Part shown: piece by piece, positions 1 to 42,867 of the stretch | Layout: each line of letters opens with the position of its first letter | Position numbering within the stretch: the stretch's first letter is position 1 | Position numbers and translations under genes: made by a program | Assembly (NCBI GenBank): GCA_029865325.1 | Contig: JAOUHF010000007.1 | Location: 1 to 42,867 of the forward strand | DNA: 42,867 bases | Reading direction: 5' to 3' | Source: Thermoleophilia bacterium | GTDB taxonomy: Bacteria; Actinomycetota; Thermoleophilia; Gaiellales; Gaiellaceae | The notes under the pieces: model-generated | The model's database searches: none | Told to the model about the DNA's origin: nothing | Seen by the model: the letters and a program-made list of their open reading frames with translations, nothing else

Positions 1-45
1 GGCCGGGAGGCCGACGCAATGCAGATCGTGCGGATCTGCCGGTAG
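1..45 (+). CDS. possible C-terminal end of an upstream gene (partial)
   Basis: The first 45 bases are open in frame 1 and end at a TAG at 43-45, encoding GREADAMQIVRICR. This could be the tail of a gene lying before the window, but 14 residues are too few to recognise a family. The next gene starts 15 bases later. Confidence 0.25.
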   Translation, partial: GREADAMQIVRICR

Positions 46-60
46 CGTCCCCGAGCGCCC

Positions 61-1023
61 GTGACTCCGGCAACTCGCTTCGGAAAGCCGCTTCCCGACG
101 GTGGGACAATCGGCGTCGCAGCCGCGGCCAGCCCCTATGACAGCCGCTCGGACGTTCTCCGAGGCGCGGAATGGTGGGAGGCGCGGGGGTACCACGTGAA
201 GTTGGGGTCGGGGGTCTGGGAGCGCGACGACTACGTAGCCGGCAGCGCCGAACAGCGTGCCGCGGACCTGAACGCGCTCTTCGCTGATCCGGAGGTGGAC
301 GTCGTACAAGCGCTTCAGGGCGGCTTCGGCTCGGCGCAGGCGATCCCGTATCTCGACCTCGACCTCATCGCCGCGAATCCGAAGCCGCTCGTCGGCTTCT
401 CTGACCTCACCGCGCTTCACGTGGCGTTTCGGCAGAAAGCCGGACTCGCGACGATCTACGCCAACGGGCTCATGGGCGTCGGCAGTGCAGAGACGTCCAC
501 GTTCACGCAGGATCGTCTCCTCGAGGTGCTACGAACCGGCGGGGCGGGCGCGGTTCCTCGCGATCCCGACGACCCGTGGGTGCGGATGATCCACGGCGGA
601 CGTGTGACCGCCCCTCTCGTCGGCGGCTGTCTCTGGCTGCTCATGCAGACGATGGGGACGCCCTGGGAGATCGAGCTCGACGGCGCGATCCTCTTCTTCG
701 AGGACACCCACGTTCCGCCCTATTACGTCGACGGACAGCTCGTCCAGCTTGCGCATGCGGGCAAGCTCGACAACGTCGCCGGGGTCGTCGTCGGCCAGAT
801 GGAGAAGTGTGACTACGGCGATCTCCGGCCGGTCTCCGACTGGGCGCGCTCGCGTTCGATTGAGGATGTTCTCGAGGAGCGACTCGAGCCGCTCGGCGTC
901 CCCGTGATCTACGGCCTCCCGCTCGGGCACGGAAAGCACCTCGCGGCTCTCCCGCTCGGCGTCACGTGCACCCTCGACGCCGATGCTCGCACGCTCACGG
1001 TCGACGAGCCGGCGCTTCGCTGA
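61..1023 (+). CDS. LD-carboxypeptidase, S66 peptidase family
   Basis: Predicted serine peptidase of family S66 (LdcA type), which removes the terminal D-alanine from muropeptide tetrapeptides in cell-wall recycling. The 320-residue length is usual for the family. The catalytic triad is visible: the nucleophile Ser114 in VGFSDLTALH, Glu214 in ILFFEDTHVPP, and His290 in GLPLGHGKH. No signal peptide is evident, so a cytoplasmic place is likely. The GTG start at 61 gives a normal family N-terminus (a short tail, then TIGVAAAASP). Its 3' end overlaps the convergent BrkB-type gene by 29 bases. Some family members act on other substrates such as microcin C, so the substrate is less certain than the fold. 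Confidence 0.93.
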   Translation: MTPATRFGKPLPDGGTIGVAAAASPYDSRSDVLRGAEWWEARGYHVKLGSGVWERDDYVAGSAEQRAADLNALFADPEVDVVQALQGGFGSAQAIPYLDLDLIAANPKPLVGFSDLTALHVAFRQKAGLATIYANGLMGVGSAETSTFTQDRLLEVLRTGGAGAVPRDPDDPWVRMIHGGRVTAPLVGGCLWLLMQTMGTPWEIELDGAILFFEDTHVPPYYVDGQLVQLAHAGKLDNVAGVVVGQMEKCDYGDLRPVSDWARSRSIEDVLEERLEPLGVPVIYGLPLGHGKHLAALPLGVTCTLDADARTLTVDEPALR

Positions 1024-2011
1024 TCATGGCCTCCTCTTCGTCGTGGTGGACGAAGAGGCCCCGGAAGAAGCCCCAGAGCCGCGCGCGCACAGGGGGTCCG
1101 GGTGGCCCCGGGGGTTGTGACCACGCGTATGCGAACTCCGCGCCGAGGAGCAGGATCAGCGCGACCACGTAGACGAAGAACAGGAACGTCATGACGCCGG
1201 CCAGCGAGCCGTAGATGAGGTTGTAGCGAGAGAAGTCAGCGAAGACGATCGACAGGATCTTCGCCGCCCCCCACGTTCCAACCGCCGTGAGCACCGCTCC
1301 CGCCATCGCGCCGCGCGCGCGTAGCCTCCGTGCAGGGACGAAGCGGTAGAGCAGCAAGGCCATCACCGCGATCGCCAAGAGCTGGATTCCGTCGCGGAGC
1401 AGAAAGCCGAACAGGCTCGACCCGACGCCGCTCTCCTCCACGACCCGGTCGGCAAGCCGGCTGAAAAAGGCGGCAAACGCGGAGAGCCCGACAACGACGA
1501 GCACGAGAAGCCCCGTCGCTGCGACGACGACGAAGTCGACCAGCTTCGCACGCGCAGCCGGTCTTCCTCGTCGTACCTTGAGAGCCGCCTCGAGCCCGAT
1601 TCGGATCGATGCCATCATCCCGGAGGCACCCCAGATCAACGCGATCAGCGAGATGAAGCCGATCGCCGAAAACGGCGTTGCGATCCCCTCGATCGAGCGT
1701 TGGACGTCGTTCTGGCCCGCCTCCGAGACGGGCAGAATGCTGAGGAGCTCGTCGATGACGTTCTGTCGCAGCTCGTCGTTCTGGAGCACCAGCCCGAACA
1801 CCGACACGAGTACGATCGTCAGCGGAAAGAGCGAGAAGAGGACGCGGTAGGCGATCGCCGCTGCGTACTGCGGGCAACGGTCGCGGAAGAGATTCTCGAT
1901 CGCGCTGGGAAGCGCTCGCGCAACCCCACCGCCCATCGCGCCGAGCCGCTCGACCGGCCAGCGGATGGCGCGGGCTAGGCGTCCAGCCTCTACCGCACGA
2001 CTCTCGCTCAT
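995..2011 (-). CDS. YihY/BrkB family integral membrane protein
   Basis: A 338-residue membrane protein of the YihY/virulence factor BrkB family (formerly mis-called ribonuclease BN). Several hydrophobic helices are visible, for example IAYRVLFSLFPLTIVLVSVFGLVL, FIGFISLIALIWGASGM, LLVLVVVGLSAFAAFF and MTFLFFVYVVALILLLGAEFAYAW. The family motif AYRVLFSLFPL and the late GAEFAYAW are conserved hallmarks. Molecular function of the family is not established. The ATG at 2011 follows a TAGACT box by 7 bases, so the mRNA may be leaderless. It is divergent from thrS (45 bases between starts) and its stop lies inside the end of the LD-carboxypeptidase gene. Confidence 0.92.
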   Translation of the reverse strand: MSESRAVEAGRLARAIRWPVERLGAMGGGVARALPSAIENLFRDRCPQYAAAIAYRVLFSLFPLTIVLVSVFGLVLQNDELRQNVIDELLSILPVSEAGQNDVQRSIEGIATPFSAIGFISLIALIWGASGMMASIRIGLEAALKVRRGRPAARAKLVDFVVVAATGLLVLVVVGLSAFAAFFSRLADRVVEESGVGSSLFGFLLRDGIQLLAIAVMALLLYRFVPARRLRARGAMAGAVLTAVGTWGAAKILSIVFADFSRYNLIYGSLAGVMTFLFFVYVVALILLLGAEFAYAWSQPPGPPGPPVRARLWGFFRGLFVHHDEEEAMISEAPARRP

Positions 2012-2056
2012 CGTTCTGAGTCTACGGAGACAGCCCGGCTATCTATCCTCCGCGAG
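2012..2056. promoter_or_regulatory. divergent promoter region for the BrkB-type gene and thrS
   Basis: Only 45 bases separate the two divergent starts. On the plus strand TATCCT (2044-2049) lies 7 bases before the thrS ATG. On the minus strand TAGACT (2024-2019) lies 7 bases before the other ATG. Both fit a sigma-A -10 box whose start site coincides with the first codon, so both messages are probably leaderless. I see no clear -35 boxes and no room for a T-box leader on thrS. Confidence 0.6.
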
Positions 2057-3967
2057 ATGAAGGTCGTCCTCCCCGACTCCTCCGAGCTCGAGCTCCCCGA
2101 CGGCGCCACGGGGATCGAGGCCGCGCGCGCGATCGGCCCGAAGCTCGCCGAGCAGGCCGTGCTCGTTCGTGTCGACGATATGACGCGCGACGTTCGCCTG
2201 CCGCTCATGGACGGTGAGCGGATCCAGTTCCTCACCACTCGCGACACGGAAGACCCGGACGCGCTCCACGTGCTCCGCCACTCGACCGCCCACTTGCTCG
2301 CCGAGGCGGTCATGCGACTGTACCCCGGGGTCAAGATCGCCATCGGCCCGCCGATCGCGGACGGCTTCTACTACGACTTCGAGTTCCCGGAGCCGATCTC
2401 GGAGGACGACCTGCAGGCCATCGAGGACGAGATTCGTCGTGAGATCGAAGAGGGTCGCGCCTGGACGCGCGAGGAGCTCTCCCTGGACGAAGCCGTCAGT
2501 CGCTTCGAGGCAGAGTCTCAGCCCTACAAGGTCGAGCTCGCGCACGACGCCGAGGGCGCAATCTCCCTCTATACCCAAGGCGCGTTCACGGATCTCTGCC
2601 GTGGGCCGCACTTGCAAGATGCCTCACCTATCAAGGCCCTCAAGCTGATGAGCCTCGCGGGCGCCTACTGGCGTGGCGACGAGCGCAACACGCAGCTGAC
2701 CCGGATCTACGGCACGGCCTTCTACTCGCAGGCCGACCTCGACGCGCATCTCGAGCGGCTCGAGCAGGCCAAGGCCCGCGATCACCGTCGCATCGGCCGT
2801 CAGCTCGACCTCTTCCACTTCGACGAGCACTCACCGGGATCGCCTCTCTGGCACCCCAAGGGGATGGTGATCTACAGCCAGCTCGAAGCGGTGCGCCGCC
2901 GCGAGAACAAGCGACGCGGCTATCTCGAAGTCAAGACCCCGTTGATCTACGACAAGGCGCTCTGGATCACGTCGGGGCACTGGGAGAAGTTCCGGGACAA
3001 CATGTTCCTCATCCCGGGCGACACGGACGAGCAGACGTACGGGATCAAGCCGATGAACTGCCCGGGTCACATGCTGCTCTACGGGAGCCAGCTCCGCAGC
3101 TACCGCGATCTCCCCCTTCGGTACGCAGAGGCCGCCCCGCTCCACCGCAACGAGCTCGCAGGGACGCTCCACGGCCTCACCCGCGTTCGCTACGTGACCC
3201 AGGACGATGCTCACATCTTCTGCACCGAAGAGCAGGTGCCGGCCGAGGTCGATGCTGTCATCGACTACGTCCGGTATCTCTACGGCCTCTTCGGCATGGA
3301 CCCGCATGCCGAGCTCTCGACTCGGCCCGAGAACAGGCTCGGTACCGACGAGCAGTGGGACAAGGCCGAAGGAGCGCTCCGAAACGCTCTCGACCGGCAC
3401 GGGATGCGCTACGTCATCGCCGAGGGCGAGGGCACGTTCTACGGACCGAAGATCGACCTGCACATGACGGACGTTCTCGGCCGTTCCTGGCAGATGGGGA
3501 CGATTCAGTACGACATGCAGATGACGGCTCGGTTCGGGCTGACGTACATGGGCACCGACAACGCCGAGCACATGCCGATCGTCATCCACCGCGCCCTCTT
3601 CGGCTCGTTCGAGCGTTTCATCGGGATCCTCGTCGAGCACTACGCGGGCGACTTCCCCTTCTGGCTCGCGCCGATTCAAGCACGGGTGCTCCCGGTAGGA
3701 CTCGGGCACCAGGAGGCTGCGCGAGCGCTCGGGGATCGCCTCGACGCGGAAGGCTTTCGCGTTGACGTCGACGACCGCGACGAGACGCTCGGAAGGCGGA
3801 TTCGCGACGCCGAGCTGGAGAAGATCCCGTTCGTGGTCGTCTACGGCGACCGAGAGTCGGAGGACTCGCTCGCCGTGCGGGAGCGGGGCGCCGGTCAGTC
3901 CGCGCTGTCGCTCGACGAGCTGCTCGCTGCGCTCGGCGCTCTCGCTGCCGAAGCGGATCCCCGCTAG
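2057..3967 (+). CDS. thrS: threonyl-tRNA synthetase
   Basis: Class II aminoacyl-tRNA synthetase that charges tRNA-Thr. The 636-residue protein has the full bacterial domain set: an N-terminal TGS domain (about 1-61), the second additional editing domain with HSTAH and CRGPH motifs that clear mischarged Ser-tRNA-Thr, the catalytic core with motif 2, and a C-terminal anticodon-binding domain. The catalytic zinc ligands are in MNCPGHM (Cys), DDAHIFC (His) and IVIHRALFGSFERF (His). The ATG at 2057 has no Shine-Dalgarno sequence but sits 7 bases after a TATCCT box. It heads the translation cluster thrS-infC-rpmI-rplT-(methylase) and then, beyond a minus-strand block, pheST. Confidence 0.98.
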   Translation: MKVVLPDSSELELPDGATGIEAARAIGPKLAEQAVLVRVDDMTRDVRLPLMDGERIQFLTTRDTEDPDALHVLRHSTAHLLAEAVMRLYPGVKIAIGPPIADGFYYDFEFPEPISEDDLQAIEDEIRREIEEGRAWTREELSLDEAVSRFEAESQPYKVELAHDAEGAISLYTQGAFTDLCRGPHLQDASPIKALKLMSLAGAYWRGDERNTQLTRIYGTAFYSQADLDAHLERLEQAKARDHRRIGRQLDLFHFDEHSPGSPLWHPKGMVIYSQLEAVRRRENKRRGYLEVKTPLIYDKALWITSGHWEKFRDNMFLIPGDTDEQTYGIKPMNCPGHMLLYGSQLRSYRDLPLRYAEAAPLHRNELAGTLHGLTRVRYVTQDDAHIFCTEEQVPAEVDAVIDYVRYLYGLFGMDPHAELSTRPENRLGTDEQWDKAEGALRNALDRHGMRYVIAEGEGTFYGPKIDLHMTDVLGRSWQMGTIQYDMQMTARFGLTYMGTDNAEHMPIVIHRALFGSFERFIGILVEHYAGDFPFWLAPIQARVLPVGLGHQEAARALGDRLDAEGFRVDVDDRDETLGRRIRDAELEKIPFVVVYGDRESEDSLAVRERGAGQSALSLDELLAALGALAAEADPR

Positions 3968-3971
3968 GTGG

Positions 3972-3977
3972 TACGAT
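3972..3977 (+). promoter_or_regulatory. candidate -10 box of the infC operon
   Basis: TACGAT sits 5 bases after the thrS stop codon. A start site 6-7 bases downstream would fall at about 3984, exactly at the base of the first leader hairpin, so the structured leader would start with the transcript. The -35 region is not recognisable. Confidence 0.45.
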
Positions 3978-3983
3978 CCCCGG

Positions 3984-4130
3984 CCTGCAAGCAGGAGCTC
4001 ATCGCTTCCTCACCTCCCGGGCACGACTCGCGGGGGTTCAACCGAGCCGGTGTCGTCGTGCCGGGGTTGGATGGGAATCCGAGCCGCTGCTTGCAGCGGT
4101 TTTGTCGTTTACAAGGAGGAAGCTGAGAGC
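3984..4130 (+). promoter_or_regulatory. structured infC-rpmI-rplT leader with probable attenuator
   Basis: The gap between thrS and infC holds several RNA structures. CCTGCAAGCAGG (3984-3995) can form a small hairpin. A long imperfect stem pairs GGCACGAC (4020-4027) with GTCGTGCC (4055-4062), extended by CCC/GGG beyond a G-G mismatch. A terminator-like hairpin follows at 4084-4099. CTGCAAGCAG (3985-3994) is a perfect 10-base complement of CTGCTTGCAG (4087-4096) in the terminator, giving mutually exclusive folds. Leaders of this operon are controlled by ribosomal protein L20 in Bacillus and Escherichia; control by L20 here is inferred from position only. A Shine-Dalgarno AAGGAGGA lies at 4113-4120. 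Confidence 0.6.
4084..4103 (+). terminator. intrinsic terminator-like hairpin in the infC leader
   Basis: CCGCTG (4084-4089) pairs with CAGCGG (4094-4099) around a CTTG tetraloop and is followed directly by TTTT (4100-4103). The stem can be lengthened by weak G-T and A-T pairs. Its place, just before the infC Shine-Dalgarno sequence, suits an attenuator rather than a simple end for thrS. The T-run is short, so termination strength is uncertain. Confidence 0.55.
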
Positions 4131-4144
4131 TTGATGAAGGGCCT

Positions 4145-4837
4145 TTGAGACCACGCCGCCGCCGGCCCTCGATGGACCGGGTCGTTCCGCGCAAGCGGGA
4201 CGAGCGAATCAACGAGGAGATCCGTGTGCCAAACGTCCGCCTGGTAGACGAGAACGGCGGGCAGGTGGGGATCACCCCGACGAAGGAAGCGCTGGAGTTC
4301 GCGTACGGGAAGGGCCTCGACCTCGTCGAGGTCGCTGCCGGCGCAGATCCGCCCGTTGCACGGGTCATGGACTACTCGAAGTACCGCTACGAGCAGGAGC
4401 AGCGCGCGAAGCAGGCCCGCAAGCATCAGCTCCAGATCCACGTCAAGGAGATCAAGCTCAGACCAAAGATCGGAATCCACGACTACGAGACCAAGAAAGG
4501 GCACGTCGTGCGCTTTCTCGGGCAGCGAGCCAAGGTCAAGGTCACGATCATGTTCCGGGGACGCGAGACGTTGCACCCGGAGCGGGGTCGAGATCTGCTC
4601 ATGCGGCTCGCTGAGGACGTCAAGGAACTCGGTTGGATCGAGCAGCAGCCAATCCTCGACGGTCGCAACATGGTCATGGTTCTCGGCCCGAACAAGAACG
4701 TAGGAGCGAAGACAGATGCCAAAGATGAAGACGTCGAAGGGCGCGAAGAAGCGCTTCAAGCTGACGGGGACAGGGAAGCTCCTGCGCAGGCACGGGATGA
4801 GGAGCCACAACCTCGAGAAGAAGTCGTCGAAGCGTAG
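4145..4837 (+). CDS. infC: translation initiation factor IF-3 with acidic tail overlapping rpmI
   Basis: IF-3 binds the 30S subunit, prevents early 50S joining and proof-reads start codons. The N-domain (RINEEIRVPNVRLVDENGGQ), the linker rich in Lys/Arg and the C-domain (KEIKLRPKIGIHDYETK, then MFRGRE) are complete. The start is uncertain: TTG at 4145, used here, or ATG at 4172, both in frame. A tiny frame MKGL (4134-4148) stands 14 bases after the AAGGAGGA ribosome site and its TGA overlaps the TTG, which would allow coupled reinitiation. The unusual part is the 3' end: the frame runs 122 bases into rpmI and adds a 44-residue tail with 16 Asp/Glu (from about [10 protein letters not shown] to VVEA). 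Many actinobacterial IF-3 proteins have acidic tails; encoding one inside rpmI is odd. Confidence 0.95.
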   Translation: MRPRRRRPSMDRVVPRKRDERINEEIRVPNVRLVDENGGQVGITPTKEALEFAYGKGLDLVEVAAGADPPVARVMDYSKYRYEQEQRAKQARKHQLQIHVKEIKLRPKIGIHDYETKKGHVVRFLGQRAKVKVTIMFRGRETLHPERGRDLLMRLAEDVKELGWIEQQPILDGRNMVMVLGPNKNVGAKTDAKDEDVEGREEALQADGDREAPAQARDEEPQPREEVVEA

Positions 4838-4913
4838 ACGCGGCTTTCGCAAGATGGAAGGCGTCGCTGCGAGCGACGCGAAGTCCGTGAAGAAGCTCCT
4901 CAGAGGGGGCTGA
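4716..4913 (+). CDS. rpmI: 50S ribosomal protein L35
   Basis: A 65-residue basic protein of the large subunit with the typical N-terminus [20 protein letters not shown] and the conserved [12 protein letters not shown] segment. The ATG at 4716 has GGAG (4703-4706) at a good distance, and this site lies inside infC. The first 122 bases of the gene (62% of it) are also read as the end of infC in another frame. The rplT start follows 5 bases after the stop, so co-translation is likely. Confidence 0.97.
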
Positions 4914-4918
4914 GCGGT

Positions 4919-5305
4919 ATGCCTCGAGTGAAACGAGCGGTCCATGCCCGCAAGAAGCGAGCCAAGGTTCTCAAGCAGGCGAAGGGCTACTACGGTCGCA
5001 AGAAGTCGAGCTATCGCTTCGCGAAGGAGCAGGTCGAGCACTCGCTCGTCTATGCGTACCGAGATCGCAAGGCGCGCAAGCGGACGTTCCGCTCGCTCTG
5101 GATCGTGCGCATCAACGCTGCTGCGCGGGTGAACGGCCTTTCCTACAACCGGTTCATGGACGGTGTGAAGAAGGCGGGGATCGAACTCGACCGTAAGTCG
5201 CTCGCGGACATTGCGGTTTCCGATCCGCAGGCGTTCGCCGCGGTTGCCGAGCGCGCGAAAGCTGCGCTCGACGCCGATGCCGACCCCGGCTCGCAAGCCG
5301 CCTGA
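4919..5305 (+). CDS. rplT: 50S ribosomal protein L20
   Basis: Large-subunit assembly protein of 128 residues that binds 23S rRNA early. The N-terminus [19 protein letters not shown], the segment [20 protein letters not shown] and the middle [20 protein letters not shown] are diagnostic. In other bacteria L20 also represses its own operon by binding the leader RNA, and a structured leader is present here before infC. Its stop codon TGA (5303-5305) overlaps the proposed CTG start of the next gene as CTGA. Confidence 0.98.
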
Positions 5306-5982
5306 TCGAGTCGCGTCAGAACGAGAAGCTCCGGCTCGTCCGGAAGCTTCTTGCTGCCCGAAAGCATCGGCTCGAGACAGGGCTGTTCGCCGCCGAGGGT
5401 GAGGATCTCATCGAGGCTGCGGTCAGTGCGGGCGTGGAGCCGGTCGAGCTCTTGGTCGCGGGCGAGAACGTCCTTCCTGAGCTGCTCGGGGAGGTGTCGA
5501 CGCTGGGACATGCCCCGCGGGCGATCGGGGTCTTTCGTCGAGACGACCTACCGGTGGGCACCCGTGATGTCGTTCTCGGCCTCTGGCAGGTGGCCGATCC
5601 TGGAAACGTCGGGACGCTTATCCGCTCGGCCGATGCGTTCGACGCCGGTATCGCGTTGTCGGAGGCCTGTGCCGATCCGCTGGGGCCGAGAGCGCTACGC
5701 GCGTCGGCAGGCGCGATCTTCCGTGTGCCGCTCGTTGGCTGGGACGCTCTGCCGAGCCCGCGGGTCGCGCTTGTCGCGCATGGCGGTACCCCTCTCGCGG
5801 ACGTCCCGCTCGAGCCTCCGCTGACCTTTCTCCTCGGGTCCGAACGGGGAAGCCTGCCGGACGACCTCGTAACAGGCGATTACAAAGCGACGATTCCTCT
5901 TCCCGGGAAAGCCGAGTCGCTGAACGTCGCCGCGGCAGGTGCGATCGCGCTCTACGAGCTCTCGCGCCGCTCTTCTCTCTGA
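5302..5982 (+). CDS. SpoU/TrmH-family RNA 2'-O-methyltransferase with non-canonical start
   Basis: SPOUT-class enzyme that methylates a ribose 2'-OH in rRNA or tRNA using S-adenosylmethionine. The three SpoU motifs are present: [25 protein letters not shown] and [22 protein letters not shown], the last forming the trefoil-knot cofactor pocket. The first GTG in frame (5434) would remove the conserved substrate-binding segment [20 protein letters not shown] and [11 protein letters not shown]. Between the in-frame stop TAA at 5194-5196 and 5434 there is no ATG, GTG or TTG. CTG at 5302, overlapping the rplT stop as CTGA, gives LIESRQNEK and a 226-residue protein, close to family N-termini. This gene usually lies between rplT and pheS. 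The exact RNA target is unknown. Confidence 0.9.
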
Positions 5983-6084
5983 GTCCGATCCCGCGCTCCC
6001 GCGCGTGGCTGGTCGCACTCGATCCGTTCTCGCAGGCGTTGCCGCAAGGTATCCGCAAGGTATCCGCAAGGTGGCGGCCTCGGA
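5983..6084. other. convergent intergenic region
   Basis: 102 bases between two converging genes. It holds the 11-bp tandem repeat described separately. I see a GC-rich CGCG-containing inverted repeat near 5992-6005 but no T-run, so no clear intrinsic terminator in either direction. Confidence 0.5.
6042..6072. repeat. 11-bp tandem repeat, 2.8 copies
   Basis: The unit CCGCAAGGTAT occurs at 6042-6052 and 6053-6063, followed by CCGCAAGGT at 6064-6072. All copies are identical where they overlap. It lies between the converging methylase and DUF2207 genes and is likely a slippage product. Confidence 0.85.
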
Positions 6085-8046
6085 CTAGCCGAATCCACCG
6101 CCGCCTCCGCCACCGCCGCCACCGCCCCCACCGGAGAACCCACCGCCACCTCCGCCCCCGCCCGAGTTCGGCGGCGCGAGCGCCGAGCCGAAGCCTGATG
6201 CAAGGTCTCCGATAGAGAGGCTGGTCGCACCCGAGCCGAGGTCACCGGCAGACGAGATCCAGTAGACAGAGCTCGCTTGATGCATCGCCTGGGGCATATG
6301 TAGCTGTGCTCCCTGGAGAACGCGCTCGGCGATCCCGAACGCGATCCCATAGACGAGGTACCGCTCCCACAGCGCGAGCGTCGCGGGAGGTGCTTCGTGG
6401 AGTCGCGGGAAGTCCGTGAGATACCGGCGGAAGGCCTCCCAGCGCTCGGCCTCCTCCTGGCCACGCTTCGTTCGGCGGCGCCAGGCTCGCCGGTTGAACA
6501 CGAGCGTCGCGACGCAGAGCACGCCGTTCGCGATCAGGCAGGCTCCGACTCCGACCAGCACAACGTCCAGGTACCTCGGATACACAGGGCGCCAGCCGTT
6601 GCTCGCGAGGACGATCAAGAGCGCGCCCGCGAGCCCGAAGAGAGCTGCTCCGAGTACGAGCGGAATCGCCCCGCGCGAGCGGAACCACGAACGCCGACTG
6701 ACCTCTTCGCTGATCCTCTCCTTGAACGACGTGAATCGAGGGTGCATCGACTCGCGCTCGTCCTCGATGCGTTCGCGGAACCGCGACAGCCGCTCCGTCG
6801 ACCCGTCGAGAACCGCGTCGATCACATCGGCGACCTCCGCCTCCCACGACGTGAGGTCCTGCGGAGTGCCGGCGGAAAGCTCGAGATCGGACACTTGCTC
6901 CGACCGCAGGCCGCCCCAGATCGGCCGCTCGGTCGTGGTCGGCTCGCTCCTGTAGACGCCGCGTCGGATCAGGTCGAAAAGCGTCGCCGTGAACTCATAC
7001 GAGCCGGCTTGGCCGCCTTGGCGGAGCAGCGTCGGTACGAGGGCGGGCTGCGTGTCGGTCGGAGGCTCCTGCTCGTACTCCCGGTCGTAGCCCGTTCGTC
7101 GCTCCCGGCCCAGGAACCAGAACACCGCTGCAACGACCAGTAGCGCGGGGATCGTCGCAAGCCCGAGGACGAGCAACCCGGTGCGGATCGGGTGATCCTT
7201 GAGCGCCTGGATGCGCTCGCTGTCACGCCCGTAGCGCTCGGCATCGGCGCGCTCCTCTTCGAGGATCCGATCGAAAGCGTTTCCTCGAGCGATCTTCATG
7301 CCGAGCGTCGACGAGAACGCCGAGCGCGGGATGAGCGAGCGCAACTCGACGAACTGGTGGGCTGGAACGCCAACGGCGCGGAGCGTCACGCGGCGACCGG
7401 CGAGGTCGACGTCGCCGCGCACCCACACGGGCTTGCCCCAGGCCCTGAGGATTCCCTCGGGCGCGCTCTCGATCGCGACGAGACGCGAGAGCGGTTCGGC
7501 CCACTGGTCTCCCCAGACCTTGAGGTTGACGTCGACGACGTCGTCGTACGCGACCGCGACGCCGCGGAGCGTGTACGAGACCGTGAAAGCTCGCGTCTGG
7601 TCGCGAGCATCGAAGTACCAGACGATGCGCATGCCATCCCCGTGCCGCACGACGCCGAACGTCCGCGCTGGGCCGGGACCGAGGTCTGTCGTAGTCCCTT
7701 GTCTGTATGCGACGCCGCGCTCGGCGACGGACGGGAGGAAGAGCGTCTCACCGGGTCGAAGCGGAATATCGCGGTACCCGAAGTGAAAGTCGCCCGAGAA
7801 AGCGACCTCGATCCGCTCGCTGATCCCGAGAGCGCCGTCGGGCTGGACGTCGACAGCGACATCAGCCGTGAGGAGCGAGAAGCCGTCGGCGCGAGCGACG
7901 CTGGGGAGCACGAGCGCGGCCGCCGTGCCCAGTACCACGCAGCCGATGATCAGCCGTAGCGGCAGCGGCCGCGAAGCGGACGCCTTCAGAGATCTTCGCG
8001 CGACCGGAAAGTCCGCGCGAGCGGATTTCCGGTCTTGCGCACTCAA
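6085..8046 (-). CDS. DUF2207 membrane protein with glycine-rich tail
   Basis: A 653-residue protein of the DUF2207 family. An N-terminal hydrophobic segment (LRLIIGCVVLGTAAALVLP, about 30-50) is a signal or anchor. The outward DUF2207 beta-rich domain follows (DVAVDVQPDGALGISERIEVAF and SGDFHFGYRDIPL). Then come a membrane helix (LLVLGLATIPALLVVAAVFWFL), a cytoplasmic region, two further helices and a final glycine-rich tail typical of the family. Function is unknown; the family often accompanies LemA. The start chosen is TTG at 8046, which overlaps the LemA stop as TTGA and keeps the signal segment near the N-terminus; the exact start is uncertain. Confidence 0.88.
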   Translation of the reverse strand: MSAQDRKSARADFPVARRSLKASASRPLPLRLIIGCVVLGTAAALVLPSVARADGFSLLTADVAVDVQPDGALGISERIEVAFSGDFHFGYRDIPLRPGETLFLPSVAERGVAYRQGTTTDLGPGPARTFGVVRHGDGMRIVWYFDARDQTRAFTVSYTLRGVAVAYDDVVDVNLKVWGDQWAEPLSRLVAIESAPEGILRAWGKPVWVRGDVDLAGRRVTLRAVGVPAHQFVELRSLIPRSAFSSTLGMKIARGNAFDRILEEERADAERYGRDSERIQALKDHPIRTGLLVLGLATIPALLVVAAVFWFLGRERRTGYDREYEQEPPTDTQPALVPTLLRQGGQAGSYEFTATLFDLIRRGVYRSEPTTTERPIWGGLRSEQVSDLELSAGTPQDLTSWEAEVADVIDAVLDGSTERLSRFRERIEDERESMHPRFTSFKERISEEVSRRSWFRSRGAIPLVLGAALFGLAGALLIVLASNGWRPVYPRYLDVVLVGVGACLIANGVLCVATLVFNRRAWRRRTKRGQEEAERWEAFRRYLTDFPRLHEAPPATLALWERYLVYGIAFGIAERVLQGAQLHMPQAMHQASSVYWISSAGDLGSGATSLSIGDLASGFGSALAPPNSGGGGGGGGFSGGGGGGGGGGGGGFG

Positions 8047-8597
8047 AAGTCGACCTTCGGTGCCTCCCGCTGTGTGTCGTCCTCGACCTCGAAGAACTCG
8101 CGGATCGAGAATCCGAACGGTCCGGCGATCATGAGCCCCGGGAACGTCTGGACGGTGTTGTTGTAGGTCAGTACGGAGTCGTTGTAGACCTGCCGGCTCA
8201 CGGCGACCCGGTTCTCCGTCTCCGCAAGCTCCGTCTGGAGCTGCCGGAAGTTCTCGTCTGCCTGAAGCTCGGGATACGCCTCGGCCAACGCAAAGAGCCT
8301 GCCGAGGGCCGCACCGAGTATTCCTTCCGCAGCTGCGGTGTCCGCGGGGGTCTTCGCGTTCTGGGCCGCCGTGCGTGCCTCGGTCACGGCCTCGAACGTC
8401 CCGCGCTCGTGCGCTGCGTAGCCCTTCACGGACTCGACCAGGTTCGGAATGAGATCCCAGCGGCGCTTGAGCTGGACCTCGACCTGTGCCCACGCGTTGT
8501 CGACCCGGTTCCGCCGCTGAACGAGGCGGTTGTACAGCGCGACGAGCATCAGCCCGACGAGGAGGACGAGCCCAACGATGACGAGCAGCCAGATCAT
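8043..8597 (-). CDS. LemA family protein
   Basis: A 184-residue protein with one N-terminal membrane helix (IWLLVIVGLVLLVGLMLVALYN) followed by the helical LemA domain, with the hallmark NRLVQRRNRVDNAWAQVEVQL and RRWDLIPNLVESVKGYAAHE. LemA proteins are envelope-associated and their role is poorly defined. The ATG at 8597 has GGAGG (minus strand, 8606-8602) four bases upstream and TAGAGT (8613-8608) as a -10 candidate. It overlaps the following DUF2207 gene by four bases, so the two are translationally coupled. Confidence 0.95.
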   Translation of the reverse strand: MIWLLVIVGLVLLVGLMLVALYNRLVQRRNRVDNAWAQVEVQLKRRWDLIPNLVESVKGYAAHERGTFEAVTEARTAAQNAKTPADTAAAEGILGAALGRLFALAEAYPELQADENFRQLQTELAETENRVAVSRQVYNDSVLTYNNTVQTFPGLMIAGPFGFSIREFFEVEDDTQREAPKVDF

Positions 8598-8601
8598 GAC
8601 G

Positions 8602-8613
8602 CCTCCGACTCTA
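8602..8613 (-). promoter_or_regulatory. promoter and ribosome site of lemA-DUF2207
   Basis: On the minus strand TAGAGT (8613-8608) is followed by GGAGG (8606-8602) and then, after four bases, the lemA ATG. The start site expected from the -10 box falls at about 8601, inside or next to GGAGG, so the box and the ribosome site partly compete as explanations. Either way the pair marks the start of lemA. Confidence 0.4.
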
Positions 8614-8645
8614 GGCGATAGGTCGCGTCGCTGGCAACCTTGTGC

Positions 8646-9371
8646 TCAGCGGGCTTTGCAGACGAAGATCATGTCTTCCTCGCCGTTGAACGGCCGGAGG
8701 TCGAACCAGCCGTAGACCACGTCCACGTCGAACCCCGCCTCATCGAGGACATGGAGCCACTCGGGGGCGGACAGCCAGTGCAGACCGAAGGTCGTGACGT
8801 CGTCTCCAGAGCGGATGGAGAGCGAGAGCGTTCGCGTTCCCTCGTCCCAGTCCGCACGCTCGAAGATCTCCGGCTCGCGCTCGAGCCAACGGCCGTCCGT
8901 CTCCTCGATGTCCTCGGGGCTGGGCGAGAAGACATCGAAGACGAAGTGCCCGTCGGCTTCGAGCAGGCTGCGCGCGGCTCGGAGCGCACGCAGCTTCTCG
9001 TCCTCGGTCTCCATGTGGAGCAGCGAGCGAAAGGGGCAGATGACGAGCGGAACGCGCTCGGGCACGGGTGGGTCGCGGAGATCTCCGAGGCGCAGGTCGA
9101 GGAGCTCCGCGACGCCGGCCGACTCCGCGGCTCTTCGAGCGAAGCCGAGCATTTCCGGCGAGGCGTCCACTCCGATCACGCTGATCCCCGCCCGCGCGAT
9201 AGGCACGGCGATACGACCCGTCCCCACCGCGAGCTCCACGACGGGGCCACCTGACGCGAGTGCCTGCTCGACGTAGAAGCCGACATCCTCCGTGACGGAG
9301 CGGCTCCACGGGTCGTAGATGGAGGCGATGCGATCGTAGAGCGCCAGAAGCGGCAAGTTACAAGTTGTCAC
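8646..9371 (-). CDS. class I SAM-dependent methyltransferase
   Basis: A 241-residue Rossmann-fold methyltransferase. Motif I is VVELAVGTGRIAVPIARAG, followed by the acidic end of strand 2 in VIGVDASPEML, then LRLGDLRDP. The short N-terminal segment LYDRIASIYDPWSRS is typical of methyltransferases that act on small molecules. The substrate cannot be told from the sequence. The GTG at 9371 is the most upstream reasonable start; a TTG a few codons in is an alternative. It is transcribed away from pheS and lies 48 bases before lemA in the same direction. Confidence 0.88.
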   Translation of the reverse strand: MTTCNLPLLALYDRIASIYDPWSRSVTEDVGFYVEQALASGGPVVELAVGTGRIAVPIARAGISVIGVDASPEMLGFARRAAESAGVAELLDLRLGDLRDPPVPERVPLVICPFRSLLHMETEDEKLRALRAARSLLEADGHFVFDVFSPSPEDIEETDGRWLEREPEIFERADWDEGTRTLSLSIRSGDDVTTFGLHWLSAPEWLHVLDEAGFDVDVVYGWFDLRPFNGEEDMIFVCKAR

Positions 9372-9446
9372 TAACCGCGCGTCCGTTGGTGCAGCGCGAG
9401 GTTCGAGAGTTTGTTGCGACTTGTCACTTGGCGAAAGGGGCGTTGG

Positions 9447-9452
9447 TAACCT
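9447..9452 (+). promoter_or_regulatory. candidate -10 box for pheS
   Basis: TAACCT lies 11 bases before the pheS ATG, giving a 5' leader of only about five bases. There is no attenuator or T-box between the methyltransferase and pheS; the 92-base gap holds only a short direct repeat CAAGTTACAAGTT at its left edge. Confidence 0.4.
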
Positions 9453-9463
9453 CGCTCACTCTC

Positions 9464-10459
9464 ATGGACCCTCAGGCTCTCGAGAACGACGCACGCGCAG
9501 CGGTTGCAGACGCTTCGTCGACCGACGACGTCGAGCGCATTCGCGTCGAGTACCTCGGGCGCAAGAGCCAGCTCAAACTGGCGCTCCGGGAGGTTCGCGA
9601 TCGCGAGACCGGAATGGCGTTGAACGCGCTCCGAGAGCGGCTCGCGGCGGCGATCGACGGCCGCGAGGGCGAGCTCGCTCGGGCCGAGATCGACCGGCGG
9701 CTGACGGAGGAGCGCGTCGACGTGACGATGCCGGGGTCGCCCGTCCGCCGAGGCCACCTTCACCTCATCACGCAGATCCGTCGAGAGGTCGAGGACATCT
9801 TCCTCGGCCTCGGGTACACGGTCGTCGACGGCCGGGAGGTCGAGACCACCCGCTACAACTTCGATGCACTCAACTTCCCGGACGGTCACCCGTCCCGATC
9901 ACCGCTCCAGACTCTCTTTCTCGATGACGACACCGTGCTCCGCACAGAAACCTCGCCGGCGCAGATCCGGACCATGGAGGCGCAGGGGCCCCCCGTCTAC
10001 ATCGTCTCGCTGGGCCGCGTGTACCGGCGAGACACTCCGGATGCGACGCATACGCCGACGTTTCATCAGGTCGAGGGACTCGTAGTCGACGAAGGCATCA
10101 CGCTTGCCGATCTGATGGGGACGCTGGACTACCTCTTGAAAGCGCTCTTCGGCGAGGCGCGCAGGACGGAGTTTCGGACGCACCACTTCCCGTTCACGGA
10201 GCCGTCCATCGAGGCGCACGTCTCGTGTCACATGTGCGACGGCTCGGGCTGCCCGGTTTGCCGACACTCGGGCTGGATCGAGATCGGCGGCGCGGGCATG
10301 GTCGACCCGAAGCTCTTCGAGTTCGTCGGCTATGACTCGGATCGGTACACGGGGTTCGCGTTCGGCTGGGGCCTCGAGCGCATCGCAGTGTTGAGGCACG
10401 GGATTCCCGACTTGCGCGAGCTCTGGCGCAACGATCCTCGGCTTCTGAGTCAGTTCTGA
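9464..10459 (+). CDS. pheS: phenylalanyl-tRNA synthetase alpha subunit
   Basis: Catalytic subunit of the alpha2-beta2 enzyme that charges tRNA-Phe. The 331-residue protein has the N-terminal coiled coil (about 1-90), class II motif 2 around VYRRDTPDATHTPTFHQVEG and motif 3 in FAFGWGLERIAVLRHG. A cysteine-bearing insert CHMCDGSGCPVCRHSGW is like that seen in many PheS proteins. The ATG at 9464 gives MDPQALENDARAAV; the frame is open further upstream but that part is not PheS-like. The TGA stop overlaps the pheT ATG by one base (TGATG). Confidence 0.98.
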   Translation: MDPQALENDARAAVADASSTDDVERIRVEYLGRKSQLKLALREVRDRETGMALNALRERLAAAIDGREGELARAEIDRRLTEERVDVTMPGSPVRRGHLHLITQIRREVEDIFLGLGYTVVDGREVETTRYNFDALNFPDGHPSRSPLQTLFLDDDTVLRTETSPAQIRTMEAQGPPVYIVSLGRVYRRDTPDATHTPTFHQVEGLVVDEGITLADLMGTLDYLLKALFGEARRTEFRTHHFPFTEPSIEAHVSCHMCDGSGCPVCRHSGWIEIGGAGMVDPKLFEFVGYDSDRYTGFAFGWGLERIAVLRHGIPDLRELWRNDPRLLSQF

Positions 10460-12753
10460 TGCGCGCTCCGCTCTCCTGGTTGCGTGAGTACGTCACGGTC
10501 GACGCGCCCGCTGACGAGATCGCGCGCCGCCTCTCGATCTCGTCTCTGGAGGTCGAGCGCGTGATCTACGTGGGAGTCGCGGACGTGGACGGCAATCTCG
10601 GGCGCTTCCTCGTCGGACGTGTCATCGCAGTCGAGCCCCACCCGAACGCCGACCGGCTGCGCGTCTGCCACGTGGACGTGGGGGAGGGCGAGGCACGCCA
10701 GATCGTCTGCGGTGCATGGAACTTCGAGGCGGGGGCGACCGTGGCCGTGGCGCTGCCGGGAGCGCGCCTGCCGATCCTCGACGTCCCGCTCGACGAGCGG
10801 GAGCTGCGCGGGCAGCACTCGCGCGGAATGATCCTGGCCGAGGACGAGATTGGCCTCGGTGACGACCACGCTGGGATCATGGTGCTTGCCGAAGGACCTG
10901 AGCCCGGAACGCCCCTCGTCGACGTCCTGCCGATTCACGATCGGGTGCTCGACGTCACTCCGACCATCAACCGCGTCGATCTTCTCTCGATGGTCGGGCT
11001 GGCTCGGGAAGTCTCTGCGCTGTTCGACGGTGATTTCCACCCGCCCGCTGCCGACGATCCGGCGATCGTGGATCGCGAGGATGTCGACGTAACAGTCGAG
11101 GATTTCGGCGGGTGCCCTCGCTATATCGGCCGAGTCTTCCGCGATGTCTCGATCGGCCCGTCGCCCCAGTGGCTTCGGTCACGCCTCTTTCTGGCTGAGA
11201 TGCGGTCGATCTCGAACGTCGTCGACGTTACGAACTACGCCATGCACGTGTGGGGCAGCCCCCTTCACGCTTTCGATAGGACGAGGCTCGCCGGCGCCCG
11301 CGTCGTCGTGCGCCGGGCCCGTCCCGGCGAGGAGCTCCGCACGCTCGACGGCACGCTGCGCCGATTGACGACGGACGACCTCATGATCACCGACGGCGAG
11401 CGCTCGGTCGCTCTCGCCGCGATCATGGGCGGAGAGGAGAGCGAGGTCACCGCTGAGACGAACGAGGTGCTCCTCGAGGCCGCCAACTTCGAGCCCCTGG
11501 GGATTCTCCGCTCGTCGGAGCGCCTCGCCCTCAGAACGGCCGGCTCGAACCGTTGGGAGAAGGGTGTGGATCCATACCTCGCCGAGCCCGCGGCAGTGCT
11601 TGCGAGCCGGATGATCGTCGACCTCGCCGGCGCGCGGATGACAGGTCACGTGGATGTCCAATCGGGCCTCCCGGAGCGGCCGGTCGTGCGGCTGCGCACG
11701 GATCGCGCGAGTCGGCTGATCGGGCTCGTTGTCGCCCCCGACGAGCAGCGCTCGCTTCTCGAACGGCTCGAGTTCGAGGTCTCGCCCGAGTGGGACGTCA
11801 CGGTGCCGACCTGGCGCGCTCGCGACGTCACACGCGAGGTCGACGTGATCGAGGAGGTCGCGCGCGTCGTTCTCGACCGTGTGCCGCACACGATGCCGCT
11901 CCGCCGACATGTTCGCGGACGACTCTCGAAGGATCAGCGGCTGCGACGGCTCGTCGAGGACGTGCTCGTAGGGGCCGGGCTCTCCGAGGCGTACACGTGG
12001 AGCCTCGCGGCGTCCGACCCGGACTCGCGCGCGATTCGCTTGCCCGATCCGATGACGTCGGACCAGGCGATCCTCCGAACGACGCTCTTCCCGGGGCTCA
12101 TCGAAGCTGCCCGCACAGGCCTCGACGCAGGCGCCGTCGACATCGCGCTCTTCGAGATCGCACGCGTGTATCTGCCCTCGGACGAGCAGCTCCCGGATGA
12201 GCACTGGCGCGTGGCCGGCGTCGTTGCCGGAGGCTACGAGGCCGTCAAAGGAGTGCTCGAGGTGCTCTACGCGGCGCTGCAGCTCGATCTTCGGGTGGAG
12301 CGCGGGCAGCACTCGCTGCTTCATCCGGGCAAGTCGGCTACAACCGAGGCGGGCTGGCTCGGCGAGCTTCACCCAACCTTGCTCGACGGCGTCTGGGGCG
12401 CGTTCGAGCTCGACCTCACGACCCTCTTTGCACCGGTACCCGAGCGCGTCGTCTACGAGGACGTGCTCACGTTCCCTGCCGTCCTCCAGGACATCGCGGT
12501 GACCGTGGACGAGGATGTCGAGGCCGGTGCGCTCGTCGATGCCGCCCGTGAAGCTGCTGGACCGCTACTACGAGAGGCACGCGTCTTCGACGTCTATCGC
12601 GGAGAGCAGGTCGGCCACGGACGCAAGTCGGTCGCCATTCACCTCGCATTCCAGTCGCCGGAGCGTACGTTGACCGAGGAGGAGGCGACCGCGTTTCGAG
12701 ACGAGATCGTCGCTCTGCTCGTGGAGCGATTCGGCGCCGAGCTCCGCGCGTAG
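10459..12753 (+). CDS. pheT: phenylalanyl-tRNA synthetase beta subunit
   Basis: Non-catalytic beta subunit, 764 residues, needed for tRNA binding and editing. The domains are in usual order: N-terminal B1 and OB-fold tRNA-binding domain (about 40-155, with VEPHPNADRLRVCHVDVG), the B3/B4 editing domain (about 210-370), B5 (about 400-470, with FEVSPEWDVTVPTWRARDVTREVD), the class II-like core and a C-terminal FDX-ACB anticodon domain (VLTFPAVLQDIAVTVDEDV to the end). It directly overlaps pheS by one base, so the subunits are co-translated. Confidence 0.98.
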   Translation: MRAPLSWLREYVTVDAPADEIARRLSISSLEVERVIYVGVADVDGNLGRFLVGRVIAVEPHPNADRLRVCHVDVGEGEARQIVCGAWNFEAGATVAVALPGARLPILDVPLDERELRGQHSRGMILAEDEIGLGDDHAGIMVLAEGPEPGTPLVDVLPIHDRVLDVTPTINRVDLLSMVGLAREVSALFDGDFHPPAADDPAIVDREDVDVTVEDFGGCPRYIGRVFRDVSIGPSPQWLRSRLFLAEMRSISNVVDVTNYAMHVWGSPLHAFDRTRLAGARVVVRRARPGEELRTLDGTLRRLTTDDLMITDGERSVALAAIMGGEESEVTAETNEVLLEAANFEPLGILRSSERLALRTAGSNRWEKGVDPYLAEPAAVLASRMIVDLAGARMTGHVDVQSGLPERPVVRLRTDRASRLIGLVVAPDEQRSLLERLEFEVSPEWDVTVPTWRARDVTREVDVIEEVARVVLDRVPHTMPLRRHVRGRLSKDQRLRRLVEDVLVGAGLSEAYTWSLAASDPDSRAIRLPDPMTSDQAILRTTLFPGLIEAARTGLDAGAVDIALFEIARVYLPSDEQLPDEHWRVAGVVAGGYEAVKGVLEVLYAALQLDLRVERGQHSLLHPGKSATTEAGWLGELHPTLLDGVWGAFELDLTTLFAPVPERVVYEDVLTFPAVLQDIAVTVDEDVEAGALVDAAREAAGPLLREARVFDVYRGEQVGHGRKSVAIHLAFQSPERTLTEEEATAFRDEIVALLVERFGAELRA

Positions 12754-12780
12754 CATCAAACCGATCCCGGACTCTTGGCG

Positions 12781-12786
12781 TAGAGT
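12781..12786 (+). promoter_or_regulatory. -10 box of leaderless cupredoxin gene
   Basis: TAGAGT lies six bases before the ATG at 12793, placing the transcription start at or next to the first codon. No Shine-Dalgarno sequence is present. Confidence 0.5.
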
Positions 12787-12792
12787 CTGGCA

Positions 12793-13503
12793 ATGACGAG
12801 GATCCTCACAGTCGCCGCCGCGCTCGTCGCGGCCGCTTTGCTCCCCGCTGCGGTTGGGCAGGCAGCTCTGGGCGAGAACGCGAAGCTCCACGCCAGAGTG
12901 GGACCCGGCTTCACGATCAACCTGACCGACGCCTCCGGCGCGCGCGTGACCAAGCTCGACCCCGGGACGTACGACATCGAGGTCGAGGACGAGGCCGACG
13001 TGCACAACTTCCATCTCCGCGGGCCCGGCGTCGACCGGTCGACGAGCGTCGCCGGAGAGGGCAAGGAGCTCTGGACGGTCGAGTTCACAGACGGTACGTA
13101 CACGTACGTCTGCGACCCTCATGCGAGCCAGATGAAGGGATCGTTCGTCGTCGGGAACCCGCCCAAGCAGCCTCCGTCCTCGGGTTCGGGTGGCGGCGGC
13201 GTGGTGACCTCGAAGACCAAGCTCGTGCTGACCTCGGGACCCGGCTTCGTGATCACCCTCAAGGCAGGGGGTGGAAAGACCGTGAAGAAGATGAAGCGGG
13301 GCACGTACACGATCGTCGTGCGAGACCGTTCCCCGATTCACAACGCGCACGTCGTGGCTCCCGGATTCAATCGGAAGACGACGCTCAGGTTCGTCGGGTC
13401 GCAGACTTGGAAGGTGAAGCTCGCGCGAACGGGGACGCTGCGATTCCTCTGCGATCCGCATGCCGCTGCCGGCATGAAGGGGTCGGCAAAGGTCGTTCGG
13501 TAG
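12793..13503 (+). CDS. secreted protein with two tandem cupredoxin domains
   Basis: A 236-residue exported protein. A signal peptide covers about the first 25 residues (ILTVAAALVAAALLPAAVGQAA). Two homologous plastocyanin-like domains follow, joined by a Pro/Ser/Gly linker (about 123-138). Each has a full set of type 1 copper ligands: His71, Cys107, His110 and Met114 in the first (VHNFHL, YVCDPHASQM) and His183, Cys220, His223 and Met228 in the second (IHNAHV, FLCDPHAAAGM). It is therefore likely to bind two copper ions and carry electrons outside the membrane, or to store or buffer copper. No oxidase partner lies next to it. Confidence 0.88.
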   Translation: MTRILTVAAALVAAALLPAAVGQAALGENAKLHARVGPGFTINLTDASGARVTKLDPGTYDIEVEDEADVHNFHLRGPGVDRSTSVAGEGKELWTVEFTDGTYTYVCDPHASQMKGSFVVGNPPKQPPSSGSGGGGVVTSKTKLVLTSGPGFVITLKAGGGKTVKKMKRGTYTIVVRDRSPIHNAHVVAPGFNRKTTLRFVGSQTWKVKLARTGTLRFLCDPHAAAGMKGSAKVVR

Positions 13504-13507
13504 GGGC

Positions 13508-14161
13508 TCAGACCGAACGGCCCGCGAGCCGCCAAACCGGACCCTGGGTGAGCGCGTTCTCGGTGTCCGAGAGCCCGTGGAGCGCGGAGACTCTTCCCGT
13601 GACCCCGTCGGCATCCATTCGCTCGAAGCACCGTCGCGCCATCCCGGGCGAGACCCCGTAGCCCTGCTTGCCCGAGACGCGGAACCGCAGGGCGACTGCC
13701 TGCGGGTTGCGCGTCGGATTGAGAGGGGCGCCCAGAAGCGCTGCACGTGGCAAGTGATCGCTCGAGTCGAGATCGAGCTGGCAGAGCAGGTCGCTCCATC
13801 CCGGGGCAAGGGCCGCGACGACGTCGTCCCAGGCTTGTGCGAGGAGCGTTGGCGCGCGCTCCTCGGCCGCAAGCGCTCGCGCTGACGCGGCCTGCTGGTC
13901 GTGAGTCGTGTCGAGCAGAGAGAGCGTGCCCCAGACCCGTCTTTGGTCGAGTCGTTCGAGGAGGTTGCGAAGCCGCTCGGGGCCGCTCCCGGTCCGCGTG
14001 ACGTGGAATCTGAGCTCCCCCTCGACGCGCCCCGGTCCGAGCGGCGCCAGGATGACTGCGGCATCGGTCGTCGAACCCTCGGGAGCGAACGAGAGCCGAG
14101 CCTCGGTCCAATTGGATCCGAGATCCGTCTCGAGAAGTGCCCACTGGTCGGCGGCTCGCAT
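13508..14161 (-). CDS. hypothetical protein, 217 residues
   Basis: I do not recognise a family. The protein begins MRAADQWALLETDLGSNWTEARL, has a central region with many Arg/Glu and Ala, and ends near LAGRSV. There is no signal peptide, membrane helix or cysteine cluster, so it is probably cytoplasmic. Segments such as VEGELRFHVTRTGSGPERLRNLLERLD and AVALRFRVSGKQGYGVSPGMARRCFERMD suggest an alternating beta/alpha fold, perhaps with an internal repeat (each ends in an Arg-rich helix). It is divergent from the E1 alpha gene across a 26-base promoter region and converges with the cupredoxin gene with a four-base gap. Confidence 0.75.
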   Translation of the reverse strand: MRAADQWALLETDLGSNWTEARLSFAPEGSTTDAAVILAPLGPGRVEGELRFHVTRTGSGPERLRNLLERLDQRRVWGTLSLLDTTHDQQAASARALAAEERAPTLLAQAWDDVVAALAPGWSDLLCQLDLDSSDHLPRAALLGAPLNPTRNPQAVALRFRVSGKQGYGVSPGMARRCFERMDADGVTGRVSALHGLSDTENALTQGPVWRLAGRSV

Positions 14162-14187
14162 CGGCCGATCAGCATAATGCCCGCTCG
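14162..14187. promoter_or_regulatory. 26-bp divergent promoter with shared palindromic -10 core
   Basis: The two divergent starts are only 26 bases apart. The centre is the palindrome GCATAATGC (14172-14180). On the plus strand CATAAT (14173-14178) ends nine bases before the E1 alpha ATG. On the minus strand TATGCT (14176-14171) ends nine bases before the other ATG. The two -10 boxes overlap, so polymerase can probably engage only one direction at a time. Any -35 element of either gene would lie inside the opposite coding region. Confidence 0.55.
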
Positions 14188-15180
14188 ATGGCGACCGTCG
14201 AGGAGAAAGCCGGAACCGGAAAGAAACGCGTCTCCAACGACGCCCTGCGAGGGTTCTTCAGAGAGATGCTTCTCATCCGGCGCTTCGAAGAGAAGGTCGA
14301 GGAGCGATTCCGCGCCGGCGAGCTCCCCGGGTTCCTGCACGTTGCGATAGGGCAGGAAGCCGTCGCGACCGGAGTGTGCTCCGCGCTGACGCGCGAGGAT
14401 GTCTTCGCCTCGACGCACCGCGCGCACGGGCACGCCATCGCCAAGGGGACGCCGGTGGACAAGATCATGGCCGAGCTCTACGGGAAGATGGAGGGCTGCA
14501 GCGGCGGCTACGGCGGATCGATGCATCTCTACGACCTCGAGGTTGGGAACCTGGGTGCCAACGCCGTCGTCGCCGGCGGCTTGCCTGCGATCGTCGGCGC
14601 TGCGCTTGCGTTTCAGATGCGCGACGAGAAGCGCGTTGCGGTCGCGTTCTTCGGGGACGGTGCAACGAACACGGGCACGTTCCACGAGTCGCTCAATCTC
14701 GCACAGCTATGGAAGGTTCCGGCGATCTTCGTCCTCGAGAACAACGGCTGGGCGGAGTCGACGCCCGCCGAGCAGCAGCTCCCGCTCCCCGTCGACCAGC
14801 TCGGAAAGCGCGCCGCCGCGTTCGGAATGAAGCTGATCGAGGCCGACGGGCAGGACGTCGAAGCCGTCTACCTCGCGGCTCTTGCCGCCCGCGATCACGC
14901 GCTCGCGGGAAAAGGGCCCGTGCTTCTCCACGTCCGCACCTTCCGCCTCACCGGCCACTTCGTCGGTGATCCGCAGGTCTACCGCGACCGCGAGGCGCTC
15001 AAGCAAGAGCGCGAGACGAAGGACCCCATCCGGCTCCTCGGCGCGCGACTCGAGCTCACGGACGAAGACCTCGCCGCGATCGATGCTGAGGTCACGGCCA
15101 AGGTCGAGGCCTCCGTCGAGTTCGCCAAGGCGGGCACGGACCCGCAGCCCGAGGACGCACTCAAGTACGTCTATGCCTGA
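14188..15180 (+). CDS. 2-oxoacid dehydrogenase E1 component, alpha subunit
   Basis: Thiamine-diphosphate-dependent decarboxylase subunit (pyruvate, branched-chain or acetoin dehydrogenase type). The 330-residue protein carries the ThDP motif GDGATNTGTFHESLNLAQLW ending in NN (FVLENNGW), and the active-site region STHRAHGHAIAKG. The length and the split E1 resemble acetoin/pyruvate dehydrogenases of Gram-positives; the real substrate cannot be set from sequence alone. The ATG at 14188 has a CATAAT box nine bases upstream. It overlaps the beta gene by eight bases, and E2 follows, so the three form an operon. Confidence 0.95.
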   Translation: MATVEEKAGTGKKRVSNDALRGFFREMLLIRRFEEKVEERFRAGELPGFLHVAIGQEAVATGVCSALTREDVFASTHRAHGHAIAKGTPVDKIMAELYGKMEGCSGGYGGSMHLYDLEVGNLGANAVVAGGLPAIVGAALAFQMRDEKRVAVAFFGDGATNTGTFHESLNLAQLWKVPAIFVLENNGWAESTPAEQQLPLPVDQLGKRAAAFGMKLIEADGQDVEAVYLAALAARDHALAGKGPVLLHVRTFRLTGHFVGDPQVYRDREALKQERETKDPIRLLGARLELTDEDLAAIDAEVTAKVEASVEFAKAGTDPQPEDALKYVYA

Positions 15181-16153
15181 ATTGACCTATAGAGAGGCGG
15201 TTCGTGACGCGCTCGCGCACGCGCTTCGTAAGGACGACAGCGTCTTTCTCATGGGTGAGGACATCGCCGAGATGGGTGGGTCCATGGCGGTAACACAGGG
15301 CCTCCTCGAGGAGTTCGGGCCCAAGCGCATCCGCAACACCCCGATCTCCGAGATGGCCATTGTCGGGAGTGGGATCGGGGCAGCGATCCAGGGGATGCGG
15401 CCCGTCGTCGAGATCATGTACGAGGACTTCCTGACGCTCTCGATGGAGCAGCTCGTGAACCAGGCCGCCAAGCATCGGACGATGTCGGGCGGTCAGGTGA
15501 AGGTTCCGCTCACGATTCGTACGCAGGGTGGCGCCGGCTGGTCGCCGGGTGCGCAGCACGCCCAGCAGCTCGAGGCTTGGTTCGTCCACGTCCCCGGACT
15601 GAAGGTCGTCTTCCCGTCGACGCCCGAGGACGTCCGTGGCCTCCTCTGGTCCTCGATCTACGACGACAACCCCGTCGTCTTCTTCGAGCACCGCACGCTC
15701 TACCCGCTGAAGGGCGAGGTACCGACCGAGCTCGAGCCGATCCCGCTTGGGAAAGCCCGAATCCATCGAGAGGGCGAAGACGTCACGGTCGTCGCGACCG
15801 GACGCCTCGTTCATGAGGCGCTCCAGGCAGCGGAAGCTGCAGAGAGCGAAGGTATCTCGGTGGAGGTCGTCGACCCGCGGACGCTGCTTCCCCTCGACGA
15901 AGAGACCATCATCGGCTCCGTGTGCAAGACCACGCGCTGCGTCACCGCGCACGAGGCCGTGGTTCGAGGTGGCTTCGGGGCCGAGCTCGCTGCGATCATC
16001 CAGCAAGGTGCCTTCGACTGGCTCGATGCGCCGATCGAGCGAGTCGGTGCGAGGTTCGGCCCGCTTCCCTTCGCGCCGGCGATGGAGCAGTGGGTCGTCC
16101 CGCAGGCGGCGGACGTTCTCGAGGCGATTCGGCGCACGGTCGCCCGGAGCTAG
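15173..16153 (+). CDS. 2-oxoacid dehydrogenase E1 component, beta subunit
   Basis: A 326-residue partner of the E1 alpha subunit; together they form the alpha2-beta2 decarboxylase. Family marks include the N-terminus ELTYREAVRDALAHALRKD, the motif FLMGEDIAEMGG, MYEDFLTLSMEQLVNQAAK and the C-terminal transketolase-like domain (GEDVTVVATGRLVHEAL, VEVVDPRTLLPLDEETI). The ATG at 15173 overlaps the end of the alpha gene by eight bases. The E2 gene starts two bases after the stop. Confidence 0.96.
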   Translation: MPELTYREAVRDALAHALRKDDSVFLMGEDIAEMGGSMAVTQGLLEEFGPKRIRNTPISEMAIVGSGIGAAIQGMRPVVEIMYEDFLTLSMEQLVNQAAKHRTMSGGQVKVPLTIRTQGGAGWSPGAQHAQQLEAWFVHVPGLKVVFPSTPEDVRGLLWSSIYDDNPVVFFEHRTLYPLKGEVPTELEPIPLGKARIHREGEDVTVVATGRLVHEALQAAEAAESEGISVEVVDPRTLLPLDEETIIGSVCKTTRCVTAHEAVVRGGFGAELAAIIQQGAFDWLDAPIERVGARFGPLPFAPAMEQWVVPQAADVLEAIRRTVARS

Positions 16154-16155
16154 AC

Positions 16156-17436
16156 GTGGCGTCCGAGGTCAAGCTGCCGCGTCTCGGCCAGGGAATGGAG
16201 TCGGGGACGATCGTGCGCTGGCTGAAAACCGAAGGCGAGACGGTCGCCAAGGGCGAACCGCTCTACGAGATCGATACCGACAAGGTGACGCAGGAGGTGG
16301 AGGCCGAGGCTACGGGAGTCCTGCTCAAGATCGTCGTCGCGGACGGGGAGGTCGATGTCGGCACGACCGTTGGCGTGATCGGTGCGCAGGATGAGGACGT
16401 CTCGGAGCTGCTCGCTGCGTCGCGCGGCGGAAACGGCAGCGCGCCGGCAGCTGCCCCGGTACCCGATGCCCGGGCGCTCGAGGCAGAAGAGCCAAGCAAC
16501 AGACTGTTACAAGGCAAGCCGTCGGACGCAGAGACCGCTGCACCACGCTCTTCTCTCACGCCGCCGGTGGCTGCCGAGAGCCGCGTGAAGGCCAGCCCGC
16601 TCGCGCGGCGCATGGCGCGCGAGAGTGGGGTGGATCTCGCAGGGCTCACCGGTACGGGACCCGAGGGGCGGATCGTCGCAGAAGACGTCGAGGACGCTGC
16701 GACGCGCGGCGCAGCAAGGGTAGCGCTCGAGTCTCCCGCTGCACCGCCGGCGGGCGAGGTCGAGATTGTCGAGCTCACGTCGACCCGCCGCACGATCGCG
16801 CGGCGCCTCACCGAGGCCTGGCAGGCTCCGGTTTTCCAGCTTTCCGTCACGGCGGACGCCTCGGAGCTCGTTGCAACCCGAGAGCGCCTCGTAGAGCTCG
16901 TGCGCGAGGGTGAGACGAGACCGACGGTGAATGACCTCCTCACACGCGTCGTTGCGTCCGCGCTCGCGCGACACCGACCGGTGAATGCCCACTTCGTCGA
17001 CGGGAAGATCGTTCGTTTTCCGGGCGCGAGTGTCGGCATTGCCGTGGCCGCCCCGAGCGGGCTCGTCGTTCCGGTGATTCGTGATGCCGACCGGAAGACC
17101 GTCCAGCAGATCGCCGGTGCACGAGCGGATCTCGTCTCGCGCGCTCGCGGCGGGAAGCTCAAGCTCACCGATCTCGAGGGCGGGACCTTCACCATCTCGA
17201 ACCTCGGGATGTACGGAATGGAGCAGTTCGTCGCAGTCCTCAATCCGCCGCAGGTCGCCATTCTCGCGGTCGGCTCGATCCAAGACCGACCGACGGCCCG
17301 TGACGGCGAGCTGGTCGTCGCGCCCGCGATGACGATGACCTTGAGCTGCGACCACCGGGCGATCGACGGCTCGGAGGGCGCTGAGTTCCTGCGCACGGTC
17401 AAGGCGTTCGTCGAGACACCTGCGCTCGCTCTCTAA
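16156..17436 (+). CDS. 2-oxoacid dehydrogenase E2, dihydrolipoyl acyltransferase
   Basis: Core acyltransferase of the complex, 426 residues. An N-terminal lipoyl domain has the lipoylation site Lys43 in EIDTDKVTQEVEA. A linker follows, then the E1/E3-binding domain (KASPLARRMARESGVDLAGL, GPEGRIVAEDV) and the catalytic domain (about 200-426) with the active-site motif SCDHRAIDGSEGAEF. The GTG at 16156 starts right at the lipoyl domain (MASEVKLPRLGQGMESG). The linker between the lipoyl and binding domains contains the peptide EPSNRLLQG, encoded by a 26-bp sequence that recurs outside any gene at 37586. Most similar complexes use pyruvate, acetoin or branched-chain oxoacids. Confidence 0.96.
   Translation: MASEVKLPRLGQGMESGTIVRWLKTEGETVAKGEPLYEIDTDKVTQEVEAEATGVLLKIVVADGEVDVGTTVGVIGAQDEDVSELLAASRGGNGSAPAAAPVPDARALEAEEPSNRLLQGKPSDAETAAPRSSLTPPVAAESRVKASPLARRMARESGVDLAGLTGTGPEGRIVAEDVEDAATRGAARVALESPAAPPAGEVEIVELTSTRRTIARRLTEAWQAPVFQLSVTADASELVATRERLVELVREGETRPTVNDLLTRVVASALARHRPVNAHFVDGKIVRFPGASVGIAVAAPSGLVVPVIRDADRKTVQQIAGARADLVSRARGGKLKLTDLEGGTFTISNLGMYGMEQFVAVLNPPQVAILAVGSIQDRPTARDGELVVAPAMTMTLSCDHRAIDGSEGAEFLRTVKAFVETPALAL
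16489..16514. repeat. 26-bp palindrome-bearing repeat, copy 1 (inside E2 linker)
   Basis: This stretch, with core AACAGACTGTTACAAGG (16498-16514) preceded by GAGCCAAGC, matches 37586-37611 at 25 of 26 bases. The core is an inverted repeat AACAG-A-CTGTT. Here it encodes EPSNRLLQG in the flexible linker of the acyltransferase. AT content is well above that of its surroundings. Confidence 0.8.
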
Positions 17437-17439
17437 GCT
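17434..17439 (+). promoter_or_regulatory. candidate -10 box overlapping the E2 stop
   Basis: TAAGCT includes the TAA stop codon of the E2 gene and lies six bases before the ATG of the GNAT gene. The arrangement would allow a leaderless GNAT message in addition to read-through from the E1-E2 operon. Confidence 0.35.
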
Positions 17440-17445
17440 CTCGAC

Positions 17446-17913
17446 ATGGTCATTCGCCGAGGCGGCCGCCAGGACGTTCGGTTCCTGCGCGACATGCTCC
17501 ACCATGCTTACTACTGGCGCGAGCGCAATCCGGGCGAGGAGCCGGGACCCGTTTCGCGCTACGTGAAGGGCTGGGGACGTCCGGGCGACACGGCTCTCAT
17601 CGCGGTCGAGGGAGCTTTTCCCGTCGGAGCCGGCTGGTACAGGCTCTTCCGACGCGACCAGCCGGGGTACGGCTTTGTAGACGAGGAGACCCCTGAGCTC
17701 GCGATCGCGGTTGTGCCCAGCCGCCGCGGCCGCGGCCTTGGAGAGGCGCTTTTGAACGCGCTTTGCGACCGGGCTCGATCGGAGGGGTATCGCGCTCTCA
17801 GCCTGAGCGTCGAGCGCGACAACAATGCACTGGTCTCGTACTACACGGGGCACGGGTTCGAGCGTGTCGCCGAGGACGGCAGCGACAGCGTCACGATGCG
17901 CCGAGAGCTGTAG
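17446..17913 (+). CDS. GNAT family N-acetyltransferase
   Basis: A 155-residue acetyltransferase of the GCN5 fold. The acetyl-CoA pyrophosphate-binding motif A is IAVVPSRRGRGLGEALLNAL, and motif B is ALSLSVERDNNALVSYYTGHGFE. The N-terminus MVIRRGGRQDVRFLRDMLHHAYYW is typical. The acceptor is unknown. It sits between the E2 gene (9 bases upstream) and the E3 gene. Its TAG stop is followed at once by a 59-base palindromic repeat. Confidence 0.92.
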   Translation: MVIRRGGRQDVRFLRDMLHHAYYWRERNPGEEPGPVSRYVKGWGRPGDTALIAVEGAFPVGAGWYRLFRRDQPGYGFVDEETPELAIAVVPSRRGRGLGEALLNALCDRARSEGYRALSLSVERDNNALVSYYTGHGFERVAEDGSDSVTMRREL

Positions 17914-17972
17914 GGGGTCGGGTCTTGCATCCCGACACGGACATCTTGTGTCGGGATGCAAGACCCGACCCC
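17914..17972. repeat. palindromic repeat element A: 25-bp perfect arms, 9-base loop
   Basis: The left arm (17914-17938, beginning GGGGTCGGGTCTTGCATC) and the right arm (17948-17972) are perfect reverse complements. The loop is GGACATCTT. It starts on the base after the GNAT stop and ends 16 bases before the lpd ATG. It shares the pattern GGGGTC-R-GGTCTT-S-CAT with element B at 27542. There is no T-run, so it is not an ordinary terminator. It looks like a REP or MITE-type element; no transposase is in the window. Confidence 0.88.
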
Positions 17973-17975
17973 AGC

Positions 17976-17981
17976 TAGGAT
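17976..17981 (+). promoter_or_regulatory. -10 box of leaderless lpd
   Basis: TAGGAT lies seven bases before the ATG at 17989 and four bases after the palindromic element, supporting that start and an mRNA with no leader. Confidence 0.5.
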
Positions 17982-17988
17982 CGCGGCC

Positions 17989-19386
17989 ATGGAATTCGAC
18001 GTTGCCGTTCTCGGCGGAGGGCCGGCCGGTTACACGGCCGCAATCCGCGCAGCCCAGCTCGGCGCCCGTGTCGCCTGCATCGAGAAGGACGCGGACCTCG
18101 GTGGAACATGCTTGAAGGTCGGCTGCATTCCGACGAAAGCATGGGTACAGACGGCACACGCTCTGCACGCCGCGCGCGAGATTGACCCGAAGCTCGGCGT
18201 TGTCACCGGAGAGCCCTCGCTCGACTTTACGCAGGCGAACGCCTGGAAAGCGGCAGTCGTAAAGCAGATGACTGGTGGCGTCGCTTCGCTGTTCAAAGCC
18301 AACGACGTCACCTGGTTCCAGGGCGCTGGGAAGTTCGACGACGCGCGCTCGATCGCGTTCGACAAAGGTGATGTGGGACTGAGCTTCTCGAGCGCGATCA
18401 TCGCCACGGGCTCGTATCCCGTGCGGCCGCCCATTCCGGGACTCGAGTCGCCGCGCTGCGTCGACTCGACCGGTCTCCTCGCGCAAACCGAGCTTCCACA
18501 GCGACTGGTCGTTCTCGGCGGCGGGATCATCGGCTGTGAGTTCGCCTCGATCTTCGAGCGATTCGGCACCGAAGTCACGATCGTCGAGATGCTCGATTCC
18601 CTCATCCCGCAGGAGGACGCGGACGCGACGAGCGAGCTTCGCAAGTCGTTCGCACGCCGCGGGATCGTCATCCACCTCGGCAAGCAGTGCACGAAGGTGG
18701 AGGACACGGCCTCGGGGCTCGTCGTCCATTTCGGCGAAGGAGAGACCACCGAGTGCGATCTGATGCTCGTCGCGGTCGGCCGGGCACCGCTCGTCGAGGG
18801 CATCGGGCTCGAAGCAGCGGGTGTCGCGTTCGACCCCGGCACCGGGATCGGGACCGACGTGTACCGGCGAACGTCCGTGCCGAACATCTACGCAGCCGGT
18901 GACGTCGCCGGGTACTGGCAGCTCGCGCACACATCGTTCCGGGAAGGCGAGATCGCAGCGGAAAACGCTATGGGCCACGAGGTTGCCATGCCGGACACGG
19001 CTGTTCCTAGGCCCATCTACACCGATCCAGAGATCGCCGGCGTCGGGCTGACCGAGGCCGAGGCTCGCGAGCGCTACGGCGACGAGAACATCGCCGTTGG
19101 CAGGTTCCCGTGGGCGGCGAATGCGCGGGCGGTCATGTCGGGTGAGACGGCCGGCTGGGTGAAATCGATCCACGAGACGACCTACGGTGAGCTCGTCGGC
19201 GTCGTGATCGTCGGCGCACATGCGACCGATCTGATCGAGGCCGCTGTCGTCGCGCTCGATGCGGAGGCCACCGTCGAGATCGTCGCCGATGGCATGGCGG
19301 CTCATCCGACGCTCTCCGAAGCGATCAAAGAGGCGGGTCTCGTCGCTCTCGGTCGCGCGATCCACCTGCCTCCGCGGCGGAAGTAG
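17989..19386 (+). CDS. lpdA: dihydrolipoyl dehydrogenase (E3)
   Basis: Flavoprotein of 465 residues that reoxidises the dihydrolipoyl arm of E2 with NAD+. The FAD motif is DVAVLGGGPAGYTAAIRAAQLG; the redox disulfide is in GGTCLKVGCIPTK; the NAD-binding motif is VVLGGGIIGCEFASIFERFG; and the second FAD motif ends YAAGDVAGY. The C-terminal interface carries the catalytic AHPTLSEAIKEA. The start at 17989 is chosen because TAGGAT precedes it by seven bases. An in-frame ATG at 17956, inside the right arm of the palindromic element, would add MQDPTPARIAA. It completes the E1-E2 complex encoded just upstream. Confidence 0.97.
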   Translation: MEFDVAVLGGGPAGYTAAIRAAQLGARVACIEKDADLGGTCLKVGCIPTKAWVQTAHALHAAREIDPKLGVVTGEPSLDFTQANAWKAAVVKQMTGGVASLFKANDVTWFQGAGKFDDARSIAFDKGDVGLSFSSAIIATGSYPVRPPIPGLESPRCVDSTGLLAQTELPQRLVVLGGGIIGCEFASIFERFGTEVTIVEMLDSLIPQEDADATSELRKSFARRGIVIHLGKQCTKVEDTASGLVVHFGEGETTECDLMLVAVGRAPLVEGIGLEAAGVAFDPGTGIGTDVYRRTSVPNIYAAGDVAGYWQLAHTSFREGEIAAENAMGHEVAMPDTAVPRPIYTDPEIAGVGLTEAEARERYGDENIAVGRFPWAANARAVMSGETAGWVKSIHETTYGELVGVVIVGAHATDLIEAAVVALDAEATVEIVADGMAAHPTLSEAIKEAGLVALGRAIHLPPRRK

Positions 19387-19412
19387 TCCCAGCCAGCGCG
19401 CCCGCGGTTCGC

Positions 19413-19418
19413 TAGTCT
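19413..19418 (+). promoter_or_regulatory. -10 box of leaderless small membrane protein gene
   Basis: TAGTCT lies six bases before the GTG at 19425. No ribosome-binding sequence is present. Confidence 0.45.
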
Positions 19419-19424
19419 CAGGCG

Positions 19425-19721
19425 GTGAGCATCTTCACGAAGAGAAACGCCGCGGTTGGCTATGTCACTCTCAAGGCGCTCGATCGTCGCCGCAACAGGC
19501 GAAGCGGTATGAAGCTCGGGCTGTACCTCGCGCTGGGGCTCATCTCGTTCGGCATTCTCGCCGGGTTCGTGGCTGTTGCCTTGCGGCGTCGAGGCGGGAC
19601 GGTCATCGTTGAAACAGAGGAAGAGCCCGCAGCGACGGATGAGGCGAAGAGCGGCGACGCCGAGAGTGAGATCGTCGGCGAGTACGTGACCGGGACGCCG
19701 GAGCCGATCCCCGCGACGTGA
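19425..19721 (+). CDS. small single-pass membrane protein, unknown
   Basis: A 98-residue protein that I do not recognise. The N-terminal 28 residues are basic (ALDRRRNRRSGMK), followed by one strong membrane helix (LGLYLALGLISFGILAGFVAVAL), a short RRRGG stop-transfer signal and an acidic tail (ETEEEPAATDEAKSGDAESE). By the positive-inside rule both flanks are charged, so orientation is not clear. The GTG start at 19425 is set by the TAGTCT box six bases before it. It lies between lpd and hisC on the same strand; hisC starts 28 bases after its stop. Confidence 0.7.
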   Translation: MSIFTKRNAAVGYVTLKALDRRRNRRSGMKLGLYLALGLISFGILAGFVAVALRRRGGTVIVETEEEPAATDEAKSGDAESEIVGEYVTGTPEPIPAT

Positions 19722-19749
19722 GTCAAAGGGCGGCCGACGGCGATCGGTC

Positions 19750-20853
19750 GTGATTCGTCCCGCGCTCTCAGGTCTCGTTCCGTACGAGCCCGGCAAACCC
19801 GTCGAGGAGGTTCAGCGCGAGCTCGGGCTCGACCGGGTCGTCAAGCTCGCCTCGAACGAAGGCCCATATGGGCCGTTCCCTGCCGCACAGGAAGCGATCA
19901 CCCGTGCAACGCCCGAGCTCAACCGGTATCCGGACGGAGGCGCGTGGCGACTCAGGCATGCGCTTGCAGAACGGCACGGCGTCGGCTTCGAGAACGTGAC
20001 CGTGTGTGCAGGTGCCGATGCCGTCATCGGGTTCACCTGTTTGGCGACGCTCGATCCCGGCGACGAGGCGATCACCGGCTGGCCGTCTTTTCCCAGTTAC
20101 GTCCTCGACCCCCTCAAGCTCGGCGGCGTGCCTGTGCGTGTGCCGCTGCGGGATGATCGATTCGACCTCGAGGCCATCTTGGCGGCCGTCACGCCACGCA
20201 CGAAGCTCGTGTTCATCGCCGCACCGAACAACCCGACCGGGACGACGAGCACGCGCACCGAGTTCGAGGCGTACTTTGCGCGCGTCCCGGCGCATGTGCT
20301 GACGGTCGTCGACCAGGCGTACTTCGAGTACGTCGACGAGCTGGACTATCCCGATGCGATAGAGGAGTTCTTGAAGGCGGGCCACAACGTCCTGGTGCTT
20401 CGAACGTTTTCGAAAATCTTCGGGCTGGCCGGATTGCGTGTCGGCTACGGCGTCGGCTCGGAGGAGGTCGTCACGGCGATCGGCAAGGTTCGGCGCGCGT
20501 TCGATGTCGGCTCCGCGGGTCAGGAGGCGGCACTAGCGAGTCTTGGCGAGACCGATGAAATCATCCGTCGCCGAGAAGCGAACCGCACCGCCATGGTGAG
20601 TCTCGATCACGTTCTTCGCGATCACGGGCTCAACCCCGTCGGTCCCGCCGTCGCAAACTTCGTCTTCGTTCGGGTCGGCACTGCGCTCGCGCTCAATGAC
20701 GCCCTGCTGGGCCAAGGGGTCGTCGTCCGCCCAATGGGGCCGTTCGGAGCGGCGGATGCGCTGCGAATCACGGCAGGGGCTCCGGACGAGATCGCCTTTC
20801 TGAAGAGAGCGCTCGACGCTGTCTCCGTTCTGGACACCATCGCGTCCACCTAG
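19750..20853 (+). CDS. hisC: histidinol-phosphate aminotransferase
   Basis: Class I/II PLP-dependent aminotransferase of 367 residues that makes histidinol phosphate from imidazole acetol phosphate and glutamate. The segment LASNEGPYGPFPAAQEAI is the family N-terminal mark. APNNPTGT and VDQAYFEYVD place the cofactor contacts, and the PLP lysine is in RTFSKIFGLAGLRVGYG. The GTG at 19750 gives a normal start (MIRPALSGLVPYEPGKPVEEV). No other his gene is near. Related enzymes also act on aromatic amino acids, so the true substrate may be broader. Confidence 0.93.
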   Translation: MIRPALSGLVPYEPGKPVEEVQRELGLDRVVKLASNEGPYGPFPAAQEAITRATPELNRYPDGGAWRLRHALAERHGVGFENVTVCAGADAVIGFTCLATLDPGDEAITGWPSFPSYVLDPLKLGGVPVRVPLRDDRFDLEAILAAVTPRTKLVFIAAPNNPTGTTSTRTEFEAYFARVPAHVLTVVDQAYFEYVDELDYPDAIEEFLKAGHNVLVLRTFSKIFGLAGLRVGYGVGSEEVVTAIGKVRRAFDVGSAGQEAALASLGETDEIIRRREANRTAMVSLDHVLRDHGLNPVGPAVANFVFVRVGTALALNDALLGQGVVVRPMGPFGAADALRITAGAPDEIAFLKRALDAVSVLDTIAST

Positions 20854-20969
20854 CGGTTCGTTAAGGCTCGAAAACGATTGGTGGGAACCATCGCGCGAAG
20901 CGCGAAGCACCTCCTGTAGCTGAGCTATCCTCCGACGATGGGCGCCCGTCGAGGCGCTCGTTCCGTGTT
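20854..20969. promoter_or_regulatory. upstream region of the LCP gene with a 15-codon upstream frame
   Basis: 116 bases. TATCCT (20926-20931) is a -10 candidate six bases before an ATG at 20938. That ATG opens MGARRGARSVLCEPP and stops at 20983-20985, after passing the LCP start (20970) in another frame. TGGTGGGAACCA (20879-20890) and GCGCGAAGCGC (20893-20903) can form small hairpins. I see no Shine-Dalgarno sequence before the LCP ATG. Confidence 0.4.
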
Positions 20970-22904
20970 ATGCGAACCACCTTGAAGAGAGGCCTGGGGC
21001 GCGGGGCCGCGCCAAATGGAAACGGGATACCCGTTCTTCCGCCTGGCGCCCTGTCCCCCGTCAGCGTCTACACGCAGCCTCCGAGGTCACGGCGTTCGCG
21101 CGCCGCGCTTGTCGGTCGCGTCGCCATGTGGCTCGGCGTCGCCTCGCTGGTGCTCGTAAGTGGCGCCGCTGGAGGCGCATATCTCTACTTCCACGAATCG
21201 GTCGCTTCGGTCGCCGCAGACACACCCGAGGTGAAGCGCGCAGCGAGGCAGTTGTCCGTCGCGCTCCCCGGGCAGCCCGCCATCGCTCTCGTCATTGGCT
21301 ACGACCACCGCGCCGAGGACGGGAACAACACGAGCGGGCGCTCGGACACGCTGATGCTGGTCCGCGCCGATCCGGCTACCGACTCGCTCTCGCTGCTCTC
21401 GTTTCCGCGCGACATGCGCGTCGAGATCAACTGTCCCGGGCGAACGCCGTTCTTCGACAAGATCGCGCACGCCTACTCGTACTGCGGCCCACAGGGCTCG
21501 TTGAACACGGTGAAGGCGCTGACCGGCGTCCCGATCAACTATCTGATCACCGTCAACTTCCGCGGCTTCCGTCAGATCATCGACAGGCTCGGCGGGGCCT
21601 GGGTCGACATCGACCGCCGCTACTTCAACGACCGTGGCGGGCCGTTCGGTTACGCGAAGATCAATCTGTTTCCGGGCTATCAGCAGCTCTCCGGGAGGCA
21701 GGCGCTCGACTACGTTCGTTATCGCCACACGGACTCCGACCTCTACCGGGTCGCGCGCCAGCAGCAGTTCGTAAAGGCCTTCAAGGGCCAGGTGCAGGAG
21801 AGCTTCGCTCCGCTCGCCTTGCCGAAGGTCGTCAACGCCGTCACGAACAATGTGGAGGTCGCTCAGGGAGGCGGCTCGAGCGTTGACGGGAGCACGGTTC
21901 TGTCGTACGCGCTGTTCGCGTACGACCTGCCGCGAGGCCGGGTCTTCCAGACACGGATCGAGGGCCTCGAGGGCTTCGCCGAACTGACGACGGACTCGGA
22001 GAACATCTCGCGCGCCGTGCAGACCTTCGCACACCCCGACATCGAGTCCTCGGAAAAGGCGACGGCCGTTGCGCTCGGCGAGAAACTCGAGCAGCGGGTG
22101 TTGGCCCCACGGGACACGAGCATCACGGTCCTCAACGGGAATGGCGTAACCGGTTCGGCGTCGACAGCTGGGTTCCAGCTCGGCGAGCGCGGTTATCAGG
22201 TGATCACTCCGCCCAACGGACTCCCCGCGAACGCCCCACGGTTCGACTACTTCCGCACTCAGGTCTACTTCGATCCGCGTCAGCGGGGATCGCGCGACGC
22301 CGCGCAAAAGGTGGCGAATGTCTTCGCATCCGCCGAGGTCAAGCCGCTCGCGAAGGAGATAACTACCCTCGCGAGCGGTGCGATGTTGACCGTCGTCGTC
22401 GGGCAGACCTTCCACGGCAGCCTTGCATCGGCCCCCGTCGACCGGACACCGAAGCGAGAGCGCCCGAACGTCGTCTACGGCCCCAACGCGGCGCGCGACC
22501 TGCTTCGCGAGCGCCGTTCTCGCGTGTCGTTCCCGTTGATGGTTCCGACGGTGATCGAGCGGAGCTCGTATACCGATTCGACGATGCCGATCCGCCTGTA
22601 CTGGATCGACCCGGATGAAGAGCACAAGGCCGTCCGGCTCGTCTACAGCATGGGGTCGAACGAGTACTGGGGCGTTCAGATGACGGATTGGGACGACGCG
22701 CCGGTTCTCGCAGACAAGAGCCTGACGCGGCGCATCAAGGGCCGGATCTACGACCTCTACTACGACGGCCCGAAGCTGCACATGGTCGTCCTGCGCACCC
22801 CGAAAGGCAACTACTGGGTGATCAACACGCTGCTCGACCGCCTGTCGAACGAGACGATGCTCGCGATCGCGAAGGGCCTCAAGCCGCTCGCGGGAGTCAA
22901 GTAG
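20970..22904 (+). CDS. LCP (LytR-CpsA-Psr) family ligase with LytR_C and extra C-terminal domain
   Basis: LCP proteins transfer lipid-linked glycopolymers to peptidoglycan outside the membrane. This 644-residue member has a basic N-terminus, one membrane helix (about 51-75), then the LCP domain (about 105-265) with the pyrophosphate-binding motif SDTLMLVRADPATDSLSLLSFPRDMR and the late VDIDRRYFND and LDYVRYRHTDSDLYRVARQQ. A LytR_C domain follows (ITVLNGNGVTGSASTAGFQLGERGYQV, about 380-475). The last 140 residues (from about 505) form a further domain ending YWVINTLLDRLSNETMLAIAKGL, which recalls the DUF4367 type. It heads a run with ugd and a sugar nucleotidyltransferase, which suits a role in surface polymer attachment. 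Confidence 0.94.
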   Translation: MRTTLKRGLGRGAAPNGNGIPVLPPGALSPVSVYTQPPRSRRSRAALVGRVAMWLGVASLVLVSGAAGGAYLYFHESVASVAADTPEVKRAARQLSVALPGQPAIALVIGYDHRAEDGNNTSGRSDTLMLVRADPATDSLSLLSFPRDMRVEINCPGRTPFFDKIAHAYSYCGPQGSLNTVKALTGVPINYLITVNFRGFRQIIDRLGGAWVDIDRRYFNDRGGPFGYAKINLFPGYQQLSGRQALDYVRYRHTDSDLYRVARQQQFVKAFKGQVQESFAPLALPKVVNAVTNNVEVAQGGGSSVDGSTVLSYALFAYDLPRGRVFQTRIEGLEGFAELTTDSENISRAVQTFAHPDIESSEKATAVALGEKLEQRVLAPRDTSITVLNGNGVTGSASTAGFQLGERGYQVITPPNGLPANAPRFDYFRTQVYFDPRQRGSRDAAQKVANVFASAEVKPLAKEITTLASGAMLTVVVGQTFHGSLASAPVDRTPKRERPNVVYGPNAARDLLRERRSRVSFPLMVPTVIERSSYTDSTMPIRLYWIDPDEEHKAVRLVYSMGSNEYWGVQMTDWDDAPVLADKSLTRRIKGRIYDLYYDGPKLHMVVLRTPKGNYWVINTLLDRLSNETMLAIAKGLKPLAGVK

Positions 22905-22908
22905 GACA

Positions 22909-24186
22909 GTGCGGGTCGCTGTCTTCGGCGCCGGGTACGTCGGACTCGTCACGGGGGTCTGCCTTGCCGAGCTCGGTCACGACGTCGTCGTCCGCGACAT
23001 CGTCGCGGACAAGATCGACACGCTCCGGCGCGGCGACGTGCCGATTCACGAGGAGGGTCTCGCCGAGCTCCTCGCGCGAAACCGGGAGCGGCTGACCTTC
23101 ACGACCGAGGTCGACGAGGCGGTGGACGGCGCCGATGTCGTCTATGTCGCGGTCGGCACACCCCCGATGTACTCGGGCGATGCGGACCTCTCGGCGGTCT
23201 GGACGGTCGTCGACGAGCTGCCGCGGATCGACCGGCGGATCGTGATCGCGATGAAGAGCACGGTGCCGGTAGGCACGGGACGGGCGGTGCGACACCGACT
23301 CGACGATCGCGGCCTCGCGAACGTCGGGTACGTCTCGAATCCTGAGTTCACCGCCGAGGGAACGGCTGTCCACGACTTCATGCATCCGGATCGGGTCGTC
23401 ATCGGCGCGTTCGACGACGCGGACGGTGACCTGATCGAGCGACTCCACGATGGTATCGACGCACCGGTTGTTCGCTGTGACGTGTCCTCGGCCGAGATGA
23501 TCAAGCTCGCGGCGAACGCCGCCCTCGTGACGCGAATCTCGTTCATCAACGAGATCGCGAACGTGTGTGAGGCGACGGGCGCCGACGTCCTCACCGTCTC
23601 GGAGGGGATCGGGCTGGACCGTCGGATCGGTCCCGCGTTCCTGCGTGCCGGGATCGGCTACGGCGGCTCATGCTTCCCGAAGGACTCGCTTGCGCTCAAG
23701 CAGCTCGCCGCGAACTCGGGCTACAGCTTCCAGCTCCTGAACGCCGTGATCGAGGTGAACGAGCTCCAGAAGCGGCGTGTCATCGGCAAGCTCGAGCGGC
23801 GGCTCGGCTCACTTCGCGACAAGAGGATTGCGCTCCTGGGCCTCGCGTTCAAGCCGGGAACCGACGACATGCGCGAGGCGCCGAGTCTCGTGCTCGCCGG
23901 GCGGCTGCTCTCGGAGGGTGCCGAGGTGCGCGCGTGGGATCCGGTCGCCGATGGCGCTGTCCATCTGCACGGCGTCGACATTGCAGAGTCGGCGCTCGAC
24001 GCGCTCGACGGCGCAGATGCCGCGGTCATCGTGACCGAATGGCCGGAATTTCGCGAGCTCGATTGGGAAGAAGCAGGGGCCCGGATGCGCAACCGGCTCG
24101 TCGTGGATGGGCGCAACCTGCTCGATCCTGATGAGCTGCGAGCGCTCGGATTCGAATACGAGGGCATCGGGCGCCCGATCCTATGA
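22909..24186 (+). CDS. ugd: UDP-glucose 6-dehydrogenase
   Basis: A 425-residue NAD-dependent enzyme of the UDP-glucose/GDP-mannose dehydrogenase family that oxidises UDP-glucose to UDP-glucuronate. The N-terminal Rossmann motif is VAVFGAGYVGLVTGVCLAELGHDV. The catalytic cysteine is in GYGGSCFPKDSLAL. The C-terminal UDP-binding domain includes LLGLAFKPGTDDMREAPS. The GTG at 22909 lies four bases after the LCP stop, and the end overlaps the next gene by four bases, so they are co-translated. GDP-mannose or UDP-ManNAc dehydrogenases are alternatives; the UDP-glucose pyrophosphorylase-type gene 4 kb downstream favours UDP-glucose. Confidence 0.93.
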   Translation: MRVAVFGAGYVGLVTGVCLAELGHDVVVRDIVADKIDTLRRGDVPIHEEGLAELLARNRERLTFTTEVDEAVDGADVVYVAVGTPPMYSGDADLSAVWTVVDELPRIDRRIVIAMKSTVPVGTGRAVRHRLDDRGLANVGYVSNPEFTAEGTAVHDFMHPDRVVIGAFDDADGDLIERLHDGIDAPVVRCDVSSAEMIKLAANAALVTRISFINEIANVCEATGADVLTVSEGIGLDRRIGPAFLRAGIGYGGSCFPKDSLALKQLAANSGYSFQLLNAVIEVNELQKRRVIGKLERRLGSLRDKRIALLGLAFKPGTDDMREAPSLVLAGRLLSEGAEVRAWDPVADGAVHLHGVDIAESALDALDGADAAVIVTEWPEFRELDWEEAGARMRNRLVVDGRNLLDPDELRALGFEYEGIGRPIL

Positions 24187-25298
24187 GCCTGCGGGCCGTC
24201 ATCCTCGTGGGCGGCCAGGGCACGCGGTTGCGTCCGCTCACCGATACGACGCGGAAGGACATGCTCCCGCTCGTCGATCGACCACTCCTCTCGTACACCC
24301 TCGAGCATCTCGCGCGCCACGGCGTCGAGGAAGCGGTTATCTCCTGTGGTTACTTACCCGACCAGATCGAGGAGGCCTTCGGCGGGGGACACTCGGGCGT
24401 CACGCTCGAGTACGCAGTCGAGGAGACTCCGCTCGGTACGGGTGGAGCGATCGGATTCGCGGCCCGCGGGCTCGACCGAAGCTTCTTCGCGTTGAACGGC
24501 GACTCTCTGCGCGAAGCCGATCTCGACCAGCTCGTCGCCTTCCATCGCACGACCGGCGCCAAGGCGACCATTCTCCTCACGCCCGTTGCCGACCCGAGTC
24601 GGTACGGGCTCGTCCGCACTGCAGCGGACGGTCGGGTTGAGACCTTTCTCGAGAAGCCGCGGCCGGAGGAGATCGACACCGATCTGATCAACGCCGGCCT
24701 CTACGTCCTCGAGCCCGAAGTCCTGGAGCTGATACCGCCCGATCGCGCGGTGTCGATCGAACGCGAGGTGTTCCCTCGGCTCGCGGCGGACGGAGCGGTC
24801 TACGGGATTGCGCTTCCGGGGTACTGGCTCGATGTCGGTACGCCCGAGTCGTATCTGCAAGCTCATCGCGACGTCCTCGAGCGGGTTTTCGCAACCGAGG
24901 TCGGCGACGCGCTCGGTGCCGACTTCACGCTGGTCGACCCGACCGCCGAAGTCGATCCGGGCGCGCGCCTCGTCCCTCCCGTCTATGTCGGCCCGCGCGC
25001 CGTGGTCGAGCCGGGGGCACGCCTGGGAAGCCTCGCCGTGCTCGGGGCAGGCTCGCGGTTGGCAGCGGGCAGCGTGGTCGAAAATGCCGTCGTGGGCTCC
25101 GGCGCGACCGTTGGCCGCGGGTGTTCCGTCATCGGTTCGATTGTGGGCGACGACGCCCAGATCGGAAGCGAGTGCGCGCTTCACAACCTCGCTGTCGTCG
25201 GCCCGGGTGCGTCTATCGGCGCCGGCAATTTCATCGACCACGGGCTCAGGATCGGCGCGGGCCAGAGCATCCCCGACAGGGCGCTCCGCTTCTCGTGA
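24183..25298 (+). CDS. sugar-phosphate nucleotidyltransferase with left-handed beta-helix domain
   Basis: A 371-residue NDP-sugar pyrophosphorylase. The N-terminal Rossmann-like domain starts with the nucleotide-binding signature AVILVGGQGTRLRPLTDTTRKDMLPL, with FALNGDSLREADLDQLV for metal binding. From about residue 245 the sequence turns into hexapeptide repeats (for example VDPGARLVPPVYVGPRAVVEPGARLG), forming a left-handed beta-helix as in mannose-1-phosphate guanylyltransferases and glucose-1-phosphate transferases. The next gene encodes a mannose-6-phosphate-isomerase-like cupin, so GDP-mannose formation is the most likely role, but glucose-1-phosphate thymidylyltransferase is possible. 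ATGA overlap with ugd and GTGA overlap with the cupin gene. Confidence 0.9.
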   Translation: MSLRAVILVGGQGTRLRPLTDTTRKDMLPLVDRPLLSYTLEHLARHGVEEAVISCGYLPDQIEEAFGGGHSGVTLEYAVEETPLGTGGAIGFAARGLDRSFFALNGDSLREADLDQLVAFHRTTGAKATILLTPVADPSRYGLVRTAADGRVETFLEKPRPEEIDTDLINAGLYVLEPEVLELIPPDRAVSIEREVFPRLAADGAVYGIALPGYWLDVGTPESYLQAHRDVLERVFATEVGDALGADFTLVDPTAEVDPGARLVPPVYVGPRAVVEPGARLGSLAVLGAGSRLAAGSVVENAVVGSGATVGRGCSVIGSIVGDDAQIGSECALHNLAVVGPGASIGAGNFIDHGLRIGAGQSIPDRALRFS

Positions 25299-25672
25299 AC
25301 GACGACGCCCGCAGTCGCTACGGCGTTTCGCCGCGGAAGGTCGAGAAGCCCTGGGGTTGGGAGCTCGTCTGGGCCGAGGCCGACACGTATGTCGGCAAGC
25401 TCCTGTTCGTTCGCGCGGGCGAGTCGTTGAGCCTCCAGTACCACGAGACCAAGGACGAGTCTTGGCTTGTGCAGGAGGGCCGTGCGCGACTCGAACTCGG
25501 AGACGTCGGAGGTAATCTCGAGGCGATCGAGATCTCACCGGGGAGCGCGTTCCGCTTCCGCCCGGGAACCGTGCACCGGGTGACGGCGCTCGAAGACACG
25601 CTCGTGCTCGAGGTCTCCACGCCACATCTCGATGACGTCGTTCGCATCGAGGACCGGTACGGACGCACGTGA
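25295..25672 (+). CDS. cupin, mannose-6-phosphate isomerase type II C-terminal-like
   Basis: A 125-residue single-domain cupin similar to the isomerase domain at the end of bifunctional mannose-1-phosphate guanylyltransferase/phosphomannose isomerases. KVEKPWGWELVWAE is the family opening. The metal-binding cupin motifs are SLQYHETKDESWLVQEGRARLELG and GSAFRFRPGTVHRVTALED, with His, Glu and His ligands visible. The GTG start overlaps the upstream nucleotidyltransferase stop (GTGA), so in this genome the two activities are split into adjacent coupled genes. Confidence 0.88.
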   Translation: MNDDARSRYGVSPRKVEKPWGWELVWAEADTYVGKLLFVRAGESLSLQYHETKDESWLVQEGRARLELGDVGGNLEAIEISPGSAFRFRPGTVHRVTALEDTLVLEVSTPHLDDVVRIEDRYGRT

Positions 25673-25703
25673 CGTTCGGGCGCCGTGGCGGCGTATCTTG
25701 ACG

Positions 25704-26216
25704 ATGCGGTGCGTTGTGCCTCTATTCGTGCTTCTGACTGCGATCGCGGCGACATCCCCAGCGGGTGGATCGCCTGCGCACGTTCCCTCGCTCGTCACGC
25801 TCGACGGTGTCGGCGGGGTTCGGCCAGGAATGACCGTGGGGCAGGTCGAGCGTCGCTTCGGCGTCAAGCTACGCCTCGACGATCTCGGCACCGAGTGCGC
25901 GCCCGGGTTCTTCCGCTCGGGAGCCGCGGAGGGCTACGGGCTCTTCATTCGCGCGAAGCTCGGCTCGGTCTGGTTCGAACGTGGCGCACGAACGGACAGA
26001 GGCATCCGCATCGGCTCGACGTTCGCGGAGCTGCAGCGGGCGTATTCTCGAGTCAGTATCCGCAAGGACAAGTACGTTCCCAGGGCTCGGAACGTCTTCG
26101 TGCGGCGTGAGCGGGCTCCGCACTGGCGTATCCGGTTCGACGTCTCCCCGCAAAATCGCGTGACTCGAATCGCCTTCGGCAACTGGACCGTCTTCCTCGT
26201 CGAGGGCTGTGCCTGA
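25704..26216 (+). CDS. secreted hypothetical protein, 170 residues
   Basis: An exported protein with a signal peptide (MRCVVPLFVLLTAIAATSPAGGSPA). The mature part shows two similar helical turns, VRPGMTVGQVERRFGVKLR and IRIGSTFAELQRAYSRVSIR, as in proteins with a BamE/SmpA-like alpha/beta repeat. Two cysteines (TECAPGF and the C-terminal EGCA) may form a disulfide. I do not recognise a named family. The ATG at 25704 is preceded by TATCTT (25694-25699), four bases away. It follows the sugar-nucleotide genes but need not act with them. Confidence 0.7.
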   Translation: MRCVVPLFVLLTAIAATSPAGGSPAHVPSLVTLDGVGGVRPGMTVGQVERRFGVKLRLDDLGTECAPGFFRSGAAEGYGLFIRAKLGSVWFERGARTDRGIRIGSTFAELQRAYSRVSIRKDKYVPRARNVFVRRERAPHWRIRFDVSPQNRVTRIAFGNWTVFLVEGCA

Positions 26217-27530
<1,314 letters not shown>

Positions 27531-27541
27531 GGAACGCAGAG

Positions 27542-27599
27542 GGGGTCAGGTCTTCCATGTTCCACGGAACGGCATCTGGAACATGGAAGACCTGACCCC
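27542..27599. repeat. palindromic repeat element B: 23-bp perfect arms, 12-base loop
   Basis: The left arm (27542-27564, beginning GGGGTCAGGTCTTCCATG) and the right arm (27577-27599) are perfect reverse complements around CGGAACGGCATC. It begins 11 bases after the ahcY stop. The right arm contains the ATG (27583) that opens the mtnA frame. The outer 17 bases differ from element A at only two positions before the arms diverge. Confidence 0.88.
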
Positions 27600-28548
27600 G
27601 TCTCGCATCGTGCGGCTCGAGGATGACGCGGTCGTTCTGCTCGACCAGCGCCGGCTGCCCGAGGAAGTGGTCGAGCTCAGATGCGCATCGGCGGCCGCGG
27701 TCGCTGATGCCATCAGGGACATGGCGATCCGCGGCGCGCCGGCGATCGGCATTGCCGCCGCGTACGGGTATGCGCTGGCAGTGGCACGAGGCGAAGATCT
27801 CGACCAGGCGTTCGAAACTCTCGCAGCGGCGCGCCCGACGGCCGTGAACCTGCGTTGGGCCCTCGAGGAGATGCGCTCCGAGCCGACGCGCGAGCGCGCC
27901 CGAGAGATTCACGAGGACGAGGTGGAGAGGTGCCGTCGGATGGCGAGTCACGCGAGCGAGCTCGTGGCTCCGGGCTCTCGAGTGCTTACGCACTGCAATG
28001 CCGGAGGGCTCGCCACGGGTGGCTACGGCACGGCACTCGGGGCTATCCGATCAGCGTGGGAGCAAGATCTCGTCGCGCACGTCTGGGTGGGCGAGACGCG
28101 GCCGCGGCTCCAGGGAGCACGCCTCACCGCCTGGGAGCTCGAGGCGCTCGGCATCCCGTTTGCCGTCATAGCGGACGGCGCCGCCGCGTCGCTCATGGCG
28201 GCGGGTGAGGTCGACTGCGTGCTGACGGGTGCCGACCGCATCGCAGCCAACGGCGACACGGCGAACAAGATCGGCACCTATGCGCTGGCACTGGCCGCGA
28301 CCTACCACCGACTCCCGTTTATTGTCGTCGCGCCCACGTCCACACTCGACCTCGACGCGGAGACCGGCGCGGACATTCCGATCGAAGAACGTGACGCGAC
28401 CGAGGTCTCGGCACGCTTTCCGGCGCGAAACCCCGCGTTCGACGTGACGCCTGCGGCGCTGATCACTGCGATCGTCACCGAGGAGGGCGTTCATCATGCG
28501 CCGTACGCCACCTCGCTCCCGATGCCCACTCGGAGCGCGCGGCTGTGA
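27583..28548 (+). CDS. mtnA: methylthioribose-1-phosphate isomerase
   Basis: Aldose-ketose isomerase of the methionine salvage pathway (eIF2B-alpha-like fold), converting methylthioribose-1-phosphate to the ribulose form. Motifs include VLLDQRRLPEEVVELRC, MAIRGAPAIGIAAAYGYAL, the catalytic cysteine in LTHCNAGGLATGGYGTALG and the catalytic aspartate in GADRIAANGDTANKIGTY. Two starts fit: ATG 27583, which lies in the right arm of the palindromic element and adds MEDLTPSRI, or GTG 27610, which matches the usual family N-terminus more closely. I list the ATG. The stop overlaps the GTG of the next gene. Confidence 0.94.
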   Translation: MEDLTPSRIVRLEDDAVVLLDQRRLPEEVVELRCASAAAVADAIRDMAIRGAPAIGIAAAYGYALAVARGEDLDQAFETLAAARPTAVNLRWALEEMRSEPTRERAREIHEDEVERCRRMASHASELVAPGSRVLTHCNAGGLATGGYGTALGAIRSAWEQDLVAHVWVGETRPRLQGARLTAWELEALGIPFAVIADGAAASLMAAGEVDCVLTGADRIAANGDTANKIGTYALALAATYHRLPFIVVAPTSTLDLDAETGADIPIEERDATEVSARFPARNPAFDVTPAALITAIVTEEGVHHAPYATSLPMPTRSARL

Positions 28549-29648
28549 TCGACGGCCTCGATCGCCAGACCGCCGAGACACTCGAGCGCTTCGGGTTTGA
28601 GCCGGATCTCTTCGAGACGCTTCGCACCCGGGTCGCAACCGGCGATCTCTCGCCAGAGTCGAATGTCGTCCAAGGAGTGATCGAGCCTCCTCGCGCCGAG
28701 GATCTGACCCGTCTTCCCGCCTCGGGTGAAAGTGGGTACAAGGACGCATACGCCGCCGGAGTCGACGCCCTTCGGCGAAACGAGGTTGCACAGGTCGTGC
28801 TCGCCGGCGGGATGGCGACACGCTTCGGCGGGGTCGTCAAGGCAGCGCTTCCAGCGGTCGCTGGCAAGAGCTTCCTCGAGATCAAGCTTTCGCTGACGCG
28901 GGCGCTCGAGAGCAGCCTTGCGGCGGAGATCTCCGTCGCGCTCATGACGAGCTTTGCCACGGACGACGTGATTCGCGCACACGTGGCGGAGCGCGGCCTC
29001 GGGGACCCGTTGATCTTTCACCAATTCGTCTCGCTGCGACTCCAGACCGACGGAGAGCTCTTTCACGATGGCGGCGGCGGAGCGTCCCTCTATGCGCCAG
29101 GGCACGGCGACCTCTTTCAGGCACTCCGCGGCTCCGGTGTGCTCGCCGCACTCCGCGCGCGTGGCGTTCGCGTCGTCACGGTTTCGAACGTAGACAACCT
29201 CGGCGCACGAGTCGAGCCTGCGGTGATCGGGATGCACCTGAGGTCGGGGAGACCGGTCACCTGTGAGGTCGCGCGCAAAGACGGAGACATGGGGGGCGCT
29301 CCGGTTCGAGTCGACGGACGGCTTCAGCTGCTCGAAGGACCGCGCTTTCCGAAAGAGTTCGACCAGGGGCTCGTACCCGTGTTCAACACGAACACCGCGC
29401 TCTTCGACTTGGACGCGCTCGACCGCGACTACGACCTCACGTGGCTGTACGTGCAGAAGGATGCGGGCGGGAGGACGGCGGTGCAAGTCGAGCGCGTGTA
29501 TCACGAGGTGTCGGCGTTTCTGCCAACCACGTATCTCGAGGTGCCTCGCCGGGGGCCGCGTGGGCGCTTCTTCCCGATCAAGACGCCGGACGACCTGGAG
29601 CGAGCACAGGACGATCTGCGCGAGTTGCTCGCGGCGTCTCCGATCTGA
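28545..29648 (+). CDS. UDPGP-type UTP--glucose-1-phosphate uridylyltransferase
   Basis: A 367-residue nucleotidyltransferase of the UDPGP family (the type common in eukaryotes), unlike the usual bacterial GalU. The nucleotide-binding signature is VVLAGGMATRFGGVVKAALPAVAGKSFLE. Others are MTSFATDDVIRAH, APGHGDLFQAL, VVTVSNVDNLGARVEP and VFNTNTALFDLDAL. The likely reaction is UTP plus glucose-1-phosphate to UDP-glucose, feeding ugd; UDP-N-acetylglucosamine pyrophosphorylase activity is the main alternative in this family. The GTG start overlaps the mtnA stop by four bases (GTGA). Confidence 0.88.
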   Translation: MIDGLDRQTAETLERFGFEPDLFETLRTRVATGDLSPESNVVQGVIEPPRAEDLTRLPASGESGYKDAYAAGVDALRRNEVAQVVLAGGMATRFGGVVKAALPAVAGKSFLEIKLSLTRALESSLAAEISVALMTSFATDDVIRAHVAERGLGDPLIFHQFVSLRLQTDGELFHDGGGGASLYAPGHGDLFQALRGSGVLAALRARGVRVVTVSNVDNLGARVEPAVIGMHLRSGRPVTCEVARKDGDMGGAPVRVDGRLQLLEGPRFPKEFDQGLVPVFNTNTALFDLDALDRDYDLTWLYVQKDAGGRTAVQVERVYHEVSAFLPTTYLEVPRRGPRGRFFPIKTPDDLERAQDDLRELLAASPI

Positions 29649-29684
29649 CACGGAATCGGCGCGAAGGTGTTATTTCGCGCCGCG

Positions 29685-29690
29685 TACGCT
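29685..29690 (+). promoter_or_regulatory. -10 box of leaderless comF-like gene
   Basis: TACGCT lies six bases before the GTG at 29697 and supports that start over the in-frame TTG at 29667. Confidence 0.45.
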
Positions 29691-29696
29691 CGTCGT

Positions 29697-30359
29697 GTGC
29701 GTGCGCTCGAGCTGCTCTTCCCGGAGCGTTGCGCCGTCTGCGCATCTCCGGGGCGTGCACTGTGTGAGACCTGCCGACCGTCGCTCACGCGTCTTGCTCC
29801 GCCGGTTTGTGAACGATGTGGCTCTCCGGGAGCGTGGCCCGTGCGTCGGTGCGGCGAGTGCTCGGGCAGGAGACTTGCATTCGCTCGTGCCCGGGCGGCG
29901 ATCGTCTACGACCAACGGGCGCGACTCCTTGTCCGAGAGTGGAAGGAACGGGGCCGACGCGGGCTTGCGCAAGAGGCGGCGGCTCTCGTCGCAGAGGTGA
30001 TCCCACAGCCGGATGTCGAAGCATTCACTCACGTTCCGGGCGACCCGGAGCGAGCATGGAAGCGCGGCGATGTCGCGCCTCGTGCTCTCGCGCGCGCGCT
30101 CGAAGACATCTGGGGAGCGCCGTCTGTCGAGCTCCTGCGGCGCACACATGCGCTTCCGCGCCAGCGAGGCCTCGCACTCGCCGACCGGCGCCGCAACGTT
30201 CGCCGCAGCGTTGCAGCAATTGGTCCGGCACCTCGCACGGTGTGCCTGGTGGACGACGTCTACACGTCAGGGGCAACAGCCGACGCATGTGCCGCTGCGT
30301 TGCGCCGGGCGGGGGCGCGACGCGTCGAGGTCGTCACCCTTGCGCGAGCAGTTCGTTAG
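29697..30359 (+). CDS. ComF family phosphoribosyltransferase-like protein
   Basis: A 220-residue protein of the ComF family, linked to DNA uptake or to late recombination in other bacteria. The N-terminus has a zinc-finger-like array of cysteine pairs (PERCAVCASPGRALCETC, then CERC and RRCGEC). The C-terminal phosphoribosyltransferase domain has the PRPP-binding motif CLVDDVYTSGATADAC. The GTG at 29697 (MRALELLFPERC) is preceded by TACGCT by six bases. No other competence gene is nearby. The hpf gene follows, as is common. Confidence 0.92.
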   Translation: MRALELLFPERCAVCASPGRALCETCRPSLTRLAPPVCERCGSPGAWPVRRCGECSGRRLAFARARAAIVYDQRARLLVREWKERGRRGLAQEAAALVAEVIPQPDVEAFTHVPGDPERAWKRGDVAPRALARALEDIWGAPSVELLRRTHALPRQRGLALADRRRNVRRSVAAIGPAPRTVCLVDDVYTSGATADACAAALRRAGARRVEVVTLARAVR

Positions 30360-30399
30360 GGTGAGAGAGGTTCTCTTCCGCCGCAGATCCGGAAAGGAG
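30357..30399 (+). promoter_or_regulatory. hpf promoter candidate and strong ribosome site
   Basis: TAGGGT (30357-30362), overlapping the comF stop, is a -10 candidate. AAAGGAG (30393-30399) is a strong Shine-Dalgarno sequence six bases before the hpf ATG, in contrast to the many leaderless genes nearby. Confidence 0.45.
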
Positions 30400-30405
30400 C
30401 GTTCC

Positions 30406-30798
30406 ATGCGGGTTCACGTCAAGGCTCATCGAGGCCACGTTTCGGATCAGGTCCGGGCATACGCCGAGAAGCGGCTCGGCAAGCTTGAACGTCGTCTCTA
30501 CGCCGACACTGTCGTCGAGGTGACGATGTCTCGAGAGAACAACCCCTCGATTCGGAACGATCACATGGCTGAGGCAGTTGTGCACGCGAAGGGGCGCAAC
30601 ATCGTCGCTCGCGAGTCCGCGGAGTCCTACGAGGCGGCGATCGACCGCCTGGTCGACAAGCTGGAACGCCAGATCGAGCGCTACCGCGACAAGCGAACCC
30701 AGGAGCCGCGGCGCGCGCGCCAGCGCACCGAGCCGACCGTCGAGCCAGTCGAGCCCGAGGTCGAGGTGGCCGGCGGGCACGGGGAAGAGGCCGCCTAG
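30406..30798 (+). CDS. hpf: ribosome hibernation promoting factor, short form
   Basis: Binds the 30S decoding centre and idles ribosomes in slow growth. The 130-residue protein has the beta-alpha-beta-beta-beta-alpha fold (MRVHVKAHRGHVSDQVRAY, KLERRLYADTVVEVTMSREN, HMAEAVVHAKGRNIVARES, YEAAIDRLVDKLERQIERYRDK) and then a charged, probably disordered tail. It lacks the C-terminal dimerisation domain of the long HPF that most actinobacteria use to form 100S dimers. The ATG at 30406 has AAAGGAG six bases upstream. The stop overlaps the next gene's GTG by one base. Confidence 0.93.
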   Translation: MRVHVKAHRGHVSDQVRAYAEKRLGKLERRLYADTVVEVTMSRENNPSIRNDHMAEAVVHAKGRNIVARESAESYEAAIDRLVDKLERQIERYRDKRTQEPRRARQRTEPTVEPVEPEVEVAGGHGEEAA

Positions 30799-31298
30799 TG
30801 GTTCATCCCGTCGATCCGGGGAGTCATTGGCTCGCGGCCGGCATCACAGGGATTCCGCGACAGAAGGAGTGGGACGCAGTCGTTACGGCCGACGCGCCTG
30901 GAACGGCCGGAGACGAGGCCGAGTTCGTCGCCCTGTCCGACGGCCGCGTCCTGGTGGGCGCTGGGCCCGACGGCTTCGACCCGGAACCGCTCGCGGCGGC
31001 GCTCGAGGGCGCGATCGAGCGGCCCTACCGTGCGCTCGCCATGCGCCGTCCTGAGCTGTGGAGTGTCGGTGCGAGCGCGATCGAGACCGCACGGCTGGAT
31101 CCCGATCCGCGCGGCGACGACCTCGAGCTCACCTGGGACGGCTCCACGTTGGCTCTGAGTGTGGACGGGATGCCCGCTGAACCGTCCGGCGCGTCCGCGC
31201 TCGAGCGGCTCGCTGCATCGCGCGAGAGCGGCGCGTATGCGGCTCACGCAGGACGGCTCGACGGCGATCTCTGGGAGATTCTCGTCCTGCCCTTGTAG
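30798..31298 (+). CDS. hypothetical protein, 166 residues
   Basis: I do not recognise a family. It starts at GTG 30798, sharing a base with the hpf stop (TAGTG). The protein begins MVHPVDPGSHWLAAGITGIPRQKEWDAVV and is acidic, without a signal peptide, membrane helix or cysteine. Segments such as EFVALSDGRVLVGAGPDGFDPEPLAAAL and DDLELTWDGSTLALSVDGM suggest a beta-rich fold. It is probably cytoplasmic. Its fixed place between hpf and secA and the tight overlap suggest co-expression with hpf. Confidence 0.75.
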   Translation: MVHPVDPGSHWLAAGITGIPRQKEWDAVVTADAPGTAGDEAEFVALSDGRVLVGAGPDGFDPEPLAAALEGAIERPYRALAMRRPELWSVGASAIETARLDPDPRGDDLELTWDGSTLALSVDGMPAEPSGASALERLAASRESGAYAAHAGRLDGDLWEILVLPL

Positions 31299-31345
31299 CG
31301 GCCGTACTCGCCTCGCATTGAGCGAGTGCACGCAGGGCGAGCCGG

Positions 31346-31351
31346 TACCCT
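31346..31351 (+). promoter_or_regulatory. -10 box of leaderless secA
   Basis: TACCCT lies seven bases before the secA ATG at 31359. It argues against the in-frame GTG at 31326, which lies upstream of the box. Confidence 0.5.
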
Positions 31352-31358
31352 AGGCGCG

Positions 31359-34016
31359 ATGGCCACGCAGTTCGGCAAGTTCGAGCGCGTCCTTCGCATG
31401 GGCGAGGGTCGCCGCCTCAAGCGCCTCCAGGAGCAGGCGGCGTACATCGGCACTCTCGAGCCCGACTTTGAGCCGCTCTCCGACGGCGAGCTCGTCGCCA
31501 AGACCGCTGAGTTCAAGCAGCGTCTCGAGAACGGCGAGTCGCTCGAAGACCTGATCTTCGAGGCCTACGCCGCTGTTCGCGAGGCCTTCAAGCGGACGAT
31601 CGGCGTCCGGCTCTTCGACGTTCAGCTCATGGCCGGCATCGCCCTTCACGAGGGCGACATCGCGGAGGCGAAGACGGGCGAAGGCAAGACGTTCGTGGCC
31701 GTGCAAGCCCTTTATCTGAACGGCCTCACCGGCCGCGGCGTCCATCTCGTCACCGTCAACGACTATCTGGCCAAGCGCGACGCCGAATGGACGCGGCCCG
31801 TGTACGAGCTGCTCGGCAGTTCCGTCGGTGCGATACAGAACCTGATGCCGTTCGCGCAGCGCCGCGAGGCGTACGCGTGCGACGTCACCTATGGGACGAA
31901 CTCCGAGTTCGGCTTCGACTATCTGCGCGACAACATGGCCGTCTCGCTGGACGGCGTCGTCCAGCGGAGCCATGCCTTTGCGATCGTCGACGAGGTCGAC
32001 TCGATTCTCATCGACGAGGCGCGAACCCCGCTGATCATCTCGGGCGAGCCGGAGACGGCAGCGGCGACCTATTACCAGTTCGCGCGCGTGGTCAAGGAGC
32101 TCGAGGGCGCGCCGGCCACCCGCAAGTCAGCAAAGGGCGAGGACGAGACCGAGCTGTCAGGCGTGGACTACCTCTACGACGAGAAGTTCAAGACCGTGTC
32201 ACCCGCGCAGTCCGCGATCGCGAAGGTCGAGCATGCACTCGGGATCGAGAATCTCTACGACCCGACCCACGTGATCCTCGTCAACCACCTGATGCAGGCG
32301 CTCAAAGCGCAGTCGCTGTACAAGCGCGACGTCGACTACGTCGTCCAAGAGAGCGAAGTCAAGATCGTCGACGAGTTCACGGGCCGGATCATGGAGGGCC
32401 GCCGCTGGAGCGAGGGGCTCCACCAGGCGATCGAGGCGAAGGAGGGTGTCCGGATCCGCGAGGAGAACGTCACGCTCGCGACGATCACGCTCCAGAACTA
32501 CTTCCGCCTCTACGAGAAGCTCGCAGGCATGACGGGTACGGCGAAGACGGAGGAAAAGGAGTTCGTCGAGATCTACGACCTTCACGTCATCGAGATCCCG
32601 ACGAACCAGCCGGTCGCGCGGCTCGACGAGAACGACTACATCTTCAAGACGCCCGAGGCGAAGTTCGCGGCCGTACTCGACGACATCGTGGAGCGCCACG
32701 AAAAGGGGCAGCCGGTCCTCGTCGGCACTATCGCGGTGGAGACGTCCGAGTACCTCGCTGAGCTCTTGAAGCGGAAGGGCATTCCCCACAACGTCCTCAA
32801 CGCGAAGGAGCACGAACGCGAGGGGGAGATCATCAAAGACGCCGGACAGTCCGGCGCGGTCACCATTGCAACGAACATGGCCGGCCGCGGCGTCGACATC
32901 AAGCTCGGCGAGGGCGTCGTCGAGCTCGGTGGGTTGTACGTCCTCGGCACCGAGCGGCACGAATCGCGCCGGATCGACAACCAGCTCCGCGGTCGCTCCG
33001 GGCGTCAGGGTGACCCCGGCGAGACGCGCTTCTACCTGTCGGGCCAGGACGATCTCGTACGTCTCTTCGCGGGCGACCGGATCTACAACATCATGAACCG
33101 CTTCAAGATCCCGGACGACCAGCCCATGGAGGCGAAGATCCTCTCGAATCAGATCGAGAACGCCCAGAAGAAGGTCGAGGAACAGAACTTCGTCGCGCGC
33201 AAGAACGTCCTCAAGTACGACGACGTCATGAACACGCAGCGCATGGTCATCTACGAGCAGCGTCGGCGCGTGCTCGAGGGCGAAGACCTCTCCGACGAGG
33301 TCCGCGAGTGGATCAGGGAGACCGTCGAGGGGGCGGTTGCACAGTTCACCGACTCCGAGTTCACCGAGGACTGGGATCTCGACGGGCTCGTGACGAGCAT
33401 GCAGTCGCTCTACGGGACGGATATCACCGCCGACGAGCTGCGCGAAGAGGTCGACGCCACCGATCGCGAGGCCTTGAGCGAGGAGTTCGTCGACGACGCC
33501 CTCGAGGCCTACGACGAGCGCGAGCAGGCGCTCGGAGTCGAGCTTGCCCGCGAGGTCGAGCGCTACATGATTCTCCAGACCGTCGACCAGCGCTGGCGCG
33601 AGCACCTGGAGGCGATGGACTACCTGCGCGAGGGCGTCCACCTCCGTGCGTTCGCCCAGAAGGACCCGCTCGTCGAGTACCGCGGTGAGGGGCACGTGAT
33701 GTTCGAGGAGCTGTCGCAGGCGATCCGACAGGAGGTCGTCTTCACGCTCTTCCACATCGCGGTCACGATCGAGGAGCCCGCGCTGGAACCGATGCAGGCG
33801 CGCGAGAGCTCGCTCTCCTACGAGCACGAGACGTCGGCAGGCGCAGAGGTCATCGCCGCGGCCGGCGGTGCAGCGACAGCGCTGGCAGCGCCTCCCTCAC
33901 CTTCGGACGGGCTTGCGCCGCAGCGCCAGGTCGTCAACGAGCACCGTGACGTCGGCCGCAACGATCCCTGCTGGTGCGGCTCGGGCAAGAAGTTCAAACG
34001 CTGCCACGGCGCGTAG
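31359..34016 (+). CDS. secA: preprotein translocase ATPase SecA
   Basis: Motor ATPase of the Sec pathway, 885 residues. Walker A is AEAKTGEGKTFVAVQALYLN; DEVDSILIDEARTPLIISG holds the Walker B region; MAGRGVDIKLGEGV and RGRSGRQGDPGETRFYLS mark the second nucleotide-binding fold. The helical scaffold and wing domains follow. The C-terminus has the zinc-binding sequence CWCGSGKKFKRCHG, which docks SecB-like partners or phospholipid. The ATG at 31359 fits both the family N-terminus (MATQFGKFERVLR) and the TACCCT box. prfB, ftsE, ftsX and smpB follow, a common order. Confidence 0.98.
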   Translation: MATQFGKFERVLRMGEGRRLKRLQEQAAYIGTLEPDFEPLSDGELVAKTAEFKQRLENGESLEDLIFEAYAAVREAFKRTIGVRLFDVQLMAGIALHEGDIAEAKTGEGKTFVAVQALYLNGLTGRGVHLVTVNDYLAKRDAEWTRPVYELLGSSVGAIQNLMPFAQRREAYACDVTYGTNSEFGFDYLRDNMAVSLDGVVQRSHAFAIVDEVDSILIDEARTPLIISGEPETAAATYYQFARVVKELEGAPATRKSAKGEDETELSGVDYLYDEKFKTVSPAQSAIAKVEHALGIENLYDPTHVILVNHLMQALKAQSLYKRDVDYVVQESEVKIVDEFTGRIMEGRRWSEGLHQAIEAKEGVRIREENVTLATITLQNYFRLYEKLAGMTGTAKTEEKEFVEIYDLHVIEIPTNQPVARLDENDYIFKTPEAKFAAVLDDIVERHEKGQPVLVGTIAVETSEYLAELLKRKGIPHNVLNAKEHEREGEIIKDAGQSGAVTIATNMAGRGVDIKLGEGVVELGGLYVLGTERHESRRIDNQLRGRSGRQGDPGETRFYLSGQDDLVRLFAGDRIYNIMNRFKIPDDQPMEAKILSNQIENAQKKVEEQNFVARKNVLKYDDVMNTQRMVIYEQRRRVLEGEDLSDEVREWIRETVEGAVAQFTDSEFTEDWDLDGLVTSMQSLYGTDITADELREEVDATDREALSEEFVDDALEAYDEREQALGVELAREVERYMILQTVDQRWREHLEAMDYLREGVHLRAFAQKDPLVEYRGEGHVMFEELSQAIRQEVVFTLFHIAVTIEEPALEPMQARESSLSYEHETSAGAEVIAAAGGAATALAAPPSPSDGLAPQRQVVNEHRDVGRNDPCWCGSGKKFKRCHGA

Positions 34017-34020
34017 CCCC

Positions 34021-34683
34021 GTGGGGTCGGACCCCGCGAGCCTGACGCCGCTCGCCCGACGTGCGCTGTGGGCGCTCCTGCTCGGAGGCCTCGTCGGCTT
34101 CATCCTGCTCGCCTTGGCGTATGAGCACGACCCGTTTGCGGCGATCGACCGCGAGACCGCCGAGTGGGTGTCCGCGGGCATGCCCACCTGGGCCGAGTCG
34201 CTGGCGCGACCTCCGTCATGGATCGGCGGCTGGATCGGGATCACGGCGATCGGGATTGCTCTCGGCGTCGCGCTCGTGCGCGAGCGCGCCTGGCTCGACC
34301 TCGGATTTCTCCTTGCCACGTTCGCCGGATCGCAGATCGTCGTCGCGCTGCTCAAGGACTGGTTCGATCGGCCACGCCCCGACTTCGGGAGCGCGGTCGG
34401 CTTGCCTTCGTCGGCGTCGTTCCCGAGCGGTCATGCGACCGCCGGAGCGGCGAGCCTCGGAGCAGTGGCGGTTCTCGTCGCCGAGAGGCTCCCTTCCCAG
34501 AGGGCACGGCTGTGGCTCTGGGCGCTGGTCGTCACCGGTGGCCTGGCGATCGGGGTAAGCCGGGTCGTGCTCAACGTCCATTACGTGTCGGACGTGCTCG
34601 CCGGCTGGTGTCTTGGCGTGGCGTGGCTCGCTGCGTGCCTGTTGGCGCGCGAAGGTCTCAGGGATCGGATCCACGAGGTCTGA
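34021..34683 (+). CDS. PAP2 family membrane phosphatase
   Basis: A 220-residue integral membrane acid phosphatase of the PAP2 superfamily, of the kind that dephosphorylates undecaprenyl pyrophosphate, phosphatidate or phosphatidylglycerol phosphate. The three active-site motifs are KDWFDRPRPDF, PSGHATA and SRVVLNVHYVSDVLAG, and about five to six helices are visible. The GTG at 34021 starts four bases after the secA stop. The first codons (MGSDPASL) are encoded by a short GGGGTC-G-GACCCC palindrome that resembles the ends of the longer repeats. It is inserted between secA and prfB, which are adjacent in many bacteria. Confidence 0.92.
   Translation: MGSDPASLTPLARRALWALLLGGLVGFILLALAYEHDPFAAIDRETAEWVSAGMPTWAESLARPPSWIGGWIGITAIGIALGVALVRERAWLDLGFLLATFAGSQIVVALLKDWFDRPRPDFGSAVGLPSSASFPSGHATAGAASLGAVAVLVAERLPSQRARLWLWALVVTGGLAIGVSRVVLNVHYVSDVLAGWCLGVAWLAACLLAREGLRDRIHEV
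34023..34035. repeat. short GGGGTC palindrome, possible remnant of the A/B repeat family
   Basis: GGGGTCGGACCCC is a perfect inverted repeat around one G. It shares GGGGTC with the ends of elements A and B, follows the secA stop closely and supplies the first codons of the PAP2 gene. At 13 bases it could also be chance. Confidence 0.4.
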
Positions 34684-34696
34684 CTCCGTGTCCGGC

Positions 34697-34702
34697 TACC
34701 CT
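34697..34702 (+). promoter_or_regulatory. -10 box of leaderless prfB
   Basis: TACCCT lies six bases before the GTG at 34709, which is the zero-frame start of release factor 2. Confidence 0.5.
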
Positions 34703-34708
34703 CTGGTC

Positions 34709-35813
34709 GTGATCGACGAATCCAGCAAGCCGCTCGACCAGCGCCTTGAGGAGATCGGGGCCCAGCTCGCCTGGGTCCGTGATTACCTTTGACCCAGACC
34801 GCTTAGCGCGCCGCCGCGTCGAGCTCGAGGGCGCGATGGGCGCGCCCGGCTTCTGGGACGACCAGCTCGGAGCTGCGCGCATCTCGACGGACCATGCGCG
34901 CATTGCCCGCAAACTCGAGCGGTACGAGCGTCTCCGAAGCGAATACGAGGACGCGAATGAGCTGCTCGCACTCGGCGAGGACCAACTCGAGATCTCCGAG
35001 CTGGTCCTGTCGCTCGAGAGTGAGCTCGGACGACTGCAGGAAGACGCGCTCTTCACGGGCGAATATGACGCGGGCGACGCGATCTTCGAAGTTCATGCGG
35101 GCACAGGGGGTACCGACGCGCAAGATTGGGCCGACATGCTCCTGCGCATGTACCTGCGGTGGACAGCGGACCGGGGGTTCCAGACCGACGTGCTCGAGGC
35201 GAGCCCTGGGGAGGAGGCGGGCCTGAAGTCGACGACCGTCGCCGTGCGTGGCGAGAACGCGTACGGGACGCTCAAGGCCGAGCGCGGTGTCCATCGCCTG
35301 GTACGGCTCTCTCCTTTCGACTCTGCACACCGGCGGCATACGGCATTTGCGCAGGTCGTCGTCGCGCCGCTCCTCGCCGACGACGCGCCGATCGAGGTGG
35401 ACGAAGCGGATCTGCGAATCGACACGTATCGCTCGAGCGGTGCGGGCGGGCAGCACGTGAACAAGACCGACTCGGCCGTCCGGATCACCCATCTCCCGAC
35501 CGGGATCGTCGTTCAGTGCCAGAACGAGCGCTCGCAGACCTCGAACAAGCAGACGGCGCTTCGCATCCTCAAGTCGCGTCTGGCAGAGCTCGAGGAGGAG
35601 AAGCGCGAGGCGGAACTCGCCCGCGAGCGAGGAGCAGCGCAGGACATTGGCTTCGGGAGTCAAATCCGCTCGTACGTGCTTCATCCGTACCAGCTCGTCA
35701 AGGATCATCGGACCGACCATGAGGTCGGAAATGCACAGTCCGTCCTCGACGGCGCGCTCGACGGCTTCGTTCACTCATATCTCCTGGCCAAGGCGGCGGG
35801 GAAGGTTCTCTAG
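34709..35813 (+). CDS. prfB: peptide chain release factor 2 with +1 programmed frameshift
   Basis: RF2 ends translation at UGA and UAA. The full protein is join(34709-34789, 34791-35813), 367 residues. The zero frame starts at GTG 34709 (MIDESSKPLDQRLEEIG) and reaches the in-frame TGA at 34790-34792 after codon 27. A +1 slip at CTT-TGA-C joins it to DPDRLARRRVELEG, as in Escherichia coli RF2 (…YL then D…). The stop-recognition motif SPF (VRLSPFDSAH) and the catalytic GGQ (SSGAGGQHVNKTDS) are present. RF2 thereby controls its own level. Reading only the open second frame would give a wrong N-terminus. Confidence 0.96.
34784..34793 (+). other. RF2 +1 frameshift site TAC-CTT-TGA-C
   Basis: CTT (34787-34789) followed by TGA (34790-34792) and C is the universal RF2 slippery site, preceded by a Tyr codon as in Escherichia coli. 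The usual AGGGGG stimulator three bases before CTT is missing; the nearest purine run is GGGT at 34773-34776, ten bases away. Confidence 0.93.
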
Positions 35814-35846
35814 GGAGCCCGAGGGATGTCCATCAGAGATGTCAGC

Positions 35847-35852
35847 TAAGCT
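35847..35852 (+). promoter_or_regulatory. candidate -10 box for ftsEX
   Basis: TAAGCT would start a transcript at about 35859, excluding the in-frame ATG at 35839 as the start of ftsE and leaving a leader of about 80 bases before ATG 35941. Confidence 0.3.
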
Positions 35853-35940
35853 GGGAACCTCTCCCGAAACGGAGCAGCCGTTTGAGGCTGCGACAGCTCT
35901 TTCGCCCGGGTTGGACACCGAACCAGAGGCAGACGGAACG

Positions 35941-36696
35941 ATGACGGCACTGGCCGAACCACAAACCATCGCAGACCCGCTTCCGGCCGTCGCCGATCCG
36001 AGCGGCTCCACGATGATCGTGTTCGAGGCCGTCAAGAAGGTCTACGAGCCCAACGTCACCGCCCTCGACGGTGTCTCTTTCACGATCGACAAGGGCGAGT
36101 TCGTCTTCGTTGTGGGGGCCTCGGGCTCGGGCAAATCGACCGTGATCCGCCTCCTCCTCAAGGAGCTCGAGCCGACGGAGGGCAGGATCATCGTCGGTGG
36201 TCGCGACCTCGGGCGGCTCAAGGGCTCGAAGGTGCCGCTCTTGAGGCGAAACCTCGGCTGCGTCTTCCAGGACTTCAAGCTGCTCCCGAACCGCACTGCC
36301 GCGGAGAACATCGGTTACGCGCTGCGCGTCCAGGGTGAGTCGAACGCGCAGATTCGCAAGAAGGTGCCGGAGGTCATGAACCTCGTCGGCCTCGCGCACA
36401 AGATGAACTCGCGGCCGGAGGAGCTCTCGGGCGGAGAGCAGCAGCGCGTCTCGATCGCGCGCGCGTTCGTCAATCACCCGCCGCTTCTCATCTGTGACGA
36501 GCCCACAGGGAACCTCGATCCCGATACGTCAGTCGGGATCATGCAGCTCCTCTACCGCATCAACCGCACCGGCACGACCATCCTCATGGTCACCCACGAT
36601 CGCGAGATGGTGGACAAGATGCGCAAACGCGTGATCGCGCTCGAGACAGGCAGGCTCGTGCGTGACGAACGGCGTGGGGGGTACTCGGAGGGATGA
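35941..36696 (+). CDS. ftsE: cell division ATP-binding protein FtsE
   Basis: ABC ATPase that works with FtsX at the divisome to control peptidoglycan hydrolases. Walker A is VGASGSGKST, the signature is LSGGEQQRVSIARA and Walker B is LLICDEPTGNLD. The length is 251 residues from ATG 35941; ATG 36013 (MIVFEAVKKVYEPN) would give the compact form usual in the family, and ATG 35839 a longer one. The extra N-terminal 24 residues (TALAEPQTIADPLPAVADPS) look disordered. It overlaps ftsX by four bases (ATGA). Confidence 0.94.
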   Translation: MTALAEPQTIADPLPAVADPSGSTMIVFEAVKKVYEPNVTALDGVSFTIDKGEFVFVVGASGSGKSTVIRLLLKELEPTEGRIIVGGRDLGRLKGSKVPLLRRNLGCVFQDFKLLPNRTAAENIGYALRVQGESNAQIRKKVPEVMNLVGLAHKMNSRPEELSGGEQQRVSIARAFVNHPPLLICDEPTGNLDPDTSVGIMQLLYRINRTGTTILMVTHDREMVDKMRKRVIALETGRLVRDERRGGYSEG

Positions 36697-37571
36697 CGCG
36701 CACACGGCTGGTGTTCTCGGAGGCGATCAAGTCGATCGCCGCGAACCTGTCGACGACTGTCGCTTCGGCCGTCTCGGTGCTCATCGGGATGTTCCTGATC
36801 GGCGTGTTCATCGGTCTCGGAACGTGGCTCGTATCGTGGTCCGACGACAAGAAGCGCGAGTTGGCTGTCCACGTGTTCATCGAGGACGGAGTGACTTCCA
36901 AGCAGGTGAACGGGCTGCGTGTCCTGCTCGAGTCGGATCCGCGAGTCCGTGAGGGCGGCATCACGTTCATCTCGAAGGAGCAGGCGCTCGCGATCATGCG
37001 CAAGCGTTCACCCGAGCTGACCCAGAACCTCGCGTCGAACCCGCTGCCGGCGTCGTTCGACGTCCTTCCCAAGAGGGGCGAGGACACCGAGGCGATCGCC
37101 CTCGATGTCAAACGCTCGAAGCTCGCTGCCGTCGGAGAGGTCAGGTGGGGCAAGGAGGTTTCCCAGCGGATCCTCCAGATCGCGCGTGCGATCCAGATCG
37201 TCTTCCTCATCGCCGTCTTCATCCTGCTCGCTGCGTCGACGATCCTCATCGCCAACACGATCCGGCTCTCCATCTTTGCGCGCCGGCGTGAGATCGAGGT
37301 CATGAAGCTCGTCGGGGCCACGAACTGGTTCATCCGCGGCCCGTTCATGCTCGAGGGCGTGCTGACAGGGCTCCTGGGGTCGCTCGCCGCGGTGATCCTG
37401 CTCTTCGCAGGACGCGAGATCGCGATTCCGCAGATCCTCGGGCACATTCAGGACGACCCTGATGTGCGCTCGCTCGCGTTCACGTGGACAGCTGCGATCC
37501 TCATCGCGGTCGGGCTCGGTATCGGCGCCCTGGGCTCTGGTCTCACGCTGCGCCGCTTCCTCCGCGTCTGA
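36693..37571 (+). CDS. ftsX: cell division permease-like protein FtsX
   Basis: Membrane partner of FtsE, 292 residues. The N-terminal helix (STTVASAVSVLIGMFLIGVFIGLGTWLV) is followed by the extracellular domain (about 55-160), which contacts hydrolases, then three helices in the FtsX domain (IQIVFLIAVFILLAASTILIAN; GVLTGLLGSLAAVILLF; WTAAILIAVGLGIGALGSGLTL). RRREIEVMKLVGATNWFIRGPF is the conserved cytoplasmic coupling segment. It starts with ATG overlapping the ftsE stop. Confidence 0.96.
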   Translation: MTRTRLVFSEAIKSIAANLSTTVASAVSVLIGMFLIGVFIGLGTWLVSWSDDKKRELAVHVFIEDGVTSKQVNGLRVLLESDPRVREGGITFISKEQALAIMRKRSPELTQNLASNPLPASFDVLPKRGEDTEAIALDVKRSKLAAVGEVRWGKEVSQRILQIARAIQIVFLIAVFILLAASTILIANTIRLSIFARRREIEVMKLVGATNWFIRGPFMLEGVLTGLLGSLAAVILLFAGREIAIPQILGHIQDDPDVRSLAFTWTAAILIAVGLGIGALGSGLTLRRFLRV

Positions 37572-37637
37572 ACCTGGCTCGTAGCGAGCCAAGTAACAGA
37601 CTGTTACAAGGTTCTCTACGAGAGGTACGGTGGGCCG
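37572..37637. promoter_or_regulatory. promoter region of the SUV3-like helicase with three inverted repeats
   Basis: Between ftsX and the helicase lie GGCTCG-TAG-CGAGCC (37576-37590), the 26-bp repeat with its TAACAG-A-CTGTTA palindrome (37594-37606), and CTCT-ACG-AGAG (37614-37624). TACGGT (37626-37631) is the -10 box six bases before ATG 37638. The right half of the palindrome falls at the -35 position (17-18 bases from the -10), so the palindrome may be an operator. Confidence 0.5.
37586..37611. repeat. 26-bp palindrome-bearing repeat, copy 2 (helicase promoter)
   Basis: Matches 16489-16514 at 25 of 26 bases; the single difference (T for C at 37594) makes this palindrome perfect, TAACAGACTGTTA. 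It partly overlaps the GGCTCG/CGAGCC hairpin to its left. This copy is non-coding. Confidence 0.8.
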
Positions 37638-39290
37638 ATGCGGAGCCGGCGAATTCCTCGCGGAGGAAGGCAGAAGCGGCCGAGCCGCTCCCAGCGAGCG
37701 CGCGGCCGGCCCACGCAGGCCGTTCGGGTGGCTGAGAGCAAGATCACGATCACGCTTCCGGGCCGGAACACGGCGCCCGAACGAGTCGTCGCGCACCTCG
37801 GCCCGACGAACTCGGGCAAGACGTACGCGGCGCTCGAAGAGCTCGCCGCGAAGGGCTCAGGCGTCTACGCGGGGCCACTGAGGATGCTCGCCCAGGAGGC
37901 GCACCGGCGTCTCGGCGAGCGGATCGGAACCGACTGTGTCGGGCTTGTCACCGGCGAGGAGCGGGTCAACGAACGAGCGCCCGTCATCTGCTCGACGGTC
38001 GAGATGGCGCCGTCAGGCGGCGACCTCCTCGTGCTCGACGAGGTGCAGTGGGCAGACGACACCGAACGCGGCTCGGCATGGACGAGACTCCTCCTGGCCG
38101 GCGAATACCGCGAGATCCTCCTCCTGGGCGCGCTCGACGCCCTCCCGCTCGTCGAGCGGGCGTTTCCCGACTTCGAGCTCAAGGTCTTCGAGCGCAAGCT
38201 CCCACTCGAGTTCGTCGGCGAGCGGACACTTCGCTCGCTCGGGACAGGCACCGTGGTTGTGGCGTTCAGCCGCAAGGCCGTGCTCGCGCTTGCAGGGGAG
38301 GTGAACCGCCTTCATCCAGGAAGAGTCGCTGTCCTCTACGGCGCGATGCCACTCGCTTCCCGACGTGAGGAGATCGATCGCTTTCTCTCAGGTGCAGCGG
38401 ACGTTTGTGTTGCCACCGACGTCCTCGGGCACGGCGTGAACCTCCCGTGCGAGACGCTCCTCTTTGCCGAGACGACGAAGTTCGACGGCCAGGAGCGGCG
38501 CGATCTCCACCCGTGGGAGCTCGCTCAGATCGCGGGACGAGCAGGACGATTCGGGTTGGTCGAGCGCGGTCACGTCGGCCTGCTCGCCGGGCTCGGGTGG
38601 GGGGTCGCCGACCCTAGGATCGTCGAGTCGGCTCTCGAGCCCCATGTCCCGCTTGCCGGCGGCCACATGGGGTATCGGGTCGTCGACGAGGCGCGGATTC
38701 GACCTCGCCTTTCCGACCTCGGTGTGACCGACGCGGCGCAGCTCGACGCAGCTCTGGCTGCGTGGCACCGGGTAGCGCTTCGCGAATGGGCGTTCGAGAG
38801 CTGGCTCGCTGTCGAGTCCCTCCATCCGCTTCGCCTGAGGCTCGGCGCCGTCCAGCGGCGACTCGCCGAACGTGGTCGGCGAATCTCGCTCGAGGACGCG
38901 TGGAAGCTCGCGAATGCACCGGTCGACGAGGACAACCTCGAGCTCCTTGCCACATTCGCGCTGGCGCTTGCCGGAGATCGCATCGCACGGCCGCATCTCA
39001 CGTTTCTTCTCGACACGGCGCGTCTCCGAGGCGCTTCGCTCCTGGACGCCGAGCAGGCGGGTCGGGAGGCGAGCATCCTGCGTTGGTTCGCGCTGCAGTA
39101 CTCGGATGTCGGAGGAGTCACGATCGAGCGCGCCGCCGCGCTCGAGGCGGCGGCGGCGGAGCGCGTCGTCGCCCGGCTTCGCGTGGAGGTCGAGTCGCCG
39201 ACCATCGGGCGCTGTCGCTCCTGTGGTCGCTCATGCGCACCCTGGTTCCCGCTCTGCGACCGCTGCGTGGGCAGCGTGGCTCGGTCCTGA
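37638..39290 (+). CDS. SUV3-like DExH RNA helicase with C-terminal zinc-ribbon
   Basis: A 550-residue superfamily 2 helicase most like mitochondrial SUV3. A basic N-terminal tail (1-35) precedes Walker A HLGPTNSGKTYAALEEL, GPLRMLAQEAHRR, the DEVQ box in LLVLDEVQWADDTERG, VVVAFSRKAVLALAGEVN, VLYGAMPLASRREEIDRF, VATDVLGHGVNLP and LAQIAGRAGRFG. The C-terminus has CRSCGRSCAPWFPLCDRC, a likely zinc site. SUV3 unwinds RNA for degradation in mitochondria; a role in RNA turnover is inferred here. The start at ATG 37638 is supported by TACGGT six bases upstream; GTG 37731 is a shorter option. It lies between ftsX and smpB. Confidence 0.9.
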   Translation: MRSRRIPRGGRQKRPSRSQRARGRPTQAVRVAESKITITLPGRNTAPERVVAHLGPTNSGKTYAALEELAAKGSGVYAGPLRMLAQEAHRRLGERIGTDCVGLVTGEERVNERAPVICSTVEMAPSGGDLLVLDEVQWADDTERGSAWTRLLLAGEYREILLLGALDALPLVERAFPDFELKVFERKLPLEFVGERTLRSLGTGTVVVAFSRKAVLALAGEVNRLHPGRVAVLYGAMPLASRREEIDRFLSGAADVCVATDVLGHGVNLPCETLLFAETTKFDGQERRDLHPWELAQIAGRAGRFGLVERGHVGLLAGLGWGVADPRIVESALEPHVPLAGGHMGYRVVDEARIRPRLSDLGVTDAAQLDAALAAWHRVALREWAFESWLAVESLHPLRLRLGAVQRRLAERGRRISLEDAWKLANAPVDEDNLELLATFALALAGDRIARPHLTFLLDTARLRGASLLDAEQAGREASILRWFALQYSDVGGVTIERAAALEAAAAERVVARLRVEVESPTIGRCRSCGRSCAPWFPLCDRCVGSVARS

Positions 39291-39302
39291 TATGAAGTCG
39301 CC

Positions 39303-39707
39303 GTGACCATCGAAGAGCTTCGGGCCATTCCGCTCTTGCAGGGCGCGAGCGACAGCGCCCTCGAACGCGTTGCGAACTCGGCGGGCGAGATGACCTGCGA
39401 AGCGGGGCAGGTGCTCGCGCTCCAAGGGGACCGTGGTTCGGGGATGTTCGTGATTCTCGACGGGAGCGTCTCCGTCGAGTGGCGTGGGGGAACGGTCGAG
39501 CTCGAGGCGGGCGACTTCTTCGGTGAGCTCACGCTTCTTGCGCCGGGCGGCACGCGAATCGCGCGGGTGCGGGCATCGAGTCACGTCATGTGTCTGGCGA
39601 TACCGCGCGATGAGGCACTCGCGCTCGTCGAGTCCGAGCCGAGCGTTGCGCTCGCGATGCTGAAGGAGATCGCCCGCCGATTCGCGAGCGCCCTTCCGGA
39701 CGCGTAG
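39303..39707 (+). CDS. cyclic nucleotide-binding domain protein
   Basis: A 134-residue single CNB domain (Crp/PKA regulatory type). The beta-roll runs from GEMTCEAGQVLALQGDRGSGMFVILDGSVSVEW to the phosphate-binding cassette region FFGELTLLAPGGTRIARVRASS, which keeps the Gly-Glu and an Arg typical of ligand binders. There is no DNA-binding helix-turn-helix, so it is not a Crp regulator; it probably acts by protein contact. The GTG start at 39303 is 12 bases after the helicase stop. Ligand and partner are unknown. Confidence 0.88.
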   Translation: MTIEELRAIPLLQGASDSALERVANSAGEMTCEAGQVLALQGDRGSGMFVILDGSVSVEWRGGTVELEAGDFFGELTLLAPGGTRIARVRASSHVMCLAIPRDEALALVESEPSVALAMLKEIARRFASALPDA

Positions 39708-39750
39708 CAGCGGACGGTCATGTCGCGCCCGGGCGAACATGCCTGGTCCC

Positions 39751-39756
39751 TACACT
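39751..39756 (+). promoter_or_regulatory. -10 box of leaderless smpB
   Basis: TACACT lies seven bases before the GTG at 39764. No ribosome-binding sequence is present. Confidence 0.5.
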
Positions 39757-39763
39757 CACGCGC

Positions 39764-40228
39764 GTGGCCAAACCGACGGGGACCAAGCTGATTGCCGACA
39801 ACCGTCGTGCGCGGCGTGACTACGAGCTCATCGAGCGCGTCGAGGCGGGCGTCGTGCTCACGGGCTCGGAGGTGAAGTCGGCGCGCGATGGACATGTCCA
39901 GCTCGGGCAGGCGTACGCCGACATCCGCGGCAACGAAGCATGGCTCGTGGGAGCCTCGATCGCGGAGTACGCCGAGAGCGGTGGCTTCGGCCACGTCTCG
40001 GACCGGGATCGGAAGCTCCTGCTCCACCGCGGCGAGATCGACTCGCTGTACGGGAAGGTGCGCGAGAAGGGCCTGACGCTCGTGCCTACGAGGATGTACT
40101 TCAAGGACGGCCGAGTGAAGGTCGAGATCGCTCTCGCCCGCGGCCGCGAGCGCGCCGACAAGCGACGGGTCATCGCAGACCGCGACGCCCAGCGTCAGAT
40201 CGAACGCGCCATGAAGCGGCGCAGGTAG
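39764..40228 (+). CDS. smpB: SsrA-binding protein SmpB
   Basis: Partner of tmRNA in ribosome rescue, 154 residues. The OB-fold opens with TKLIADNRRARRDYELIERVEAGVVLTGSEVKS and continues LGQAYADIRGNEAWLVGASI and LTLVPTRMYFKDGRVKVEIALARG. The basic C-terminal tail (DAQRQIERAMKRRR) mimics an mRNA/anticodon strand on the ribosome. The GTG start is preceded by TACACT by seven bases. I searched by eye downstream and found no ssrA gene in this window. Confidence 0.97.
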   Translation: MAKPTGTKLIADNRRARRDYELIERVEAGVVLTGSEVKSARDGHVQLGQAYADIRGNEAWLVGASIAEYAESGGFGHVSDRDRKLLLHRGEIDSLYGKVREKGLTLVPTRMYFKDGRVKVEIALARGRERADKRRVIADRDAQRQIERAMKRRR

Positions 40229-40248
40229 CAATCCGGCCGCCCCCGTAC

Positions 40249-40280
40249 TACGCTCGCATCCTGTCGACGGGGAAAGGAGG
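40249..40280 (+). promoter_or_regulatory. promoter and ribosome site of the molybdenum hydroxylase operon
   Basis: TACGCT (40249-40254) is a -10 candidate; AAAGGAGG (40273-40280) is a strong Shine-Dalgarno sequence four bases before the ATG at 40285. The transcript would have a leader of about 25 bases. Confidence 0.5.
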
Positions 40281-40284
40281 GCCG

Positions 40285-40746
40285 ATGCGACGAGTGACGC
40301 TGAAGGCCAACGGCGTACGCCACGAGCTCGAGCTCGAACCGCGCGAGCTGCTGGTGTACGTGCTCCGCGAGCGGCTCGGGCTGACTGGGACGAACGTGGG
40401 GTGCGACACCTCGTCGTGCGGAGCCTGCACGGTGCTCGTGAACGACGAGGCCGTGAAGTCCTGCACGATGCTCGGAGTCCAGGCCGACGGGATGGAGATC
40501 ACGACGATCGAGGGTCTCGCGACGAACGGCCAGCTGCATCCGGTTCAGCAAGCGTTCCACGACCATCACGCGCTCCAGTGCGGCTATTGCACCCCCGGAA
40601 TGGTGCTTGCCGCGGTCAGCCTGATCTCCAGCGGAGAGGCAACCGACGAGGCCGCGATCCGGGAGGGGCTCGAGGGGAACCTCTGCCGTTGCACCGGGTA
40701 CCACAACATCGTCAAGGCCGTCGCGGCCGCAGCGGGGGTGAGCTAG
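40285..40746 (+). CDS. [2Fe-2S] small subunit of a molybdenum hydroxylase (CoxS-like)
   Basis: A 153-residue iron-sulfur subunit of the xanthine dehydrogenase family. The N-terminal ferredoxin-like cluster uses Cys40, Cys45, Cys48 and Cys60 (GCDTSSCGACTVLVNDEAVKSC). The C-terminal four-helix cluster uses Cys99, Cys102, Cys134 and Cys136 (CGYCTPGMVL, GNLCRCTGYHNIVKAV). All eight ligands are present. It passes electrons from the molybdenum site to the flavin subunit, which is not in the window. The large subunit gene starts directly after its stop codon. Confidence 0.95.
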   Translation: MRRVTLKANGVRHELELEPRELLVYVLRERLGLTGTNVGCDTSSCGACTVLVNDEAVKSCTMLGVQADGMEITTIEGLATNGQLHPVQQAFHDHHALQCGYCTPGMVLAAVSLISSGEATDEAAIREGLEGNLCRCTGYHNIVKAVAAAAGVS

Positions 40747-42867
40747 ATGACGTCGACCGAGACCACGGGCACGTTCGTCGGGACCTCCGTCAAGCGAAAG
40801 GAAGACGCGTCGCTTCTCCGTGGGCGCGGCACCTACGTGGAGAACCTCAATCTGCCAGGAACCGTCTTCATGGCGATCGTCCGCAGTCCGTATCCCGCTG
40901 CGCGCATCACGAGCGTGAACCTCGACGCCGCGCGCGTCGCAAAGGGTGTCGTCGCAGCGTTCAGCGGAGCCGACCTCGCCGAGGACTGGAAAGGCTCGCT
41001 GCCGTGTGCATGGGCGGTCACGGAAGACATCAAGATGCCGCCCCATTACCCACTTGCCGTGGACGAGGCGCGCTATCAGGGCGACGGGGTCGCCGTGGTG
41101 ATTGCCGATAGCCGCGTGCTCGCCAAGGACGCGGCCGAGCTCGTGGAAGTCGAGTACGTGCAGCTGGCGTCGATCGCCGGCGTCGAAGAGGCGCTCGAAG
41201 AAGGCGCGCCGCTCGTTCACGCCGACCTCGGGACGAACGAGTGCTACGTGTGGAAGCTCGACTCGGGTGACGTTCAAGCTGCGATCGACGCCGCCGACGT
41301 CGTCGTCACGCGAAGGTACGTCCAGCCGCGTCTCATCCCGAATGCCATTGAGCCCAGGGGCGTACTTGCTCAGGCAGGCCCGACCGATGAGCTCACGCTC
41401 TGGTCGGCGACGCAGATCCCGCACGTCCTTCGCTTCGCGCTCCAGCTCGTTCTGGGTATTCCGGAGTCGAAGATTCGAGTTATCGCTCCCGATGTAGGAG
41501 GCGGTTTCGGCTCCAAGCTCGACGTGTACGCCGAGGAGGCACTTGCGGCGGCGCTGGCGAAGCGGCTCGGTGTCCCCGTCAAGTGGACCGAGGAGCGCAC
41601 AGAGAACTACCAGGCCACGACTCACGGGCGCGACGTCGTCCATGAGTTCACGTTCGCGGCCACCAGGGACGGCACGATCACCGCGGTCAAGTCCGAAGCC
41701 AAGTGCGCGATGGGCGCGTATCTCCAGCTCGTCACGCCCGGCGTTCCGCTTCTCGGAGCGTGGATCTATTCGGGGCCGTATGAGATTCCCAACTACAGCG
41801 TCACGTTTACGGGGGTCTTCACGCACACGACCCCCACCGACGCCTATCGTGGCGCCGGCCGCCCGGAGGCGACCTACGTCATCGAGCGGGCGATGGACGC
41901 GCTGGCGCGAGAGCTGGACATGGATCCGCTCGAGCTTCGGCACAAGAACTTCATCAAGGAGTTCCCGCACACGATGGCCTCGGGCCTCACGATCGACTCG
42001 GGCGACTATAAGGCGTCGTTGGACAGGCTCCTCGAGATCCTCGAGCTGGACGGCATTCGGGCCGACCAGGCTGACAGGCGCTCGCGAGGCGACGCGAAGC
42101 AGATTGGTGTCGGCTTCTCCACGTACAACGAGATGTGCGGCCTCGCTCCGTCGCGCATCCTCGGCGCGATTCGGTACGCCGCCGGCGGTTGGGACTCGGC
42201 GACGATCCGTTTCCAACCGCTCGGCTCGGTCCAGGTCGTGACGGGCACCTCGCCGCACGGGCAGAGCCACGAGACGACGTTTGCGCAGGTCGTCGCCGAC
42301 CAACTCGGTGTCGACGTCGACGAAGTCGAGGTCCTACACGGCGATACCGCCGTGTCGCAGCTCGGCATGGACACGTACGGGAGCCGGTCGCTCGCCGTCG
42401 GCGGGATCGCCCTCTACCACGCGAGCCAGAAGGTGATCTCCAAGGCCCGGAGGATCGTCGCTCACCAACTCGAGGTTTCTGAGGACGATCTCGAGTTCGC
42501 GGACGGCAGCTTCAGCGTGAAGGGCTCGCCGGACCGGTCGATGACGATCAAGGAGTCCGCGTTCGCCGCATTCTCGGCGCACAACCTCCCGGACGGTATG
42601 GAGCCCGGACTCGAGGAGACGGCGACCTACGATCCGGCGAACTTCTCTTGGCCCGGCGGCGCGCACGCGGCGGTCGTCGAGGTCGATACGGAGACAGGGG
42701 ACACGCGACTCATCCGCTACGTCGCCGTCGACGACGTCGGTAATCCCGTCAATCCTCAGATCATCGACGGGCAGGTGCACGGTGGCGTGACCCAGGGAAT
42801 CGCCGCTGCGCTCTACGAGGAAGGAGCATACGACGAGGAGGGGAACCTCCTGACGACGACGATGACC
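40747..42867 (+). CDS. molybdenum hydroxylase large subunit, form II CoxL-like (partial)
   Basis: The first 707 codons of a molybdopterin-binding subunit that runs off the window end; full family members have about 780 residues. The N-terminus (SVKRKEDASLLRGRGTYVENLNLPG) and the aldehyde oxidase/xanthine dehydrogenase a/b hammerhead domain are complete. VIAPDVGGGFGSKLDVYAEE and the cofactor-binding SPHGQSHETTFAQ are visible. The active-site loop reads AYRGAGR (residues 366-372), the form II signature, and not the AYRCSFR of proven carbon monoxide dehydrogenases. So the substrate is open: an aldehyde, purine or N-heterocycle is as likely as CO. The medium (FAD) subunit probably lies beyond the window. 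Confidence 0.93.
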   Translation, partial: MTSTETTGTFVGTSVKRKEDASLLRGRGTYVENLNLPGTVFMAIVRSPYPAARITSVNLDAARVAKGVVAAFSGADLAEDWKGSLPCAWAVTEDIKMPPHYPLAVDEARYQGDGVAVVIADSRVLAKDAAELVEVEYVQLASIAGVEEALEEGAPLVHADLGTNECYVWKLDSGDVQAAIDAADVVVTRRYVQPRLIPNAIEPRGVLAQAGPTDELTLWSATQIPHVLRFALQLVLGIPESKIRVIAPDVGGGFGSKLDVYAEEALAAALAKRLGVPVKWTEERTENYQATTHGRDVVHEFTFAATRDGTITAVKSEAKCAMGAYLQLVTPGVPLLGAWIYSGPYEIPNYSVTFTGVFTHTTPTDAYRGAGRPEATYVIERAMDALARELDMDPLELRHKNFIKEFPHTMASGLTIDSGDYKASLDRLLEILELDGIRADQADRRSRGDAKQIGVGFSTYNEMCGLAPSRILGAIRYAAGGWDSATIRFQPLGSVQVVTGTSPHGQSHETTFAQVVADQLGVDVDEVEVLHGDTAVSQLGMDTYGSRSLAVGGIALYHASQKVISKARRIVAHQLEVSEDDLEFADGSFSVKGSPDRSMTIKESAFAAFSAHNLPDGMEPGLEETATYDPANFSWPGGAHAAVVEVDTETGDTRLIRYVAVDDVGNPVNPQIIDGQVHGGVTQGIAAALYEEGAYDEEGNLLTTTMT

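Follow-up and report, generated by a model that had tools for sequence, protein, structure and literature searches.

The window, the whole stretch of 42,867 nucleotides analysed here, comes from an assembly of 2.6 Mb in 192 contigs. It carries thrS (2057-3967), a gap of 177 bases, and then infC, rpmI and rplT. The genes and the signals that frame the gap are the following.

3969..3977, + strand: extended -10 promoter TGG-TACGAT (TGGTACGAT), just 3' of the thrS stop and conserved in relatives
4113..4119, + strand: Shine-Dalgarno AAGGAGG, read from the sequence
4134..4148, + strand: four-codon upstream ORF, ATG AAG GGC CTT TGA, its stop overlapping the infC TTG start
4145..4837, + strand: infC (IF3), TTG start, Pfam IF3_N and IF3_C
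4716..4913, + strand: rpmI (L35), Pfam PF01632
4919..5305, + strand: rplT (L20), the proposed effector, Pfam PF00453

The closest named records for the IF3 of the window are Actinobacteria and Thermoleophilia MAGs. infC and rpmI overlap by 122 bases (4716-4837), and IF3 gains a C-terminal extension that is coded across the start of rpmI.

The leader and its promoter

An IF3 search covered 129 genomes of the same order, and the regions upstream of infC were then compared. A strongly conserved leader lies there in most of them. Usable for the tests were 82 leaders from 33 genera at the level of the order, 72 of them (28 genera) forming the sample for family f1; many of these genomes are incomplete MAGs, and the genera are related to one another and so are not independent samples. 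The layout is CUG..AAGCAGGRGC-loop-GUUCCUCACC-P2-GGUUCAACCGAG..GACGAGGAaaCGGGCC-terminator, with AAGNAG and UCACC invariant across the leader set (82 genomes, 33 genera). In family f2 the leader is mostly lost, and is kept in genomes G015 and G016.

The promoter is conserved along with the leader. TANNNT is found 16-19 nt upstream of AAGNAG in all 77 of 77 leaders, as against 1 of 77 in each of three control intervals farther upstream, and 63 of the 77 have the extended -10 form TGNTANNNT. A promoter at 3969-3977 places the predicted transcript start near 3984, the exact site being an estimate. This lies upstream of 4084, where the terminator core begins, and the segment 3985-3994 would therefore be the extreme 5' end of the transcript.

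Several relatives depart from this layout. In two loci of genus g5 (L141 and L167) the aptamer is gone and the terminator hairpin follows almost directly after the promoter, an apparent natural deletion; a sister genome (G032, locus L124) has retained the leader. Two loci of genus g32 (L098, L100) have the leader core and a degenerate terminator hairpin. In L020 there are two matches resembling L20_leader (1952-2052 and 2723-2903) within about 1 kb upstream of a single infC, possibly a duplication.

Helices, terminator and antiterminator

The elements of the leader itself are listed here.

3985..3994, + strand: CUGCAAGCAG, 5' partner of a 10-bp helix, including the invariant AAGNAG; outer antiterminator strand
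3993..4010, + strand: helix P1 (3993-3997/4006-4010) with apical loop 3998-4005, proposed to form one half of the site for L20, from covariation counts
3997..4010, + strand: antiterminator strand 1, made up of the P1 loop and 3' strand; in nascent folds its partner is 4073-4084; from swap z and folds
4012..4037, + strand: helix P2 (ACCUCC.. / ..GGGGGU), with P1 the proposed L20-binding junction, from swap z and two-sided changes
4016..4066, + strand: long stem in the predicted fold of the window, without conservation
4073..4084, + strand: antiterminator strand 2 (GGGAA..GAGC), continuing into the terminator 5' arm, from swap z and folds
4081..4109, + strand: intrinsic terminator CCGCUG-CUUG-CAGCGG (core 4084-4099) with U-rich tail, from a scan and arm co-evolution

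The terminator sits between the leader core and the first gene, with CCGCTGCTTGCAGCGG at 4084-4099 followed by TTTTGTCGTT. A terminator scan returned the hairpin as 4081-4102 with 9 pairs. The same scan gave 3 terminator-like sites where shuffles gave 1.5 (sd 1.3), and on its own the hairpin is therefore not significant. Comparison among relatives is more telling. P1, P2 and the terminator were recovered unprompted by RNAalifold from an alignment of 56 leaders (A1). In these three helices 92.9% of cells are paired, compared with 87.9 (sd 0.4) in shuffles, and there are 60 two-sided changes compared with 24.5; none of 500 shuffles reached these values on paired cells and two-sided changes. P2 has two-sided changes at six of its nine pairs. 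In P1 97% of cells are paired, with 13 two-sided changes at one pair.

An alignment-free partner-swap test was also used, in which the binding of a leader's own two segments is compared with that of segments exchanged between genera. The terminator arms co-evolve (z -5.6 in f1, -8.2 in all families), as do the arms of P2 (z -6.0 in f1). P1 alone gives only -1.35 (f1), a value that near-invariant arms would lead one to expect. Two arbitrary pairings used as negative controls in f1 gave z +0.4.

The same test identifies an antiterminator. The P1 loop and 3' strand against the pre-terminator region plus terminator 5' arm give z -5.2 in f1 and -5.9 in all families. This inner pairing is usually GCGGaCCCGUUCCUC / GAGGaAACGGGCCGC, with the lineage variants CCCA/UGGG, UCCG/CGGA and GUCUC/GAGAC, and GCCCG/CGGGC in family f4. 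Its register possibly slides between lineages, blunting counts made on fixed alignment columns. In nascent folds the terminator 5' arm is captured upstream in 67 of the 72 f1 leaders, and a helix with the P1 strand of at least 6 pairs forms in 68 of 72. Once the whole hairpin is present in the RNA, the minimum-energy fold includes the terminator in only three of 72 leaders, which is why read-through is the predicted default state in these models. Termination would then need something to bind, as in the logic of B. subtilis. When leaders were refolded, an antiterminator of at least 9 pairs formed at a frequency of 0.88 with native halves and 0.78 with the downstream half swapped between genera. 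Since fold energies take no account of kinetics, and much of this structure forms with swapped halves too, the case for competing folds rests mainly on the swap test. Co-evolving pairing and nascent folds, both established by computation, give an antiterminator predicted to compete with the terminator.

The sequence-only reading had described two exclusive folds that attenuate infC-rpmI-rplT, and the co-evolution of terminator and antiterminator, together with the folds, supports it. It had assigned the antiterminator to a perfect 10-base complement between 3985-3994 and 4087-4096, opposite a hairpin at 4084-4099. The complement (CTGCAAGCAG and CTGCTTGCAG) and the hairpin are exactly as described. 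A competing fold also stands; the 10-bp helix as sole antiterminator does not. Covariation is seen in helices of the element, among them P2, the terminator arms and the inner antiterminator, and the start is predicted upstream of 4084, so that neither observation named beforehand as refuting the sequence-only reading occurred. The 10-bp helix itself has a swap z of -0.07 (f1), and 78.2% of its cells are paired both before and after shuffling. Each half-site is nearly a palindrome (CTGC..GCAG), which by itself accounts for part of the complementarity. The inner pairs GCAG/CUGC show little or no variation, most of it to G-U, and the outer pairs are broken in about half of the leaders. As far as the comparison of leaders goes, the evolutionarily supported antiterminator is mainly the inner one, and the 10-bp helix is its outer extension. 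In many leaders the nascent folds stack the outer helix outside the inner antiterminator. The window is predicted to form such a composite stem (3985-3994/4087-4096, 3997-4000/4081-4084 and 4006-4010/4073-4077), with a fold of -65.0 kcal/mol versus -57.5 when the terminator is forced; the inner part has 4+5 pairs and is weak, and most of the strength comes from the outer helix.

An attenuator of independent actinobacterial origin, with its antiterminator confined to the 10-bp helix and the partners joined by the stem at 4016-4066, can draw on several observations. Long-range perfect 10-mer complements occur in 0.26% of mononucleotide shuffles of the window's leader, the helix is in the minimum-energy fold, and at least 4 of its pairs form in 54 of 72 nascent and 67 of 72 full folds. 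Against this, the helix is perfect in 8 of the 72 f1 leaders and does not covary, and the L20-leader motif accounts for AAGNAG. The stem is indeed in the minimum-energy fold of the window, but as a conserved joiner of the partners it fails: the closest relative (L082) lacks it, and it is incompatible with P2, which is conserved. Together with the homology to RF00558 described below, these points make such an origin very improbable.

Control of translation is a second alternative, in which GCUUCCUC (4004-4011) would pair with GAGGAAGC (4116-4123) and mask the Shine-Dalgarno, the hairpin being incidental. These 8 bp are perfect in the window and belong to the minimum-energy fold of the whole leader. 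However, the P1 strand against the Shine-Dalgarno region gives z +1.2 (f1) and -0.5 (all), that is, no co-evolution, and the terminator arms and antiterminator do co-evolve. We regard this alternative as highly improbable.

Relation to L20_leader and the effector

The core of the window's leader, AAGNAG-hairpin-CUCACC and then another hairpin that ends in GG, makes the P1/P2 junction. The Rfam family L20_leader (RF00558) gave no match to the window at E<=10, and Rfam searched at gathering threshold gave none in the window and 18 loci. Relatives bridge the distance. Two genomes of the same order (G119 and G123) have full-length matches to RF00558 before infC at 42.4 and 35.1 bits, below the gathering threshold of 58.7 bits; weaker matches occur elsewhere, including one of 27.3 bits in a genome of the same family (L096). 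A genome from another family of the phylum (G133), at 65.6 bits, is the only one to pass the cut-off. A covariance model built from A1 (R1) and RF00558 match at identical coordinates in this genome and in three others (G231, G251, G193). Judged by these sequence and model matches, the leader of the window is a divergent L20_leader, homologous to the Firmicutes type and a divergent branch of a known kind. Because of this homology it is not the separate actinobacterial solution that had been suggested.

Within the phylum, R1 matched 37 of 396 genomes and a refined model (R2) 64 of 296 genomes and 52 of 192 genera, nearly always once per genome; E-values from both models are approximate, and the training set of R2 includes some of the matches that it recovers. 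When 40 loci from the two models were checked, 37 proved to be upstream of infC in the same orientation, and two more (L204, L207) come directly before rpmI-rplT. The named genera Nocardiopsis, Glycomyces and Herbidospora have weaker R1 scores. One R1 match (L213) is probably false, with neither IF3 nor L20 nearby.

Genus g187 offers a natural experiment on the identity of the ligand. In its two loci (L204, L207) the leader stands directly before rpmI, followed by rplT. infC is elsewhere, about 3 Mb away in G452 and on a separate contig in G287, and R2 detects no leader before it. In this genus the leader thus tracks rpmI-rplT, not infC. The arrangement points to L20 as the ligand that would bind and, with the homology to L20_leader, bears out the earlier suggestion that L20 is the likely effector.

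A likeness to ribosomal RNA was also seen. 23S rRNA is absent from the window's own assembly, and the comparison used two relatives (G055, G061).

4032..4046, + strand: GGGGGUUCAACCGAG, resembling the 23S rRNA stretch GGGGCUCAAGCCGAG

The region around GGGGCUCAAGCCGAG is the most leader-like of 294 segments of 50 nt in a same-genus 23S, a second region being nearly equal. We place this stretch close to helices 40-41, the region to which L20 binds. At about 2217-2242 of the G055 23S (L188), CUGCGAAGCGGGAGCGCCAGCUUCC is very similar to the 5' half seen in some leaders (CUGCAAGCAGGAGCGAACAGCUUCC), a likeness that may be chance.

IF3 itself as the effector has in its favour that infC is the first gene and that E. 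coli IF3 controls infC (review PMC10931766); the homology of the leader to L20_leader, and g187, where infC lies apart without the leader that rpmI-rplT keeps, render it barely credible. An ordinary constitutive thrS terminator without a switch, which the good hairpin in the thrS-infC gap might suggest, is scarcely tenable given the conserved promoter upstream of the hairpin, the conserved P1/P2 and the competing, co-evolving antiterminator.

Proposed mechanism and known systems

The conserved promoter, P1, P2 and terminator, the co-evolving inner antiterminator, the homology and the linkage to rpmI-rplT together lead to the attenuator reading: infC-rpmI-rplT is very likely controlled by a transcription attenuator of the L20_leader type that would respond to L20. 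The operon's own extended -10 promoter would start the transcript near 3984. With no free L20, 3997-4010 (the P1 loop and 3' strand) would pair with the pre-terminator region and the terminator 5' arm. CUGCAAGCAG would extend this pairing, so that the whole partner region is 4073-4096, and with the composite antiterminator formed RNA polymerase would read through. When L20 exceeds rRNA it would bind the P1/P2 junction (3989-4046), which includes the 23S-like GGGGGUUCAACCGAG, and hold P1 closed. The antiterminator strand would then be unavailable, the hairpin 4084-4099 would form and transcription would stop before infC.

A second layer of control may involve the upstream ORF. In infC leaders of the order this ORF has the form (A/G)TG-NNN-NNN-NNN-TGA, with TTG or GTG as the infC start and ATG only in f4. 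The TGA overlaps the infC start in 100 of 100 leaders, and in 77 an ATG or GTG codon stands at -4. The ORF has 7 codons in f2 and 8 to 10 in f3, and is lost in L120 and L127. Alternatively, GGUGA could be the infC Shine-Dalgarno. No paper joining infC, an upstream ORF and reinitiation was found in the literature. A wider and rather doubtful proposal is that an ancient, Actinomycetota-wide L20 leader has a composite antiterminator that takes in the 5' end of the RNA, and that a Gaiellales-like upstream ORF adds a layer tuning reinitiated IF3 apart from L20. If true, IF3 reinitiation linked to this ORF would be tunable separately from L20.

In E. coli, too, L20 exerts feedback on rpmI-rplT, and there is a likeness to 23S rRNA (PMC10931766). 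There translation is blocked by way of a pseudoknot and a hairpin, and infC is not controlled by L20, in contrast to the design proposed for the window. In Mycobacterium tuberculosis the infC leader is abundant and 326 nt long, with a UTR/CDS ratio of 2.6 to 4.9 (Arnvig 2011, PMC3207917). For this 5' UTR the authors drew a parallel with the L20 system of B. subtilis, and where they draw it they give neither a structure nor L20_leader homology (PMC3207917).

The nearest known system is L20_leader of B. subtilis infC-rpmI-rplT, where L20 is described as binding the H1/H2 junction and stabilising a terminator (PMC6097659). The position before infC, the AAGNAG-P1-CUCACC-P2 core, the terminator just before infC and the terminator-versus-antiterminator design are shared, and same-order relatives match the whole Rfam model. 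In contrast, the leader of the window is GC-rich and unrecognised by that model, its P1 loop is not ACCC, its GGUUCAACCGAG motif is longer and its antiterminator reaches the 5' end of the RNA. The present analysis contributes the homology, the promoter, an antiterminator that co-evolves and the range of genomes in which the element occurs. The regulator is described in PMC6097659 as narrowly distributed to Firmicutes, yet it seems to be present in many families of Actinomycetota, and it is therefore either older than thought or has been transferred. For a phylum in which control of the infC operon is little described, this offers an account that can be tested.

Follow-up and report, generated by a model that had tools for sequence, protein, structure and literature searches.

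A compact SUV3-type helicase gene lies in the slot of an RNase R-like nuclease gene upstream of smpB in part of the Gaiellaceae

Results

Organisation of the locus

The window, meaning the whole stretch of 42,867 nucleotides analysed here, comes from a Gaiellaceae draft genome (G000; 2.59 Mb, 192 contigs, 95% complete). Its genes run in the order secA, PAP2, prfB, ftsE, ftsX, helicase, cNMP-binding protein, smpB and then a [2Fe-2S] small subunit and a large subunit. All features located below are on the forward strand. The prfB gene (release factor 2; 34746..35813) served as the anchor for locating this region in other genomes, and like ftsE (36013..36696, counted from the start of the FtsE-matching stretch) it was assigned by sequence match. 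The ftsX gene (36693..37571; Pfam and NCBIfam) forms the upstream border of the slot that is the subject of this work. The helicase gene (37638..39290) begins with an ATG 66 bp past ftsX and is an ORF of 550 amino acids. It is followed by a gene for a cyclic-nucleotide-binding-domain (CNB) protein (39303..39707; Pfam) and by smpB (39764..40228; Pfam and NCBIfam), which starts 473 bp downstream of the helicase with the CNB gene in between. The first-pass annotation, which had been made from the sequence alone, named smpB and the CNB gene as neighbours, and both are present downstream. The small and large subunits (40291-42867), which we take to be of the CO/xanthine-dehydrogenase type, close the window, and the large-subunit gene is cut by the contig end. 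A [2Fe-2S] small-subunit gene was also seen downstream of smpB in several helicase-bearing Gaiellaceae, and a Ribosomal_S30AE (hibernation-factor-like) domain gene lies at 30013-30798, shortly before secA.

The helicase ORF opens with a basic tail (codons 1-45, 37638..37772) that holds a KRPSRS-like motif. It continues with the RecA1/DEXQc_Suv3 domain (Pfam, residues 48-175, 37779..38162), in which translation and alignment place the Walker A motif GPTNSGKT (residues 55-62, 37800..37823) and motif II DEVQ (residues 134-137, 38037..38048). The further helicase motifs are YGAMPLASRREE, ATDVLGHGVNLP and QIAGRAGRFG (residues 297-306), the last of which ends the RecA2/Helicase_C domain (Pfam, residues 206-306, 38253..38555). 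Profile alignment and the predicted fold place a putative SUV3_C-equivalent helical domain at residues about 366-519 (38733..39194), and the alignment reveals a zinc-ribbon-like CxxC-x10-CxxC, a putative metal site, at residues 526-543 (39213..39266).

The helicase is of the SUV3 type

Pfam model PF22527 (DEXQc_Suv3) matched the helicase with an E-value of 2.7e-33 (115.2 bits, cut-off 27) and Helicase_C matched at 3e-10, while the generic DEAD model stayed below its cut-off. The reading frame is kept, far beyond chance, in the 47 other rows of our alignment A1 (39-90% identity), and PF22527 was matched by all 48 rows at E<=1 (best 1.7e-38). The best PDB sequence matches were yeast Suv3 (158.9 bits) and human SUPV3L1 (117.6 bits), followed by Ski2 (61.8 bits). 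Searching PDB with the 48-row profile also brought SUV3 first (239, then 197 bits; next family 101). The AlphaFold2 model has a pLDDT of 91.8 and a pTM of 0.88, with residues 1-11 under 50. With this predicted model, Foldseek found human SUV3 as the best fold (E 1.6e-27), and VIA-align superposed model residues 32-536 on it with a Z of 35.7 and an rmsd of 2.8 over 463 residues at 24% identity; the best non-SUV3 chain among the matches listed reached 18.4. The next folds after SUV3 were Ski2/Mtr4/Hel308-type helicases, with Hel308 and POLQ among the neighbours.

Profile-profile alignment (hhalign) against five bacterial SUV3 proteins, from Azospirillum, Methylobacterium, Vitreoscilla, Pontibacillus and Niveispirillum (L144, L145, L147, L149 and L151), covered window residues 40-517 with a probability of 100% and an E-value of 3.3e-72. 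Four of the five (all except L151) were scanned with Pfam. They are 713-771 aa long and have long N-terminal parts compared with the compact window form; SUV3_C (PF12513) was matched in 4/4 and Suv3_C_1 (PF18147) in 3/4. Neither model was listed at E<=1 for any of the 48 alignment members, and the helicase region nevertheless aligns with the bacterial SUV3s that match the SUV3_C models. No smpB was among the matches in the fetched regions around these bacterial SUV3 genes.

A tree of SUV3-type and HelY proteins, with seven HelY proteins as its root, put every SUV3-type protein on one side of a branch supported at 100/100; RecQ and DEAD-box helicases were outside this tree and were compared by score only. 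The window-type (compact) helicases formed one clade (99/98) in the tree without outgroup, but not when the tree was rooted on HelY. Since Pfam, PDB, fold, profile alignment and rooted tree agree, we regard the protein as a SUV3-type helicase. Judged by sequence and predicted structure, the ORF product is a compact form of this type without the N-terminal domain. The assignment to SUV3 over DEAD-box or RecQ types, made in the first-pass annotation from the motifs, was therefore borne out by sequence, fold, profile-profile comparison and tree, and no grouping with another SF2 clade represented in the tree was found.

RecQ and DEAD-box identities gave weaker matches in Pfam, NCBIfam and PDB. HelY/Ski2 identity was rejected on the score gap (453 bits or more for the window-type profile against 84 or less) and on the separate sides of the tree. 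HelY and Ski2-Mtr4 proteins are SF2 helicases too and differ in their length of about 900 aa. PF22527 exceeds its cut-off, at about 1e-9, for HelY/Ski2-type proteins in many actinobacteria (frames mostly about 900 aa), which is a trap for automatic annotation.

Compared with human SUPV3L1/SUV3 (PDB 3rc3, 3rc8), the helicase shares RecA1 with DEXQ, RecA2 and the C-terminal helical domain. It lacks the N-terminal domain, its core starting near residue 46, adds the basic tail and the C-terminal CxxC-CxxC ribbon, and is encoded in a bacterial gene cluster. With the yeast Suv3-Dss1 complex mtEXO (PDB 6f4a) it shares the Suv3 core. The partner of the helicase in mtEXO is described as a nuclease of the RNase II family, whereas the window slot is without an RNase R-like gene and PNPase would be the candidate nuclease.

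Basic tail, C-terminal ribbon and motif II

The 45 residues of the N-terminal tail contain 14 K/R and a single acidic residue, in line with the basic tail described at first pass. Of 29 Gaiellaceae loci, 28 have the KRPSRS-like motif and one reads KRPGRAQR instead. Of 51 other homologues whose core start could be read, 1 has it (L061, without a core start, was dropped). In L054 the counted match lies further upstream, and the tail of the same protein also reads KRPSRSER. By these counts the tail motif is lineage-specific, being confined almost entirely to the Gaiellaceae copies.

The ribbon had been proposed to contain four or five cysteines. Four of them hold: C526, C529, C540 and C543 are each C in 47 of the 48 rows, the exception being an Agromyces protein (L110), and P535 is invariant across all 48. 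The fifth does not, C533 being C in only 13/48. The ribbon may be old, because the Azospirillum SUV3 also ends in CxxC-CxxC; this megaplasmid-encoded protein (L144:2877-5192) carries SUV3_C domains and a terminal CxxC-x12-CxxC.

The fourth residue of motif II was Q in 24/48 rows and H in 24/48 (DEXQ vs DEXH). The aligned Geodermatophilaceae homologues (within L065-L109) read DEXH, not DEXQ, and no smpB was seen in the flanks fetched for them; their role may differ from that of the window type.

Distribution of the helicase

Of the 103 Gaiellaceae genomes, 33 carry the helicase. A profile search of a phylum sample detected it in 6/396 genomes (453 bits or more), and the next score was 84 bits for a 923-aa frame. 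Geodermatophilaceae homologues, about 41-44% identical, were common among the matches listed. No ftsX or smpB was found near the non-Gaiellaceae homologues within the fetched flanks (up to 6 kb, some contigs being shorter), so the helicase family has no intrinsic tie to trans-translation. Another bacterial SUV3-like architecture was observed in rhizobia, where the genes of SUV3-core helicases of 1060 and 1023 aa (L146 and L148), without a SUV3_C match, have a gene for an RNA-binding S4-domain protein and one for a ferredoxin behind them.

One slot, two alternative genes

Comparison of the Gaiellaceae genomes, mostly drafts, showed that the slot after ftsX holds either the helicase (32 typed genomes) or an RNase R-like RNB gene (48 typed genomes), and never both. 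By coordinates, the strong RNB gene is often 2-3 kb downstream of prfB, and the loci were therefore fetched from prfB. Sixty prfB-anchored loci (25 from helicase genomes and 35 from others) comprised 23 with helicase, 30 with RNB and none with both, the remaining 7 being truncated by a contig end or by the limits of the stretch taken. Twenty further prfB-anchored loci, all from helicase-free genomes, gave 18 RNB and 2 cut loci. In loci L004-L032 (29 genomes) the helicase is beside ftsX in 28 and/or smpB in 26; with the window, L235 and L237 included, it is beside ftsX and/or smpB in 32 of the 33 genomes, G087 being the single helicase genome with an untyped slot. In both kinds of locus, ftsX and the slot gene are sometimes separated by at least about 1.2 kb. 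An S41 peptidase precedes the slot gene in both loci compared, L200 (helicase) and L221 (RNB), and the two peptidases are 40% identical.

Downstream, smpB follows the helicase in 27/32 loci (window included), on the same strand and at 28-1205 bp in 26 loci. It lies within 2.1 kb downstream in 27 of the 48 RNB loci. Thirteen of the other 21 have under 1 kb of sequence left, and in 8/48 smpB is absent from the 1.8-3.1 kb available downstream; the tie of the slot to smpB is thus not strict. The slot nuclease of L225 has RNB and S1 domains and scored 428.8 bits against the RNase R model TIGR02063; as this is under the cut-off of 597.85, we call the slot nuclease RNase R-like and not a certified RNase R. 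The slot RNB gene is broken into two frames in the draft loci L211, L255 and L257, through sequencing error or decay.

Counted anywhere in the genome, RNB (PF00773) was present in 68/103 family genomes: 6/33 with helicase and 62/70 without (Fisher p 3e-12, uncorrected for kinship). Neither gene was detected in 8/103. When only the 35 genomes with completeness of 90% or more and contamination of 5% or less are counted, RNB was found in 2/12 with helicase and 22/23 without; in the one exception (G044, neither RNB nor helicase) the slot is cut by a contig end. A leftover of the nuclease was looked for in 22 helicase loci, and tblastn found no RNB remnant at E<=1. The RNB matches of the six helicase-bearing Gaiellaceae are more divergent (130-159 bits), and the one read in detail, L282, has RNB without S1. 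Likewise, of 42 helicase-bearing genomes outside the family, 20 have a divergent RNB (118-147 bits; L089 and L101 outside the count), as do the helicase-free G068 and G069. By gene content and gene order, the helicase gene has taken over the position of the nuclease gene, suggesting that these genomes traded one machine for clearing RNA for a different one.

Direction and number of exchanges

Among 20 outgroup loci of the class, chosen around the RNB gene, 19 have RNB upstream of smpB; the distance is at most 0.8 kb in 18 of them and 2.9 kb in L268. The remaining locus, L274, had no smpB in 4.6 kb. This arrangement indicates that the nuclease is ancestral and the helicase the newcomer. An RNB match was present in all 34 class genomes outside the family. 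In the phylum sample some RNB was found in 188/396 genomes and no RNB match in 208/396, so that RNB absence as such is common in the phylum.

A species tree was built from the slot-flanking genes PrfB, FtsE, FtsX and SmpB (quick search, LG+G4). Helicase-bearing genomes formed two clades in it, and a single clade was not rejected (AU p 0.254). Because its genes flank the slot, local recombination could mislead this tree. The Gaiellaceae helicases themselves formed one clade (98/98). The helicase, carried by five Gaiellaceae genera in two groups on the tree, thus appears to have replaced the nuclease once or twice. As presence and absence are clade-bound, the association rests on one or two events.

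PNPase, tmRNA and the CNB gene

Co-occurrence with PNPase, proposed at first pass as a check, was found in 31 of the 33 helicase genomes (E<=1e-60), the two without it being 53-58% complete; the window genome has a PNPase gene. PNPase was also present in 93/103 genomes of the family; being near universal, it is not specific to helicase genomes.

A tmRNA was detected in 91/103 family genomes at E<=0.001, in 67 of them above the gathering score. Of the 33 helicase genomes, 21 have a tmRNA scoring above 100 bits. In 18 of these 21 the tmRNA shares contig and strand with the helicase and is at most 8 kb downstream of it (G015, G030, G031, G039, G040, G041, G043, G045, G048, G084, G085, G086, G087, G088, G090, G091, G095 and G099). 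In G000, G042 and G089 it is on another contig. ARAGORN gave tag peptides for all four helicase loci scanned (L196, L198, L200 and L201). In L200 the order is helicase (4261-5853), smpB (5905-6366) and tmRNA (6811-7177, tag ANPRDLALAA). The tmRNA of the window genome (tag ANKNELALAA) is on contig C22, where by eye it lies near a CO-dehydrogenase-medium-subunit-like gene and two MoxR-like ATPases, consistent with C22 following the window.

Among 22 helicase loci, four of which stop short of smpB, the CNB gene was present in 7, so the CNB protein is not a conserved partner of the helicase; it looks like a lineage-specific neighbour. With PADLOC it partially matched Pycsar and TIR-effector models at no more than 49 bits, its cNMP-binding domain being the presumed cause. 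For the helicase itself PADLOC gave only partial helicase-domain matches (39.2 bits or less), and a role in anti-phage defence was rejected. The link to RNA turnover or ribosome rescue, which had been hinted at from the two neighbours, is strengthened by the RNase R-like slot upstream of smpB, often with ssrA; the CNB protein is its weak part.

Discussion

The Gaiellaceae helicase sits where sister genera keep an RNase R-like nuclease. In B. subtilis, rnr, smpB and ssrA are described as sharing an operon (PMC12320835), and the window helicase has the same position as RNase R relative to smpB; where a helicase genome has a clear tmRNA, the position relative to ssrA mostly agrees as well. Both proteins have a basic tail, but RNase R is a nuclease and is not homologous to the helicase. 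In E. coli, tmRNA-SmpB is described as recruiting RNase R via its K/R-rich tail to destroy non-stop mRNA (PMC3949413, PMC12320835), and RNase R unwinding as proceeding through substrate binding and hydrolysis (PMC12320835). Mitochondrial SUV3 is described as a helicase for decay that works with PNPase in man and with the RNase II-type Dss1 in yeast, and DEAD-box helicases as facilitating PNPase-dependent decay of structured RNA.

We slightly favour the reading in which the helicase and PNPase together do the work of RNase R, clearing structured and non-stop mRNA. RNase R can degrade both by itself, whereas on structured RNA PNPase is assisted by a helicase. The helicase, perhaps co-transcribed with its neighbours, would be brought to tmRNA-SmpB or the ribosome by its basic tail and/or ribbon, much like E. 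coli RNase R by its K/R-rich tail. By analogy with SUV3 and Ski2, it would load on the RNA near the 3' end, unwind it with ATP, strip RNA from rescued ribosomes or structured regions, and hand the unwound RNA to PNPase, which would cut it. Lacking nuclease activity, the helicase is not a like-for-like substitute of RNase R. A functional exchange, with loss of the nuclease and gain of the helicase at one and the same site, is the simplest reading. A bolder version, which we put forward only tentatively, is that non-stop mRNA decay was rebuilt here on the eukaryotic plan, with a Ski2-like/SUV3 helicase, recruited by tail or ribbon to ribosomes rescued by tmRNA-SmpB, extracting the mRNA and feeding PNPase in place of RNase R.

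It is also possible, if somewhat unlikely, that the protein is a general helicase of RNA decay or ribosome assembly, partnered by PNPase, whose place next to smpB is just an inherited insertion point: the RNase R-like gene would have been lost and the helicase would have come in there with no part in trans-translation. Mitochondrial SUV3 is described as such a general decay helicase; the co-occurrence with PNPase would fit this, as would the homologues elsewhere, in Geodermatophilaceae and others, that are not near smpB in the fetched flanks, and the eight RNB loci with at least 1.8 kb of downstream sequence and no smpB. However, every typed slot has the same flanks around the exchanged gene, the two genes never occur together in one locus, and the tail motif is specific to the Gaiellaceae copies.

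An improbable alternative is direct action on stalled ribosomes, the helicase pulling the mRNA to split or clear them like Ski2-like helicases, with decay secondary. The nearest folds after SUV3 are indeed of the Ski2/Mtr4/Hel308 type and the gene lies between prfB-ftsEX and smpB, often with ssrA, but no ribosome-binding domain was identified, the tail and ribbon being no more than candidates. A role on DNA, in repair or recombination, is very improbable: rice SUV3 is described as a helicase binding DNA and RNA, SUV3 proteins can unwind DNA too and Hel308 and POLQ are among the fold neighbours, yet the gene context is translation termination and rescue and the gene replaced is an RNA exonuclease.

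Judged by titles and the starts of abstracts, we found no report of a SUV3-for-RNase R swap in the open-access literature, and none joining SUV3, SmpB, tmRNA and helicase. Sister genera that differ by a clean swap near smpB are a natural experiment in which the clearance of non-stop mRNA in bacteria without RNase R can be tested directly. A recruitment role of the conserved basic tail can be assayed, and the compact bacterial SUV3, of 550 aa and without the N-terminal domain, would be useful for dissecting the mitochondrial enzyme. If the reconstruction of non-stop mRNA decay outlined above is true, PNPase would act in this route as an exosome-like phosphorolytic ring, and the Gaiellaceae would offer a natural case in which a helicase-phosphorylase pair stands in, at one position of the chromosome, for a hydrolytic nuclease to which it is not orthologous.
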